55,462 bases of DNA from Fusobacterium sp. DD2 (GTDB lineage: Bacteria; Fusobacteriota; Fusobacteriia; Fusobacteriales; Fusobacteriaceae): the NCBI RefSeq assembly GCF_018205345.1, contig NZ_JADRHM010000006.1, forward strand, positions 1 to 55,462, given 5' to 3'. A program made the translations under genes and the position numbers. Within the stretch, counting starts at the first letter, position 1; every line of letters begins with the position of its first letter. This document shows, piece by piece, positions 1 to 55,462 of this stretch. The notes under the pieces are model-generated. The model did not search any database and was not told the origin of the DNA. It worked only from the letters and a program-made list of their open reading frames with translations.

Positions 1-4
1 TTTA

Positions 5-22
5 AGTTGACAATCAACAACT
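5..22. promoter_or_regulatory. Operator-like palindrome, site 1
   Basis: An 18-bp imperfect palindrome with AGTTG at the left and CAACT at the right overlaps the -35 box of the promoter at 7-35. It matches the reverse complement of the site at 235-252 in 15 of 18 positions. A prophage repressor operator is the simplest reading; no repressor gene is in the window. Confidence 0.5.
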
Positions 23-35
23 GAAATTATATAAT
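7..35 (+). promoter_or_regulatory. Consensus sigma70 promoter of the early prophage region
   Basis: TTGACA (7-12) and TATAAT (30-35) are separated by exactly 17 bp, a perfect match to the sigma70 consensus. It points at the small gene starting at 54. An operator-like palindrome (5-22) overlaps the -35 box, so the promoter is probably repressed in the lysogen. That last step is inference. Confidence 0.8.
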
Positions 36-53
36 TTATGTAGAGGTGAGCCG

Positions 54-218
54 ATGAGGTTTGAAGATTTAAAAATAGAGTTAATAAAAAAAAGATTAAA
101 ATTTATTGATTTAGTTCGTGCTGATGGTAGAAGTTACCAGTATTTACATAGAGAATGTAGCAGTGAGAACGAAAAAGTATTAAATGAATTATTTAAACTT
201 TTAAAAGATAAGTTTTAA
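54..218 (+). CDS. Small prophage protein of unknown function (54 aa)
   Basis: ATG at 54 follows a Shine-Dalgarno-like AGAGGTGAG (42-50) and lies just downstream of the perfect promoter at 7-35, so it should be the first gene of an early prophage transcript. The product is short and charged, begins MRFEDLKIELIK and is probably mostly helical; it has no motif I can name, no signal peptide and no membrane segment. Position and promoter support a real gene. The function is unknown; a small early regulatory protein is only a guess. Confidence 0.6.
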   Translation: MRFEDLKIELIKKRLKFIDLVRADGRSYQYLHRECSSENEKVLNELFKLLKDKF

Positions 219-230
219 TTTTTTTTGCTC

Positions 231-256
231 ACTAAGTTGTTACTTGACAACTTAGT
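231..256. promoter_or_regulatory. Perfect 10-bp inverted repeat with operator-like core (site 2)
   Basis: ACTAAGTTGT and ACAACTTAGT form a perfect inverted repeat around a 6-nt loop (241-246). Its 18-bp core (235-252) matches site 1 at 5-22 in 15 of 18 positions when reversed. The centres are 230 bp apart, close to 22 helical turns. The T-run lies before the hairpin, not after it, so it is not a rightward terminator. A second repressor site, possibly supporting looping, is inferred. Confidence 0.5.
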
Positions 257-261
257 GGTAT

Positions 262-321
262 GGGAGTGTAGCTCAGATGGCTAGAGCTAAAAGGTCGCAA
301 GTTCGAGTCTTGCCACTCTCT
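262..321 (+). tRNA. tRNA-like element lacking the anticodon arm
   Basis: The acceptor stem GGGAGTG (262-268) pairs with CACTCTC (314-320). The D arm (GCTC...GAGC) and T arm (GCAAG, TTCGAGT, CTTGC) are complete. Between the D arm and the variable-loop-like AGGTC there are only four bases, where a normal tRNA has position 26 plus a 17-nt anticodon arm. The first 14 bases are identical to the tRNA-Lys at 951. No anticodon exists, so it cannot decode. It is either a decayed tRNA copy or a tRNA mimic; a chance hit is unlikely given three matching elements. Confidence 0.6.
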
Positions 322-411
322 ATTATTCATAATTAATAAAAAGAGGTAAATCAATCGAAACCAAATATATTAAAAAACATTACTAATTTTATTTATTATT
401 AAGGAGGTACT

Positions 412-582
412 ATGGACAACAAAATATATTCATATTCAACTAAGGAGTTACATGATGAATTAATTAAACGTGAAGCGGTTGAAACATATTTTTTAGATCC
501 GTATGAAAAAATTGAGTTGGTCCTAGAAAATGAAAAAATACAAATTGAAGGACCAGCCACAATTTTAGTTGTTACAGATTAA
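412..582 (+). CDS. BC1881-like small phage protein (56 aa)
   Basis: ATG at 412 follows a strong AAGGAGG (401-407). The 56-residue product has the pattern I associate with the BC1881-type family of small Firmicute phage proteins: an N-terminal STKELHDEL segment, then KREAVE, a PYEKIEL strand and a C-terminal GPATILVV strand. Members occur among early phage genes; their function is unknown. The stop codon overlaps by a few bases the end of the convergent minus-strand gene (579-857). The family assignment is from memory of the pattern, not a search. Confidence 0.6.
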   Translation: MDNKIYSYSTKELHDELIKREAVETYFLDPYEKIELVLENEKIQIEGPATILVVTD

Positions 583-857
583 TCTAGTAGTTCATAAGGA
601 TATAAATCTTCATGAGATTTTACTAATCTATGAAAACACTTTCCATGAGAAAATTCAAATTTAGGATTTGATTTTGCTTCAATAATTGTTTCATAAATTT
701 CTTGTGGTACATGATAATAAATATATCTTTTTCCAACTTTAATTCTCCCATTTTTAAGAGTGTGGTCCTGAAATCTGATTATCATAGTTTGATTATTTGT
801 ATCATATTGTATGTCTCTTAATTGGGAAGAATCCAAATTTTTTTTCATTAACAACAT
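579..857 (-). CDS. KTSC-domain protein
   Basis: The start is the ATG whose complement ends at 857, because AAAGGAGGGG sits just upstream of it; a longer in-frame reading to 896 has no such site. The 92-residue product matches the KTSC domain: SSQLRDIQYD near the N terminus, a hydrophobic strand, then the YYHVPQEIYETIIEA segment. The domain occurs alone or next to lysyl-tRNA synthetase-like domains and in phages; its role is unsettled. It has its own minus-strand promoter (901-929), opposite to all neighbours, so it could be expressed in the lysogen. Its closeness to a tRNA-Lys gene is notable but may be chance. Confidence 0.7.
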   Translation of the reverse strand: MLLMKKNLDSSQLRDIQYDTNNQTMIIRFQDHTLKNGRIKVGKRYIYYHVPQEIYETIIEAKSNPKFEFSHGKCFHRLVKSHEDLYPYELLD

Positions 858-900
858 AAATATCCCCTCCTTTCTTAAGTAAATATGTTGTAGCAAATAT

Positions 901-929
901 ATTATAACTTTTTAAAGGAGATAAAACAA
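901..929 (-). promoter_or_regulatory. Minus-strand sigma70 promoter for the KTSC gene
   Basis: On the minus strand TTGTTT (complement of 924-929) and TATAAT (complement of 901-906) are separated by 17 bp. The -10 box lies about 45 bp upstream of the KTSC start codon. It suggests the gene is transcribed independently of the rightward phage genes. Confidence 0.6.
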
Positions 930-950
930 CCCCCTCACGAGGGGATATAA

Positions 951-1023
951 GGGAGTGTAGCTCAACTGGTAGAGCGACAGACTTTTAATCTGAGAGTAGT
1001 AGGTTCGACCCCTGCCATTCCCC
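951..1023 (+). tRNA. tRNA-Lys (anticodon TTT)
   Basis: A full cloverleaf can be drawn: acceptor GGGAGTG (951-957) with CATTCCC (1016-1022), D arm 960-975, anticodon loop CTTTTAA (982-988) with anticodon TTT at 984-986, and T arm 999-1015 with TTCGACC loop. The anticodon stem has one mismatch (A-A) at its outer pair. A 3' CCA is not encoded. It sits in the early prophage region and probably supplements AAA decoding in this A-rich phage genome. Confidence 0.9.
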
Positions 1024-1068
1024 ATTTTTCATAATTTTTCCCAATATGTTAATTTTTTGGTAAGGTTT

Positions 1069-1101
1069 GGCAGTTTATCCTTAAAACTGCCACCAATTTT
1101 T
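1069..1101 (+). terminator. Possible intrinsic terminator after tRNA-Lys
   Basis: GGCAGTTT (1069-1076) pairs with AAACTGCC (1084-1091) around a 7-nt loop. Five bases separate the stem from a run of five T, so the terminator is imperfect. It may end the tRNA transcript before the replication module. Confidence 0.45.
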
Positions 1102-1129
1102 AGTTTTATATCTGTTTATCATTTCCGAA

Positions 1130-1217
1130 GCCACTAGGTCAAAACTTAGGAGATGGTAGACAGGCATAAGATTAAAAATAAATAGAGGACCTGGTGGCAC
1201 AGATCCTCAAGGAGGAT
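1130..1217 (+). promoter_or_regulatory. Structured leader of the replication initiator gene, tRNA-like in part
   Basis: Bases 1130-1140 (GCCACTAGGTC) pair with 1188-1198 (GACCTGGTGGC) with one G-U pair. The enclosed AGATGGTAGACAGGC resembles the D-arm segment of class II tRNAs such as tRNA-Leu, but no T arm is present. Directly after it ATCCTC (1203-1208) and GAGGAT (1212-1217) form a hairpin that buries the Shine-Dalgarno site. I read this as a structured 5' leader that may limit initiator synthesis; the tRNA-like resemblance could be a relic. Confidence 0.4.
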
Positions 1218-1223
1218 AAAAAA

Positions 1224-2078
1224 ATGAGAACTATGACAAGTACTGATTTAGAAAATCTTGACTATTATCAAGTGCCGAAATGGTTAATGAGGATGTTTCT
1301 TTCTGGGGAAATAACAGCAGGGGGATTTAAAACTTACACTTTAATGTATAACAGATTAAGAATATCTTCTAAAAATGGCTGGGTTAATGCTGAAGGAGAA
1401 GTTTATATCAAATATTCTTATGATGAAATGGTAAGCGATTTGAAGTGTAACAGCAAAACTACAGTTTCTAATAATATCAAAGAACTGTTAAAATTAGGTA
1501 TGATAATACAGAAGAAAAAATTTAATGCAAGTAGTTGTTATTTTTTAACTGTTTATGATGGTGAAAAAAATACTAATAATGAAAGTACAGAAGATTATAC
1601 TAGTACAGAAAATTGTACTACTACAAAAAATTGTACTACCATTAGTACAGAAGATTGTACTTACACTAGTACAGAAAACTGTACTCACAGTAGTACAGAA
1701 AACTTGTACGCTAGTAATAACAACAGAGTAAGAATAACTAAGAGTAAGAATAACTTTAGTAAAAATAACATAGGGGACCAATTACAAAACGAAAACATAA
1801 GTTCTGAATTAAAAGAAAAAGTAATTGAGTATATTGCATACAGAAAAGAAATTAAAAAGCCATTAAAAACATATAGGTCTATAAAAGCAATGTTAAATCA
1901 AATTGGAAAAGATTTTATAGATGAGCAGCACTTAATTGAAAGCATAGATGCCAGCATAGCAAAAGGATATCAGGGAGTTTTCCCAACCAAAATACATAAT
2001 TATAAAAATGCCAATACAACAGTAGACCAGGAAAGTTATATTGATAAATGGTTAAGAGAAAACGGGGGTGCAAGATAA
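1224..2078 (+). CDS. RepA_N-type replication initiator with internal iterons
   Basis: ATG at 1224 is chosen because AAGGAGG (1209-1215) is 8 bases upstream; an in-frame GTG at 1194 has no such site. Residues 8 to about 100 match the RepA_N (replication initiator A N-terminal) domain: YYQVPKWLM, then NGWVNAEGEVYI and a winged-helix segment. Residues 121-162 are a low-complexity linker of STEnCT-like repeats, which is the protein reading of six DNA iterons (1584-1709). The basic C-terminal domain has no name I can give. In RepA_N plasmids the origin lies inside rep, so this gene probably carries the phage origin. The next gene starts by a TAATG overlap. Confidence 0.85.
   Translation: MRTMTSTDLENLDYYQVPKWLMRMFLSGEITAGGFKTYTLMYNRLRISSKNGWVNAEGEVYIKYSYDEMVSDLKCNSKTTVSNNIKELLKLGMIIQKKKFNASSCYFLTVYDGEKNTNNESTEDYTSTENCTTTKNCTTISTEDCTYTSTENCTHSSTENLYASNNNRVRITKSKNNFSKNNIGDQLQNENISSELKEKVIEYIAYRKEIKKPLKTYRSIKAMLNQIGKDFIDEQHLIESIDASIAKGYQGVFPTKIHNYKNANTTVDQESYIDKWLRENGGAR
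1584..1709 (+). repeat. Six iterons inside the initiator gene (candidate replication origin)
   Basis: Six copies of a 17-18 bp unit close to AGTACAGAAAATTGTAC start at 1584, 1602, 1620, 1644, 1668 and 1692. Spacings are 18, 18, 24, 24 and 24 bp, all multiples of three, so the reading frame is preserved. Each unit is an interrupted palindrome bounded by GTACA and TGTAC, except copy 3, which begins CTACA. Candidate initiator binding sites. Confidence 0.8.
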
Positions 2079-2689
2079 TGGAAAAGTTACTATTTATGCA
2101 AGGTATGAAACTAATAGAAACTGTACATAGAGCAACGAAAGGAGAAAAAGCGAGTTTTCTAACACCCGAACAAACAGAACTATATAAAGCATTGCTTGAT
2201 GATATCCCAGGAGACCAATTTATTACAGGGATAAACATGCTTTTAAGAGAGAGGGTATATAGTAATATACCTAGCCCTGGAGAGATACGAGAATTCTGTT
2301 TAGGAATGAAGGACAATGAATTGAGTATAAAAATATTAACAGCTAAGAAAAAAATAAAAGATGCAATAGGGTTGGTCGGCGTATATAATTCAGTTGCATT
2401 TGATGACCCAGTAATTCACTTAGTAATTAGGGATATAGGAGGATGGATAACTCTTTGTAAAATGGATTATGAAGAGTTAGAATCCTTTTTAAAATGGGAT
2501 TTACCAAAGTTATATAAAGCATATTCAAGCCGTAAAAATACCAATATACCAGTTGAATTCAATGGTATAGGAATTGAAAAAAGAGTCAGATATATTGGAG
2601 ATAGACAACAGGCTGAAAAATGGATTTTAGCATATAAAAAGGCTAATAACTTAATAGAAAATAAAGAAATAGGATTATTGGAGGCTTAA
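2078..2689 (+). CDS. Probable phage replication protein (helicase-loader type, DUF6475-like)
   Basis: ATG at 2078 overlaps the initiator stop codon (TAATG), which suggests coupled translation; an upstream in-frame ATG at 2048 lies inside the initiator gene. The 203-residue protein has LTPEQTELYKALL and IPSPGEIREF near the N terminus and a GGWITLCKM segment followed by LKWDLPKLYKAY in the middle. This pattern resembles DUF6475 and the P-type replication proteins that follow an initiator gene in phages, where they bring the host helicase to the origin. No Walker motif is visible, so it is not a DnaC-type ATPase. The role is inferred mainly from position. Confidence 0.5.
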   Translation: MEKLLFMQGMKLIETVHRATKGEKASFLTPEQTELYKALLDDIPGDQFITGINMLLRERVYSNIPSPGEIREFCLGMKDNELSIKILTAKKKIKDAIGLVGVYNSVAFDDPVIHLVIRDIGGWITLCKMDYEELESFLKWDLPKLYKAYSSRKNTNIPVEFNGIGIEKRVRYIGDRQQAEKWILAYKKANNLIENKEIGLLEA

Positions 2690-3049
2690 ATGATATATAT
2701 ATCTGGAAATGTACCAAGTTCAAAAAATTCTAAGCAGTGGACAGGAAAGTTTTTAATCTCTTCTAAAACAGTTAGGGAGTATGTAAAAGAACACGATATA
2801 GACTGGAAACTGAAAAAAGAAGAGTTTAAAAAGCTAATATCAGGAAAGGAAAAGCCCTATAAAATAGGATTTTACTTTATACGGAGTACCAAAAGAAAAT
2901 TTGATTATATAAATGCCTGTCAATTACCTTGTGATTTAATGACTAAACACAAGTGGATTGAAGATGATAATTGCGATGAAATTATTCCCGTGTTCCTGGG
3001 ATATAAAGTTGATAAGGAAACAGCGGGAGTAATAATAAAGGTGTTGTGA
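2690..3049 (+). CDS. RusA-like Holliday junction endonuclease
   Basis: The start codon directly abuts the previous stop, so the pair is probably co-translated. The 119-residue protein has the marks of the RusA family: an N-terminal PSSKNSKQ segment, FDYINACQLPCDLM in the middle, and KWIEDDNCDEI, where the paired acidic residues correspond to the metal-binding aspartates. RusA-like enzymes cut Holliday junctions and branched DNA and are usual in phage replication modules. Length is typical (about 115-140 aa). It probably resolves recombination intermediates before packaging. Confidence 0.8.
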   Translation: MIYISGNVPSSKNSKQWTGKFLISSKTVREYVKEHDIDWKLKKEEFKKLISGKEKPYKIGFYFIRSTKRKFDYINACQLPCDLMTKHKWIEDDNCDEIIPVFLGYKVDKETAGVIIKVL

Positions 3050-3052
3050 TAT

Positions 3053-3220
3053 ATGAAGATTAAAGTAAGTATATTAACTGATACAGACAGTTATGGGTTA
3101 GAAAGGCAAATGAACTTGTATTTAAACGGTGTAAGCGGTGAAATAATAAGCATTAAATATAGTACTTGCCCAATGGGCAATTATATTAAGTATTCCGCGA
3201 TGATTATTTTTAAAGATTAG
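3053..3220 (+). CDS. Cse60-like small protein (55 aa)
   Basis: ATG at 3053 opens a 55-residue reading frame ending at a TAG whose following bases form the next gene's ribosome-binding site. The sequence pattern (an N-terminal MKIKVSIL strand, LERQMNLYL helix, a central IISIKYS strand and a C-terminal YSAMIIF strand) resembles the sporulation-protein Cse60 family (DUF2758), which is also common in phages of non-sporulating bacteria. A small alpha-beta fold is likely. Function in phages is unknown. No strong Shine-Dalgarno is visible, so translation may be coupled to the resolvase. Confidence 0.6.
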   Translation: MKIKVSILTDTDSYGLERQMNLYLNGVSGEIISIKYSTCPMGNYIKYSAMIIFKD

Positions 3221-3232
3221 GAGGCAAAAGGA

Positions 3233-3472
3233 ATGGAAAGAAGAGAAGTACTAAGAAAGCAAATAAAAATCTTGTGTAGAGATTTAAACTTACAAAGGAC
3301 ACCAGGGCTAGAGCTTGACTCAGTTCCTGAGTGTAGAAAAGAAATTATTAATCTTGTAAAGGCTTATCACAAAAAACAGATGGAGAGTATTGCAAAGCAT
3401 GGAAATATAGTAGTTGTGGAATTGCAGCAGCAAAAGAAAAAGAACTTTTTAAAACGTTTATTTGGATTTTAA
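3233..3472 (+). CDS. Small basic phage protein of unknown function
   Basis: ATG at 3233 follows GGAGGCAAAAGG, a good ribosome-binding site. The 79-residue protein is strongly basic, starts with a helical MERREVLRKQIKIL segment and ends KKKNFLKRLFGF, a basic-aromatic tail that could bind nucleic acid or membrane. I recognise no family. It lies in the replication module, same strand and tightly spaced, so an early role is likely. Confidence 0.55.
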   Translation: MERREVLRKQIKILCRDLNLQRTPGLELDSVPECRKEIINLVKAYHKKQMESIAKHGNIVVVELQQQKKKNFLKRLFGF

Positions 3473-3495
3473 AACAGGCTATAAAATGAGGTAAT

Positions 3496-3663
3496 ATGAA
3501 ATATAGGTGTAGAGGTTGTAATAGATTTATTGGGCAAATAAAAAGCCCAAATAATATGAATTTAAATGGAAAAAGCATTGAAATAAGAAATAATACACTT
3601 GTTATCACTTGCAAGTGTGGCGAGGTCAATATAATAGATTTAGAAAGGTATTTAAAAAAGTAG
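3496..3663 (+). CDS. Com-like small zinc-ribbon protein (55 aa)
   Basis: A 55-residue frame beginning at ATG 3496, preceded by a weak GAGGT (3488-3492). Four cysteines in two pairs (Cys5-x2-Cys8 and Cys39-x-Cys41) suggest a one-zinc ribbon, as in Com-type phage proteins related to the Mu translational regulator. The last residues are basic. It ends just before the promoter of the membrane-protein cassette. Because it is the last gene of the replication module it could be a regulator, but this is inference; the zinc-ribbon reading is fairly safe. Confidence 0.6.
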   Translation: MKYRCRGCNRFIGQIKSPNNMNLNGKSIEIRNNTLVITCKCGEVNIIDLERYLKK

Positions 3664-3668
3664 CTTTA

Positions 3669-3698
3669 TTGACAATAAGTAAAAAATAGTGGTATAAT
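3669..3698 (+). promoter_or_regulatory. Strong sigma70 promoter of the membrane-protein cassette
   Basis: TTGACA (3669-3674) and TATAAT (3693-3698) are perfect consensus boxes with an 18-bp spacer. It lies directly after the zinc-ribbon gene and before two membrane-protein genes that end at a terminator (4595-4623). The cassette can therefore be expressed independently of phage lytic transcription. Confidence 0.8.
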
Positions 3699-3733
3699 TA
3701 CAATACATATAAAACTATTTGGAAGTGATTTTT

Positions 3734-3961
3734 TTGTTAGAAACTATAATTTCTGTTTTAACTGAACATAACATAATTTCTGCAGTGTCTTTTGGTTTTG
3801 TGGGTATATTCTTTATGCATAGCAGAAAACAGATGGATGTTCTAGTAAAATTACATGAAAATTCGATAAAAGAAATTAAAGAGGCTTATTCAGAGTCCAT
3901 GAATACATTAAAAGAATTTATAGAGGGGCAAAATGAAAAGCAGACTAAAGATAAGAAATGA
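3734..3961 (+). CDS. Small membrane protein with one N-terminal membrane segment
   Basis: The start is taken as TTG 3734, 6 bases after GGAAGTG (3721-3727); in-frame alternatives lie at 3719 (TTG) and 3725 (GTG). The 75-residue product has one hydrophobic stretch (around IISAVSFGFVGIFFM) and then a charged, probably coiled-coil cytoplasmic part ending in KDKK. I recognise no family. It is the first gene after the strong promoter at 3669 and lies 9 bases before the next membrane-protein gene. Small membrane proteins expressed from prophages often affect superinfection or host physiology; that is only a suggestion here. Confidence 0.6.
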   Translation: MLETIISVLTEHNIISAVSFGFVGIFFMHSRKQMDVLVKLHENSIKEIKEAYSESMNTLKEFIEGQNEKQTKDKK

Positions 3962-3970
3962 GGGAGTGTT

Positions 3971-4594
3971 ATGGAATTATTATTCATAGTTTTTTTCTTA
4001 GTATTTACTGCACATTATTATTATTATAAAAGAACAAAAAAAAGAATGATTTTAACTACTGAGTATGCAAAAATTTATAAAAGGTATATTAATGCTCATG
4101 TACTTTATCATACTTTAATGAAAAAAAATGCTATGAAAAAGGTACCGCTAACAAGAGAAATCATTGAGGGTAGTTTAAATAAGATGAAAATATTAGATAC
4201 ATCTTATACATTCAGGGAAATATGTTGTGTAAAAGTGTCTTCTTATAAAGGAAAAGGAGAAAGTAAAAGTCGAAATAAATTTATAAAAAAGTTTTGTTCT
4301 GAACAAAAACATATACCAGCTAACGTCAAAAAACTATTAGATGACGTTGTAATGATTCAAAGAGATATGCTTAAATATACTAATCCTATGTTATATTGGG
4401 TTTGTGAAAATCAGTATGTAATAAGAAATAAATTTATAATTACACTATTTTGCTGTATAGTTGTATTTATAAAAGGTATAATTTATTTACTTAAATTGAT
4501 AAAAGTTGAACAGATAAAACTTGAAAAGCCGGAACTTAGTTCATGTAATGAAATAATCAAAGAGTATAACTTTTTTGAAAAAATATTAGTTTAA
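3971..4594 (+). CDS. Two-pass membrane protein of unknown function (207 aa)
   Basis: ATG at 3971 follows GAGGGAGTG. A hydrophobic segment begins at residue 2 (to about 19) and a second lies near residues 153-175; the 130 residues between are basic, mixed helical and contain four cysteines. The N-terminal segment looks like a membrane anchor rather than a cleaved signal. No family recognised. It shares the promoter at 3669 with the upstream small membrane protein and is followed at once by a terminator. Position between replication and packaging modules, own promoter and membrane location make a lysogenic-conversion or superinfection-exclusion gene plausible. Confidence 0.65.
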   Translation: MELLFIVFFLVFTAHYYYYKRTKKRMILTTEYAKIYKRYINAHVLYHTLMKKNAMKKVPLTREIIEGSLNKMKILDTSYTFREICCVKVSSYKGKGESKSRNKFIKKFCSEQKHIPANVKKLLDDVVMIQRDMLKYTNPMLYWVCENQYVIRNKFIITLFCCIVVFIKGIIYLLKLIKVEQIKLEKPELSSCNEIIKEYNFFEKILV

Positions 4595-4635
4595 AAAAGA
4601 GAGATGTTTTATATCTCTCTTTTCTTTAATTTTTT
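4595..4635 (+). terminator. Intrinsic terminator of the membrane-protein cassette
   Basis: AAAAGAGAGAT (4595-4605) pairs perfectly with ATCTCTCTTTT (4613-4623) around a 7-nt loop, followed by T-rich sequence. It closes the two-gene cassette that starts at the 3669 promoter. Confidence 0.8.
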
Positions 4636-4655
4636 TTTAAAATTATTGAAAAATC

Positions 4656-4684
4656 TTGAAATATAAAGGGTTTTAGAGTATAAT
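4656..4684 (+). promoter_or_regulatory. Candidate late promoter
   Basis: TTGAAA (4656-4661) and TATAAT (4679-4684) have a 17-bp spacer. Transcription would start near 4691, about 60 bases before a strong intrinsic terminator (4750-4803) and 140 bases before the terminase genes. No other promoter is visible before the late genes. Confidence 0.7.
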
Positions 4685-4690
4685 ATATTT

Positions 4691-4803
4691 ATAAAATAAA
4701 ATAGAAAAGGGATGAAATTTTTAAAAAAGAATATGAAGGTCTAGGAAATAAGGGACTATATTTTTACGTACTAAATGTATGTAGATTTATAGTCCCTTTT
4801 TTT
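4691..4803 (+). ncRNA. Predicted short leader RNA between late promoter and terminator
   Basis: A transcript from the promoter at 4656-4684 would end at the terminator 4750-4803, giving an RNA of about 113 nt. It contains a 10-codon reading frame (4712-4744) with poor ribosome-binding context. It may be a stable small RNA or the leader of an antitermination-controlled late operon. Predicted from the sequence only. Confidence 0.45.
4750..4803 (+). terminator. Strong intrinsic terminator upstream of the late genes
   Basis: AAGGGACTATA (4750-4760) pairs perfectly with TATAGTCCCTT (4788-4798), followed by an unbroken T-run (4797-4803). The 27-nt loop is unusually long. It lies between the only visible late promoter and the small terminase gene. 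Confidence 0.8.
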
Positions 4804-4832
4804 ATTTGCTTTTTAGGAGGTGTTGAAATGAC

Positions 4833-5450
4833 GTGAGTAATAAAGAAAAAATATTTCTGTTAATTGCAGCAGGTAAAAATAATGAAGAGATAACAAAAGA
4901 AACAAATATATCTCTTAGATCAGTACAAAGATATAGAAAGCAATTTAAACAGGCAACAGAAAAACGACACGACAAGACGACACGAGGAATGACAGCGACA
5001 AGCGACAGGAAACAGAAAAAAGAGGTTGTCAAGGCATTAATCACAACAGGGGCAACAATAAAAGAAGCAGCGAATAAAGTAGATATTCCACTGGGTACTG
5101 TAAATAGATGGACTTATGAAGATGACCTTATAAAAAAGCAAGTTGAATTTTTAAAAGACTTTAGAGATAAGCAAAGAAAAAGAATTTTAAATAATAAACT
5201 GAAAAGACTAGAAACAAATGAGAAGGCCTTAGAAGCTATACAACATGAAATAAACAACTATGAGGAGAATGGCCGTATAAGTAAGTCAGCAATGGAAAAA
5301 TTACTTATAAATGAGCAATTAGAACAGCTAATATTTGAATTAGACAGAATAGAAAGACTGGAGAAAAACGACACGAGCGACACGACAGAAAATAAAGTTA
5401 TGGAGTACCTGGAAACACTAAGAAACGGGCTTGGTGGTAAAGATGACTAA
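4833..5450 (+). CDS. Phage small terminase subunit (TerS)
   Basis: GTG at 4833 is the start that fits the protein. The Shine-Dalgarno AGGAGG (4815-4820) is better placed for an ATG at 4828, but that frame stops after two codons (ATG ACG TGA) and its stop overlaps the GTG. The 205-residue protein has two helix-turn-helix segments (about 16-38 and 74-98) separated by a basic linker, then a long helical oligomerisation region, as in DNA-binding terminase small subunits. TerL follows with an overlap. It recognises phage DNA for packaging. Four CGACACGA repeats lie in this gene, two near each end, and could be the packaging site. Confidence 0.8.
   Translation: MSNKEKIFLLIAAGKNNEEITKETNISLRSVQRYRKQFKQATEKRHDKTTRGMTATSDRKQKKEVVKALITTGATIKEAANKVDIPLGTVNRWTYEDDLIKKQVEFLKDFRDKQRKRILNNKLKRLETNEKALEAIQHEINNYEENGRISKSAMEKLLINEQLEQLIFELDRIERLEKNDTSDTTENKVMEYLETLRNGLGGKDD
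4965..5385 (+). repeat. Four CGACACGA repeats in the terS gene (candidate pac region)
   Basis: Exact copies of CGACACGA start at 4965, 4978, 5369 and 5378, in two pairs about 390 bp apart. Such GC-rich octamers stand out in a sequence this rich in A and T. They encode parts of two variable linkers of TerS. Packaging-initiation sites of several phages lie in or next to terS. Confidence 0.5.
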
Positions 5451-6702
5451 TAACATTAAACTACTTTATACAGATAAACAGATTGAGGCCTTGAAAAGTA
5501 CAAATAAAAACTTTTGGGTACTTATCCAACACGGAGCAAAGAGAGCAGGGAAAACCATTTCAAATAATGACCTTTTTCTGATGGAACTTATAAGAGTACG
5601 TAAAATAGCAGATAAATTGAAGGTCAAAGACCCTCAATATATTTTAGCTGGTAATAGTCTAGGAACATTAGAAAGAAACGTATTGATTGAGATAACAAAT
5701 AAATATGGAATAAGATTTAAATTTGATAAATTCAACAGGTTTAAATTGTTTGGTGTGTTGGTGTGTTGCTTTGGTCATGGGACTATTAAAGATTTAGAAA
5801 GAATACGTGGAATGACTAGTTACGGGGCTTACATCAATGAAATTACAACATCAGTAGAGGCAGTATCAAGAGAGATTTTTAACCGTTGTAGTGGAGAAGG
5901 GGCAAGACTTCTTATAGATACCAACCCTGAGCACTGGGTAAAAAAAGAGCTGGTAGATAAAGCAGACGGAGAAAAAATAATCTCTATACATTACACACTA
6001 GAAGATAATACTTTTTTAAGCCCTAGATATATAGAAAATATCAAATTTACTACACCAAGTGGGCAATTTTACGATAGAGATATACGAGGCCTTTGGGTAA
6101 ATGCAGAAGGGACAGTATATGCAGATTTTGACAAAGAAAAAATGACAGTCAAGACAGTAGACAGGAACACAATTGTTAGATATTTATTTGGCGTTGACTG
6201 GGGCTATGAGCACCCTGGGGCAATATCTGTAATAGGAATAGACAATAAAGGGAACTATATCTTACTGGAAACACATAAGAAACAGCACAAAGAAATTGAC
6301 TACTGGGTACAGGTTGCAAGAGATATAAAAACCAAATACGGAAATTATCCATTTTATTGTGACGGGGCGAGACCTGAGCACCTTGCGAGGTTTATAAGAG
6401 AAGGATTTAATGCCTCAAATGCCCGTAAGGAAATATTGTCAGGTATAGAGTGCATAGCAACCCTAATAAAAACTGGTAGATTTTACGTATTAGAGAGTTG
6501 TAAGCCTTATTTTGATGAGGTTTATAGCTATGTTTGGGATACTAAAAGTGGTTTACCTATAAAAGTGAATGATGACGTACAGGACTCAATAAGATACGCA
6601 ATATATACGGATTATATAACAAAACTAGATGTAGGAGCACAAAAGGGACAGCAGACTAATTATTTTAATAATCAAGGCTTTTATAGCTATATAGGAGGAT
6701 AA
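5443..6702 (+). CDS. terL: Phage terminase large subunit (TerL), PBSX-like
   Basis: ATG at 5443 overlaps the end of terS and is preferred over upstream in-frame TTG/GTG codons. The N-terminal ATPase has a Walker A motif GAKRAGKT (about residues 31-38) and a Walker B-like YINEIT. The C-terminal RNase H-like nuclease shows FGVDWGYEH, YCDGARPEH and DDVQDSIRYA, which supply the metal-binding acidic residues. Length (419 aa) and motifs fit the PBSX/T4-like large terminase family. It pumps DNA into the procapsid through the portal and cuts it. The context is a full head-gene cluster. Confidence 0.95.
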   Translation: MTNNIKLLYTDKQIEALKSTNKNFWVLIQHGAKRAGKTISNNDLFLMELIRVRKIADKLKVKDPQYILAGNSLGTLERNVLIEITNKYGIRFKFDKFNRFKLFGVLVCCFGHGTIKDLERIRGMTSYGAYINEITTSVEAVSREIFNRCSGEGARLLIDTNPEHWVKKELVDKADGEKIISIHYTLEDNTFLSPRYIENIKFTTPSGQFYDRDIRGLWVNAEGTVYADFDKEKMTVKTVDRNTIVRYLFGVDWGYEHPGAISVIGIDNKGNYILLETHKKQHKEIDYWVQVARDIKTKYGNYPFYCDGARPEHLARFIREGFNASNARKEILSGIECIATLIKTGRFYVLESCKPYFDEVYSYVWDTKSGLPIKVNDDVQDSIRYAIYTDYITKLDVGAQKGQQTNYFNNQGFYSYIGG

Positions 6703-6705
6703 AGC

Positions 6706-7125
6706 ATGATTAAGAGATTATCTGGAAAAGAAATAAAAGAAGTTATAAAAGCAAGAGACAAACTTTCTAAAATAGATTATTACAAATATTATTTTGACGG
6801 GAGTATTGAAAATAAGCCAGATGAGGCCTATTTGATAGATAACTACTACATAGATTTTACTCTTTACGATGGTTTATGCTTTGTAGGAGTTATAAGGCTT
6901 ACAGGTAAAAAAGGTAATTACATACATGAATTTATAAATCTTTTACTTAACAGGCTTAGAAAATACAAAGAAATATATATGTGGTGCAAGCTGGACAATA
7001 GAATATCTTTAAGATTTCATAAGTATCTAGTTAAAAAATATGATGCAGAACAGCTTATAAAAGCTGATTTAAGCATAGTTAAATTGGAGGTTGAAAAAGT
7101 TGTTAAAAATAGAAAGATTTTATAG
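6706..7125 (+). CDS. Small phage protein between TerL and the portal
   Basis: ATG at 6706 follows AGGAGGATAAAGC. The 139-residue protein is basic, with an alternating helix-strand pattern and a central YDGLCFVGVIRL strand. In T7-like phages a GNAT-fold protein is sometimes found near the head genes, and the pattern here would be compatible with a small acyltransferase-like fold, but I see no clear acetyl-CoA motif (Q/R-x-x-G-x-G/A). Function unknown; probably a minor virion or morphogenesis protein. Its end overlaps the start of the next gene. Confidence 0.5.
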   Translation: MIKRLSGKEIKEVIKARDKLSKIDYYKYYFDGSIENKPDEAYLIDNYYIDFTLYDGLCFVGVIRLTGKKGNYIHEFINLLLNRLRKYKEIYMWCKLDNRISLRFHKYLVKKYDAEQLIKADLSIVKLEVEKVVKNRKIL

Positions 7126-7612
7126 TTTAAAAGAATTGTACAGAAAAGAAAAAACTTACTATAAAGGCGGTGGGGTTAGTACTTTTGTTGGAGATTTAAC
7201 AGGGGGATTAATAGGAGACAGTCACGCAGAAAAAGCCCAACGGAGAGCAATGGAAGAGCAGGCAGAACAGGCAAGACGGCAAGCTGAACTATATCAGAAA
7301 CAAATGGAAGAGGAAAATAAAAGACGTATAGAAGAAGCTAAAAGAGCAGCAGAGGAAGCTAAAAGAGCAAGAGAAGCTCAGGAAAAAGCAATAAGAGAAG
7401 CTGAAGAGAAAAGAAAAGCAGAAGCGGACTTCACAAGACAGGTAGCACAGGACAGTCAGACACTGGATAAAACAGCAATAAATCAACAACAGACTTTTAA
7501 TAAAGCAAGTACAACGATAGATTATAGCAATACCCAAGATAAGACCTTTAAAAATGATGATGAGGATAAGGACAAAGATAAGTTAAGAAAAGCCTTTAAA
7601 TACAGATTATAG
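7100..7612 (+). CDS. Coiled-coil phage virion or assembly protein
   Basis: The start is taken as TTG 7100, 9 bases after GGAGG (7086-7090); a TTG at 7091 abuts the ribosome-binding site. After a glycine-rich patch (KGGG, then GDLTGGLIGD) the 170-residue protein has a long Ala/Glu/Lys/Arg-rich segment (roughly residues 45-125) that should form one continuous coiled coil, then a polar acidic tail with basic end. T7-like phages carry small minor virion proteins in this area that are ejected or that help core assembly, so such a role is plausible. No catalytic motif is seen. Confidence 0.55.
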   Translation: MLKIERFYSLKELYRKEKTYYKGGGVSTFVGDLTGGLIGDSHAEKAQRRAMEEQAEQARRQAELYQKQMEEENKRRIEEAKRAAEEAKRAREAQEKAIREAEEKRKAEADFTRQVAQDSQTLDKTAINQQQTFNKASTTIDYSNTQDKTFKNDDEDKDKDKLRKAFKYRL

Positions 7613-7620
7613 GAGGCCTT

Positions 7621-9273
7621 ATGAAAGATATTACAGTAGATAAAATCAAATATTATTTTGAAGTAGCTAAAAAGTATAAAGATGACATTAAGTCCTCGTA
7701 TAACGAGACTTACAGATATACAGATGTTAATTTTACAATATCAGATGCAGAAACGCAACAAAATACACCAGCTAGGGACATTGACAGTACTATATTAAAA
7801 TCTCAAAAGTTCTTATGCAACTTTATTATGAGTTCAGTTTTCAGTAAAACTGGAAGTTGGGCAACAATAAAGGTCAATGAGAACTTGTTAAAAAAAATTG
7901 TAGGGAATGACCAAATAACACAAGCTAGAGCTGACGAGATAAATAAGGTTTTAGATGAAAACTCTAATACTGTTTATCTTACAAATGACATTACAAACTA
8001 TTATACCGAGACTGTAAAAGCATTAGCTGACTGTATAAAAGTTGGAACAGGAATAAGAAAAATAATAGAGTTAAAATCCAATTCCAAGCCTTTTACATAT
8101 GCTTATCAGAATTTAGATAATATTTATTTCTTAGAAGACAACCTAGGAAAGCCTAATATCATTTTTAAAAGATTTTTACAGAAGAGCCAAAGTGATATTG
8201 AGGATATGTTCGGTCACCTAGGAATAAAGACCGCTGAGGACTTTTTAAGCGAAGATAATGACTATGAAACTAGAATAAACGTAATTGAATGTATAATATC
8301 AGATTTTGACGAGATGACATCAAGTTATAAATACCACCATTTCATATATACTGACAATTTTGAAGAGATGTTATACCAAGGGATTTTAGAATATAATCCC
8401 TATACTATTTTCAGATGGCAGGTAGACAGTTCAAACCCATGGGGTATTGGAATAGGTAGAGAAAACCTTGACCTGTTCAAAGACCTTGAAAAAAAGAAAA
8501 AATTAAGAAATAAACACGCACAAAAAATAGTAGATCCACCAGCAAATTTTTATGGAAGTATAGACTTAATAAACAAAGTCAGCTTAGCAGCTGGGGCACT
8601 AAATTATGGTGGTAGTGGTATTGGAACTGATAAATACGGTGTTGAGCCTATTAATTTAGGTAGTAACCTTCTACCAGTAGACCAGGATATCGCAGATTTA
8701 AGAGAGAGAATACGTGACGTATATATGGCACAACCTCTTGGAGATGTTGGAGATACTAAAAATAGAAGTGCAACAGAAATGACATTACGTCATGAAATGT
8801 TTAGAAAAGAATGTTCAGGAACTTATGAATTGATAAATACTGAACTTCTAGAGCCTACTTTTATGAACGCTTATTACATTTTAAGCAAGAAAGGGCTTTT
8901 AAAAGCTATTGATGACAAAATGGATTATTTACCTATTACACAGATACAGTACATAAATGAATTGACTAGAAGTGCAGGGGCAAGCGAAGTAATGAATGTA
9001 ATAAATTATTATAACTCCATTGCCTTATTAGTTCCTGAAGCTGAAAGAGAATACATTTTAAAAGTCGAAGAGTTTATAGACTGGAGTTCTAAAAAAATGA
9101 ATATCCCATTGAACATTTTAAACACTAAAGAAGAGTTTAAACAATTAACAGCTAAACAGCAACAAATGGAACAATTACAACAAATGGCTGAGGTACAGTC
9201 AGATATTGGGAAACGTAATGATGTTGGACTTAATGACGAAATAAGTAAAGGAGTGAAAAACCTTGGAGTTTAG
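7621..9273 (+). CDS. Portal (head-tail connector) protein, T7 gp8-like
   Basis: ATG at 7621 follows AGGAGGCC. Length (550 aa) matches T7 gp8 (about 536). Sequence marks of the podovirus head-to-tail connecting protein family include PARDIDSTILKSQKFL near residue 50, an NPWGIGIGREN segment in the middle, and PLGDVGDTKNRSATEM before the helical C-terminal part. The portal forms the dodecameric ring at the unique capsid vertex through which DNA enters and leaves, and on which the internal core stacks. The Gln-rich C terminus is the expected barrel region. The next gene overlaps it by 11 bases. Confidence 0.85.
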   Translation: MKDITVDKIKYYFEVAKKYKDDIKSSYNETYRYTDVNFTISDAETQQNTPARDIDSTILKSQKFLCNFIMSSVFSKTGSWATIKVNENLLKKIVGNDQITQARADEINKVLDENSNTVYLTNDITNYYTETVKALADCIKVGTGIRKIIELKSNSKPFTYAYQNLDNIYFLEDNLGKPNIIFKRFLQKSQSDIEDMFGHLGIKTAEDFLSEDNDYETRINVIECIISDFDEMTSSYKYHHFIYTDNFEEMLYQGILEYNPYTIFRWQVDSSNPWGIGIGRENLDLFKDLEKKKKLRNKHAQKIVDPPANFYGSIDLINKVSLAAGALNYGGSGIGTDKYGVEPINLGSNLLPVDQDIADLRERIRDVYMAQPLGDVGDTKNRSATEMTLRHEMFRKECSGTYELINTELLEPTFMNAYYILSKKGLLKAIDDKMDYLPITQIQYINELTRSAGASEVMNVINYYNSIALLVPEAEREYILKVEEFIDWSSKKMNIPLNILNTKEEFKQLTAKQQQMEQLQQMAEVQSDIGKRNDVGLNDEISKGVKNLGV

Positions 9274-9469
9274 AAAAGAATATGAACTTATGCTTGATAA
9301 ATTTACAGGGAATAGTGAGTTACTAAAACTTATTGAAGAGTGCATTTTAGATAATGTAAGGCAACGTGAAATTTATTATTTGAGTAACGGAAGATACCCA
9401 CAACAGCGGGATTTACTTATGAAACTTAAATTTGACTTAAATATTAACATGATGAAGGAGGCTAAATAA
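9263..9469 (+). CDS. Small phage protein between portal and scaffold
   Basis: TTG at 9263 overlaps the portal gene's end and is preceded by AAAGGAG about 9 bases upstream. The 68-residue product is charged and helical, with a REIYYLSNGRYPQQRDLL segment in the middle. I do not recognise a family. Its stop overlaps the scaffold start (TAATG), so translation is probably coupled. Tight packing on both sides supports a real gene, probably a minor morphogenesis factor. Confidence 0.55.
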   Translation: MEFRKEYELMLDKFTGNSELLKLIEECILDNVRQREIYYLSNGRYPQQRDLLMKLKFDLNINMMKEAK

Positions 9470-10191
9470 TGGACCAAGAGAATACAGGACAAGTAGAAAT
9501 GAACACTCTAGAAACAGATACCCAAATACAAGATAATGCACAAATTAATGTTGATGAAGTACCACAACAAGAAGATAATCAAGAGCAACCCCAAGACCAA
9601 CAACAACCTTTTTCAGTTGATGACCTTGACTTTGAAGGGACTTACAAGGTTGGGGAATATGATTTATCCAAGTATAAAGAAATAATCCCAGAAAGTAATT
9701 TAGGGCAGTTAGAAGAGTACGCAAAGAAATATCAAGAAAAAGGATTTACACAAGAACAAATAGAGTACCTAATTGATAACATGCTTGAAGATAGAAACCA
9801 ACAGTTTAATAGGGAGGAGGTGGAAAAAGAACTAAATAGAAGTCTTACAGTAGAAGAAAAAAGAAACTATAAGGCAGTAGGAAGTCAGTTGAAAAGTGCA
9901 CTAGAGGCTGATGGACTAGGACAATACTATCAGGAAGCAATGGCAAACCCAATAGTTTTTAAAATAATCAATAGTGTTTTAAAGACTAAAGGCGGAGTAA
10001 GTGTCGGAGTAAATACCCAAAGGGAAGTAAGGACACAAGGAATGACAGGGTACCAGGCAGTGGAAGAGTTCAATAAGTATTTAAGAAAAAACTTAGGGGA
10101 TACAGATATCCCGAAAAAGCAAAAAGAACTTTTATCAAAATTAAGAAATGACGAAGATATTAACTATTTTAAAGAAGTCTTAGGATTATAA
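9469..10191 (+). CDS. Capsid assembly (scaffolding) protein, T7 gp9-like
   Basis: The 240-residue protein is acidic and very rich in Gln and Asn in its first 50 residues (a disordered tail), with a helical central part and a basic-to-mixed C-terminal helix ending NYFKEVLGL. This composition, and the place directly before the major capsid gene, is that of podovirus scaffolding proteins such as T7 gp9. It would direct capsid protein to form procapsids and leave before packaging. No sequence motif is diagnostic; the call rests on composition and order. Confidence 0.75.
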   Translation: MDQENTGQVEMNTLETDTQIQDNAQINVDEVPQQEDNQEQPQDQQQPFSVDDLDFEGTYKVGEYDLSKYKEIIPESNLGQLEEYAKKYQEKGFTQEQIEYLIDNMLEDRNQQFNREEVEKELNRSLTVEEKRNYKAVGSQLKSALEADGLGQYYQEAMANPIVFKIINSVLKTKGGVSVGVNTQREVRTQGMTGYQAVEEFNKYLRKNLGDTDIPKKQKELLSKLRNDEDINYFKEVLGL

Positions 10192-10210
10192 GACAAGGAG
10201 GATAATAAAA

Positions 10211-11059
10211 ATGGCAACAACAACAAATACAAGACAACAAATTTTTGCTACATCGGTTTTAATGGCTATGGACCAATTGAAAGCAGCAGGACTTAAGAAA
10301 TTTGCAGAAAGAGGAAATGCAAAAGGTGGAGAGTCATATACATTTTACAGAAAGAAAAAATCAACTGCTCAGGATGGAATTCCATCAATGTATGGTTCAT
10401 CAACTTCTTCAAATGGTGGAGATTTTGACAAGTTCACAGCACCAATAGCATTTATATCATCTCAAGATAAATTATCTGAGGAAGATATGAATAAAACAAA
10501 ATTAGACCTAAAATCACCTATTGTTGCAAGCATGACAAATGCAGTATTGCAAAAAGAAGATGAAAAAATAGTAAATGCAATAGTTGCAAAAGATGGGTCA
10601 CTTACCAAGATTGGAACATCAACAAAAGCAATTACTGACATGGACAATATAAGAGCCTTAATAGCAGCAGTTAGAAGAGCACATGTTTGGGCTAAATGTG
10701 GATTAGACCAAAAAAAAGGTGTTGCCCTTGTAATGTCAGAAGATGATTACACTGATTTATCTACATCAGATGTATTTATAAACGGAGATTATAAAGATGC
10801 TTTCGGTGGCGGAACTGGTGACCTTCCATTAACATTTTACGGGGCTGAAATTGTAATTACTGAACAAGCTACAAAAGGTACTCTATATGTAGTACCATCA
10901 TATACTTTTGGATTTGCAAGCTGGGAAAACTCAGTGGGAACAGATACAGTATTTGTACCAACTGATGGTAGAAAGTGGCACTTACAAGTATATGAGTCTT
11001 GTGGAGTTGTAATAATAGAGCCTACAAAAATTACAAAAGTATCAGTTAAAGCAGCCTAA
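10211..11059 (+). CDS. Major capsid protein
   Basis: ATG at 10211 follows a strong AAGGAGGATAAT. The 282-residue protein has an N-terminal helix (RQQIFATSVLMAMDQL), a flexible Gly/Ser-rich loop, a long spine-helix region (around KSPIVASMTNAVLQKEDEKI) and a beta-rich C-terminal part with a SYTFGFASWENS segment, as expected for an HK97-fold coat protein. It lies directly after the scaffold and is followed by an intrinsic terminator, the same arrangement as gene 10 of T7. The length is at the short end for podoviruses. No family name could be read directly. Confidence 0.85.
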   Translation: MATTTNTRQQIFATSVLMAMDQLKAAGLKKFAERGNAKGGESYTFYRKKKSTAQDGIPSMYGSSTSSNGGDFDKFTAPIAFISSQDKLSEEDMNKTKLDLKSPIVASMTNAVLQKEDEKIVNAIVAKDGSLTKIGTSTKAITDMDNIRALIAAVRRAHVWAKCGLDQKKGVALVMSEDDYTDLSTSDVFINGDYKDAFGGGTGDLPLTFYGAEIVITEQATKGTLYVVPSYTFGFASWENSVGTDTVFVPTDGRKWHLQVYESCGVVIIEPTKITKVSVKAA

Positions 11060-11076
11060 TATTTTAATTAATTGAG

Positions 11077-11110
11077 AGGTGGAGGTCTAAGCCTCTACCT
11101 TTCATTTTTT
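11077..11110 (+). terminator. Intrinsic terminator after the major capsid gene
   Basis: AGGTGGAGG (11077-11085) pairs with CCTCTACCT (11092-11100) with one G-U pair, and TTCATTTTTT follows. The late genes continue beyond it on the same strand, so it must be partial or be overridden. T7 has a terminator at the same place. Confidence 0.75.
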
Positions 11111-11120
11111 AGGAGGTAAC

Positions 11121-12665
11121 ATGGATTTTAAAACAGGCAAATTAATTGAAACAGTTAAAGAGTGGTTAGCAGACAATAAAAACAAATTTGAGATAAATGG
11201 AATAGATTTAAGCAGAACTGTTTTTATGTATAGAGAAAAAAGCAAACCTTTTACTCCTATACCAAAGGGCAATTATAGGATTGAAGAGGAAAGTAATAAT
11301 AAATACTTGGTAGTTGATGAGGAAATACAAAAGAAAGCATATGAATATCAAATAATTTATAACACAAGACTAAAAGGCAGTACATACGATGAAGACTTTC
11401 CTGAACTTACAGTTTTAGTAAAGAAATTTAATGAGTTAGTAAAGGACACTAAAGCAATAGAACAATATCTTACAACTGTTGGAATAAAATCAGATACTTT
11501 AAAAATGTCACAGGTATTAACTCCATTAGAGCCAAATACCATGTGGTACGCAAATAAGGAAGGAATAATTGAGAACTTTCCTATTGGCCAATTAAATGAA
11601 AAATATGACGAAATGGTTGAATACATTAGAGCATTAGGAGAGAAAAGTGTAGCAGATAAAACAGCATTATATAAATCCCAACTACTTGAATATTTCAATC
11701 AGTTATCAGAAAATTTGAACTCACTAAAAGAACAGTATCAAATAACTTTAGGAAAACTGGCTGACACTCACACTGATGGGATAAATAAAAAATATAGTGA
11801 TACTCTTAATGAAATAGAGAGATACAGCACCACAGCAACAGAAACCATAAAGAATAAAGTGGAAGATACAGAAACCTATATAAACGCCATCAAAGAAAGC
11901 ACAAACGAAAGTGTAAAACAAGCAGGGCAAACAATACATACAGAATTAAATAATTTTTATCAAGATGCAAATAGCAAATTATCCAATAGTAAAAATGAAA
12001 TGGAAAGCCTTTTAAACCAGGTGGAACATCAAAAAAATGAAATAAAAGATGATATCATTCCAAATTTTAATATTAATGCTGATAAGAAATTACAAGCATT
12101 TAATAATAATGTTGTTGAACAAAAGAAAGAATTTGATAAGTATGTCCAAGCACATGCAACAACACTTAAAGGAGAAAAAGGAGACCGTGGAGAACGAGGA
12201 GAAAAAGGGGAGAGAGGAGCCACTGGGGCTACTGGGGCAACGGGAGCACCTGGGACAACAGATTATAACCAACTTAGAAATAAGCCATCTTTAAATTTTA
12301 TTCCTAAAAGTGGTAATTCAACCTTAAGTGGTAGTTTAACAGTTACTGGAAATTTTTATGCTAATGGTGATGTAACAGCCTTTTCAGACAAGAGATTAAA
12401 AAGCAACCTAGAGAAAATAAAGGACCCTTTAAATAAAATAACACTTATAAACGGATATACCTTTAATATGCAAGGTTTTAAAGACAGAAAAGCTGGAGTA
12501 ATTGCACAGGAAGTAATAAAAGTATTACCAGAAGTAATACATGTACAAAATGGATTTTATACAGTGGCATATGGGAACATTGTGGCCTTGCTTATAGAGT
12601 GTATAAAAGCACTGCAAAAGGAAATAGAGGATATAAAGGGTGGTAACTATGGCATTACCAAGTAG
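11121..12665 (+). CDS. Tail fibre with collagen-like segment and S74 self-cleaving chaperone
   Basis: ATG at 11121 follows AGGAGGTAAC. The first 145 residues are likely the virion-anchoring domain; residues about 150-350 form a long coiled coil. Residues 351-380 are ten uninterrupted Gly-X-Y triplets, a collagen-like triple helix. A short beta stretch (TLSGSLTVTGNFYANGDV) leads to the C-terminal intramolecular chaperone of the Peptidase_S74 family, with the Ser422-Asp-Lys-Arg-Leu-Lys427 cleavage motif. The chaperone drives trimerisation and then cuts itself off. The protein should be the receptor-binding fibre. The next gene starts inside its last codons. Confidence 0.9.
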   Translation: MDFKTGKLIETVKEWLADNKNKFEINGIDLSRTVFMYREKSKPFTPIPKGNYRIEEESNNKYLVVDEEIQKKAYEYQIIYNTRLKGSTYDEDFPELTVLVKKFNELVKDTKAIEQYLTTVGIKSDTLKMSQVLTPLEPNTMWYANKEGIIENFPIGQLNEKYDEMVEYIRALGEKSVADKTALYKSQLLEYFNQLSENLNSLKEQYQITLGKLADTHTDGINKKYSDTLNEIERYSTTATETIKNKVEDTETYINAIKESTNESVKQAGQTIHTELNNFYQDANSKLSNSKNEMESLLNQVEHQKNEIKDDIIPNFNINADKKLQAFNNNVVEQKKEFDKYVQAHATTLKGEKGDRGERGEKGERGATGATGATGAPGTTDYNQLRNKPSLNFIPKSGNSTLSGSLTVTGNFYANGDVTAFSDKRLKSNLEKIKDPLNKITLINGYTFNMQGFKDRKAGVIAQEVIKVLPEVIHVQNGFYTVAYGNIVALLIECIKALQKEIEDIKGGNYGITK

Positions 12666-13068
12666 CGGAAGTATTAGTATGTCACAAATACGTAGAGAGG
12701 CTAATTTAAGCGGTTCAGTTAATCTTGGAAATTCAGCAATAAGAGAAATTGCAGATAGACCTAGCGGAAGTATTAGTATGTCGCACCTTAAAGGAAAACA
12801 TAAAAAAGAATGGGTTTTAATCGAACAATACAGAAGTATACACGGAGAAAGTAGTAATAATGATAGAAAAAAAGTTAGATATTCATTAGAGAAATTAAAG
12901 AATATAATAAATGAAAACTACCCTCCTAAATTTAATAATATAGATGAAAGCAATTGTAAAACAGGAGCAATTTTTATTGACGGTATTTATAAAATACATT
13001 TCACTAGTGTAGATTATGAAACATTTGCAAATGCAAGAATTTTTGCAGATTTATATAGATGGCAATAG
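12649..13068 (+). CDS. Phage tail-associated protein with duplicated SGSISMS motif
   Basis: ATG at 12649 overlaps the fibre gene end by 17 bases; the N-terminal MALPSSGSISMSQI is a recognisable start of many phage tail or fibre-tip proteins. The motif SGSISMS occurs twice (near residues 6 and 42), encoded by an exact 21-bp repeat. The remaining 90 residues have no motif I can name and end in a short aromatic stretch. Standing between the fibre and a DUF4376-like gene, it is probably a minor fibre component or adaptor. Confidence 0.6.
   Translation: MALPSSGSISMSQIRREANLSGSVNLGNSAIREIADRPSGSISMSHLKGKHKKEWVLIEQYRSIHGESSNNDRKKVRYSLEKLKNIINENYPPKFNNIDESNCKTGAIFIDGIYKIHFTSVDYETFANARIFADLYRWQ
12663..12792 (+). 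repeat. Exact 21-bp direct repeat within a tail gene
   Basis: The 21-bp sequence starting TAGCGGAAGTATTAG occurs at 12663-12683 and 12772-12792, in the same frame, and encodes the duplicated SGSISMS motif. Exact identity including third codon positions suggests a recent duplication or gene conversion. Confidence 0.8.
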
Positions 13069-13080
13069 GAGTGATAAAAA

Positions 13081-13791
13081 ATGATATTTTACTATGATAA
13101 AGAAAAAGCAAAAAGTGGCCAACTGTTTTTACTAGGGCAGGAAGATGTAGAACTGACAGAAAAACAGATGCAGGAACAGGGAAAAGAAATATATAAACAG
13201 TGTGTTATTTATAAAGGGGAAAGCCCTTTAAGTGGGTATCCTGTTATAGATAAAGGGGAACTTAGGGCAGCAACTGACAGGGAATTAATAGACATGGGAC
13301 TTAAAACATTAGGAGTAGGCGAAGTTTTAAGTGGTGATTATATACTTGGAGTAGAAAAACCTAATCCATACAGTGTATGGGATGGAACTAAATGGGTAGA
13401 GGATGCAGAACTAAAAAAAGATTATTATTTTAATCTTATAGATACCTATAAAAAAGAATGCCTAGAATATGGATTTGATTACAATGGGCATCAACAAAGA
13501 TGCCGTGACAAAGACGTTGCCTTTATGGTAGCAACAGTAGTGGCATTATTAATAAGCCGTCTAATTAAAAAGCAAGAAAAAAGTGTTCCATGGTATTTTG
13601 AAGATAACCACGGGGAAACAATGGGACTGGATGAAATGGCAATGTTGATGGCATATGGAACTACATTTATCCAAAGTGTTTATGATACTGAAAATTATTT
13701 CAAGACAATTGAAAAAATAGAAATGATAGACAGTGCCACATTTGAAGATAAAAGAAAAGAAATACACAAGAAATTGGCAGGTGAGGAGTAA
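13081..13791 (+). CDS. Tail-fibre assembly-like protein with DUF4376-like C terminus
   Basis: ATG at 13081 follows GGAGTGATAAAAA. The N-terminal half (about residues 1-125) has a short-strand pattern and a VWDGTKWVED segment typical of tail-fibre assembly and fibre-associated proteins. The C-terminal half, with FDYNGHQQRCRDKDVAFM, VPWYFEDN and a helical end, resembles DUF4376, common in phage tail regions. Likely a chaperone or minor part of the fibre. The start of the amidase overlaps its stop (TAATG). Confidence 0.6.
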   Translation: MIFYYDKEKAKSGQLFLLGQEDVELTEKQMQEQGKEIYKQCVIYKGESPLSGYPVIDKGELRAATDRELIDMGLKTLGVGEVLSGDYILGVEKPNPYSVWDGTKWVEDAELKKDYYFNLIDTYKKECLEYGFDYNGHQQRCRDKDVAFMVATVVALLISRLIKKQEKSVPWYFEDNHGETMGLDEMAMLMAYGTTFIQSVYDTENYFKTIEKIEMIDSATFEDKRKEIHKKLAGEE

Positions 13792-14333
13792 TGAAAGTTG
13801 CATTATTAATAGGGCATAACCCAAAAGATAAAGGGGCTTATTCAAATGTATTAGGGCAATATGAATATGAATATTATAGAGATGTATGCAGTATTATCAA
13901 TGAAATTGATGACAGCATAGATATATATACAAGAGAGCCAATAGTAGGCTATGTAGCGCAAATGGTACCAGTTATAGAGGAAATGAATAAACATAATTAC
14001 GATTTTATACTTGAATTGCATTTTAATGCAGTAAAAGACACCAATGTAAGAGGATGTGAAACCTTAGTATATAAGGATAGTAAAAAAGGGCATGAGTTGG
14101 CTTTAAACTTCTTAAAGAAAGTCCATGAAACATTTGATATCCCATATAGAGGTGGAAAACTTATTGAAATAAAATACCAACATGAAAGGGGCGGATATGG
14201 TATATGCAATACTAAATCTCCTTACATCCTGGTAGAGCCTTTCTTTGGAACAAATGACATAGACAGTAGCAAGTTTAAAAATAGACAGGATATAGCAGAA
14301 TTTATAGTTGATTTTATAAGGGGGCAATCATGA
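13791..14333 (+). CDS. Endolysin: N-acetylmuramoyl-L-alanine amidase (Amidase_3-like)
   Basis: The 180-residue protein contains the parts of a zinc amidase: LIGHNPKDKGA with His9, acidic residues Glu25/Glu27 as the second ligand, ELHFNA with His77 as the third, and VEPFF with Glu149 as the catalytic glutamate. It has no signal peptide and no cell-wall-binding domain, as usual for endolysins of diderm hosts, so it needs a holin to reach the wall. It cuts the bond between muramic acid and the peptide stem. The holin gene follows, overlapping by ATGA. Confidence 0.85.
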   Translation: MKVALLIGHNPKDKGAYSNVLGQYEYEYYRDVCSIINEIDDSIDIYTREPIVGYVAQMVPVIEEMNKHNYDFILELHFNAVKDTNVRGCETLVYKDSKKGHELALNFLKKVHETFDIPYRGGKLIEIKYQHERGGYGICNTKSPYILVEPFFGTNDIDSSKFKNRQDIAEFIVDFIRGQS

Positions 14334-14707
14334 GTTTAATACCTGGATTAGATGAGATATTAAAAATAGCTAATAAATTTATTCCTGATAAAGATGCACA
14401 AATTGAATTACAGAAAAAAACATTAGAAGTAAATGAGGAAATAATAAAGGGTAATAAAACATTGCTTGAAAAAGTTGTCCCAATAACTTTTCCACTTTGT
14501 GTATGGATCTTTCTGTTAATACCTACATTGTCATTTTTAGTAGGGCTTATAAAATATTTAACTACTGGAACATTTTATGAAATACCACTACCATGGGAAT
14601 GGTTAAAATCATTATTCCAATTGTGCATGGTGTTCGTGTGTGGATTGGTTGGAAAGTGGAACATTGAAAAATTCTTTGATGGTAAAAACAACAATAAAAA
14701 GGAGTAG
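14330..14707 (+). CDS. Holin-like membrane protein
   Basis: ATG at 14330 overlaps the amidase stop. The 125-residue protein has an N-terminal amphipathic, charged part (about 50 residues) and then two strongly hydrophobic segments, around LCVWIFLLIPTLSFLVGLI and WLKSLFQLCMVFVCGLVGKW, with a basic tail. This layout resembles 3TM-type phage holins in which the first helix is membrane-associated. Directly after an endolysin, a holin role is the natural call: it would permeabilise the inner membrane at the end of the lytic cycle. Confidence 0.7.
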   Translation: MSLIPGLDEILKIANKFIPDKDAQIELQKKTLEVNEEIIKGNKTLLEKVVPITFPLCVWIFLLIPTLSFLVGLIKYLTTGTFYEIPLPWEWLKSLFQLCMVFVCGLVGKWNIEKFFDGKNNNKKE

Positions 14708-14710
14708 CCT

Positions 14711-15037
14711 ATGGATTATAAAGAATTAAAAGATAGACTAGTATACCCGATATTATTATCAGCTATACTGGGAGGATATGCAGCATGGCAAGCAAACGAC
14801 AAGCAAACTACAAAGAATACCAATGATATTAAATATATCAATAAACAAGTAGATGAGATAAGTGGAAAATGCAACGGGACAGAATATGAACTCAATAATT
14901 TGAAGATACAACTACCTGACAGTTATATAACAAGAAGGGAATTCAACAAAATTATGGAGTTGCAAACTGAAAAGATGAATGAAATTAATAGAAATATTGA
15001 AAAGTTACTTGATTTACAGTTAAAGAAGAGGGGTTAA
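14711..15037 (+). CDS. Candidate inner-membrane spanin (Rz-like)
   Basis: ATG at 14711 follows AAGGAG. The 108-residue protein has one N-terminal hydrophobic segment (around PILLSAILGGYAAW) and then a long polar, heptad-rich helix to a basic end. One N-terminal membrane helix plus a periplasmic coiled coil, placed after holin and endolysin, is the layout of i-spanins in phages of diderm bacteria. I see no Rz1-like lipoprotein frame inside or after it, so the assignment is tentative; a second holin or antiholin is an alternative. Confidence 0.45.
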   Translation: MDYKELKDRLVYPILLSAILGGYAAWQANDKQTTKNTNDIKYINKQVDEISGKCNGTEYELNNLKIQLPDSYITRREFNKIMELQTEKMNEINRNIEKLLDLQLKKRG

Positions 15038-15049
15038 TAGCCCCTCTTT
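15026..15049 (+). terminator. Weak hairpin after the lysis genes
   Basis: AAGAGGGG (15026-15033) pairs with CCCCTCTT (15041-15048) around a 7-nt loop, with only three T after it. It spans the stop codon of the spanin-like gene. It could be a weak terminator or a processing or stability element between lysis and tail genes. Confidence 0.4.
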
Positions 15050-15060
15050 AAGGAGGTTAA

Positions 15061-15564
15061 ATGATAGATAAAGGGCAAGCTATAAAAATGGTGTTTTTAA
15101 AATTAGGAGAGAACACAGTTTATAACGATAATAAAAGTGATTTATACCAAGTATGTGAAGTCATATTTGACCAAGTAGTAAAGAATTTAGCCTATTCAAC
15201 AGCCTTTTTATTCAATGCAACAAGTTTAAAACTGAATAAAGTATCTGAAAAAGAAGATACTAATGAGTACCAATTTAATATCCCAATAGACTTTTTAAAT
15301 ATCCTTAGATGTAGACAAAATTATAGAATTGAGAATGAATTTATTTATTCTGACCAAGATGAGATAGAAATACAGTATTGTAGAGATATTCCACTTAGTG
15401 AATACCCTAACAACCTGTTTAATCTTTTAGTCGCCATGACAGCACGTGAAATGGCACTTGCATTTAATACCTATAATAAAAAGCTAGAATTGATAGATAA
15501 TGAAGTTATGAAGTTAAAAAATGATGTTATAGCTCAGCAAGGTTTTCAATATTGGGGTGATTAA
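15061..15564 (+). CDS. Tail tubular protein A-like adaptor (T7 gp11-like)
   Basis: ATG at 15061 follows AAGGAGGTTAA. The 167-residue protein is mostly helical, with NLAYSTAF near residue 40, a short strand region (NEYQFNIPIDFLNILR) and LVAMTAREMALAF, a pattern shared by podovirus gp11/gp4-type adaptors that bind under the portal. T7 gp11 has 196 residues. The nozzle-like gene follows directly, as gp12 follows gp11 in T7. The call combines this weak pattern with gene order. Confidence 0.65.
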   Translation: MIDKGQAIKMVFLKLGENTVYNDNKSDLYQVCEVIFDQVVKNLAYSTAFLFNATSLKLNKVSEKEDTNEYQFNIPIDFLNILRCRQNYRIENEFIYSDQDEIEIQYCRDIPLSEYPNNLFNLLVAMTAREMALAFNTYNKKLELIDNEVMKLKNDVIAQQGFQYWGD

Positions 15565-17412
15565 ATGATAAATAGAATGAATATGTTTACCTATGGAGAG
15601 GTAGGCGAAAGACTAGGTGGAATAAGAGAGTCTGAAATATATCAGCAATCAGCACAAATAATTGAAGATTTAGTAATAAATGAAATGGGAAACTTAAAAA
15701 TAGCAAAACAATTTAAAAGCACTCCTTTTAACTATGATTTTAAAGAGATTATTGATACCAAATACGCATTTTATATATGTGTTATGGCAGATAATAAGGT
15801 ATGCACTTTTAAAAAGAATAACGGGCAAATAGGAAGTTTAATTTCAGAAAATAGTTCAACAGTAAGCAATATAAAAGTAATAAAAATGGTTGATGATAAA
15901 CTATTTGTAATTGGAGATACTACCAAGGTTTATGAGTTTAATAAGGATAACGGGCAAGTAGGAGTATCTAACTTTTTAGACCTTATAAAGCTGCCAATGA
16001 AAAACAAAGAAGTTTTAAAAATTGATGTTTACAGAACTTACCAAGTACAAAATGAAATGAGAGTATCACTCCTAGGAAGTTATGAAAATCCTAGATTTGA
16101 TACAACAAGTGGAACTATAAAAATAGATGGAACTAACACAACATTAACAAGGATATATCCTGAATATAAGGCATCAGTCACAAATGAAAATATAGAAGGA
16201 TTATCAAATGGGCTTACTTTTGGAGTTATGAGAAATTTTTATAAGACAGATAACAATAAAAAATTCTATATAGGAAATACAGAAATCACTTTTACAGGCG
16301 AAAAAAATGATAGTAAATATGGTGGAAAATATTTTACTGGAATAAGTGGAAAAGGGAATGGAGTTCTTAAATATGGAGAATTAATAAAGATTAATGAAGG
16401 ACTGACCACTGTCGGTCTTTATCAAGACAGATTAATTATTATACATAATGGAACTTTTTATTTCTCAAAGAAGTCAGATTATTTTGATTTTACAAATGAT
16501 ATTAAGACTGACAGTGCATTTTATTTTAAACCTACTCCAATTGACAATATTTTCCCTGAAATTTATGACATGTATATAGGGGATAAAATCTATATTCCAA
16601 ATAGTAGAGGTGTGTATGTAATATCTACCAACAACATACTTTCGAATAATTCCTATGGGGTATTCATAGCCTCAGAACTGCCAGCTAATATAAATGCTAA
16701 GTATACTTATAAAAATAATTGTGTCTTATTAAATAATACTTTTTATTACCTTACTGAAAATAATGAGTTAAGAAGTATTGAGCAGATACCAACTAGTGTT
16801 GGGATTGAAAACTATACTAGCGGTATAGTTGAAAAATATGAGATAGTAAATAAATTTGATAGTATTTATAAATTTAAATATAACAACAAATACTACCTGA
16901 TGGCAAGAAGAGACACACAAAAAGATAAAATTTATATGTATGAACAGCTTGATTATAAATTGTTTAGGAGATTTTCTCTTAAACTAAGTAATGGTGAGTC
17001 AGTATTAGCTAAAAAGAAGGAATATAATCATCTAGTAATTATAGGAGATAATATTATAACAGATAATGCCATATTGAAAGAAAGTACAATAAATGGGAAT
17101 GGTAGATTAAGAATAAATCCACCTTTTATGAAGTCAGAAAAAGGTGGAAGTTATTCAAATGATTATAGTTCAAGAGTAGTGAGAGTCTTTATAAAGGTTT
17201 TAAACCAGGATAAAGAAGCTATAAAAGGTATTAAGATAAACAATACTCTTATTACTAAGAACGCAATAGAAGATGATTTATTCAGCGTTTTTAAGATTGA
17301 AACATCTTTCCCAGTCCTTAATGGATTTGATATCGGTATAATCTCTAATGAAAATGACAAGATATTTGAAATATTGGGTATTGACTTAAAAATTGAAGTG
17401 GTGAGTGACTAA
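15565..17412 (+). CDS. Tail nozzle protein, T7 gp12-like
   Basis: ATG at 15565 directly follows the adaptor stop. The N terminus (FTYGEVGERLGGIRESEIYQ and LVINEMGNLK) has the pattern of podovirus nozzle proteins, in which an early GR-type segment is followed by a helix with N-x-x-x-x-GN. The rest is beta-rich, as expected for the propeller-like nozzle. At 615 residues it is shorter than T7 gp12 (794). Six copies would form the tail tube below the adaptor. Assigned from N-terminal pattern, size and order. Confidence 0.7.
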   Translation: MINRMNMFTYGEVGERLGGIRESEIYQQSAQIIEDLVINEMGNLKIAKQFKSTPFNYDFKEIIDTKYAFYICVMADNKVCTFKKNNGQIGSLISENSSTVSNIKVIKMVDDKLFVIGDTTKVYEFNKDNGQVGVSNFLDLIKLPMKNKEVLKIDVYRTYQVQNEMRVSLLGSYENPRFDTTSGTIKIDGTNTTLTRIYPEYKASVTNENIEGLSNGLTFGVMRNFYKTDNNKKFYIGNTEITFTGEKNDSKYGGKYFTGISGKGNGVLKYGELIKINEGLTTVGLYQDRLIIIHNGTFYFSKKSDYFDFTNDIKTDSAFYFKPTPIDNIFPEIYDMYIGDKIYIPNSRGVYVISTNNILSNNSYGVFIASELPANINAKYTYKNNCVLLNNTFYYLTENNELRSIEQIPTSVGIENYTSGIVEKYEIVNKFDSIYKFKYNNKYYLMARRDTQKDKIYMYEQLDYKLFRRFSLKLSNGESVLAKKKEYNHLVIIGDNIITDNAILKESTINGNGRLRINPPFMKSEKGGSYSNDYSSRVVRVFIKVLNQDKEAIKGIKINNTLITKNAIEDDLFSVFKIETSFPVLNGFDIGIISNENDKIFEILGIDLKIEVVSD

Positions 17413-17421
17413 GGAGGCTAT

Positions 17422-18330
17422 ATGATAGGTGGAATTTTAACAGGAATGGCATTTGGAATTGCTCAAGGATTTAATTCTGTACACCAAGGTAATAAGATAT
17501 ACAAGGTTGGTAAAGAAATACAGAATACATATTCAAGTTTAAGTAAAAATGCTAGGAAGTTTAAAGAAAGTGAAGAGAACACTAAAAAGGCAATTAATTT
17601 TATAAAGGGAGAGCAAAATAAACAGGCTGATGTTCAATTTGACTTTAATAAAAAACAGATAAGAACAGCCTTGGAAAGCAATATTAGGAATATTATATCA
17701 AATTATGTATCATCTCGTGAAGATTTAGCAAGTGAAATTGAAAATGCTAAAATAAAAATTGCCTTTACTGGCGATATAAAGAATGTAGAAAGCAGTTCTT
17801 ATAAAACTGATATGAAGAACAAATTGAAAGTTGAAGCAGATGAGAAAGCAAATAAAATAATTCAAAATGAACTTAATGATTTAACAGGCCTTGAGGCACA
17901 AATTAATGCCCAAAATTACCAAAATAAAATTGGTTATTTAAAGACTAAAGAAGGGATTAATCAAAATTATCTAAGTGCTTTTAGTAATGCAGAAGCACAA
18001 TATAATAGGGATATGGCTCAATTAAATTCATTTATAAGTGCAGGAATAAACCAAGGGGCAATAGTAAAAGCCCAAGGTGGACAAGTTATGGCCCAAGGCG
18101 GGGACATGATAGGGCAAGCCTTTTTAGGTGGAATGGGTAAATTATTCAATGCTTATGGTGGTATAGGAGGCATAAAAAATAGGATTTTTGGAGAGGACCA
18201 ACCAAATAAAATAAGTTATGGCCAAGAGATTGGCAACTTAAATATTAATAAAATAAGCTATGGAAATGAAGTTGGCAATTTAGATTATAAAGTATATCCA
18301 AGTAAATATATAGATGAGTACAAATTATAG
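17422..18330 (+). CDS. Internal virion (ejection) protein, T7 gp14-like position
   Basis: ATG at 17422 follows AAGGAGGCTAT. The protein starts with a hydrophobic Gly/Ala-rich stretch (GGILTGMAFGIAQG), as gp14-type ejection proteins do, continues as a long helical region and has a glycine-rich patch (GGQVMAQGGDMIGQAFLGG) near residue 220. The C terminus holds two near-repeats of KISYG-x-E-x-GNL. T7 gp14 forms the pore in the outer membrane on infection; here the assignment rests on place, N-terminal hydrophobicity and the two large genes that follow. 302 residues, longer than gp14 (196). Confidence 0.65.
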   Translation: MIGGILTGMAFGIAQGFNSVHQGNKIYKVGKEIQNTYSSLSKNARKFKESEENTKKAINFIKGEQNKQADVQFDFNKKQIRTALESNIRNIISNYVSSREDLASEIENAKIKIAFTGDIKNVESSSYKTDMKNKLKVEADEKANKIIQNELNDLTGLEAQINAQNYQNKIGYLKTKEGINQNYLSAFSNAEAQYNRDMAQLNSFISAGINQGAIVKAQGGQVMAQGGDMIGQAFLGGMGKLFNAYGGIGGIKNRIFGEDQPNKISYGQEIGNLNINKISYGNEVGNLDYKVYPSKYIDEYKL

Positions 18331-18339
18331 GGTGATTAT

Positions 18340-20169
18340 ATGAATGATTTTATAAAAAAAGAAATTGTAAAAGAAAGAGAAGGGGCAAATATATCCCCAA
18401 TAAATGTAGATACACAAAGTAGATATTTAATAAATCCTACCAATGCCCCAGGAGTAAGTGTAGGAACAGTTCATCACATGCCAACACATAAAGCAATATG
18501 GCTTGATGAGTTAGGGAAAGTAGTAATTGATGCACAAAATTTAAAAGAGCAAAATGAAAGAAATCTTTTAGATATACAGCTAAAAAAAATGGACTTGAAG
18601 TTTAGAGAAGACTGGCAAGGAATACATGACAAATATTCTGATAAATACCATGATTATCTATCAGCTTATAATAATCTATGGGCAGAAAAGAAAAAATTAA
18701 TACTTGATAATAAGTACTTAATGAATGACGAAAAGCAAGAGTATTTACAGAAAAAAGACTTGGAACAATACAAAGGTAGATTAGATATACAGGAAACTAG
18801 GGATAAATATTACATTCAAGAGCAAACTGACAACAGTTTAAGTGCTATTGATGAGTATGTAAAAATAGCTGAAACTTATGATAGTAAAGATGATAAAAAA
18901 GCTGAGGAAGTATATAAGAGTATAGCAGATACAGCCAATGGGCTAAAAAAACTTACTGGAATGGCTGACGAAAGCTATATAGTACTATTGGGCAAAAAGA
19001 TTGGTGGTGCAGAAAGTAATAGACTACTAAATGAGATGAGTAAAATACAGGCTGATAATATCCCATTAGCCCAAAAGAAAGCCAAACTTGATAACCTTTA
19101 TAATTTATTTAGTACCAAAGGAATTGCAGAAACTCAGGCAACAGAAATAGTAGATAAATATTACAAAGGTGATAATAGAGAAAGAGCCATAGAATATATG
19201 ACCGCTCAGATGCAAGGGAATAACAGGCAAGTAATTAACAGGGCACGTATTGAATTTGGAAGATTAGAGAGAGAGGAAAGGGCAAGAACTAAGTTACAAC
19301 ATGTAGCTAGACAACAACAGGAATATTTGAGAGAAAGACAGATAGAAGATGCTTGGAATAAAAAAGATGCCCTTACTTTATCTGAATTGTATGATGGAAG
19401 GACTTCTAAAAATAGACTAAGTATGCAAGAGTTTTTATCTGACCCAAAATATATGGAAAGTGTAACAGATAAACACTGGGACACTTTTGGAGATAGCCAA
19501 AATGGAGAAACTTTAAAAATTTTAACTCCATCAGCATTACAAGGATTAAGAAATCAAATGATAAATATTAAAAATAATGGTGGTAGTTTAGCTGACCAAT
19601 ATCAACCTTTATTTGCTTATGCTACTGAATTATCAAATGGAGATGAAGGAAAAAGGAATAATATATTAAAAGATTATGGATTATCTACTGGAATGGATCC
19701 AGCTATTATCATAAAAGGCGAAAAAAATCCAGATTATTTTAAATTAGCCCAAACTGTAAATGATGGAGTAGGCTATATTAATAATATTGGAATAGATGAA
19801 GGACAAAAAAGAAAAATACTTGATAATAAAGATTTTAAAGAAATAGCAAGTAAATTTGCAGAAAATGGAGTAGTTGGAGAGGCAACCGCATTAAAATATC
19901 TTACTGGGATAGCCCTTAAAACTAATAATTTTAGAGAACTAACACAAGACTATTATTATATTATCAAAGATACAGCAAAACAGCTAAATAATAAAAATAA
20001 AAATGATTATGATGCTCTACAAAATGATATCAAGATAGTTAGTGAGTTTACATCAAAAAGAACTAATTACAGATATACAAATTTAAAAAATAGAAATATG
20101 AAAGAGATTAAACCAGTTGAATATAAATCTGAATTTTTAGACGAACAAAACGAAGTATTCGGAGGGTAA
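18340..20169 (+). CDS. Internal virion protein, T7 gp15-like position
   Basis: ATG at 18340 follows a weak GGGTGAT. The 609-residue protein is almost wholly helical and polar, with a HHMPTHKAIWLDE segment near the N terminus and long coiled-coil-like stretches (residues about 60-160 and 300-350). No enzyme motif is visible. In T7 gp15 (747 aa) forms the middle of the internal core and the periplasmic tunnel during DNA ejection. The order (gp14-like, this gene, gp16-like) is the same. Call from order, size and helical nature. Confidence 0.6.
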   Translation: MNDFIKKEIVKEREGANISPINVDTQSRYLINPTNAPGVSVGTVHHMPTHKAIWLDELGKVVIDAQNLKEQNERNLLDIQLKKMDLKFREDWQGIHDKYSDKYHDYLSAYNNLWAEKKKLILDNKYLMNDEKQEYLQKKDLEQYKGRLDIQETRDKYYIQEQTDNSLSAIDEYVKIAETYDSKDDKKAEEVYKSIADTANGLKKLTGMADESYIVLLGKKIGGAESNRLLNEMSKIQADNIPLAQKKAKLDNLYNLFSTKGIAETQATEIVDKYYKGDNRERAIEYMTAQMQGNNRQVINRARIEFGRLEREERARTKLQHVARQQQEYLRERQIEDAWNKKDALTLSELYDGRTSKNRLSMQEFLSDPKYMESVTDKHWDTFGDSQNGETLKILTPSALQGLRNQMINIKNNGGSLADQYQPLFAYATELSNGDEGKRNNILKDYGLSTGMDPAIIIKGEKNPDYFKLAQTVNDGVGYINNIGIDEGQKRKILDNKDFKEIASKFAENGVVGEATALKYLTGIALKTNNFRELTQDYYYIIKDTAKQLNNKNKNDYDALQNDIKIVSEFTSKRTNYRYTNLKNRNMKEIKPVEYKSEFLDEQNEVFGG

Positions 20170-20172
20170 AAT

Positions 20173-23100
20173 ATGAATGAAGATAAAGATAAACAATTAA
20201 CAGCACTAGGACAATTAGGGAATTCAATTTTAAATGGGGCGGACATGTTCGCTTCTAAAATTGATGATATAGGGAGTTTAGCAACTGGCCTTATTTTAAT
20301 GCCCAGTGAATATCTAGACAAGGATATGAAAAGCGGAGAAGTTACAAAATACCTTAATGAAAATGATGATATAAAAAGAACACTTGTAACTAATATAAGA
20401 GATAGAAGAGATGAACTGGATAGATATGCAGAGCAAAACCCAATAAAAGGAAGTGTTGTTAAGATAGCCAGTGGATTTGCTGAACAAACAGTTGACCCAC
20501 TTCAAATGGGAATGAATATAATGACACAAGGATTTGCAATGAATGCTATTCAAAATACATTAGATTATATCTATGAAGAGACCTCAATAATGGGGAGACA
20601 ACTAAGTGATTTTGATACAAACGATGCAATCAATATAGGAACTGGTATTGCACTAGCTGGGGTAACATCTAAATTTGAAGCCAAAGATATTGCTAAGCCT
20701 TTATACGAGGATATACCTATATCCCAAAAAGGGGTAATGCCAATAAAAACTGAACTACCACAAGAGGATTTGCCTTCCCTTGATAAATTAGCAAAAGTTA
20801 ATGAACATGAAAACAGGGTGATAGATCATCAAATACTAGCAGATATACAAATAAGACAAGACAATGGCCAAACTTTATCAATACCCAAAGGTAAGAATTT
20901 AAGTGTGGACATAGAAAAAACAATTGATGATGGAGTAATCCCAGGATTAAGAAAGTTGTCCAATACACTAACTGATGACCAAATGAATAAAGGGGGTAAA
21001 TATCAGTATAAATACAGTGATGGAGTAAAAAGCACTGAGGGAGATGCACTTGTAAAAGCAAATATAGTTAGAATTTTAAAACCTATATATACAGAAGTTG
21101 AACTTGGAAAAGACCAGGCATTAGGAGAGATAGCCGAGGATTTATCTAAGTATGTTTATAATAAGCCGTACAATGAAATTACACCGCTAACTGATATTAT
21201 AAGCAATACAATAAAAGATATACAGCCTGATGAATTTGTACGAGTAATACAAGGTAAATCACAAAATGAAAAATATAAGCCTTTACAAGATATACTAAGA
21301 AAGTACATTAACGAATATATCAGTCTTAAAAGTGGTATTGATTATACAGGTAAACAAGATGGTTTTTTTCTTGAAACTGTATATAATAAGCAGCACTTAA
21401 TGGGAGGGATAAGAAATGTTTTGGACGACCCAATCAGTACAAGTGAATTTATAAAAACGCAATTAGCTAATATAGGGCATAAAGTAAAACTGACTGATAA
21501 TGAAGCAAAAAATATAGGCCTTGCTAAAGGGGGGACTTATAATATTGAGGAAACTCCTCAATTATTGAAGCAATTATATTATGATATAAACTCAACTACA
21601 AAAGATGTATCAAAAGGTAATAGAAAAAGCACTGTAAAATTAAGCGAGAATACTTTATTTGATATAGCTTATAAATGGGTAAATATGGATGATAAGGAAA
21701 AATATTTGAAATTGCTTAACAAAAAAGAAAAGACACAGCCTGAGCTTGATTTTATAAAAGATTTTCAAAATGAGATGTTAGGAAAATTTGAAAACTTATT
21801 TAAAGGACATGAAAGCGACCCTAAAGAAATACTTGAAAGAATTTTTTCAACTGTTGTAGATGAGAGAAGTGGATATAATAAAGTTATGGAAAAGTTTGAA
21901 AATTTTACTACTGCTTATAAAACTAACGGAGATGCAACTGATGATATCAGATGGCTTGATTTTACACTAAATAAAAGCATGGCTAGTTCTTTCTTTGGAG
22001 AACTTGACAATTTAAGAAGTTTATCAAGTTATAGAGATATCACACCAAAGAAATTTGAAGACTTAAAACTTGATGGAAAGATGATTAAGTTCATGAAGGA
22101 CCGGTCGGCTTGGAAGTTATTATTTGGATTGAGGCACTTAAGAGAAGCTAGTCCAAATACTGCTCTTGCTAATTCAGGGGCGATAAGATTAGGCTTTGAT
22201 AGTAAATATAGTTTTTTAAAGGGTAACTATGAAATGGCTAAATTACATTATGAACTTGCTAAAAACTCAAATAAAGCAATAAAAGAAGGTCTATCTAGTA
22301 TCAGTAATCCAGTAGAAAGATTTGAGGCAGAGATGTATTTAAAAAGAATACTTCAAAATAGATATAAGTTTACTGGCAAGAACATTTTTAAAGGAGTTGA
22401 AAAACTTGCTGAAATTGGTGGTAACGGGCAATTAATCTCGGATGTCCACCGTACAGCTATGGCTATGAGATTTACATCAAAAGCGATGTTTGATGAGTTT
22501 CCTAAAATGAAATTTGAAAATATGACCCCTGAAATGAGAACAGTACTAAAAAATAGCGGTATAGATGAACTGGCATTACAAAATATACAAAATCAAATAA
22601 AAAGTTTTAAAAGCTATGATGCCTTTAATGAGTTTATTATGAACTCAGATATAATAACTGGTGGAAAGCTAAAATCAATATTTGAACAGTTCACCGATAT
22701 AATGGGAAGAGAATTTGAGCCTTATGATAAAAGATTTGTTTCTATTGATGCAAAAAATCCTCTAATTAATTTATGGCTTGAAAGCAATCTGCTATTTAGA
22801 AGATACTCTATGGGGGCTTTTAGTAGGGCTTGGAATAATGTCAGCACTTATTATGATGCTAATGATATTTTAAGAAGTAGATTATCTAACCCTAGAAATA
22901 TATTAAGAAATGCTAATTTTAAAGGGGGAAAGAATAATTTCGTTAATCTTTCTAAGATGTCGATAGGATTTTGGTTAAGTACCCAATCAATATCATGGCT
23001 ACACGGAAAAATATCAGGAACAAGTGCAGATGATATAGTTGAAGCAAAATACGAAGCAATAAAAGAAGGAGATATATTACCCATAATTGGTGATGGAGTA

Positions 23101-23970
23101 AAAGATAGTTTAGTAGATTATAGTGGATTTGATATCATGTTTGGTGGCGCACCTGCTTTTTTTTCAATTATAACGAATAACATTATTACTTCGCAACATG
23201 CAGCAACATCTGACAATTTAACATCATCAGAAAAAGTCTTATATGGGCTTGCATATGTATTAGCACCAAGTAATATATCACGTGGGATAGATAATATTAA
23301 ATTCGGTAGAACTATACCAACAAAAATAAATACTTGGAGTGAAGAGGCTCAATTTCAATGGAAAAAACATAATAGATTAAATGCCCTTCACGAGCAAAAA
23401 GATGGAGAATTGCCAATTGAAAAGCTAGTAAAAGAAAGTTATCAATCAATATCAGATTGGACATCTTTTTTCAAGAAAAACCCAGATAAGGCCTATGAAG
23501 TTACTAATTTTGACGATGAGAAAGTCAATAAAGATATTGCAGTTGCAACAGCCAGTGGGCTAATGGAAATAGCAGAACAAGGAGTAAGACAAGACCATAT
23601 AAATTTTGCTTTGTCTCAAGATACAGTTGAAGAGCGAGAACAACAGCTTATTGATTTTGGACTAGACTATAAAACACAATTAAAAAGATTAGATCCTGAA
23701 ATAAGAGATTTGTTTAACTATGTAATGAGTTTTAAACAGGTAGAAGACCCACACTATTTACTTGTGGCACTGGAAGAGATGACAGAAGCTAAAAATAAAA
23801 AAGCTACTTTGAAATCATTTTTAAAGAATGAAGAGTTACCATTATTTGATAATTATGTCAGAAACATAAAGAATAATATAGCTTTAAAGAAAAAAATAGC
23901 TAGAAAAGGATACCCAGATAATACAGATGGATATATAGAGTTTTTAAAGGAATTAAGGGCAAATTTTTAA
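20173..23970 (+). CDS. Giant internal virion protein, T7 gp16-like position
   Basis: ATG at 20173 follows GGAGGGTAAAAT. With 1265 residues it is the largest gene of the window and close in length to T7 gp16 (1318). Early hydrophobic segments (near SLATGLILMPSEYL and around residues 150-165) could enter the host membrane; the rest is helical and charged. T7 gp16 begins with a lytic transglycosylase domain; I see no such domain here, so cell-wall cutting would depend on another protein. Predicted to be ejected with the DNA and to form part of the trans-envelope channel. A terminator follows. Confidence 0.65.
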   Translation: MNEDKDKQLTALGQLGNSILNGADMFASKIDDIGSLATGLILMPSEYLDKDMKSGEVTKYLNENDDIKRTLVTNIRDRRDELDRYAEQNPIKGSVVKIASGFAEQTVDPLQMGMNIMTQGFAMNAIQNTLDYIYEETSIMGRQLSDFDTNDAINIGTGIALAGVTSKFEAKDIAKPLYEDIPISQKGVMPIKTELPQEDLPSLDKLAKVNEHENRVIDHQILADIQIRQDNGQTLSIPKGKNLSVDIEKTIDDGVIPGLRKLSNTLTDDQMNKGGKYQYKYSDGVKSTEGDALVKANIVRILKPIYTEVELGKDQALGEIAEDLSKYVYNKPYNEITPLTDIISNTIKDIQPDEFVRVIQGKSQNEKYKPLQDILRKYINEYISLKSGIDYTGKQDGFFLETVYNKQHLMGGIRNVLDDPISTSEFIKTQLANIGHKVKLTDNEAKNIGLAKGGTYNIEETPQLLKQLYYDINSTTKDVSKGNRKSTVKLSENTLFDIAYKWVNMDDKEKYLKLLNKKEKTQPELDFIKDFQNEMLGKFENLFKGHESDPKEILERIFSTVVDERSGYNKVMEKFENFTTAYKTNGDATDDIRWLDFTLNKSMASSFFGELDNLRSLSSYRDITPKKFEDLKLDGKMIKFMKDRSAWKLLFGLRHLREASPNTALANSGAIRLGFDSKYSFLKGNYEMAKLHYELAKNSNKAIKEGLSSISNPVERFEAEMYLKRILQNRYKFTGKNIFKGVEKLAEIGGNGQLISDVHRTAMAMRFTSKAMFDEFPKMKFENMTPEMRTVLKNSGIDELALQNIQNQIKSFKSYDAFNEFIMNSDIITGGKLKSIFEQFTDIMGREFEPYDKRFVSIDAKNPLINLWLESNLLFRRYSMGAFSRAWNNVSTYYDANDILRSRLSNPRNILRNANFKGGKNNFVNLSKMSIGFWLSTQSISWLHGKISGTSADDIVEAKYEAIKEGDILPIIGDGVKDSLVDYSGFDIMFGGAPAFFSIITNNIITSQHAATSDNLTSSEKVLYGLAYVLAPSNISRGIDNIKFGRTIPTKINTWSEEAQFQWKKHNRLNALHEQKDGELPIEKLVKESYQSISDWTSFFKKNPDKAYEVTNFDDEKVNKDIAVATASGLMEIAEQGVRQDHINFALSQDTVEEREQQLIDFGLDYKTQLKRLDPEIRDLFNYVMSFKQVEDPHYLLVALEEMTEAKNKKATLKSFLKNEELPLFDNYVRNIKNNIALKKKIARKGYPDNTDGYIEFLKELRANF

Positions 23971-23982
23971 AAAATAAGCATG

Positions 23983-24011
23983 AAGGAGAGTGAATAACAA
24001 TCACTCTCCTT
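23983..24011. terminator. Bidirectional terminator at the end of the late operon
   Basis: AAGGAGAGTGA (23983-23993) and TCACTCTCCTT (24001-24011) are a perfect 11-bp inverted repeat with a 7-nt loop. T-rich sequence lies on both sides in the proper sense. It separates the late operon from the convergent minus-strand gene. Confidence 0.85.
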
Positions 24012-24412
24012 TATAATGATTTGTATTTTTTATAACTTTTTTCTTTGAAAAATTGGTATACATAAGCACTAAATAATGGCATGGTAATTATAAATATAAA
24101 AAACCTAATCACTTGTGTTATCATTGGAGATGCTTGAATGACAATATTTAGAATGTCATTCAATATCAGCATAGTAAATCTTACACACATAAAATTTAAT
24201 AAAAAATATAATAATTTATAATCATTATCTCTTAAAAAGTATATTAATATCATGGCTGAAGAAATCATTGTGGGTATTTTCATATATTCAACAGTGAAAA
24301 GTTTTCCAGTTATAAAAATAGGTTCTTTAGTCAAGAATGCTAAAAAAATAAAAAGATAAGGGATACCTATACCTGCAATATTGCACCAAAAAACAAATTT
24401 ATCCATTTTCAT
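24011..24412 (-). CDS. Four-pass membrane protein, likely prophage accessory gene
   Basis: The minus-strand frame starts at 24412 with MKMDKFVFW; a GAGGC (complement of 24420-24424) lies 7 bases upstream as a possible ribosome-binding site. The 133 residues contain about four hydrophobic segments (near residues 8-27, 48-62, 68-88 and 100-120) and end in a basic KSYKKYKSL tail. I recognise no family. It opposes the late genes and sits at the right edge of the prophage, where genes expressed in the lysogen are often found. It might alter the host envelope or exclude other phages; that is a guess. Confidence 0.6.
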   Translation of the reverse strand: MKMDKFVFWCNIAGIGIPYLFIFLAFLTKEPIFITGKLFTVEYMKIPTMISSAMILIYFLRDNDYKLLYFLLNFMCVRFTMLILNDILNIVIQASPMITQVIRFFIFIITMPLFSAYVYQFFKEKSYKKYKSL

Positions 24413-24538
24413 ATTTTATGCCTCCAAGTTTTTATTTGAATTATATCATAAATAAAGAAGTGCTATCAAGTAAAAAACGACCTCGTAAAAAGCTATTTAA
24501 CACATTTTATAAGGCATACCCATATAATTATATACCTA

Positions 24539-24564
24539 AAAAGGGAGCATAAAAACTCCCTTTT
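24539..24564. terminator. Terminator-like hairpin near the prophage edge
   Basis: AAAAGGGAG and CTCCCTTTT form a 9-bp perfect stem with an 8-nt loop, ending in T on the plus strand and equally on the minus strand. It could shield the host lepA gene from prophage transcription. Confidence 0.6.
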
Positions 24565-24702
24565 ATACTAAAATATCAATTTTGATATTTCTTAGTTTTA
24601 TAGAAAAAAACACATGTAATAAGAAATATTTTATTAAATCATTATGTTCAATTTTTTATAATAACTTAATGAAATAGTCCTCTTTTTTTACTTGAAATTT
24701 AT

Positions 24703-24724
24703 TGTAGCTAACATGTAGCTAACA
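24703..24724 (+). repeat. Tandem 11-bp repeat TGTAGCTAACA x2 (possible integrase arm sites)
   Basis: Two perfect, directly abutting copies of TGTAGCTAACA lie at 24703-24713 and 24714-24724. Tyrosine-recombinase phages and elements have short direct repeats of this size as arm-type integrase sites next to the att core. The position at the prophage edge fits; proof would need the integrase and left junction. Confidence 0.4.
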
Positions 24725-24798
24725 TTTACATATTATTATATCATTCAAACACCAGCAATACAGCATTTAAGAAATTAGTGCCACTATTCTCTTTATAG

Positions 24799-24827
24799 TT
24801 GATTTTTTCTGTAATATCTCTTATAAT
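24799..24827 (+). promoter_or_regulatory. lepA promoter
   Basis: TTGATT (24799-24804) and TATAAT (24822-24827) are 17 bp apart, 37 bases before the lepA start codon. Confidence 0.7.
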
Positions 24828-24863
24828 ATTATGTGAATATAAATTTGTAAACGGGAGGGAAAC

Positions 24864-26666
24864 ATGTTACAAAAGCATAAAAGAAACTTCTCTATTATTG
24901 CTCATATAGACCATGGAAAATCTACTATAGCAGATAGATTGTTGGAATTTACAGGTACAGTCTCACAAAGAGAGATGAAGGAGCAATTATTGGATTCCAT
25001 GGATTTGGAGAGAGAAAAAGGAATAACTATAAAGGCTCATGCAGTTACACTTTATTATAAAGCAAAAGATGGAATAGAATATGAATTAAATCTTATTGAT
25101 ACTCCAGGACACGTTGACTTTATATATGAAGTATCAAGATCCCTTGCAGCATGTGAAGGGGCACTTCTAGTAGTGGACGCTGCACAGGGAGTAGAGGCAC
25201 AGACACTTGCAAATGTATATCTTGCAATTGATAATGACCTTGAAATTATCCCAGTAATAAATAAAATAGATCTTCCAGCAGCAGATCCTGAAAAAGTAAA
25301 ACATGAAATTGAAGATGTAATTGGACTGCCTGCAGATGATGCAGTATTATGTTCTGGAAAGACAGGAATTGGAATTGAGGATCTTCTTGAAGAGATAGTA
25401 AAGAAAGTTCCAGCACCAAGTTACGATGAAGAAGCTCCTTTAAAAGCTCTTATTTTTGACTCTATATTTGATGATTATAGAGGGGTAATAACATATGTAA
25501 AAGTGTTAGATGGAAGTATTAAAAAAGGAGATAAAATCAGAATCTGGTCGACTGAAAAAGACTTTGAAGTATTGGAAGTTGGAGTATTCTCACCTGATAT
25601 GAAACCTAAAGATGAATTAGGTACTGGATCAGTTGGATATATCATTACAGGGGTTAAAACAATTCATGACACAAGAGTAGGAGATACTGTTACTCATACT
25701 GATAATCCTTGTGTATTCCCATTAGCAGGATTTAAACCAGCTCAATCAATGGTATTTGCTGGGGTATATCCATTATTTACAGATGATTATGAAGACTTAA
25801 GAGATGCACTTGAAAAACTTCAATTAAATGACGCATCACTTACATTTACACCTGAAACATCTCTTGCATTAGGATTTGGATTCAGATGTGGATTCTTAGG
25901 ACTTCTTCATATGGAAATTATAGTTGAAAGACTTAGAAGAGAGTATAATATTGACCTTATTTCTACTACCCCATCAGTTGAATACAAAGTTAACATGGAC
26001 AATGGAACTGTAAAAGTTATAGACAACCCATGTGAATTCCCTGAGCAAGGTAGAGGAAGAATGTCTGTAGAGGAACCATTTATCAGTGCTAAAATAATAG
26101 CACCTAAAGATTTCGTAGGAAATGTAATGGAACTTTGTCAGGAAAAAAGAGGAACATTTGTAGGAATGGATTATATTGATGATAATAGATCTCTGCTTAC
26201 ATATGAACTTCCACTTGCTGAAATAGTTATAGATTTCTATGATAAATTGAAATCAAGAACAAAGGGATATGCATCACTTGAATATGAAATGATAGGATAT
26301 AGAGAATCAGATCTTGTTAAAGTTGATATTTTAGTTTCTGGAAAACCAGTGGATGCTTTCTCATTTATTGCACATAAAGATGGAGCATACTCAAGAGGAA
26401 GAGCTATCTGTGAAAAATTAAAAGAGGTTATCCCAAGACAGCAATTTGAAATACCTATTCAAGCGGCTCTTGGAGCTAAAATAATAGCAAGAGAAACAAT
26501 TAAAGCCTACAGAAAGAACGTTATTGCAAAATGTTATGGTGGAGACATTACAAGAAAGAAAAAACTTCTTGAAAAACAAAAAGAAGGTAAGAAAAGAATG
26601 AAGAGTGTAGGAAATGTTGAAATTCCTCAAGAGGCATTCGTATCAGTATTAAAATTAAATGATTAA
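24864..26666 (+). CDS. lepA: Elongation factor 4 (LepA)
   Basis: ATG at 24864 follows GGGAGGG. The 600-residue protein is of standard LepA length. The G domain shows AHIDHGKST (P-loop), a DTPGHVDF G3 motif and NKIDLP G4 motif; domain II, the EF-G-like domains and the LepA-specific C-terminal domain ([14 protein letters not shown], which marks LepA) follow. LepA is a ribosomal GTPase that acts on stalled or improperly translocated ribosomes and in 30S assembly. The gene has its own promoter and terminator, so it is monocistronic. Confidence 0.98.
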
Positions 26667-26674
26667 TATAAAGA

Positions 26675-26707
26675 TGTCAGGTACTAGGGTACTTGACATT
26701 TTTTTTT
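26675..26707 (+). terminator. lepA terminator
   Basis: TGTCAGGTAC (26675-26684) pairs with GTACTTGACA (26689-26698) with one G-U pair, followed by nine T. Confidence 0.9.
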
Positions 26708-26771
26708 AATATTGTCTAAAATAGTGTATAATATGTAAGGAGAGGTTTATAATTAAAGAGGTGTAATACTG

Positions 26772-29618
26772 ATGTTAGAAAAAATAGTAATAAAAGGTGC
26801 CAGAGAGCACAATCTAAAGAATATAGATATTGAAATACCTAAGAATAAGTTTGTAGTTATAACAGGAGTAAGTGGAAGTGGAAAGTCTTCTCTTGCTTTT
26901 GATACAATCTATTCTGAGGGTCAGAGAAGGTATGTAGAGAGCTTGTCTGCATATGCAAGACAGTTTATCGGTCAGATGACAAAACCTGATGTAGATAGTA
27001 TAGAGGGGCTTTCACCAGCTATTTCTATAGAGCAGAAGACAACAAATAGAAACCCACGTTCAACTGTTGGAACTATCACTGAGGTATATGATTATATGAG
27101 GCTTTTATTTGCTCATATTGGAACAGCACACTGTCCTGTGTGTGGTAAAAAAGTTGAAAAACAAAGTATTGAAGAGATAGCAGATGGAGTCCTTGAAAGA
27201 TTTAATGACGGGGATAAAATGATGATTCTATCTCCAGTTGCTAAGGATAAAAAAGGGACACATAAGAATCTCTTTTTAAATCTTCTAAAAAAAGGTTATG
27301 TAAGAGCAAGAGTAAATGGAGAGATATTATATCTTGAAGATGAGATAGATCTTGATAAAAATAAAAAGCATAATATAGAAGTGGTAATTGATAGACTTGT
27401 GTTAAAAAAGGATGACAGTGAATTTGCAAGCAGATTTACTCAGGCAGTTGAAAACTGTTCTGAACTTTCAAGTGGAAAGATTATCATAAATATAAATGGT
27501 AAAGACTATCATTTTAATGAAAACTATGCCTGTCCAGACCACGAAGAGGTAAGTATTCCAGAACTTACACCACGTTTATTCTCTTTTAATGCTCCATTTG
27601 GTGCATGTCCAGAATGTAATGGGATAGGTAAAAAACTTGAAGTTGATGAAAATAAATTGATACTGGATGAGGAGCTTTCAATTAATGATGGTGGAATGTA
27701 TATACCAGGTGCTTCTACAAGGAAAGGGTATAGCTGGGAGATATTTAAGGCTATGGCTGGAGTATTTAAAATAGACCTGGATAAACCTGTGAAAGATTTG
27801 AGTAAAAAAGAGATGGATATTATTTTCTATGGAGCTCCTGGAAAATTCAGATTTGACTATACAGGAAGTGATTTTAAATTTCATGGTTATAAAGAGTATG
27901 AAGGAGCTGTAAAAAACCTTGAAAGAAGGTACTATGAGACTTTTTCTGATGCTCAAAAAGAAGAGATTGAAAATAAGTATATGATTGAAAGGATATGTAA
28001 AGTCTGTGGTGGAAAAAGACTTAGAAAAGAGGTCCTTGCAGTAACTGTGGGAGATAAAAATATTATGGAGATATGTGATATGAGCATAAAGGATGCATTG
28101 GCATTTTTTAATGCTTTGACACTTACTCCAAAACAGGAACATATTGCAAAAGAGATTTTAAAAGAGATAAGAGAAAGACTTACATTTATGATCAATGTAG
28201 GACTTGACTATCTGAGTTTAGGACGTGAGACTAAGACTCTTTCTGGAGGAGAATCACAGCGTATAAGACTTGCAACTCAGATAGGATCAGGGCTTACAGG
28301 GGTATTATATGTACTTGATGAACCAAGTATTGGACTTCATCAAAAGGATAATGACAAACTTCTTGCTACACTTGGAAGATTGAAAGACCTGGGAAATACT
28401 CTTATTGTAGTAGAACATGATGAAGATACTATGAAACAGGCTGATGAGATAATTGATTTGGGACCTGGTGCAGGAGAGTTTGGAGGAGAGATTGTAGCTT
28501 ATGGTACTCCTCAGGAGATAATGAAAAATAAAAACTCTCTTACTGGGCAGTACTTAAAAGGAAAGCTGAAAATTGAGATTCCTGAAAATAGGAGAAAATG
28601 GAAAGAGACTATAAAAATATGTGGTGCTAAGGGAAACAATCTTAAAAATATAGGTGTAGAGATACCGTTAGGAGTTATGACTGTTGTTACTGGAGTAAGT
28701 GGAAGTGGCAAATCAACACTTATCAACCATACTCTTTATCCGGCACTTTTTAACAAACTTAATAAGGGAAAACTGTATCCTTTAGAATACAAAGAGATTA
28801 TAGGAATTGAAAAGCTTGAAAAGGTAATAAATATAGACCAGAGTCCTATTGGTAGAACTCCTAGATCTAACCCAGCTACATATACAAAGTTATTTGATGA
28901 TATAAGAACTCTATTTGCAGAGACTAAAGATGCAAAGATGCATGGTTATAATAAAGGAAGATTCTCATTTAATGTAAAAGGTGGTAGATGTGAGGCATGT
29001 CAAGGTGCTGGAATAATTAAAATAGAGATGAACTTCCTTCCAGACGTCTATGTAGAGTGTGAAGTATGTAAGGGAAAAAGATATAATAAAGAGACTTTAG
29101 GAGTATATTATAAGGGTAAAAATATATCAGATGTCTTGAATATGAGTGTAAGAGAGGCTTATGATTTCTTTAAAAATATACCATCTCTTGAGAGAAAACT
29201 TAAGGTTTTGGTAGATGTAGGACTTGATTATATAAAACTTGGTCAACCAGCAACTACACTTTCAGGAGGAGAGGCTCAGAGGATAAAACTTGCAACAGAG
29301 CTTTCTAAGATGACTAAAGGAAAGACAATATATATACTTGATGAACCTACTACAGGTCTTCATTTTGAGGACATAAGAAAGCTTTTAGAGGTGTTAAATA
29401 GACTTGTGGATAAGGGAAATACAGTAGTTATTATAGAGCACAATTTAGATGTAATAAAGACTGCAGATCACATTATAGATATAGGTCCTGATGGAGGAGA
29501 TAGAGGAGGAACTATTGTTGGATGCGGTACTCCTGAAGAGATTGCAAAATTAAAGAATAGCTATACAGGAAAATATATAGGAAAAATACTAAAAGAGAAT
29601 GAAAAGAGGAGTAAATAA
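26772..29618 (+). CDS. uvrA: Excinuclease ABC subunit A (UvrA)
   Basis: ATG at 26772; 948 residues, the usual UvrA length. Two ABC ATPase modules are visible: Walker A GVSGSGKSS (about residue 31) and GVSGSGKST (about 645), signatures LSGGESQRIRLA and LSGGEAQRIKLA, and the DEPSIGLH / DEPTTGLH Walker B segments. A CxxC...CxxC zinc element (CEACQGAG, CEVCKGKR) lies in the second half. The first insertion has CPDH in place of one CxxC pair. UvrA with UvrB scans DNA for bulky damage and starts nucleotide excision repair. The ruvA start overlaps its stop. Confidence 0.98.
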   Translation: MLEKIVIKGAREHNLKNIDIEIPKNKFVVITGVSGSGKSSLAFDTIYSEGQRRYVESLSAYARQFIGQMTKPDVDSIEGLSPAISIEQKTTNRNPRSTVGTITEVYDYMRLLFAHIGTAHCPVCGKKVEKQSIEEIADGVLERFNDGDKMMILSPVAKDKKGTHKNLFLNLLKKGYVRARVNGEILYLEDEIDLDKNKKHNIEVVIDRLVLKKDDSEFASRFTQAVENCSELSSGKIIININGKDYHFNENYACPDHEEVSIPELTPRLFSFNAPFGACPECNGIGKKLEVDENKLILDEELSINDGGMYIPGASTRKGYSWEIFKAMAGVFKIDLDKPVKDLSKKEMDIIFYGAPGKFRFDYTGSDFKFHGYKEYEGAVKNLERRYYETFSDAQKEEIENKYMIERICKVCGGKRLRKEVLAVTVGDKNIMEICDMSIKDALAFFNALTLTPKQEHIAKEILKEIRERLTFMINVGLDYLSLGRETKTLSGGESQRIRLATQIGSGLTGVLYVLDEPSIGLHQKDNDKLLATLGRLKDLGNTLIVVEHDEDTMKQADEIIDLGPGAGEFGGEIVAYGTPQEIMKNKNSLTGQYLKGKLKIEIPENRRKWKETIKICGAKGNNLKNIGVEIPLGVMTVVTGVSGSGKSTLINHTLYPALFNKLNKGKLYPLEYKEIIGIEKLEKVINIDQSPIGRTPRSNPATYTKLFDDIRTLFAETKDAKMHGYNKGRFSFNVKGGRCEACQGAGIIKIEMNFLPDVYVECEVCKGKRYNKETLGVYYKGKNISDVLNMSVREAYDFFKNIPSLERKLKVLVDVGLDYIKLGQPATTLSGGEAQRIKLATELSKMTKGKTIYILDEPTTGLHFEDIRKLLEVLNRLVDKGNTVVIIEHNLDVIKTADHIIDIGPDGGDRGGTIVGCGTPEEIAKLKNSYTGKYIGKILKENEKRSK

Positions 29619-30208
29619 TGTTTGAATATTTAAAAGGAAAGATTGAGTACAAAAAAGGAGATTATGTAGCTTTAGATGTAAATGGAATAGGATACAGAAT
29701 AAATATATCTTTAAGAGTTTATGATGAAGTAAAAACTGGAGATACAGTAAAATTCTTTATCTATAACTATATAAGAGAGGATACATATAAGCTTATTGGA
29801 TTTTTACATGAAAGAGAAAGAAAGGCATTTGAACTTCTCTTAGGAGTAAAAGGGATTGGTATGTCCCTTGCACTCTCTGTAATGTCTACTTTTGATGTAG
29901 ATACACTGTCTACGCTTATTGTAAATGAGGACTATAAGACTTTAAAAAGAGTGCCAAAGCTAGGAGAAAAGAAGGCTCACCAAGTTATACTGGACTTAAA
30001 AGGAAAAGTTAAAAAATTAGGTGGATTATTTGATCAGGATAATGATATAATAAATACACTTGCTATAGAAGATGAGCTTTATGATGCACTTGAAAGCCTT
30101 GGATATAGCAAAAAAGAGATAGATTCTTTAGTTTCTAAAGAGGAACTTTTAACATTTAAAAATGTTGAAGAGGCTATCAAAGCTGTATTAAAAAAAGTAA
30201 GATATTAG
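29618..30208 (+). CDS. ruvA: Holliday junction branch migration protein RuvA
   Basis: ATG at 29618 overlaps the uvrA stop (TAATG). The 196-residue protein has the RuvA order: an N-terminal OB-fold (MFEYLKGKIEYKKGDYVALD, GIGYRI), tandem helix-hairpin-helix motifs around LLGVKGIGMSLAL and LKRVPKLGEKKAHQ, and a small C-terminal helical domain that contacts RuvB (ALESLGYSKKEI). RuvA tetramers bind four-way junctions and direct the RuvB motor. RuvB is not in the window. Co-transcription with uvrA groups DNA repair functions. Confidence 0.97.
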   Translation: MFEYLKGKIEYKKGDYVALDVNGIGYRINISLRVYDEVKTGDTVKFFIYNYIREDTYKLIGFLHERERKAFELLLGVKGIGMSLALSVMSTFDVDTLSTLIVNEDYKTLKRVPKLGEKKAHQVILDLKGKVKKLGGLFDQDNDIINTLAIEDELYDALESLGYSKKEIDSLVSKEELLTFKNVEEAIKAVLKKVRY

Positions 30209-30217
30209 GAGGGAAAT

Positions 30218-30706
30218 ATGGAATTCAAAGAGTTATTTGAAACTGGAATGAGCTATGGGACTTTTTTAAGTATTGGAAGTGAAAGTGAAGTTGCTAAAAT
30301 AAGAGAGATTACTAAAAATCTTGAACTGAGTGAGGAACATATAAAAGCTTTAAAAGCTATTGATAAGAGAGTAAATCTGTTATTGAGTGCTGAATCATGG
30401 TGTCCATATGTAAGAGCTACAGTTCCTGTTCTTGCAAGAATTTCTCAGATAAATGAAAAGATAAGATTGGGAATAATTACTCAGGGAAGAGGAATAATGT
30501 TTTTAGCAGATAAACTTGGAATAGAAGAGGATGATTATGTAATTCCTACTTTAGCAATATTAGATGCTGATTACAATCTTATAAATAAATATGTTGGAAA
30601 ACCAGAAAAATATGAAAATATAGGATTTGAAAATGTAAGCAGAGAGTTCTTTAAAGGGTTTAAAGCTGATGATATTGTTGAGGAATTATTAAGAAAAATA
30701 GGATAG
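30218..30706 (+). CDS. Thioredoxin-like protein with a CPYV active site
   Basis: ATG at 30218 follows AGGAGGGAAAT, 9 bases after ruvA. The 162-residue protein has the thioredoxin-family layout of the Thioredoxin_9 type: an N-terminal helical extension, a central strand leading into SAESWCPYVRATVPVL (Trp61-Cys62-Pro63-Tyr64-Val65), and the cis-Pro segment VIPTL near residue 110. The usual second cysteine is replaced by valine, so it cannot form the common CxxC disulfide; a monothiol mechanism or loss of redox function is possible. Last gene of the uvrA-ruvA operon. Confidence 0.8.
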   Translation: MEFKELFETGMSYGTFLSIGSESEVAKIREITKNLELSEEHIKALKAIDKRVNLLLSAESWCPYVRATVPVLARISQINEKIRLGIITQGRGIMFLADKLGIEEDDYVIPTLAILDADYNLINKYVGKPEKYENIGFENVSREFFKGFKADDIVEELLRKIG

Positions 30707-30725
30707 ATATAGTAATCTTTAAGAG

Positions 30726-30767
30726 AGAATCAATCTTGGATATGTTTTTCTAGATTGATTCTTTTTA
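30726..30767 (+). terminator. Terminator of the uvrA-ruvA operon
   Basis: AGAATCAATCT (30726-30736) and AGATTGATTCT (30752-30762) form a perfect 11-bp stem, followed by TTTTTAT-like sequence. Confidence 0.85.
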
Positions 30768-30900
30768 TATTTTTAATTAAATTAATATATGAATTGTTTT
30801 TATATTATTTTTATATATTTCAGTATAGTTAAATATATATAGTATATATAGAAGTATACAAAATATGAATGAAGAAACCGCTTAAAATAGCGATATTTAT

Positions 30901-30929
30901 TTGACATTGTATTAGAAAAGCAGTACTAT
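30901..30929 (+). promoter_or_regulatory. Promoter and leader of the AGCS symporter gene
   Basis: TTGACA (30901-30906) and TACTAT (30924-30929) are 17 bp apart. The leader of about 100 bases holds a hairpin near 30990-31017 (CTGG...CCAG with a TTTTATT/AATAAAA extension). I see no glycine-riboswitch core. Bases 30768-30900 are very AT-rich and hold no gene. Confidence 0.6.
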
Positions 30930-31037
30930 TATTAGTAATAAGATATAAAGTCAATACAAAACATACTCAAATACATCAGTTGTTTTGCTGGCTTTTTATT
31001 TTAAACAATAAAACCAGGGAACAGAAGGGGGAAAATT

Positions 31038-32444
31038 ATGCAGTTTATTAATACGTTAAATGGCTTCCTATGGTCATATGTACTAATTGGATTGTTACTA
31101 GCATCAGGAATTTACTACACAGTAAGAAGTGGTTTCGCTCAGTTCAGATTATTTGGTAATACTATTAAACTTATTTTAGGTAAGGCTCCAGCTATGAGAG
31201 ATGGACAGACAGCTACTGGAAATCAGGTTTCAGCTTTCCAGGCATTCTGTATCAGTATTTCATCGCACGTTGGAACTGGTAACCTTGCAGGAGTTGCTAT
31301 TGCAGTTGTTCTTGGAGGACCTGGAGCACTGTTTTGGATGTGGATTACAGCTCTGATAGGTTGTGCAACAAGTTTGATAGAAAATACTTTGGCTCAAGTT
31401 TATAAAGAAAAAGAACCAGATGGATCATTTAAAGGTGGTCCAGCATATTATATGTCAAAAGCTTTAGGTTGGACAACAATGGGTAAAATATTCTCATTCA
31501 TAGTTGTATTCACTTTCGCATTTGCATTTAATACTGTTCAAGCTAATACAATAGCTCAGGCTCTTGAAGGAACATTCAACCTTGATAGTTCAATAGGTGG
31601 AATAATAATAGCTATATTAACTGGTCTTGTAATATTTGGTGGATTAAAGAGAATAGCTCATTTCTCATCACTTATAGTTCCAGTAATGGCAATTGGATAT
31701 GTTGTTGTTGCAATATTAGTTCTTGCTATGAATATCACTCATATACCAGCTCTAATAGTTTTAATTGTTAAGAGCGCTTTTGGTATGGACGCTGTATTAG
31801 GTGGAGCAATGGGTGTTGCAATGCTTCAAGGGGTAAAAAGAGGACTATATTCAAACGAAGCTGGTATGGGATCTGCTCCAAACGCAGCTGCTACTTCAAA
31901 TGTTTCTCACCCAGTAAAACAAGGTTTAATGCAAGCATTTGGTGTATTCGTTGATACTATATTAATATGTAGTGCTACTGGATTTATAGTTTTATTACTA
32001 CCTAACTATGCTAATGCAGGTGAAACAGGAATAAAATTAACTCAAATAGCTCTATCACATGAAGTTGGAATGTGGGGAAATCCATTTATCACAGTATGTA
32101 TTTTCCTATTTGCATTCAGTTCACTAATTGGTAACTACTATTACGGTGAAACAAACTTATCATTCCTTCTTGGAGATAATAAGATATACATGGCTATATT
32201 TAGAATTCTATGCGTTATAACTGTTTATATCGGTTGTGTTGCTGAATTATCAGACGTATGGGATGTTGCAGACTTAAGCATGGGTACAATGGCAATTATG
32301 AATATTGTAACTATTGCAATATTGTCGCCTAAAGCCTTCCTTGTTATAAAAGACTATATAAGACAGAGAAAAGAAGGAAAGAACCCTGTATTCCATGTAA
32401 AAGATACTCCTACTATTGTGAATACAGAAGCTTGGGACGACTAG
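31038..32444 (+). CDS. Sodium:alanine/glycine symporter (AGCS family)
   Basis: ATG at 31038 follows AAGGGGGAAAAT. The 468-residue protein has about 11 hydrophobic helices and the family marks GNQVSAFQAFCISISSHVGTGN, GGPGALFWMW, FKGGPAYYM and RGLYSNEAGMGSAPN. These place it in the AGCS (alanine or glycine:cation symporter) family, which imports alanine, glycine or similar amino acids with sodium in the inner membrane. The neighbouring sodium/proton antiporter gene on the other strand fits a sodium-based economy. Amino-acid uptake fits the fermentative metabolism of fusobacteria. It is monocistronic. Confidence 0.95.
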   Translation: MQFINTLNGFLWSYVLIGLLLASGIYYTVRSGFAQFRLFGNTIKLILGKAPAMRDGQTATGNQVSAFQAFCISISSHVGTGNLAGVAIAVVLGGPGALFWMWITALIGCATSLIENTLAQVYKEKEPDGSFKGGPAYYMSKALGWTTMGKIFSFIVVFTFAFAFNTVQANTIAQALEGTFNLDSSIGGIIIAILTGLVIFGGLKRIAHFSSLIVPVMAIGYVVVAILVLAMNITHIPALIVLIVKSAFGMDAVLGGAMGVAMLQGVKRGLYSNEAGMGSAPNAAATSNVSHPVKQGLMQAFGVFVDTILICSATGFIVLLLPNYANAGETGIKLTQIALSHEVGMWGNPFITVCIFLFAFSSLIGNYYYGETNLSFLLGDNKIYMAIFRILCVITVYIGCVAELSDVWDVADLSMGTMAIMNIVTIAILSPKAFLVIKDYIRQRKEGKNPVFHVKDTPTIVNTEAWDD

Positions 32445-32471
32445 TTCGTGAACATAAAATAAACTTCTATT

Positions 32472-32551
32472 GAAAACGGGCCGGTTATACCGGTCTGTTT
32501 TCATAAATATATATAATAAAAAGCTGTCAGAAAATTATCTGGCAGCTTTTT
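32472..32551. terminator. Two convergent terminators between symporter and antiporter
   Basis: A first hairpin (GAAAACGGGCCGG 32472-32484 with CCGGTCTGTTTTC 32490-32502) lies after the symporter. A second, AAAAAGCTGTCAGA (32518-32531) with TCTGGCAGCTTTTT (32538-32551), has T-runs in both directions and serves the antiporter gene. Confidence 0.85.
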
Positions 32552-32560
32552 GCGTTTATA

Positions 32561-33973
32561 TTAATTATTATTGCTGTTATCTTTATTTCCTTCAGGATTT
32601 AACTTCTCTATAGTTATTCCTGTGAAGCCGTAAAATAGTGAAATTAGAGGAGATGTAAGATTGAATAGACAGTAAGGCACATATACCCACGGTCCCACTC
32701 CTAAGGCCCCCATCATGAAAGCTCCGCATGTGTTCCATGGAATAAGTGGAGATGACATGGTTCCTGAATCTTCCAATGCTCTTGAAAGATTTTTAGGTGC
32801 AAGTCCTCTTTTTTCATAGCTTTCTTTAAACATTCTTCCTGGAATAACTATTGATAGATACTGGTCTCCAGCTACTGAGTTTATAAAAATTGGAGTTAAA
32901 ATTGTTGCAAATATAAGTTTTCCTGTAGTATTTGCAAATTTCAGTATCTGATCAGCTATACATCCAAGCATTCCTGATTTTTCCATTATTCCACCAAAAG
33001 TCATAGCACAAAGAATAATAGATACTGTCCACATCATTGAGTTAAGTCCACCTCTATTTAGAAGTTCATCAACCATTGCGTTGCCAGTACTTCCACTATA
33101 ACCATAGTGAAGAGAATATAGGGCAGTTTTTAGTGTAGCTCCCTGGAATAGTACTGCTACTGCTGCTCCTAAAAGTGATCCTACAAATAGTCCTGGAATA
33201 GCTGGAACTTTCATCACAACCATTCCAATGACGAATACAGGTATCAATAGAAGAAATGGATTAATATTAAATGATCCTGAAAGAGCATCTAATATAGAAT
33301 TAATCTGAGCTGTATCAACCTCTCCGCCATTTGTATGCCTTATACTTAAAATTATAAAACCAATTAAAGTTATTATATAAGATGGTATTGTTGAATAAAG
33401 CATATGTTTTATATGATCGAATAAAGTTGCCCCTGCCATTGCTGGAGCTAAAGTAGTCGTATCAGACATTGGGGATAGTTTATCTCCAAAATATGCTCCT
33501 GAAATGATAGCACCTGCTATCATGGGTCTTGGAAGTCCTAAACCTTCACCTATTCCCACAAGAGCAATTCCAACTGTAGAAGCAGTACTCCACGAACTTC
33601 CTGTTGAAATTGAAACAATAGAACAAATTATAACCGCAACTGGTAAAAAGACCATTGGGTTAATAATTTTTAAACCATAGTATATCATAGAAGGAACAAT
33701 TCCTGATAAAATCCAACTACCGATAACCATTCCTATTATCATTAGAATAAGAATAGCCCTCATAGACATCTTTATCGTCTCTACTATGCCGTCTTCTAAT
33801 TCATCCCATGTTGCATATCTACATACTAATGCAACAAAACCAGCAAATATTGCTGAAATAAAAATTGGTATATGTACTTCTAGTTTAGCTATCTGTACAG
33901 AATAAAAAAGTATTGCAACCAGAAATATTACTGGTAACAAAGCACAAGAAAGGGATACTTGTCTCTTTTTCAT
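32561..33973 (-). CDS. nhaC: Na+/H+ antiporter of the NhaC family
   Basis: The start is taken at 33973 (MKKRQVSLSC), preceded by AGAAGAGAG; a longer frame reaches 34027, and an AAGGAG lies too far upstream for a perfect match, so the exact start is uncertain. The 470-residue protein has about 12 membrane helices and NhaC-type motifs: STGSSWSTASTVGIAL and GAYFGDKLSPMSDTTTLA, the conserved Asp/Ser-rich segment of the family. It would expel sodium in exchange for protons (or, as in MleN, couple organic-acid exchange). Own promoter at 34031-34059. Confidence 0.9.
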   Translation of the reverse strand: MKKRQVSLSCALLPVIFLVAILFYSVQIAKLEVHIPIFISAIFAGFVALVCRYATWDELEDGIVETIKMSMRAILILMIIGMVIGSWILSGIVPSMIYYGLKIINPMVFLPVAVIICSIVSISTGSSWSTASTVGIALVGIGEGLGLPRPMIAGAIISGAYFGDKLSPMSDTTTLAPAMAGATLFDHIKHMLYSTIPSYIITLIGFIILSIRHTNGGEVDTAQINSILDALSGSFNINPFLLLIPVFVIGMVVMKVPAIPGLFVGSLLGAAVAVLFQGATLKTALYSLHYGYSGSTGNAMVDELLNRGGLNSMMWTVSIILCAMTFGGIMEKSGMLGCIADQILKFANTTGKLIFATILTPIFINSVAGDQYLSIVIPGRMFKESYEKRGLAPKNLSRALEDSGTMSSPLIPWNTCGAFMMGALGVGPWVYVPYCLFNLTSPLISLFYGFTGITIEKLNPEGNKDNSNNN

Positions 33974-34030
33974 CTCTCTTCTATCAACTCCTTTGTTTGT
34001 GTAAGATAATTTATTTTTTTGTAACAACTT

Positions 34031-34059
34031 ACTATACTTTACATATGTTAAAAAGTCAA
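34031..34059 (-). promoter_or_regulatory. Promoter of the nhaC-family gene
   Basis: On the minus strand TTGACT (complement of 34054-34059) and TATAGT (complement of 34031-34036) are 17 bp apart, about 60 bases before the start codon. Confidence 0.75.
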
Positions 34060-34080
34060 TTGTTTTTTATTAAAATATCG

Positions 34081-34110
34081 TTAAAAATTTAAGCAGCCAT
34101 AAAGGCTGCT
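34081..34110 (-). terminator. Terminator of the 13-gene leftward operon
   Basis: On the minus strand AGCAGCC (complement of 34104-34110) pairs with GGCTGCT (complement of 34092-34098) around a 5-nt loop, followed by TAAATTTTT. It follows the last gene of the set (34116-34679). Confidence 0.8.
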
Positions 34111-34115
34111 CAATG

Positions 34116-34679
34116 TCAGTTTAATATGCTTCTATTTTCCTTTATCCATTCTATGAGCTTTGGATAAGTTTTTATAATTGATTCCATATATTTTTTCTGA
34201 GCAACATAGTTGTCAGGATACAATTCTTCAGCACTTTCTTTATAAAGATTTAGCACTTCTTTTGGAACAATATTTGTATTCTCTATTGTAGAGGAAAGTT
34301 CTCTTTTAGCCTCTTCATTTACACTTGCATCAGGTTTTCCAGCTGCAACACTTTCATTTACTCTTCTTACCAATTCTTTATAGTCATTTATTTCATCATC
34401 TACAACTTGTAACTGTTTTCTGTAATTGCTTCCATACATCTGGTGAAGTCTGTTCATAATTCTTCTGTATTCATTAGCTGGAAGGTCAGATTCTTCTCCA
34501 ATTTTTTCAAGTTTTAGGTATGCTCTTTTTTGCCACATGATATAACGATTTCTTTCAGATCCAGACATAGATCTTGCACTTTTAGTAAGTTCTTTATCAA
34601 CTTCTTCTGGAACTTCTAGCTGTGCAGCTAAAAGTGCTGAACTCAGTAGTAAACATCCTGCTATAATTTGTAATTTCAT
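34116..34679 (-). CDS. Small exported helical protein
   Basis: The 187-residue product has a signal peptide (MKLQIIAGCLLLSSALLAA, cleavage likely after an Ala near residue 19) and then a fully helical, charged mature part with three or four amphipathic helices. No lipobox (the Cys at residue 9 is within the hydrophobic core). I recognise no family; similar small periplasmic proteins are common in fusobacteria. It is the last gene of the long leftward operon, 28 bases after trhP. Periplasmic location is inferred from the signal peptide. Confidence 0.7.
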   Translation of the reverse strand: MKLQIIAGCLLLSSALLAAQLEVPEEVDKELTKSARSMSGSERNRYIMWQKRAYLKLEKIGEESDLPANEYRRIMNRLHQMYGSNYRKQLQVVDDEINDYKELVRRVNESVAAGKPDASVNEEAKRELSSTIENTNIVPKEVLNLYKESAEELYPDNYVAQKKYMESIIKTYPKLIEWIKENRSILN

Positions 34680-34707
34680 ATATTTCCCCCTACAAATAAA
34701 TTATAAA

Positions 34708-35934
34708 TTAAATTCTTTTTCTTAGCATATCCAACTCTTCAAGATTTTCATCAAGTTTTATTTTAACAAATGAGTTTGGATTTGCTGATTCTATCTGTTC
34801 TACCTCTTTTGTAAGATCTTTATTAAGCAATGTCATAGGTGGAAGAGTAATCTCTCTTGTGCTTATTCCAGGGCTTACAACTTCCAATTTTTCTCCAACA
34901 AATAGCTTGTTTCTAATAGCAAGTATATACTCATTTGGTGAAAGTTTCTTCTCAACTTTTGCAACCAATTGGTGAGATTGACTATAAGAGTTTCTATCAT
35001 TATAGTTTTGTCCTTCTGCTCCAGGTCTTCCCATATAGAATCCAGTAGTGTATGATCTATGAGATACTGATTCCAGCTCTTCTAACCATTTAGGATTATA
35101 TTTATAGTTTCCAGAGTAATAACTGTCTATTGCATCTCTATATACTTTTACACAGTTTGCAACATAGTATATACCTTTCATTCTTCCTTCAATCTTTAAA
35201 GAATCTACACCTAAATCAAGAATTTTATCTAAGAATTCAATACAGCAAAGATCTTTTGAGTTGAAGATATATGTTCCATGGTCATCTTCAAATATAGGCA
35301 TATATTCTCCAGGTCTTGTCTCTTCTACAATATTGTATTTCCATCTGCAAGATTGAGCACAGTCTCCTCTGTTAGCATCTCTTCCAGTCATATAGTTGCT
35401 AAGTAAGCATCTTCCTGAAATAGACATACACATAGCACCATGTACAAATACTTCCAATTCAATATCTGGTACTTTAGCTCTTATTTCAGCGATATCTTCA
35501 AGTGTAAGTTCTCTAGCAAGAACTACTCTTCTTGCTCCAAGATCTTTCCACATTTTTACTGAACGCCAGTTAGTGTTACTTGCCTGTGTACTAACACTTA
35601 TAGAAAGATTTGTATTTTCTTTTACTATTTGGAATACTCCAAGGTCAGCAACTATAACACCATCTACTCCAATTTTTTCTAAAAATTTTACATAATCAGG
35701 CAATAAATCAAGTTCATTGTTGTGAGGAATTACATTTAATGTAACATATACTTTTTTTCCTCTTTCATGTGCATAATTTACTGCATATTCTAATTCTTCA
35801 TCAGAAAGATTGTTGCTTCCTGCTCTAAGGTTGAACATCTTTCCTCCTAAGAATACTGCATCTGCTCCATAATGAAGAGCCATTTTAAATTTCTCCATGT
35901 TTCCAACTGGAGCTAATAATTCTACTTTTTTCAT
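34708..35934 (-). CDS. trhP: Peptidase U32-family tRNA hydroxylation protein (TrhP-like)
   Basis: 408 residues with the U32 family's N-terminal TIM-barrel (VELLAPVGNMEKF, GADAVFLGGKMFNLRA) and its marker EVFVHGAMCMSISGRC. Cys169, Cys176, Cys192 and Cys196 (GRC, GDCAQSC) lie in the pattern thought to hold an iron-sulfur cluster, and SLKIEGRMK follows. Long called collagenase-like, this subfamily (YegQ/YrrO) makes 5-hydroxyuridine at wobble position 34 of tRNAs from prephenate-dependent chemistry. Located between dnaB and a small exported protein in the leftward operon. The exact paralogue (TrhP versus RlhA) cannot be settled by eye. Confidence 0.8.
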   Translation of the reverse strand: MKKVELLAPVGNMEKFKMALHYGADAVFLGGKMFNLRAGSNNLSDEELEYAVNYAHERGKKVYVTLNVIPHNNELDLLPDYVKFLEKIGVDGVIVADLGVFQIVKENTNLSISVSTQASNTNWRSVKMWKDLGARRVVLARELTLEDIAEIRAKVPDIELEVFVHGAMCMSISGRCLLSNYMTGRDANRGDCAQSCRWKYNIVEETRPGEYMPIFEDDHGTYIFNSKDLCCIEFLDKILDLGVDSLKIEGRMKGIYYVANCVKVYRDAIDSYYSGNYKYNPKWLEELESVSHRSYTTGFYMGRPGAEGQNYNDRNSYSQSHQLVAKVEKKLSPNEYILAIRNKLFVGEKLEVVSPGISTREITLPPMTLLNKDLTKEVEQIESANPNSFVKIKLDENLEELDMLRKRI

Positions 35935-35952
35935 TTAATCATCCTTCCTAAA

Positions 35953-37293
35953 TTAATCAACCATTGTAGTAAAGCCTTCAAATTTGGTGTATTCGTGGAA
36001 ATATCTAAGTTTAACTGTTCCAACGGGTCCATTTCTCTGTTTACCAATGATTACTTCTGTTATACCTTTATCTTCAGACTCTTCATTGTAATAATCATCT
36101 CTGTAAAGGAATATAACCATATCTGCGTCTTGTTCTATGGCTCCAGACTCTCTTAAGTCTGAAAGCATAGGTCTTCTATCAGCTCTCATTTCTGGGGCTC
36201 TCGAAAGCTGTGAAAGAGCAATTATAGGTATATCAAGTTCTCTTGCAATACCCTTTAATGCTCTTGATATTTCAGAAATTTCCTGTTGTCTGCTATCTCC
36301 CTTGCTACTGCTTCCTCTTATAAGTTGCAGATAGTCAATTATTATCATATCAAGTTTTCCAGCAGCTTTAAGTCTTCTGGCAATAGCTCTTATCTCAAGA
36401 ACATTGACATTGGGCAAATCGGCAATATTTATTTCAGAGTTAGATAATTTCATACTTGCAAGTCCTAACTTTCCCCAATCATCAGGATCTAAAAATCCAT
36501 TTCTAATCTTTTGCAAAGCGATTCCAGCTTCAATAGCTAAAAGTCTTTGCAACAATTGTGAACTAGACATCTCAAGACTGAAAAGAAGAACAGCTTTTTC
36601 ACTTTTCATAGCTGCATTTAAAGCGATGTTAAGTGCAAAGGCTGTTTTTCCCATAGCTGGTCTTGCGGCCAATATTATAAGGTCAGATTCGTGAAATCCA
36701 CTGGTCATCTGGTCAAAATCAGAATAACCACTTGAGATTCCAGTGGCTACTCCTTTATTTTGATATACTTTTTCAAGTCTTACAAACTCCTGAGCAATAA
36801 CATCTTTTAAGCTGACAAGATCTTTATTGTCTGCATTTTCTGAAATCTTAAATATAAGTCCTTCAGCTTTATCCAGGATGTTATCTACTTCTTCATATCC
36901 TTCATATGCAAGTTCAACAATTTTAGTTCCAACTTCTCCAAGCTTTCTTAATGTTGCCTTCTCTTTTACTATTTTAGCATATTCCATAACGTTTGCTGCA
37001 GTAGGGACCTCTGTAATTATTTCATAAAGAAGCTGATCCCCAATTATCTCATCAAATTTTTCATTTTTTTTGAGTTTATTAGCAACAACTACAGCATCGA
37101 TTTTAGTTCCGCTATTATAGACATCACGCATAGCTTCATATATAAGAGCATGGGCATTTTTATAGAAGTCTGCAGGACTAAGCATTCCTACAATATCACC
37201 AAAGGCATCTGGCCGTAAGAATATTCCTCCTAGAACTGATCTCTCAGCCTCTATACTGCTTGGAATTCTTTTTAAATCTTCTATATTTGGCAT
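35953..37293 (-). CDS. dnaB: Replicative DNA helicase DnaB
   Basis: 446 residues. The N-terminal domain (IPSSIEAERSVLGGIFL) contacts primase and forms the collar; the RecA-like domain has Walker A ARPAMGKTAFALN (around residues 210-222), Walker B MIIIDYLQL and the SQLSRAPEMRADRRPMLSDLRESGAIEQDAD segment diagnostic of DnaB. The hexamer unwinds DNA at the fork. It lies 18 bases after rplI, an order conserved with Firmicutes. This is the host helicase that the prophage loader would recruit. Confidence 0.98.
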   Translation of the reverse strand: MPNIEDLKRIPSSIEAERSVLGGIFLRPDAFGDIVGMLSPADFYKNAHALIYEAMRDVYNSGTKIDAVVVANKLKKNEKFDEIIGDQLLYEIITEVPTAANVMEYAKIVKEKATLRKLGEVGTKIVELAYEGYEEVDNILDKAEGLIFKISENADNKDLVSLKDVIAQEFVRLEKVYQNKGVATGISSGYSDFDQMTSGFHESDLIILAARPAMGKTAFALNIALNAAMKSEKAVLLFSLEMSSSQLLQRLLAIEAGIALQKIRNGFLDPDDWGKLGLASMKLSNSEINIADLPNVNVLEIRAIARRLKAAGKLDMIIIDYLQLIRGSSSKGDSRQQEISEISRALKGIARELDIPIIALSQLSRAPEMRADRRPMLSDLRESGAIEQDADMVIFLYRDDYYNEESEDKGITEVIIGKQRNGPVGTVKLRYFHEYTKFEGFTTMVD

Positions 37294-37311
37294 ATTGAAC
37301 TCCTTAATTTA

Positions 37312-37761
37312 CTATTGAGCTACAGCGATTATTTTTACCTCAGCTTTAACATCTGTGTGAAGTTTTACAGTAGCTACGTGGTCACCTAATGATTTTATAT
37401 TGCAATCAATTTTTTTTCTGTCAATTTTAATATTGAAAGAATATTCAATTGCAGCAGCAACCTCTTTATTTGTAATAGCTCCAAATAATTTTCCATTGTC
37501 TCCTGTTTTAACAGGTACTTCAATTTTTCTGCTTTCTAATATTTTTTTAACTTCTTCAGCTTTAACTTTTTCTTCAGCTTCTCTTTTAGCTGCTTTTTTC
37601 TTTCTATTTTCTATTTTTTTCATTTCTTCTGGTGTTGCAATTATACCTTTATTATTTTTAACAATAAAGTTGTGTGCATATCCGTCAGATACAGATATTA
37701 CGTCTCCTTTTCTTCCTTGTCCTGCAACATCTTCTGTTAAGATAACTTGTACTTTTGCCAT
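37312..37761 (-). CDS. rplI: 50S ribosomal protein L9
   Basis: The start at 37761 (MAKVQVILTEDV) is preceded by GGAGG on the minus strand; a longer frame to 37776 lacks such a site. The 149-residue protein has the L9 N-terminal domain (VAGQGRKGDVISVSDGYAHNF), the long connecting helix rich in Lys/Glu, and the C-terminal domain (GKLFGAITNKEVA). L9 sits at the base of the L1 stalk and affects reading-frame fidelity. Between a YybS-like gene and dnaB, as in many Firmicutes. Confidence 0.98.
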   Translation of the reverse strand: MAKVQVILTEDVAGQGRKGDVISVSDGYAHNFIVKNNKGIIATPEEMKKIENRKKKAAKREAEEKVKAEEVKKILESRKIEVPVKTGDNGKLFGAITNKEVAAAIEYSFNIKIDRKKIDCNIKSLGDHVATVKLHTDVKAEVKIIAVAQ

Positions 37762-37776
37762 ATTTTTGTCCTCCAA

Positions 37777-38583
37777 TTATTTTATGTTTTTTTGTGGTTT
37801 TTTAAGAAAAAATCCTCCAAGTACTCCAATTATAAATGAAGCAAATGGGAATGATAATGCAAGTCCAAATGAGACAAAGTTATTTAAAAATCTAAATTTT
37901 ACAAACTTTGTTAAAAAACTGTAAACTGTTTTTACTCCAAAGAATATAAAAATAACCTGTCCAATTTGTAATAAATTATGTGTATAAAAATTCTCAAGTT
38001 TGAAAATATGGATGAGAAAGAATGGCACAATGTATAAAAGAAGCCACTCAAAAGATACATCCCATTTTTTATAATTATCTACATCTACTGAGATATACAT
38101 AAAAAATACAGATATCATAGCGTAGTCAAATAGATAATAAAGAGAATTATTTTTAATATAAGTTATAAACTGTCTTGTTTCAATAGAATCAAAATCCAGA
38201 TATTTACTGTAAAATTCAGTAAACACTGCATCAAAGTTAATATCTATATGTGTAACAAGGGTATATAGAAATACTCCCATTAATACTGTTACTGCTAATG
38301 ACGTAATAATAATCCTATCAAATTGCTTAGTATTAGGTCTCAAATAATTGAAGTAGTGATAAAGTGCTTCAATTAATATAAAGAACATGAGATAGACTCC
38401 TAAAAGGATAGGGTCTATAATTCCAATTATTACCATAGCTAAAATATTAACTATTAGTTTTGATTTAAATGTCATATTTTTCATTTTTTTTATTTTATAT
38501 ACTGGCAATAAAAAACCTGTAATTGGCAGTAATAAGGATAAAATAAATAATATAACTATTGTAAAAGTATTTAATAAAAACAT
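37777..38583 (-). CDS. YybS-like (DUF2232) membrane protein
   Basis: 268 residues with about eight hydrophobic helices and a basic C-terminal tail. The place directly before rplI-dnaB and the general build fit the DUF2232/YybS family, inner-membrane proteins of unknown function found beside gdpP-rplI-dnaC in Bacillus. Here the gdpP phosphodiesterase gene that normally lies between is absent. The family call depends largely on context. Confidence 0.65.
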   Translation of the reverse strand: MFLLNTFTIVILFILSLLLPITGFLLPVYKIKKMKNMTFKSKLIVNILAMVIIGIIDPILLGVYLMFFILIEALYHYFNYLRPNTKQFDRIIITSLAVTVLMGVFLYTLVTHIDINFDAVFTEFYSKYLDFDSIETRQFITYIKNNSLYYLFDYAMISVFFMYISVDVDNYKKWDVSFEWLLLYIVPFFLIHIFKLENFYTHNLLQIGQVIFIFFGVKTVYSFLTKFVKFRFLNNFVSFGLALSFPFASFIIGVLGGFFLKKPQKNIK

Positions 38584-38603
38584 TGTTTCCTCCTAAGTGT
38601 TTA

Positions 38604-40058
38604 TTATACCATGATTTCTCCACCGAAAAAATCAACTATTTTTTTAGTAAAGTCACTATTGTCATCTTCAGTTGCTTTTTTCTTCCCAACAGTTATATAT
38701 TTTATCTTAATTTTAGGATTAACTAATTTTTTTACAACTTCTAAGAAAACTTCGTGATACATTTTATTTTCCATCTGTTCCTTACAGAAAGTGCTCTCTG
38801 GATTAAACCCAATATAGAGAGTATCACCTTCAACTTTATAAGGTTTAGCAGCAATTAAGAAAGCTCCTAAAGTAATCTTCTCTTTTTTTGCTTCTTTAAC
38901 AATGTCATTCCATTTTCTAGAAATTTGCTCTAAAGTGACACCTTCTAAAGAATCAGATGGTGCAGGTGAAGCGGCTTTAACAGGTTGTGCTTCAACATGC
39001 TTTTCTACTATTTTTTCAATAACTTTTTCAGCAACAGGCTGAGTTGATTTTAAAAGATTATCAATAATTACATATCCAACAAGTCTTTTATCTTCCTCAT
39101 ATTTAAACTTGCTAAGAGATGTAAATATATTATCAATTATCGATAATCCCTCTTTTATATCAAGCTGATTTTTTGACATAAGATTTTTACAATATTTTGC
39201 AAAATCTTTAAAAAAGTCCTCTATTTCAATTGATTCATTCCAATAGTTGTCTAAAGTTTTAACTAAAGCAACATAATCTCTTTTTTGGACTTTTTCTAAA
39301 AAGTCTTTCATCTGTTTGACAGGGGTAACACCTAATACAGTTTCACATTTTTCCACTGTGATTTTTTCATTGAGACATGTTACCATCAATCTTTCTAAAA
39401 TTGATATGGCATCTCTCATACTTCCCCCAGAGTTTTCATATATTATTTCAAAAATATCATCTTCAGTGTCAATCTTTTCCTGTTCACAAATATATTTAAG
39501 TTTTTCTTTCATCTCTTCCATAGAAAGAGCTTTAAAATCATATCTTTGACATCTTGATACTATTGTTGGAAGAATTTTGTCCACTTCAGTAGTAGCAAGA
39601 ATAAAGATAACATGTTCAGGAGGTTCTTCTAAGGTCTTCAAAAGAGCATTAAAAGCTTCCTTTGTAAGCATATGAACCTCGTCTATTATGTATATTTTTT
39701 TACGTCCTTTAACAGGCTGATAATTTATCTTTTCTTTAAGCTGTCTTATCTCGTCAATACCTCTATTTGAAGCTGCGTCAATCTCTATCATATCCATAAA
39801 GGTACCATTGTTTATTGCAAGACAGTTTTCACACTTGTTGCATGGCTCATCTGTCACTTCACTTTCAAGACAGTTTACCCCTTTTGCAATAAGTCTTGCA
39901 AGAGTAGTCTTTCCAACTCCTCTAGGTCCTGTAAAAAGATAAGCATGGGATGTTTTTCCATTTTTAAGAGAGTTTTTAATAGTTCTAACTATCTCTTTTT
40001 GACCAGCCATCTCTTCAAAGTTTTTAGGACGGTATTTTCTATATAAAGTTATATGCAT
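38604..40058 (-). CDS. dnaX: DNA polymerase III subunit gamma/tau (DnaX)
   Basis: 484 residues. The N terminus (LYRKYRPKNFEEMAGQ) and Walker A GPRGVGKT (residues 44-51) are typical of DnaX, as are the zinc-binding cysteines (CLESEVTDEPCNKCENC), Walker B IYIIDEVHML and the SRCQRYDF sensor. The C-terminal third is variable, tau-like but short. The protein is the clamp-loader ATPase that ties polymerase to helicase. I see no convincing programmed frameshift site, so a single product is expected. It begins 7 bases after the NtrC-like gene. Confidence 0.97.
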   Translation of the reverse strand: MHITLYRKYRPKNFEEMAGQKEIVRTIKNSLKNGKTSHAYLFTGPRGVGKTTLARLIAKGVNCLESEVTDEPCNKCENCLAINNGTFMDMIEIDAASNRGIDEIRQLKEKINYQPVKGRKKIYIIDEVHMLTKEAFNALLKTLEEPPEHVIFILATTEVDKILPTIVSRCQRYDFKALSMEEMKEKLKYICEQEKIDTEDDIFEIIYENSGGSMRDAISILERLMVTCLNEKITVEKCETVLGVTPVKQMKDFLEKVQKRDYVALVKTLDNYWNESIEIEDFFKDFAKYCKNLMSKNQLDIKEGLSIIDNIFTSLSKFKYEEDKRLVGYVIIDNLLKSTQPVAEKVIEKIVEKHVEAQPVKAASPAPSDSLEGVTLEQISRKWNDIVKEAKKEKITLGAFLIAAKPYKVEGDTLYIGFNPESTFCKEQMENKMYHEVFLEVVKKLVNPKIKIKYITVGKKKATEDDNSDFTKKIVDFFGGEIMV

Positions 40059-40064
40059 ATTTCA

Positions 40065-41456
40065 TTACTCCAAACCATAATTACTCATTTTTGTCCTCAA
40101 AGTATTTCTTGTTATTCCAAGTATCTCTGCAGTTTCTACTTTTTTACCATTAGTAATTTGCAATACCTGACGAATAAGCTCTTTTTCTACTTTGGAAATT
40201 ATATTACCATAATAATCCTTCTGATTATTTTTCTTAAAGACATCGATTTCACTTTTAATCCATTCTTTTAAATCAGATGTAAGTGCATCTCCCTTTTTCT
40301 TTGTTATCTTAGTACCAAGTACATTGCTAGGTAAATCATCTATTAAAACAGATGTACCACGGCAAAGTGCAACAGCAGATTTAACTGCATTTTTAAGTTC
40401 ATTTACATTGCCAGGCCAGTCATATCTTAATATTTTTTTAAGTGCTGGTTTACTGATACCTTTGATATTTTTATGAAGTTCATCATTACATTCAATAAGA
40501 TAGTGGTCAATTATAAGTGGAATATCATCCTTTCTATCTCTTAAAGGTGGAATATTTACTTCTAAAACTCTTAATTTTCTATAAAGTTCATCTATAAATT
40601 TTCCTTGATTTATAAGTTCCTCAAGGTTTACACAAGTTGTAGCTACCACTCTTATATCTATCTCTATAGGTTCTGCTCCACCTAATCTGAAGAATTTACC
40701 CTCTTCAAGAAAATAAAGTATCTTAGATTGCATATCTAAACTTAAAGATTCAATATTACCAAGGTGTAGTGTTCCACCATTAGCTTTTTCAAGTTCTCCA
40801 ATTTGTGGGAAAACTGCTCCTTTAAATGCTCCTTTTTCATATCCAAATAATTTTCTAGCTAGTAGATCATTTTGGTATGAAGTACAGTTAAGACTTATTA
40901 AAGGTTTGCCAGACCAATCGCTAAATTGGTGTATTGCTTTAGCCACACTTGTTTTTCCTGTTCCTTTTTCTCCAAATACTAGAACTGGAAGTCTACTCAT
41001 TGCCACTTTACCTATCATTTTATAAAGTTCAACAATCTGTTTAGTTTGTCCTATCAGCTTATCTCCTGTGCTTTTATGTTTATCTATTCTTTCAGCTAAC
41101 AGTTTAAAATCTTTTACAGACTTTTCCAGTATTTTTACTATTTCAGGAGCCTCTAAAGGTTTTAGTACATAGTCATATGCACCTGCTTTAATACTTCCAG
41201 CTACGACTTTTAAGTTAGAAGTTTCTCCAAGTACAATTATAACACCTTTTTTTTGGTGCTCTCTTACCATTTTAATAAGATTAATCAGAGCTTCTTCCTG
41301 TAAATTCTTTTCTTCAATTACTATAATCTCGTATTTTTTTGTCTTTAGACAGTCAACAAATTTTGTAATGTCCTCAGCAAAAGTAAGTTCATTTTCAAAA
41401 TTGTTTTCTAATTCCTCTCTCAAGCTCTTTTCTAATCTAAATCCTAAAAGAACCAA
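40065..41456 (-). CDS. NtrC-like regulator with degenerate receiver and AAA+ motifs
   Basis: TTG start at 41456 after AGAGGTGG. The order is receiver domain (1-115), sigma54-activator AAA+ domain (about 135-365) and Fis-type helix-turn-helix (about 420-463, KVETAEILGITRNTLR). Several key residues are changed: the phosphoacceptor position reads VIEE (Glu48) rather than Asp; Walker A GEKGTGKT is kept; GAFTGA is GAFKGA (209-214); Walker B reads HLGN where DE is expected (233-234); sensor II WPGNVNEL has Asn for Arg. The DNA-binding domain looks intact. It is probably a phosphorylation-independent DNA-binding regulator with weak or no ATPase activity. Between tonB and dnaX in the operon. Confidence 0.85.
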   Translation of the reverse strand: MVLLGFRLEKSLREELENNFENELTFAEDITKFVDCLKTKKYEIIVIEEKNLQEEALINLIKMVREHQKKGVIIVLGETSNLKVVAGSIKAGAYDYVLKPLEAPEIVKILEKSVKDFKLLAERIDKHKSTGDKLIGQTKQIVELYKMIGKVAMSRLPVLVFGEKGTGKTSVAKAIHQFSDWSGKPLISLNCTSYQNDLLARKLFGYEKGAFKGAVFPQIGELEKANGGTLHLGNIESLSLDMQSKILYFLEEGKFFRLGGAEPIEIDIRVVATTCVNLEELINQGKFIDELYRKLRVLEVNIPPLRDRKDDIPLIIDHYLIECNDELHKNIKGISKPALKKILRYDWPGNVNELKNAVKSAVALCRGTSVLIDDLPSNVLGTKITKKKGDALTSDLKEWIKSEIDVFKKNNQKDYYGNIISKVEKELIRQVLQITNGKKVETAEILGITRNTLRTKMSNYGLE

Positions 41457-41485
41457 TTTTAGCCACCTCTTTTATTCTAATAAAA

Positions 41486-42361
41486 TTATTTTAAAACAAA
41501 GTTATATTCTAGTATAACATCACCTTGGACATTAAGTCCATTTTTACTTAAATAAATTTTCCATGTTCTTCCAACTTCTTCAATAGCGTTATTAATTTCA
41601 GGGACTCCACTACCTTTTTCAAGTTTTAAACTACGAACATTTCCATTTTCATCAATATTCATTCTTATTTTAACTGTTCCATGAAGACCTCTTGCCTGAG
41701 CACTTTCAGGATATACAGGCTCCTTATTACTATTATCCCATCTAGCTACAATATCTCCATCCTCTGTTCCAAGCCTATAACCACTTGGAAGTCCTTCTGT
41801 TCCATCTGAAAAATGTAGAATTCTATCAAATTCCTGATCCTTTCCTGCTTCTGAGTTAAATTTAATCTTATCATTATTTAAATCAAGATTTTCTATTTTT
41901 TCAGGGATAGGTTCTTTTTCCAGCTTAATATCATTTTTCAGTTCTGGTTTAGGAGTAGAACTTTTTATCTGTTCATACTGTTTTTTAGGAGTTACAAGAG
42001 TTTTATTTTCTCTTTCAGCTTTTGCAACGCTTAAGACATCAACTTTAGGAGCTACAATTTTTTTGGCAATACTGTCAAGAGCTGCCAAGTCGACTTTATT
42101 TGGGTCCTTTTTAGGTTTTTCATCTTTTTTAGGCTCAGCAGTTTTTTTATTTTTATCAATTTCAGAAGTGATTTTTTTCTGTTGACTATTGCTGTTTTTC
42201 TTTCCATCAAAGACTTTTTTATCCCTGTTGTCATAAGCTACAAGTCCAATTTTTATTTTTTTATTAGCTACATGCTTAGCACTTAGACTTGGTATCAGGA
42301 GAAGAATAATGATATTGATTATAATGGATAGGAAAAAACTTATGCCATCTTCTCTTCTCAT
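41486..42361 (-). CDS. tonB: TonB-like energy transducer
   Basis: 291 residues: one N-terminal membrane helix (ISFFLSIIINIIILLLIPSL), a long Lys/Pro/Glu-rich periplasmic linker (about 50-175), and a C-terminal TonB domain with PVYPESAQARGLHGTVKIRM followed by the GSGVPEINNAIEEV and WKIYL segments. TonB carries the proton-motive energy of ExbB-ExbD to outer-membrane receptors. The exbB-exbD-tonB order is complete here. No TonB-dependent receptor gene is in the window. Confidence 0.9.
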   Translation of the reverse strand: MRREDGISFFLSIIINIIILLLIPSLSAKHVANKKIKIGLVAYDNRDKKVFDGKKNSNSQQKKITSEIDKNKKTAEPKKDEKPKKDPNKVDLAALDSIAKKIVAPKVDVLSVAKAERENKTLVTPKKQYEQIKSSTPKPELKNDIKLEKEPIPEKIENLDLNNDKIKFNSEAGKDQEFDRILHFSDGTEGLPSGYRLGTEDGDIVARWDNSNKEPVYPESAQARGLHGTVKIRMNIDENGNVRSLKLEKGSGVPEINNAIEEVGRTWKIYLSKNGLNVQGDVILEYNFVLK

Positions 42362-42370
42362 TTTGTCCTC

Positions 42371-42802
42371 CTATCTTTTGCTAGAAGTATCAATATCTAA
42401 TGATTGTGCTCCTGCCTCTTTAGAGATTGTCATAATATCTACAATGTAACCATAGTCTAATTTTTTATCAGCACTTATAATAACATTTTTATCCTGCATT
42501 TTGTCAAGTTTTTCTGCAAGTTTGCTTTTTAAACTATCCTTGTTTACAGGAATCTGTTGTGTTTTACCATTTTCTTTGAAATTCATAACCATGTTTTTAT
42601 TTCTATCAACCAGGATTTGAATCTCTTTAATATCTGAAATCTCCTTTATAGTAGATTGTGGTAAATCTATTTTAATACCAGCTTTCATATCATCAAAGGT
42701 GGTAGCTACCAGGAAGAATATCAGTAAAAGAAACACAACGTCTATCAAAGGAGTAAGTTCAAGAATTAGCTCTCCTTTTCTTCTTTGTCTTTCAATTTTC
42801 AT
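42371..42802 (-). CDS. exbD: ExbD/TolR-family proton channel subunit
   Basis: 143 residues with a short basic N terminus (RQRRKGELILELTPLID), a single membrane helix (VVFLLLIFFLVATTF) beginning at the essential aspartate, and a periplasmic domain (IQILVDRNKN, VIISADKKLDYGYIVDIM). These are the marks of ExbD/TolR. With ExbB it forms the proton-driven motor for TonB. 15 bases separate it from exbB. Confidence 0.93.
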   Translation of the reverse strand: MKIERQRRKGELILELTPLIDVVFLLLIFFLVATTFDDMKAGIKIDLPQSTIKEISDIKEIQILVDRNKNMVMNFKENGKTQQIPVNKDSLKSKLAEKLDKMQDKNVIISADKKLDYGYIVDIMTISKEAGAQSLDIDTSSKR

Positions 42803-42816
42803 ATCTAAATCTTCTC

Positions 42817-43428
42817 CTACCCTCTATAATGATTAATAAGTTCAGTTGTAGTTATCTCCATATCTCCAACTATTCTATCTATCTTTTTGTTGAAGTAGTT
42901 GTAGAATATCAAAGCCGGAATAGCTACAAATAATCCTCCTGCTGTTGTGAAAAGAGCTTCTGAAATACCATTTGCAAGGACTGCTGGATCTCCAGTTCCA
43001 TGTAATGCCACTGCCTGGAATGCTTTAATCATACCTGTAACTGTACCTAGTAATCCAAGTAGTGGAGTAAGGTGAGCTGTTAAAGATATAATCCACATAT
43101 TTCTTTCTAAGTATTTAAGTTGAATCATAGCCTTTTCTTTTGCTTTTTCTTCAAGTTTTGCAGGACTTGCACTTGGATTTTTATATATCTCAATAAGTAC
43201 ATCCTTTATTACTTTAGATGTTGAAGAATGCTCCTTATTTACAATTATAAGAGCATTTTTAATATCTCCGTTATCAAGGCACCCTTTAACTTCATTAGGA
43301 AGTCCGCTTTTATTGTTTTTTTCATTTCTAAAGAAGTATATCAGCCTCTCAATAATAGCACTAAGACCAATTATTGACATAATGAGGATAAAATACATTA
43401 GTAATCCGCCGTTTGTTAAATAGTACAT
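42817..43428 (-). CDS. exbB: ExbB/TolQ-family proton channel subunit
   Basis: 203 residues with three membrane helices: N-terminal (LLMYFILIMSIIGLSAII), a second around HLTPLLGLLGTVTGMIKAF, and a third around EALFTTAGGLFVAIPALIFYNYF. The TPLLGLLGTVTGMI and TTAGGLFVAIPAL segments are the conserved MotA/TolQ/ExbB channel signature. It forms the pentameric channel around ExbD. First gene of exbB-exbD-tonB in the leftward operon. Confidence 0.95.
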   Translation of the reverse strand: MYYLTNGGLLMYFILIMSIIGLSAIIERLIYFFRNEKNNKSGLPNEVKGCLDNGDIKNALIIVNKEHSSTSKVIKDVLIEIYKNPSASPAKLEEKAKEKAMIQLKYLERNMWIISLTAHLTPLLGLLGTVTGMIKAFQAVALHGTGDPAVLANGISEALFTTAGGLFVAIPALIFYNYFNKKIDRIVGDMEITTTELINHYRG

Positions 43429-43449
43429 GATTGTTAATTACCTCCTGGA

Positions 43450-43794
43450 TTATAGAGCTATTATTAAAGCTACTACAGCGATTCCGCCGATTATATATTT
43501 TATGAAAGATTTCTCTTCTACACCTTGTGAAAGTTCTTTTTCAAGAGCATTTTTTTGTCCCTGAACCACTTTTATCTTTTGATTCTGATTTTGAAAGTTA
43601 TCGTTAGTAACTTTAATTGCACCAGATTGAATATTTTGATTTTTCAAAAGCACGTCGTTAGTTTCAATCTCTTTCATTTCAAGTTGTTCCTTATTTACCC
43701 CTTGTACCTCTTTACCTATTGTTGTAACATCCTCTTGTGTACCTAATGCTACCATTGTTGATACTAAAAATAAAGCTGCCATTATCTTTTTCAT
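43450..43794 (-). CDS. Small exported protein with C-terminal membrane anchor
   Basis: 114 residues: a signal peptide (MKKIMAALFLVSTMVALG), a polar Gln/Asn-rich middle of about 70 residues with coiled-coil potential, and a C-terminal hydrophobic helix (YIIGGIAVVALIIAL) ending at the last residue. It should be exported and remain anchored in the inner membrane with the middle part in the periplasm. No family recognised. It stands between the giant TPR protein and exbB, 13 to 21 bases from each, so a role with the TonB machinery is likely. Confidence 0.7.
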   Translation of the reverse strand: MKKIMAALFLVSTMVALGTQEDVTTIGKEVQGVNKEQLEMKEIETNDVLLKNQNIQSGAIKVTNDNFQNQNQKIKVVQGQKNALEKELSQGVEEKSFIKYIIGGIAVVALIIAL

Positions 43795-43806
43795 ATTGAG
43801 TACCTC

Positions 43807-46635
43807 CTAATTATTAAAAAATTGATTATATTTACTTGCTGCTTGTTTATCTAACTTTTGTAATTCTGTAAAATATTTTTTAGCCTGAACTTTATTTTGT
43901 CTTTTTAAAGAGAAATAGAGTAATTTCTCCAGAGCAAAATCTCTGTGTTCAAAGTCTTTGTCATCATAAAGCTCTTTATAAAGTTTTTCAGCTTCTTTAT
44001 TGTTTTGAAGTTTTTCAGCAACTTGTGCTGCTTTAAATTTTGAAATCTTACTGTAATTTCCGTTATACATTACATATCCTTTTGTATAACCTCTCAATGC
44101 ATCTTTATTTTTTCCCTGCAGTTCATTAATAGTGGAAAGCTGAAGTAATACAAAATCTTTATATCTACTATTTTCAAGTTCATCTACTCCAGTGTAGTAG
44201 ATTTTTGCCTTGTCATAGATTTTCTTATCAAAATAGTAATCTCCAAGTTTTATTCCAGCCATCTCTTTGTATTTAGTTCCCTGGAATAGTTTTTCGTACT
44301 CTTTTATAGCTTCCTCTTTCTTATTTTCTCTTTCAAGAATTAAAGATTTGTAATATCCTTTAATCTCTTCATTTTTAACATTTGAAACACTTTCCATTGC
44401 TTCTTCTACTTTATTTTGTGCAAGAAGTGCATCTAATATTTTAGTAGCTGCCTCTTCTTTTACATTATCATTTTTTGCATTTTCATAAAGTGCTCTGTAG
44501 TTCTTAATTATTTTATCAGCATTTCCGCTATTTTCATAGATTTGACCTGAAAGAATATAGATATTCTCTTTCATAGGACTATTTGGATATCTTTCCAGAA
44601 AAGCCTTTTTCTCAATCTCAAACTGATCTATATTTCCAAGATTAACAAGAGAATTAAGATACCAGTAATTAGCATTTTCAGTATACTTTCCATTTGGGAA
44701 ATTGTGTGCTACTAAAGAGTAGTTTTCCATAGCTTTTTCATAATTTTTCTGTCCATAATAGCTGTCAGCAATTTGGAATTGAGCATACTCTTCATATCCT
44801 GGAATAGTTTTTAAACGTTCATAAGTTTCTCTACTCTTATCAAAGTCATCTAATCTGAAATAACTTATTGCCATCTTATCTAATGCTTCTCCAACATTTT
44901 CTCCCTGTGGATATTCATGTATATAAACTTCAGCATTTCCTATGGCATTTTTATAATCTTCTGCTAAGAAACGATTTCTTACTTTATTTATTTGAACCTT
45001 TTCCAAAAGCTCTGGTGATACATTTGGAGTTTCTTCTATTTTTTTAAAATACTCAGCAGCTTCATTATATTTTCCAATACCTATATAGGCTACCCCTTTT
45101 AGATACATGTTATCAAGTGCGTCATCCATTTGAGATAAGTATTCAAGCATCTCATCATATTTTTTTCCTGCAAGTAAAGTTGTAATAAGGTTATTTAAAA
45201 TATCAAAATCCTGGCTTGTACCTAAATATTCCTTATATACATTAGCAGCTTCATCTAACTTGCCTTTTTTATAATAAAGCTCTCCCATTGCAAGATATAT
45301 ATTTTTCTTTTTCTCTCCAGCAGCAGAGAATTTATTCTTATACTCATTAAATCTTATCTGCATATCTTCAAGATCTTCTATTTTGTTATCTATGATAAGT
45401 ATTCTATAAAGATTTTCAGCATTTGGATTAGCTGCATACATTCTTCCATAATAATCTCTGGAAAGATTCAGTTTTCCAAGTTCATATGCTGAGTTAGCTA
45501 TAATAAGATTTATGCTTTCAGTATCCTGTTGATTTACAATAACCCTTTTTATCTCTTCTCTATTATCAATTATTTTTTTGTAATTTTTTAACTGATAGTC
45601 TATTGCAAATATATAGTACATAGCCTGATTGTAGTATGATGTATTTTTAAGACTTTCAAAATATGTCTGAGCTTCTTTAAGTCTTCCTAATTTAAAAAGT
45701 GAAAATCCATAGCTGTATAGTAGCTTTGGATTATTTAGATCTTTTATTTGGCTATAATACTCTATTGCTTTTTCATATTCTCCTTTTGTAGCATATGAAT
45801 CACCAAGTATTCTTAATCCTTCATTATAGTCAGTTGGATTTTTTAAAAGTGCAATTTTTTCTTCAGTTGTTTTAATATCCCCTCTGTTACTATAAATTTC
45901 AATTAGGTTAAGGATTGCTCTTTGGCCATATGCACTATCTTTATCTGCATCAATAGCCTTATCAAATGCCTCTATTGCAGAATCAATATTATTCTTTTTG
46001 TAATATGCAGAACCAAGAAGATAATACATAAACTCCTTGTGCTTTTTACCTCTTTCATTTGAATATTTTTCTACATAGTTTATACACTGATCATAATTTT
46101 TCTGATTATATGATAGTAAGGCCATGTTTAAAAGGACATCACTGTAATATTTGCTATCTTTACTGATAAGTGCATATGCATCTTCTGCATCTTTATAATG
46201 TTCTTTAGCAAGATAAGCAGTAGCACTGTCTAGAATAGCTTTATCATAATAATCATTTTTAGGATCTATAAGTTTTAAATATTCCATACTTGTGTTTTTA
46301 TCACCAAGGGCAGCATAAGATCTTACAAGATAATACTCTATCTCTGGTTTTTCTTTTCTTCCCAAATCCCCAGTCATAAGAAGCATTTTAAAATATTTAA
46401 TCGCATCGTCATAGTTTTCCTGTAAAAAATATACCTTTGCAATTCTATCCATAATGCTTTTATTATATTTAGATGTTGGATATTTATCTAAAAACTCTTT
46501 AGATTCAACAATAGCCATATCAAAGTTTTTCTGTTTATAAAGTTCGTCTACAAATTTTAAGTCATCTCTTTCAGAAGCGAAAGAGGCCATACTCAATGCA
46601 AAAATAAGAGCTGTTGCAAAATATTTTCTTTTCAA
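43807..46635 (-). CDS. Large exported TPR-repeat protein
   Basis: 942 residues: a signal peptide (MKRKYFATALIFALSMASFA) and then tetratricopeptide repeats along the whole length (for instance YDDAIKYFKMLL, IDSAIEAFDKAI, YEKAIEYYSQI, YEKAMENYSLV), probably more than twenty, related in look to the CpoB/BamD type of envelope TPR. It should form a periplasmic superhelix and scaffold other proteins. It is directly before the small anchored protein and exbB-exbD-tonB; in other phyla TPR proteins work with Tol/TonB motors to coordinate envelope processes. The partners here are not known. Confidence 0.85.
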   Translation of the reverse strand: MKRKYFATALIFALSMASFASERDDLKFVDELYKQKNFDMAIVESKEFLDKYPTSKYNKSIMDRIAKVYFLQENYDDAIKYFKMLLMTGDLGRKEKPEIEYYLVRSYAALGDKNTSMEYLKLIDPKNDYYDKAILDSATAYLAKEHYKDAEDAYALISKDSKYYSDVLLNMALLSYNQKNYDQCINYVEKYSNERGKKHKEFMYYLLGSAYYKKNNIDSAIEAFDKAIDADKDSAYGQRAILNLIEIYSNRGDIKTTEEKIALLKNPTDYNEGLRILGDSYATKGEYEKAIEYYSQIKDLNNPKLLYSYGFSLFKLGRLKEAQTYFESLKNTSYYNQAMYYIFAIDYQLKNYKKIIDNREEIKRVIVNQQDTESINLIIANSAYELGKLNLSRDYYGRMYAANPNAENLYRILIIDNKIEDLEDMQIRFNEYKNKFSAAGEKKKNIYLAMGELYYKKGKLDEAANVYKEYLGTSQDFDILNNLITTLLAGKKYDEMLEYLSQMDDALDNMYLKGVAYIGIGKYNEAAEYFKKIEETPNVSPELLEKVQINKVRNRFLAEDYKNAIGNAEVYIHEYPQGENVGEALDKMAISYFRLDDFDKSRETYERLKTIPGYEEYAQFQIADSYYGQKNYEKAMENYSLVAHNFPNGKYTENANYWYLNSLVNLGNIDQFEIEKKAFLERYPNSPMKENIYILSGQIYENSGNADKIIKNYRALYENAKNDNVKEEAATKILDALLAQNKVEEAMESVSNVKNEEIKGYYKSLILERENKKEEAIKEYEKLFQGTKYKEMAGIKLGDYYFDKKIYDKAKIYYTGVDELENSRYKDFVLLQLSTINELQGKNKDALRGYTKGYVMYNGNYSKISKFKAAQVAEKLQNNKEAEKLYKELYDDKDFEHRDFALEKLLYFSLKRQNKVQAKKYFTELQKLDKQAASKYNQFFNN

Positions 46636-46666
46636 GTCCTACCTCCTGAATGTTTGTGCCATTAAT

Positions 46667-47194
46667 TTAGAATATCTCATTTAAATACTCTTCAATTTTC
46701 TTTATTGAAACTGTTGTATTAACACAGGGTTCATTAGGAATTTCATTAAAAATACCTAAAACCTTTACTGGAAATGCATCATGAATACCAGACATAAGAT
46801 CACGTTTACAGGCAACGGCCATAACAAGATCTGGTCTAATATCCCGTATATGCTTTCTTGCAAGGGTTCCCCCAGTTGCAATTTTAATTTCTACAGGAAA
46901 CTTAGATTTTATGTTCAAAAAATCACCTATCACACATTGTCCACATTTCTTACAGTTTTCTATATCAGATGTAATTTTAAAAGGACAATTATAATTTTGA
47001 ATACAGTGTGGTAGTAAAATTAAAACTTTGTTTATTTTTTTACCTTTAATAGCATCTAAAACCCTTAAGTTATTATATTTTAAAAATCTTTGAGCTACTG
47101 GATTTGTTTCTTTTTGCTCCTTTTTTCTTTCTGAAAGGATAAACATCAAATAATAGGCATTATATTTTAATTTTGTCAAGAAATTAGTATTCAT
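46667..47194 (-). CDS. DUF116 protein (cysteine-rich)
   Basis: 175 residues. The segment LLPHCIQNYNCPFK followed by CKKCGQC, and the later ATGGTLARKHIRDIRPD and VAVACKRDL, match the DUF116 family, found in anaerobes and often linked with iron-sulfur or radical chemistry. At least seven conserved cysteines suggest an iron-sulfur cluster. It is the first gene of the leftward operon, right after a good promoter. The usual long N-terminal membrane part of DUF116 proteins is short here. Function unknown. Confidence 0.8.
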   Translation of the reverse strand: MNTNFLTKLKYNAYYLMFILSERKKEQKETNPVAQRFLKYNNLRVLDAIKGKKINKVLILLPHCIQNYNCPFKITSDIENCKKCGQCVIGDFLNIKSKFPVEIKIATGGTLARKHIRDIRPDLVMAVACKRDLMSGIHDAFPVKVLGIFNEIPNEPCVNTTVSIKKIEEYLNEIF

Positions 47195-47226
47195 AGATTA
47201 CCTCTTTTTATTCTCTATCTTTAGAA

Positions 47227-47255
47227 ATTATATCATATTTAAATTCATATTTCAA
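47227..47255 (-). promoter_or_regulatory. Promoter of the 13-gene leftward operon
   Basis: On the minus strand TTGAAA (complement of 47250-47255) and TATAAT (complement of 47227-47232) are 17 bp apart, 33 bases before the DUF116 start. No gap longer than 31 bases and no terminator is seen among the 13 genes that follow. Confidence 0.75.
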
Positions 47256-47332
47256 ACATTCAATTTTTAATCATAACCATATTTTTTTATAGGAAATTTG
47301 CTCGATTTTTATACCTATTTTTTTAAAAGAGA

Positions 47333-47367
47333 ATAAAAAAACCAGCATATTTATTTTAAATAGCTGG
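47333..47367 (-). terminator. Thymidine kinase terminator
   Basis: On the minus strand CCAGC (complement of 47363-47367) pairs with GCTGG (complement of 47342-47346), extended by an AT-rich stem, and is followed by a T-run. It ends the tdk transcript before the operon promoter. Confidence 0.75.
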
Positions 47368-47381
47368 ATAAAAATTTTTTA

Positions 47382-47939
47382 TTATTTTTTATGATTCATA
47401 AAACACTTAAGACAGACACCTTTAAAGTGGTTTCCAATTATTATTTCTCCACCATCAACATTTTTGCTGTCATCAATTAAAAGATTCATAGTAGCTTTTG
47501 CATCTCCACACATCTCGCATACAGTTGGGATTTCTACAATTTTAGTTACAAAGGGAAGCATATATCCTACAGTTTCAAATAACTGTCCCTTGAAGTTAGA
47601 CATAAGTCCATATGCAAATACCAGAGTTTTAGAATCTTTAATAATCTTTACAAGTTCATCTACCTGTGATTTTGTAATAAACTGTACCTCATCTATAAGA
47701 ATAAGATTGGGTTTGTGTTCCAGCCACCATTTATAAAGGTCAAAATCCTTAGTGAGGATTATTGCTTTACAGCTCTCTTTTAATGCCCGACTCTTTATTA
47801 CCCCTCCATCACGAGTATTTGTTTCTGGTTGGAATACAGCAACTTTTTTTCCAGCCATATTATTTCTATGAGCAGTTAAAATAAGTTCAGCACTTTTTCT
47901 TGCTCCTACAACTGAGTAATAAAAAATAAATTTTCCCAT
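47382..47939 (-). CDS. tdk: Thymidine kinase (type II)
   Basis: 185 residues with type II thymidine kinase marks: LILIDEVQF (catalytic glutamate), the lid segment AYGLMSNFKGQLFE and zinc-binding CEMC...CLKC pairs near the end. The P-loop reads YSVVGARKSAEL, where GxMxSGKS/T is expected: the glycine before the lysine is arginine. The enzyme phosphorylates thymidine for salvage. The changed P-loop may reflect a fusobacterial variant; activity is likely but not certain. Divergent from ccpN, sharing a regulatory region. Confidence 0.85.
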   Translation of the reverse strand: MGKFIFYYSVVGARKSAELILTAHRNNMAGKKVAVFQPETNTRDGGVIKSRALKESCKAIILTKDFDLYKWWLEHKPNLILIDEVQFITKSQVDELVKIIKDSKTLVFAYGLMSNFKGQLFETVGYMLPFVTKIVEIPTVCEMCGDAKATMNLLIDDSKNVDGGEIIIGNHFKGVCLKCFMNHKK

Positions 47940-48013
47940 TTCAGCACTCCTTGAATAAAAATATATAAATTTATTATATCACTAAAACACCAATAAATAC
48001 AAATGATTAAATA

Positions 48014-48118
48014 GTGCACACTTATAAAGAGGTTGACTTATTCTTTTAATAATGTTATATATAACGTATGCAACAAAAGAGATTTGTGCACAATAAAACA
48101 ATTATAAATAATGTGCAC
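48014..48118. promoter_or_regulatory. Three GTGCAC palindromes around the ccpN promoter
   Basis: GTGCAC occurs at 48014-48019, 48086-48091 (within TTGTGCACAA) and 48113-48118. One lies upstream of the -35 box and two between promoter and start codon. Each is flanked by A/T. They are candidate operators for the CcpN-type repressor encoded next. Confidence 0.6.
48033..48061 (+). promoter_or_regulatory. Promoter of the ccpN-ppdK-fbp operon
   Basis: TTGACT (48033-48038) and TATATA (48056-48061) are 17 bp apart. Transcription would start near 48068 and run through three gluconeogenic genes. Confidence 0.7.
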
Positions 48119-48138
48119 TAATAAAAATAGGAGGAAAA

Positions 48139-48756
48139 ATGTTACTAACACCCAGGCAGGAGAAAATAGCGGAAATTGTAAAAAAATCTCAGCCTATTAC
48201 AGGAGATGAGATTGCTAAAAAATTATCTCTTACAAGATCAGCTTTGAGAACTGATTTTTCAGTACTAACTTCAAAGGGGATATTAAAATCTAAAACCAGA
48301 GTTGGTTATATATATCAGGGACAGGATGAAAGAAAATATATAAAGGATATTATGGGAGAAGTGGTTTCAGTAGATTCCAAACTATCTGTATATGATACAA
48401 TTCTTGAAATGTTTTTAAAAGACGTTGGAACTATATTTATAACTGAGAACGAAAGTCTAACAGGAATTGTATCTAGAAAAGACTTGTTAAAGATAGCTAT
48501 TGGAAAAACAGATATAACTAAAGTTCCAATAAGTATAATAATGACAAGAATGCCTAATATAATTTTCTGTGAGGAGGATGAAGAGATAATTGCTGGTGTA
48601 AGAAAAATAATAAACCATCAGATAGACTCTTTGCCTGTAGTAAGAATAGTGCAAAATAAAAATAAAGTTATATATAAATTAGTAGGAAGAGTAACCAAAA
48701 CAAATATTACAAAATTATTTTTGGAATATTTTGATAAAAATAAGGGGGATAATTGA
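48139..48756 (+). CDS. ccpN: CcpN-type repressor (HTH plus two CBS domains)
   Basis: ATG at 48139 follows AGGAGG. 205 residues: an N-terminal winged helix (LTPRQEKIAEIVKKSQPITG, LSLTRSALRTDF) and two CBS domains (about 75-130, with GIVSRKDLL, and 135-200). This is the build of CcpN, which represses gluconeogenic genes in Bacillus when glycolysis runs and senses adenine nucleotides through CBS domains. Here it heads an operon with pyruvate phosphate dikinase and FBPase, exactly such targets. The GTGCAC palindromes in its promoter suggest autoregulation. Confidence 0.88.
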   Translation: MLLTPRQEKIAEIVKKSQPITGDEIAKKLSLTRSALRTDFSVLTSKGILKSKTRVGYIYQGQDERKYIKDIMGEVVSVDSKLSVYDTILEMFLKDVGTIFITENESLTGIVSRKDLLKIAIGKTDITKVPISIIMTRMPNIIFCEEDEEIIAGVRKIINHQIDSLPVVRIVQNKNKVIYKLVGRVTKTNITKLFLEYFDKNKGDN

Positions 48757-51356
48757 TGAAGAAAGTCTACTCATTTAACGAAGGAAACAAGGGAATGATA
48801 AACATTTTAGGTGGAAAAGGTGGAAACCTTGCTGAAATGTCAAAAATAGGTCTACCTATACCAGAAGGTATAATAATCTCTACAGATGCGTGTAAAGATT
48901 ATTATAAAGATGGAGAAAAAATTTCAAAAGAGCTTGAAAGTGAAATTCTAATTAAATTAGATGAGCTTGAGAAAAAAACAGGAAAACAATTTGGTGGAAA
49001 AAATCCGCTTCTTGTATCAGTTAGATCAGGGGCTCCAATCTCTATGCCTGGAATGATGGATACAATTTTAAATCTTGGGATGAATGATAAGACAGCAGAA
49101 AGCATGATTGAAATTTTTAAAGATGAAGATTTCGTATATCAGTCATACTATAGATTTATTCAGATGTTTTCAGAAATAGTAATGGGAATAGATAAAGATT
49201 TGTTCTTTGAAAAGAAAAGAGAAATGAAAGAGTCAAAAGACTTTACTCATCAAAAATTAATAGAAGCTGGAAAGAAAATATTTGAAGAAAAAACAGGACA
49301 AAAATTCCCTGAAGAACCAAAAGATCAATTATTCCTGGCAATTAATGCGATATTTAAATCATGGAATAATGAAAGAGCAATAGTTTATAGAAGAATTCAT
49401 AAAATAGATGATAATTTAGGTACAGCAGTAGTTGTTCAAGAGATGGTATTTGGAAACTTAAATGAAAAATCTGGAACTGGAGTTGCATTTACAAGAGATC
49501 CATCTACTGGAGAAAATCATGTATTTGGTGAGTACCTTCTTGAAGCTCAAGGTGAAGATATTGTTGCTGGTATAAGAACTCCAGAACCTATTGAAAGATT
49601 AAAAGAGCAACTACCAGAAATATATGATGAATTTATTAAACTTGCTGGTATTTTAGAAAAACACAATAAAGATATGCAGGATATAGAATTTACAATTGAA
49701 AATGGAAAATTATTCCTTTTACAAACTAGAAATGGTAAAAGAAGTCCATATGCAGCAGTTAAAATTGCAGTAGATATGGTAGAAGAGGGGCTTTTAACTC
49801 AAGAGGAAGCAATATTAAAAGTAGATGCAAATACACTTCCTCAACTGCTACATGGTAACTTTAAACCAGAAGCTGTGAAAAAAGCTACACTTTTAGGAAA
49901 AGGACTTCCTGGATCAGCAGGAGTTGCTATTGGAAGAGTTATGTTCTCATCAGAAAAAACAGATACTAGAGCAATGACAATACTTGTTAGAGAAGAGACT
50001 TCTCCAGAAGATATTAAAGGGATAAGTGAAGCAGAAGGAATTGTTACAGTAAAAGGTGGAGTTACATCTCATGGAGCAGTTGTTGCACGTGGAATGGGTA
50101 AATGCTGTGTAACTGGTTGTGGAGATATTAAAATAAATGATATTAAAAAAGAGATGTATATCAATGGATATACTGTTAAAGAGGAAGAGTATATCTCTAT
50201 CAATGGATATACTGGTGAGATATTCCTAGGTAAAGTTGAACTTAGTGCTCCTCAATTTGATGATAATCTTAAGAAATTTGTAAAATGGTGTCAGGAAATA
50301 AAAAGACTTAAAGTTAGAATGAATGCAGATACTCCTGCAGATGCAAAACTTGGTAAGAGCTTTGGAGCAGAAGGAATAGGACTTTGCAGAACTGAGCACA
50401 TGTTCTTCCAGGAAGATAAAATCTGGACAATAAGACAGATGATACTTAGTAAGGATCCGAAAGAGGTTGAAAAAGCACTGCATGAAATGCATGATATGCA
50501 GGTAAAAGATTTCTATGAAATATTTAAAGTTGTTGAAGATAATACTGTAATAGTAAGACTTTTAGATCCACCTCTACATGAATTTTTACCAAAAGAACCA
50601 AAGGATAAAGAGAAAATGGCAGAGATTTTAGGTGTATCTTTAGAAGAGATGGAAAGAAGAATAGTAAATCTTAAAGATGCTAACCCTATGTTAGGGCACA
50701 GAGGATGTAGACTTGCAGTAACACGTCCAGAACTTTATAATATGCAGGCTAGAGCAGTTATAGAAGCTGCAATAGAGTGTGCAAAAGAGGGAATTACAAA
50801 ACTTAAACCAGAGATAATGCTACCTCTTATTATAGGTGCTAAAGAACTACTATTTATTAAGAAGAATATAAAAGAAGAGATAGAAAAAGTATTAAAAGAG
50901 CATAATATCAGAATAGATTATAAGATAGGAACTATGATGGAAACACCTAGAGCTTGTCTTCTAGCTGATGAAATAGCAAGAGATGTAGATTTCTTCTCTT
51001 TTGGAACAAATGACCTGACTCAGACAACTATGGGACTTTCAAGAGATGACTCAGTTAAATTTATGACTGAATACTCAGAAAATGGAATATTAAAAGTTGA
51101 ACCATTTGCTACTATAGATGAAAGAGGAGTAGGAAAACTTGTTAAACTTGCTGTTGAACTTGGAAGAGGATCAAAACCTGAACTTGAAATTGGTATCTGT
51201 GGAGAACATGGTGGTGACCCACAAAGTATTGATTTCTTCGAAAGTGTTAAATTAGATTATGTAAGCTGTTCTCCATTTAGAGTATTGGTGGCAATAGTTG
51301 CAGCTGCACAAGCAAATCTAAAACAATATAAAGGGATAGACTATAAGTGGATTTAA
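48756..51356 (+). CDS. ppdK: Pyruvate, phosphate dikinase
   Basis: ATG at 48756 overlaps the ccpN stop (TGATG) and follows AGGGGG. 866 residues, the usual length. The order is ATP-grasp domain (LGGKGGNLAEMSK, VSVRSGAPISMPGMMDTILN), the swivelling phosphohistidine domain (GGVTSHGAVVARGMGKCCV) and the PEP/pyruvate TIM barrel (GAEGIGLCRTEHMFF, LMLPLIIGA-type region, GICGEHGGDP). It converts pyruvate, ATP and phosphate to PEP reversibly. With FBPase following, the operon supports gluconeogenesis; in anaerobes it can also make ATP from PEP. Confidence 0.97.
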   Translation: MKKVYSFNEGNKGMINILGGKGGNLAEMSKIGLPIPEGIIISTDACKDYYKDGEKISKELESEILIKLDELEKKTGKQFGGKNPLLVSVRSGAPISMPGMMDTILNLGMNDKTAESMIEIFKDEDFVYQSYYRFIQMFSEIVMGIDKDLFFEKKREMKESKDFTHQKLIEAGKKIFEEKTGQKFPEEPKDQLFLAINAIFKSWNNERAIVYRRIHKIDDNLGTAVVVQEMVFGNLNEKSGTGVAFTRDPSTGENHVFGEYLLEAQGEDIVAGIRTPEPIERLKEQLPEIYDEFIKLAGILEKHNKDMQDIEFTIENGKLFLLQTRNGKRSPYAAVKIAVDMVEEGLLTQEEAILKVDANTLPQLLHGNFKPEAVKKATLLGKGLPGSAGVAIGRVMFSSEKTDTRAMTILVREETSPEDIKGISEAEGIVTVKGGVTSHGAVVARGMGKCCVTGCGDIKINDIKKEMYINGYTVKEEEYISINGYTGEIFLGKVELSAPQFDDNLKKFVKWCQEIKRLKVRMNADTPADAKLGKSFGAEGIGLCRTEHMFFQEDKIWTIRQMILSKDPKEVEKALHEMHDMQVKDFYEIFKVVEDNTVIVRLLDPPLHEFLPKEPKDKEKMAEILGVSLEEMERRIVNLKDANPMLGHRGCRLAVTRPELYNMQARAVIEAAIECAKEGITKLKPEIMLPLIIGAKELLFIKKNIKEEIEKVLKEHNIRIDYKIGTMMETPRACLLADEIARDVDFFSFGTNDLTQTTMGLSRDDSVKFMTEYSENGILKVEPFATIDERGVGKLVKLAVELGRGSKPELEIGICGEHGGDPQSIDFFESVKLDYVSCSPFRVLVAIVAAAQANLKQYKGIDYKWI

Positions 51357-53305
51357 AAAGAGAAAATCCGGAATTAAAATATTTAAAGCTGCTATCAAGC
51401 AGATTTAAAAATATTCCTGATACTGCAACTGAGATAATAAACTTGCAGGCAATACTCAATCTACCAAAGGGAACAGAACACTTTTTAACAGATATTCATG
51501 GAGAATATGACGCTTTTAATCACGTTTTAAAAAATGGTTCAGGATCAATAAGAGCAAAAATAGATGATATATTTCAAGACACAATAGGAAATTTTGAAAA
51601 AAAAGAATTAGCAAGTGTGATATATTACCCTAAGGAAAAAGTAGAGTATGTATCAAAGACAATGATGAATATGGATAAGTGGTATAAAAAGATTATCTAT
51701 AGAATGATTGAAGTTTGTAGTGTTACAGCTTCAAAATACACTAGTTCTAAAGTTAGAAAAGCAATGACTAAGGATTTTGCCTATGTCTTGCAGGAAGTTT
51801 TGTATGAAAGAAGAGAGCTTCCAAATAGAAAGGAATATGTAGAGAGCATAATAGATACTGTAATTGCATTGGGAAGAGCTAAATACTTTGTAATAGCAAT
51901 ATCAAACTTAATACAAAGACTTACAATTGATAAACTGCATATAATTGGAGATATTTATGACAGAGGACCTTTTCCACATCGTATTATGGAAAAACTGATG
52001 GCACATCATAACGTTGACATTCAGTGGGGAAATCATGATATGCTATGGATGGGAGCTGCACTTGGAAATAAAGCATGTATAGCCAATGTAATAAGAATCT
52101 GTGCAAGATATTCAAATACAGATATATTAGAGGAAGGTTATGGTATTAACCTTCTTCCTCTTGCAAGATTTGTAATGTCAGAGTATAGAGATGACAAATG
52201 TGAAAGTTTTAAACCTAAAGATGGCAGCAATGATGAACTTATGTCAAAAATTCATAAGGGAATTTCAATTATACAGTTTAAAATAGAGGGAGAGATATCA
52301 AAAAGGCATCCAGACTTTAATCTTGAGGGACGTCAGTTATTGGATAAAATTGACTATGATAGGGGAATAGTTAATATAGATGGAAAAGAGTATAAACTTA
52401 ATGATACCAATTTTCCAACTATTGACAGGGAAGATCCATACAAATTAACTGATGAAGAGAAAATGGTAATGGATACTTTAACAAGATATTTTGTGCACAG
52501 TGAAAAGCTTCAAAGACATATCAAGTTTTTCTTGACACATGGTAGTATTTATCTAAAATATAATTCAAATCTATTATATCATGGATGTATACCACTTACA
52601 GAGAATGGGGATTTTCGTGAAGTGGTATTAAAGGGAAGAAAAGTAAAGGGAAAAAGTTATCTAGATGAAATAGAAGATATAGTGAGACAGGCATATTATT
52701 TTCAAAATAAAAATATAAAAAATAGTTATGAGATAGATTTTTTATGGTATCTGTGGTGTGGAAAAAATTCTCCACTATTTGGAAAGGATGCTATGAAAAC
52801 ATTTGAGAGATACTTTATAGATGATAAAGAATCACATACAGAAAATAAGAATCCATACTATACATTCTGCAATACAGAGGAAACTTGTAGAATGATATTA
52901 GAAGAATTTGGTCTTAATCCAAATATTTCTCATATAGTAAATGGACATATGCCAGTAAAAACTTTAAAAGGGGAAAAACCTGTGAAGGCCAATGGTAAAC
53001 TTTTTGTTATAGATGGTGGTTTTTCAAAGGCTTACCAAAGGCAAACAGGTATTGCAGGATATACACTTGTTTATAACTCATATGGACTTAAAATAATAAG
53101 CCATGATCCTTTTGAATCTGTAGAAAAAGCAGTTAGGGAAGGAAAGGATATTATCTCTTTTACTAGAATAGTAGAAGATACAAGTGTAAATAGAATAAGA
53201 GTTAAAGATACGGACATTGGAAAAGAGCTACAAAATCAGATAAATGATTTGAAAAAGCTGTTAATATGTTATAGACGTGGTATAATAATGGAGTCATACA
53301 GTTAA
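51347..53305 (+). CDS. fbp: Class III fructose-1,6-bisphosphatase
   Basis: GTG at 51347 overlaps the end of ppdK by 10 bases; AAAGGGA lies a little upstream. 652 residues with the metallophosphatase motifs of the Firmicute-type FBPase: FLTDIHGEYDAFNHVL, GDIYDRGP, WGNHDMLWMG and GHMPVKTLKGEKPVKANGK. It hydrolyses fructose-1,6-bisphosphate to fructose-6-phosphate, the committed step of gluconeogenesis. Operon with ccpN and ppdK. This class is restricted mainly to Firmicutes and some anaerobes, so it is a marker of lineage or old transfer. Confidence 0.96.
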   Translation: MDLKRENPELKYLKLLSSRFKNIPDTATEIINLQAILNLPKGTEHFLTDIHGEYDAFNHVLKNGSGSIRAKIDDIFQDTIGNFEKKELASVIYYPKEKVEYVSKTMMNMDKWYKKIIYRMIEVCSVTASKYTSSKVRKAMTKDFAYVLQEVLYERRELPNRKEYVESIIDTVIALGRAKYFVIAISNLIQRLTIDKLHIIGDIYDRGPFPHRIMEKLMAHHNVDIQWGNHDMLWMGAALGNKACIANVIRICARYSNTDILEEGYGINLLPLARFVMSEYRDDKCESFKPKDGSNDELMSKIHKGISIIQFKIEGEISKRHPDFNLEGRQLLDKIDYDRGIVNIDGKEYKLNDTNFPTIDREDPYKLTDEEKMVMDTLTRYFVHSEKLQRHIKFFLTHGSIYLKYNSNLLYHGCIPLTENGDFREVVLKGRKVKGKSYLDEIEDIVRQAYYFQNKNIKNSYEIDFLWYLWCGKNSPLFGKDAMKTFERYFIDDKESHTENKNPYYTFCNTEETCRMILEEFGLNPNISHIVNGHMPVKTLKGEKPVKANGKLFVIDGGFSKAYQRQTGIAGYTLVYNSYGLKIISHDPFESVEKAVREGKDIISFTRIVEDTSVNRIRVKDTDIGKELQNQINDLKKLLICYRRGIIMESYS

Positions 53306-53347
53306 TTATTACAAAAAATTAATAATTTCTTAATCTTATATTAAAAA

Positions 53348-53371
53348 ACATGTGTTATATTACATGTGTTA
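53348..53371. promoter_or_regulatory. Direct-repeat operator candidate before the FadL-like gene
   Basis: ACATGTGTTA occurs at 53348-53357 and 53362-53371, separated by TATT, so that ACATGT palindromes recur every 14 bp. A weak -10-like TATATT (53356-53361) lies between. A TetR-type gene follows the porin and may bind here. Confidence 0.5.
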
Positions 53372-53392
53372 CTAAAGAATATAGGAGGAACA

Positions 53393-54787
53393 ATGAAGAA
53401 GAAATTATTATTACTTGCATTGGCAACTGTAATGACTACTGCCGCTCATGCAGCGTCAATAGATCATATTCAAACATATACACCTGAGTACTTAGGTAAC
53501 CAGGCTCAAAACGGTATGATAAATGGTGCATCTGTTTATTATAACCCAGCTGGTCTTGTACATCTTAAAGATGGAACTTATGTGCATGCTGGTGCAGAGC
53601 TGGCTATTGGACATGAAAAGATGGAATACAACGGACATGAGTATAAAGCTATACTTTTACAACCAATTCCAAACTTTGCAGCTTATAGGGTACAGGATAA
53701 TTCAGCACTTTATTGGACATTTGGTGGAATTGGTGGAGGTGGAGACCTTAACTATAAAAGTGGAGTAGCTGGAACTGCTGTAATACCAGATTTGGTAAAT
53801 AGGGTAAATGGTTTTTCTCTTTTGACGAAAGGTGAATATGCTTTTCCTTTTAAAAACTTAACAGATAATGGTTCTTCAGCTGAAGGAAAAAATATATATG
53901 CTCAAACAACTATAGGAAAAGCTTGGGCATTTGATGACAAACTTTCAGTATCTGTTGGTGGTAGAGTGGTTTATGGACTTAGAAGTTTAAAAGGTAAAAT
54001 TAATCTTCAAGGGACTCCAGTGCAGCCAGGTAATCCTGTAATTGATGCATTTGCTAAAAATATTCATGCTGATATAGACTCTGAAAGAACTGCATGGGGT
54101 TATGGTTTCCAATTTGGACTAAACTATAAAGCTACAGAGAAATTAAACTTGGCAATGAGATATGACAGTAGAGTAAAACTTAATTTTAAAGCTAGTGGAA
54201 CTATGAATAATGTTCCATTATCTCAATTAGGACCTGACTTTTCAGATTTAGGATTTGGAAATTTCTATCCAGAATATATTCCAGGACATAAACAAAGAAG
54301 AGATTTACCAGCTATTCTTGCTTTAGGAGCATCATATAAAGTAACAGATGATTGGACAATGGCACTTGCTGGAAACTATTATTTTAATAAAGATGCTAAG
54401 ATGGATAGAATAGCAGGAAAAGTAGATTTAAAAGGAGTTGTCATCAATGGATTAGAAGCAGAGTACGACAATGGATGGGAAATAGCACTTGGGACAGAGT
54501 ATAAATTAAATCCACAGTGGGCTTTCCTTGGAAGTGTTAACTATGCAAATACTGGAGCTAAGAAAACTTCTTTTGACGATGTTGAGTATCCATTAAATTC
54601 ATTAACTTTAGGAACTGGTTTGAAATATAATCCAGATGAAGATACAGAGTGGGTATTCGCAATATCACACTTTATCTACTTTGAAAAAGGTGGCCATTTT
54701 AATGAAAAATACCATGGAGCTGTACCTAATCCAAAATATGATAAGAGTATAACAGCATTTGGACTTTCATATACAAAAAGATTTTAA
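53393..54787 (+). CDS. FadL/OmpP1-type outer-membrane protein
   Basis: ATG at 53393 is preferred (AGGAGG at 53383-53388) over an upstream in-frame start at 53366. 464 residues: a signal peptide (MKKKLLLLALATVMTTAAHA), then the FadL-family N-terminal hatch with ASVYYNPAGLVHLKDG, and a beta-barrel pattern to a C-terminal aromatic residue (SYTKRF). The family takes up long-chain fatty acids and other hydrophobic compounds through the outer membrane. It is linked with a TetR gene 37 bases downstream, which probably regulates it. Confidence 0.88.
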   Translation: MKKKLLLLALATVMTTAAHAASIDHIQTYTPEYLGNQAQNGMINGASVYYNPAGLVHLKDGTYVHAGAELAIGHEKMEYNGHEYKAILLQPIPNFAAYRVQDNSALYWTFGGIGGGGDLNYKSGVAGTAVIPDLVNRVNGFSLLTKGEYAFPFKNLTDNGSSAEGKNIYAQTTIGKAWAFDDKLSVSVGGRVVYGLRSLKGKINLQGTPVQPGNPVIDAFAKNIHADIDSERTAWGYGFQFGLNYKATEKLNLAMRYDSRVKLNFKASGTMNNVPLSQLGPDFSDLGFGNFYPEYIPGHKQRRDLPAILALGASYKVTDDWTMALAGNYYFNKDAKMDRIAGKVDLKGVVINGLEAEYDNGWEIALGTEYKLNPQWAFLGSVNYANTGAKKTSFDDVEYPLNSLTLGTGLKYNPDEDTEWVFAISHFIYFEKGGHFNEKYHGAVPNPKYDKSITAFGLSYTKRF

Positions 54788-54824
54788 TGAAAATGTTTTA
54801 TAAAATATAAAGAGGAGGAGAGGA

Positions 54825-55397
54825 ATGCCTAAGAAATCAATATTTACCAAAGAGCAGGTTTATCAAAAGGCTTTTGAGCTTTTTAAAGCCAATGGGATAG
54901 ATGGTATTAGCGCTAGAAATCTTGCCAAATCACTTAAATCATCACCTGCACCTATATATAGTTTTTATGCCTCTATAGATGATTTGAAACAGGAACTATT
55001 AGAAAAAGCTAAAGAACTGTTTCTTGATTATGTAAATCGCGAGCCAACAGACCTTATATTTCTTAATATTGGGATGGGCATATGTATATTTGCAAGGGAT
55101 GAAAAAGAATTTTTTCAGGCAATCTTTTTGAAAGAGAGTTTAGGTAAAAGAAATGAGATAATTAGACAGTTTAGAGATCTGATAAAAAATGAGATGTCTA
55201 AAGACAAAAGATTTGAAGGGTTAGATGAGGAGTTTAAAACAAAACTTTACATGGATGCCTGGATGTATGCTCATGGATTCGCAACTCTTATAGCTACCAA
55301 TTATTATGAAAGTATTACAGATGAAGAGATTAAAGAGAGATTGATGGAAGGCGCAGCTACAATGATATATAAAAGACTTGCCGACTACAAAAAATAA
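54825..55397 (+). CDS. TetR/AcrR-family regulator
   Basis: ATG at 54825 follows GAGGAGAGGA. 190 residues: an N-terminal helix-turn-helix (VYQKAFELFKANGIDGISAR then NLAKSLKSSPAPIYSFYAS) with the standard TetR pattern, and a helical ligand-binding domain. It lies 37 bases after the FadL-like gene with no terminator between, so the two are probably co-transcribed and the regulator may respond to a hydrophobic ligand carried by the porin. The repeat at 53348-53371 is a candidate operator. The ligand is unknown. Confidence 0.9.
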   Translation: MPKKSIFTKEQVYQKAFELFKANGIDGISARNLAKSLKSSPAPIYSFYASIDDLKQELLEKAKELFLDYVNREPTDLIFLNIGMGICIFARDEKEFFQAIFLKESLGKRNEIIRQFRDLIKNEMSKDKRFEGLDEEFKTKLYMDAWMYAHGFATLIATNYYESITDEEIKERLMEGAATMIYKRLADYKK

Positions 55398-55422
55398 TAT
55401 AAAAGAAAAAGGACTACACATC

Positions 55423-55462
55423 TGATGCGTACCCCTTTTACTGGACAAACAGTAAAGGGGGT
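55423..55462. mobile_element. Possible insertion-sequence end, cut by the window edge
   Basis: The last 40 bases read TGATGCGTACCCC and then an inverted repeat (ACCCCTTTTACTG 55431-55443, CAGTAAAGGGGGT 55450-55462) with ACTGGACA between. This looks like the left end of IS3/IS150-type elements, whose transposase would lie beyond the window. A strong terminator for tetR is the alternative. Confidence 0.35.

What the first reader, a model, noticed from the sequence alone, without database searches (positions are those of the whole stretch)
40065..41456. NtrC-like protein that has lost phosphoacceptor, Walker B, GAFTGA and sensor II residues
The fold is complete and the Fis-type DNA-binding domain looks intact, but the receiver has Glu for Asp, Walker B has GN for DE, GAFTGA is GAFKGA and the sensor II Arg is Asn. 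Several independent losses with a sound frame suggest selection for a new function without sigma54 activation, such as repression or coupling to TonB or replication genes.
Basis: partly seen in the sequence, partly recalled or inferred. Interest (0 to 1): 0.6.

Follow-up and report, generated by a model that had tools for sequence, protein, structure and literature searches.

The report
ATPase-dead NtrC-like regulator in fusobacteria
This is a gene-control protein descended from an ATP-driven activator of the special sigma-54 transcription machinery; across a whole family of fusobacteria it has lost the ATP-burning parts but is strictly preserved, even in species that no longer have sigma-54, so it must now work another way.

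Summary
The 463-aa protein (40065-41456, minus strand) has receiver, AAA+ and Fis-type HTH domains. This is not strain decay. In 50 Fusobacteriaceae orthologues Walker B is (G/A)(N/S) in all, finger 1 is Ile in 49, Walker A is intact in all, and dN/dS is about 0.01-0.04. A syntenic orthologue in a sister family (L064) has every AAA+ motif intact and branches basally, so the motifs were lost later. The window's genome does encode rpoN and intact bEBPs, but several near-complete relatives without rpoN keep the gene; in G048 it is the only full-length domain of its class. It sits after exbB-exbD-tonB throughout, and before dnaX in most. The best reading is a hydrolysis-dead, sigma54-independent DNA-binding regulator; targets and sign of action are unknown. 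A 2011 survey already noted that F. nucleatum lacks sigma54 but has an EBP with GAFEGA. Sigma54-independent bEBPs are known; new is a family-wide, selectively fixed loss of the ATPase itself, with the intact type still visible.

The parts
40065..41456 (-). NtrC-like (bEBP-homologous) pseudo-ATPase regulator, 463 aa, TTG start
   Evidence: ORF; Pfam domains; orthologues in 50+ Fusobacteriaceae
41103..41456 (-). atypical receiver domain (residues 1-118): no acidic pair, Glu48 for Asp, Leu76 for Thr, Lys99 kept
40950..40973 (-). Walker A GEKGTGKT (162-169), G-G-G-K invariant in 50/50 orthologues
40815..40832 (-). L1 loop GAFKGA (209-214), position 4 variable in orthologues (E21 K11 F7 T4 P4 Q2 A1)
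40743..40769 (-). degenerate but conserved Walker B LHLGNIESL (230-238); DE replaced by GN
   Evidence: G47/A3, N49/S1, E236 50/50
40623..40652 (-). sensor I region (269-278), Asn replaced by Cys275
   Evidence: S41 C7 N1 T1
40566..40601 (-). arginine-finger region KFIDELYRKLRV (286-297); R to I288 and K294
   Evidence: I49/S1; K39 R10 T1
40383..40421 (-). sensor II region DWPGNVNELKNAV (346-358); Arg replaced by Asn352
   Evidence: N33 R9 T4 S3 Y1
40068..40211 (-). Fis-type HTH (416-463), most conserved domain (23 of 48 columns invariant)
41486..42361 (-). tonB-like gene immediately upstream, 29 nt gap
42371..42802 (-). exbD
42817..43428 (-). exbB
43807..46635 (-). TPR protein, first conserved gene of the tpr-exbB-exbD-tonB-regulator block
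38604..40058 (-). dnaX, 6 nt downstream
47227..47255 (-). sigma70-type promoter TTGAAA-17-TATAAT with TG, upstream of the operon; conserved in congeners

Best explanation
It is a sigma54-independent, DNA-binding transcription regulator derived from an NtrC-class activator. Its AAA+ domain can no longer hydrolyse ATP and instead serves as a fixed scaffold, probably an oligomer that may still hold a nucleotide through Walker A. The Fis-type HTH places it on DNA, where it controls promoters of the ordinary sigma70-type RNA polymerase without ATP-driven remodelling. Its constant place behind exbB-exbD-tonB suggests its job concerns the cell envelope or TonB energisation. Shown: domain architecture, motif losses, their family-wide fixation, purifying selection, retention without rpoN, intact basal orthologue, synteny. 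Inferred: DNA binding, no ATP hydrolysis, oligomerisation, action on sigma70 promoters, the envelope link. Unknown: whether it represses, activates or acts as a Fis-like architectural protein; repression or architectural binding is slightly preferred because no remodelling is then needed.
For: The catalytic AAA+ positions are replaced while Walker A G-G-G-K is 50/50. The replacements are themselves conserved (N234 49/50, E236 50/50, I288 49/50, E290 50/50). The HTH is the most conserved domain; it matches Fis at E 1.8e-6. dN/dS 0.009-0.044 over the whole gene, AAA+ included. Near-complete rpoN-less genomes keep it: G037 (1 contig), G041, G042, G043, G048 (100% complete), also G044; in G048 it is the only full-length Sigma54_activat domain. 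The intact orthologue L064 is syntenic and basal. Control: paralogue B loses GAFTGA in the twelve rpoN-less genomes read, yet in eleven of them keeps most or all ATPase residues, so sigma54 loss alone does not erase the ATPase site. Published: R. capsulatus NtrC needs ATP binding, not hydrolysis, at sigma70 promoters, and VpsR needs no ATP (as cited in PMC10274813); PspF E108Q, an acid-to-amide change at the same Walker B residue, is hydrolysis-defective and constitutively hexameric (PMC4132715).
Against: No operator, target gene or phenotype was found: footprinting upstream of the operon showed only a conserved promoter, and NtrC-type palindromes in the genome looked coding. Loss of the Mg-binding Asp could abolish nucleotide binding too. 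The gene is dispensable in one genus (g7), where it is cleanly missing between tonB and dnaX. ATPase loss is inferred from sequence only.
Confidence: 0.66

Rival explanations
1. It acts only through other bEBPs, as an inactive subunit that co-assembles with an intact paralogue and tunes sigma54 activation or its own paralogue B.
For: The window genome has five other full bEBP domains, mostly intact, and rpoN; bEBPs are ring assemblies.
Against: G048 has neither rpoN nor another full-length bEBP domain yet keeps the gene; the HTH is its most conserved domain and differs from that of paralogue B at many lineage-specific columns.
Confidence: 0.1
2. It remains a sigma54 activator using a non-canonical or very weak ATPase.
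For: rpoN is present in the window genome; four congeners (L020-L022, L024) still read GAFTGA.
Against: Walker B Asp and Glu, sensor I, both fingers and sensor II are gone together; retained in several genomes without rpoN; the operon's own promoter is sigma70-type.
Confidence: 0.04
3. Decay in progress: the gene is on its way to being a pseudogene.
For: Complete loss in g7; variable L1 loop and receiver Asp.
Against: dN/dS 0.01-0.04, all frames open, invariant replacement residues, preserved over a family at 49-87% identity.
Confidence: 0.02
4. A Fis-like nucleoid or replication-linked DNA-binding protein rather than a promoter-specific regulator; the dnaX-rplI-dnaB neighbourhood is the functional clue.
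For: HTH resembles Fis; dnaX directly downstream in most loci.
Against: In genus g12 the gene stays with tonB but not with dnaX; large receiver and AAA+ domains kept under selection are not needed for simple Fis-like binding.
Confidence: 0.15

Closest known systems
Putative EBP of Fusobacterium nucleatum ATCC 25586 noted by Francke et al. 2011 (PMC3162934)
   Same: Fusobacterial EBP homologue with Glu at position 4 of GAFTGA in an organism without sigma54; Glu there is the commonest state among the orthologues here (21 of 50).
   Different: The passages read discuss GAFTGA only, not loss of Walker B, sensor I or arginine fingers, conservation, synteny or an intact ancestor type. Identity with this gene is likely but was not tested.
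Rhodobacter capsulatus NtrC and Caulobacter NtrC (GAFTGA-deleted NtrC at sigma70 promoters)
   Same: NtrC-class protein working without sigma54; ATP binding, not hydrolysis, suffices in R. capsulatus (as cited in PMC10274813).
   Different: These have deletions in L1 and phosphorylatable receivers with a required Asp; Caulobacter NtrC needs its Walker B Asp. Here L1 is full length and Walker B, fingers and sensor I are lost.
VpsR of Vibrio cholerae (PDB 7v2b)
   Same: Receiver-AAA+-HTH protein at sigma70 promoters, no ATP required (as cited in PMC10274813); detectable homologue, E 1.2e-40.
   Different: Uses c-di-GMP; no sign here either way.
TyrR, DhaR, HupR (EBP homologues with non-functional GAFTGA)
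   Same: Listed as EBP homologues made non-functional for sigma54 by GAFTGA changes (PMC3162934).
   Different: Not orthologous; the window protein scores far below the TyrR and DhaR NCBIfam cut-offs.
E. coli Fis
   Same: HTH homologous (1ety, E 1.8e-6).
   Different: Fis is a 98-aa stand-alone protein; here the HTH sits behind receiver and AAA+ domains.

Membership tests
sigma54-dependent bEBP (NtrC class) | Sigma54_activat AAA+ domain with lid and Fis-type HTH | tested here: met
   PF00158 E 2.8e-53, PF25601 1.3e-23, PF02954 2.7e-11
sigma54-dependent bEBP (NtrC class) | Walker A nucleotide-binding motif | tested here: met
   GEKGTGK, 50/50 orthologues
sigma54-dependent bEBP (NtrC class) | Walker B DE, sensor I Asn, arginine fingers, sensor II Arg (ATP hydrolysis) | tested here: not met
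   G233-N234, C275, I288/K294, N352
sigma54-dependent bEBP (NtrC class) | GAFTGA sigma54-contact loop | tested here: not met
   GAFKGA; Thr in only 4 of 50 orthologues
sigma54-dependent bEBP (NtrC class) | co-occurrence with rpoN | tested here: not met
   rpoN in own genome, but the gene is kept in near-complete rpoN-less genomes G037, G041-G043, G048
NtrC / NR(I) equivalog TIGR01818 | score above the curated cut-off | tested here: not met
   334.7 against 558.6 bits
phosphorylation-controlled response regulator | acidic pair, phosphoacceptor Asp, Thr/Ser, Lys | tested here: not met
   only Lys99 kept; Glu48 for Asp (Asp in 23 of 50 orthologues), acidic pair and Thr absent
sigma54-independent NtrC-like regulators (R. 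capsulatus NtrC, VpsR, TyrR type) | regulates sigma70 promoters in vitro or in vivo | not testable with these tools
   needs experiment; consistent with retention without rpoN
Fis family | Fis-type HTH | tested here: met
Fis family | small stand-alone nucleoid protein | tested here: not met
   463 aa with receiver and AAA+ domains

The most novel reading that the evidence does not exclude
The AAA+ ring of a sigma54 activator has been remade into a hydrolysis-free, conformationally fixed DNA-bound scaffold (with its own conserved site signature LHLGNIESL and FI[DE]ELY), which reports the state of the ExbBD-TonB envelope system to sigma70 transcription; the former ATPase pocket may now bind another ligand. 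Fusobacteria would then show each step of the conversion, from the intact type (L064) to the dead one.
Probability: 0.15. Interest if true: 0.72.

Novelty: new variant of a known kind. Interest (0 to 1): 0.5.

Why it matters
bEBPs are the textbook case of transcription factors that must burn ATP. The sigma54-independent relatives described in the papers read are recognised mainly by loss of the sigma54-contact loop. Here a whole bacterial family keeps one under strong selection after losing the ATPase itself, in genomes with and without sigma54, with an intact sister-family orthologue at the same locus. That makes it testable what the AAA+ domain of such proteins is for when it cannot turn over ATP. 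It also warns that annotation by Pfam, or by GAFTGA alone, would wrongly call these proteins sigma54 activators (four congeners still have GAFTGA on a dead ATPase).

Tried and rejected
Operator search: alignment of the region upstream of the operon in 10 congeners gave a conserved sigma70-type promoter but no clear palindrome. NtrC-like palindromes TGCAC-N5-9-GTGCA in the genome: six sites, no preferred spacing, and the five read look coding; not informative. The AlphaFold model with five aligned sequences had pLDDT 39.6 and was discarded, so no fold search was run. The named-genome scan reached only F. mortiferum and Cetobacterium, so the F. nucleatum gene could not be checked. Literature searches on fusobacterial sigma54, NtrC and Tn-seq found only the 2011 survey as directly relevant. 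The idea that the decay simply follows rpoN loss was rejected: most genomes with the dead ATPase still have rpoN.

Full report
WHAT IS THERE. The window is contig C6 of a 2.36-Mb fusobacterial genome; the nearest named relative found is Fusobacterium mortiferum, whose orthologue is 87% identical. ORF 40065-41456 (-) encodes 463 aa with a receiver, a Sigma54_activat AAA+ domain with lid, and a Fis-type HTH. Further losses: receiver acidic pair and Thr, sensor I Asn (Cys275) and both arginine fingers (Ile288, Lys294). Walker A is intact.

NOT STRAIN DECAY. Sixty-two of 98 Fusobacteriota genomes have a match; true orthologues, mostly 49-87% identical, occur throughout Fusobacteriaceae. In 50 of them: Walker A G-G-G-K 50/50; Walker B Asp is Gly 47 or Ala 3; Walker B Glu is Asn 49 or Ser 1; finger 1 Arg is Ile 49 or Ser 1; finger 2 is Lys 39, Arg 10, Thr 1; sensor I is Ser 41, Cys 7, Asn 1, Thr 1; sensor II is Asn 33, Arg 9, others 8; E236 is 50/50. 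Position 4 of GAFTGA varies freely (E21 K11 F7 T4 P4 Q2 A1), and in seven the loop is rewritten. So the sigma54-contact residue is unconstrained while the dead ATPase site has its own conserved sequence. dN/dS (Nei-Gojobori) over 16 close pairs is 0.009-0.044 for the whole gene and as low in the AAA+ domain; some dS values exceed 1 and are rough.

WHERE IT CAME FROM. The orthologue in G062 (same order, another family; L064) has DE, GAFTGA, ATN, FRDDLYHRL and NIRELK all intact; it lies in the same tpr-exbB-exbD-tonB-X-dnaX order and branches first within the orthologous clade when paralogues serve as outgroup (some long branches, so the deep order is unsure). G063 (EE, FRDELYHKL), G097 (ED, FM) and G045/G046 (KK/KE) are degenerate in other ways at the same locus. 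L064's receiver already lacks part of the acidic pair and the Thr, so phospho-control may have been lost before ATP hydrolysis; this order is inference.

SIGMA54. The window genome has rpoN (PF04552 and PF04963) and several intact bEBPs. But near-complete genomes without rpoN keep the gene: G037 (one contig), G041, G042, G043, G048 (100%), plus G044 and less complete ones. On the gene tree these are about three or four separate losses; no species tree was made. In G048 it is the only full-length domain of its class. Thus its conserved function does not need sigma54. A control sharpens this: paralogue B (L005; L101-L120) has lost GAFTGA in the twelve rpoN-less genomes read, but in most it keeps Walker B acids, sensor I, arginine fingers and sensor II (G018 is partly degenerate; G039/G040 have DQ). 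Loss of the sigma54 role therefore need not erase the ATPase; the window protein went further.

NEIGHBOURHOOD. In the loci with enough flank, tonB lies directly upstream; dnaX lies directly downstream except in genus g12. Genus g7 has tonB next to dnaX with the gene cleanly absent, so it is not universally essential. The operon's promoter is a conserved sigma70-type one. Co-transcription with exbBD-tonB is inferred from spacing.

MECHANISM. Published work gives anchors: R. capsulatus NtrC needs ATP binding but not hydrolysis at sigma70 promoters, and VpsR needs no ATP (as cited in PMC10274813); in PspF the Walker B E108Q change nearly abolishes hydrolysis, tightens ATP binding and gives constitutive hexamers, with N64 as switch partner (PMC4132715). 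The window protein has an acid-to-amide change at the same position (N234) and keeps the presumed partner Asn190 in nearly all orthologues, but has also lost the Mg-binding Asp and the fingers. I infer a fixed, non-hydrolysing DNA-bound assembly acting at sigma70 promoters. Whether it represses or activates cannot be told from sequence.

PRIOR ART. Francke et al. 2011 (PMC3162934) noted that F. nucleatum ATCC 25586 lacks sigma54 but has a putative EBP with Glu at GAFTGA position 4 and proposed sigma70 dependence; this is probably an orthologue, not tested here. Added here are the ATPase loss, its fixation, the intact sister-family type, the synteny and the paralogue contrast.

Noticed in passing
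L005 (G000:C62:4767-6098) and L101-L120: A second NtrC-like protein conserved across Fusobacteriaceae keeps most ATPase residues but has GAFPGA, GAFLGA, GALHGV and the like in place of GAFTGA in most genomes, including the twelve rpoN-less ones read. It may be an ATPase-competent, sigma54-free bEBP, the opposite trajectory to the window protein.
   Followed up: partly
L073 and L075 (G039, G040): Genus g7 lacks the gene cleanly between tonB and dnaX and also lacks rpoN.
   Followed up: partly
window 43450-43794 (-): A 114-aa secreted-looking protein with no convincing family match sits between the TPR gene and exbB and is conserved in many Fusobacteriaceae; possibly an unrecognised part of the ExbBD-TonB module.
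   Followed up: no
window 37777-38583 (-): A 268-aa membrane-like protein without a Pfam match is conserved between dnaX and rplI.
   Followed up: no
G048:C19:6986-7438: A 568-aa protein matches the two ends of the Sigma54_activat domain with the middle missing, in a genome without rpoN.
   Followed up: no
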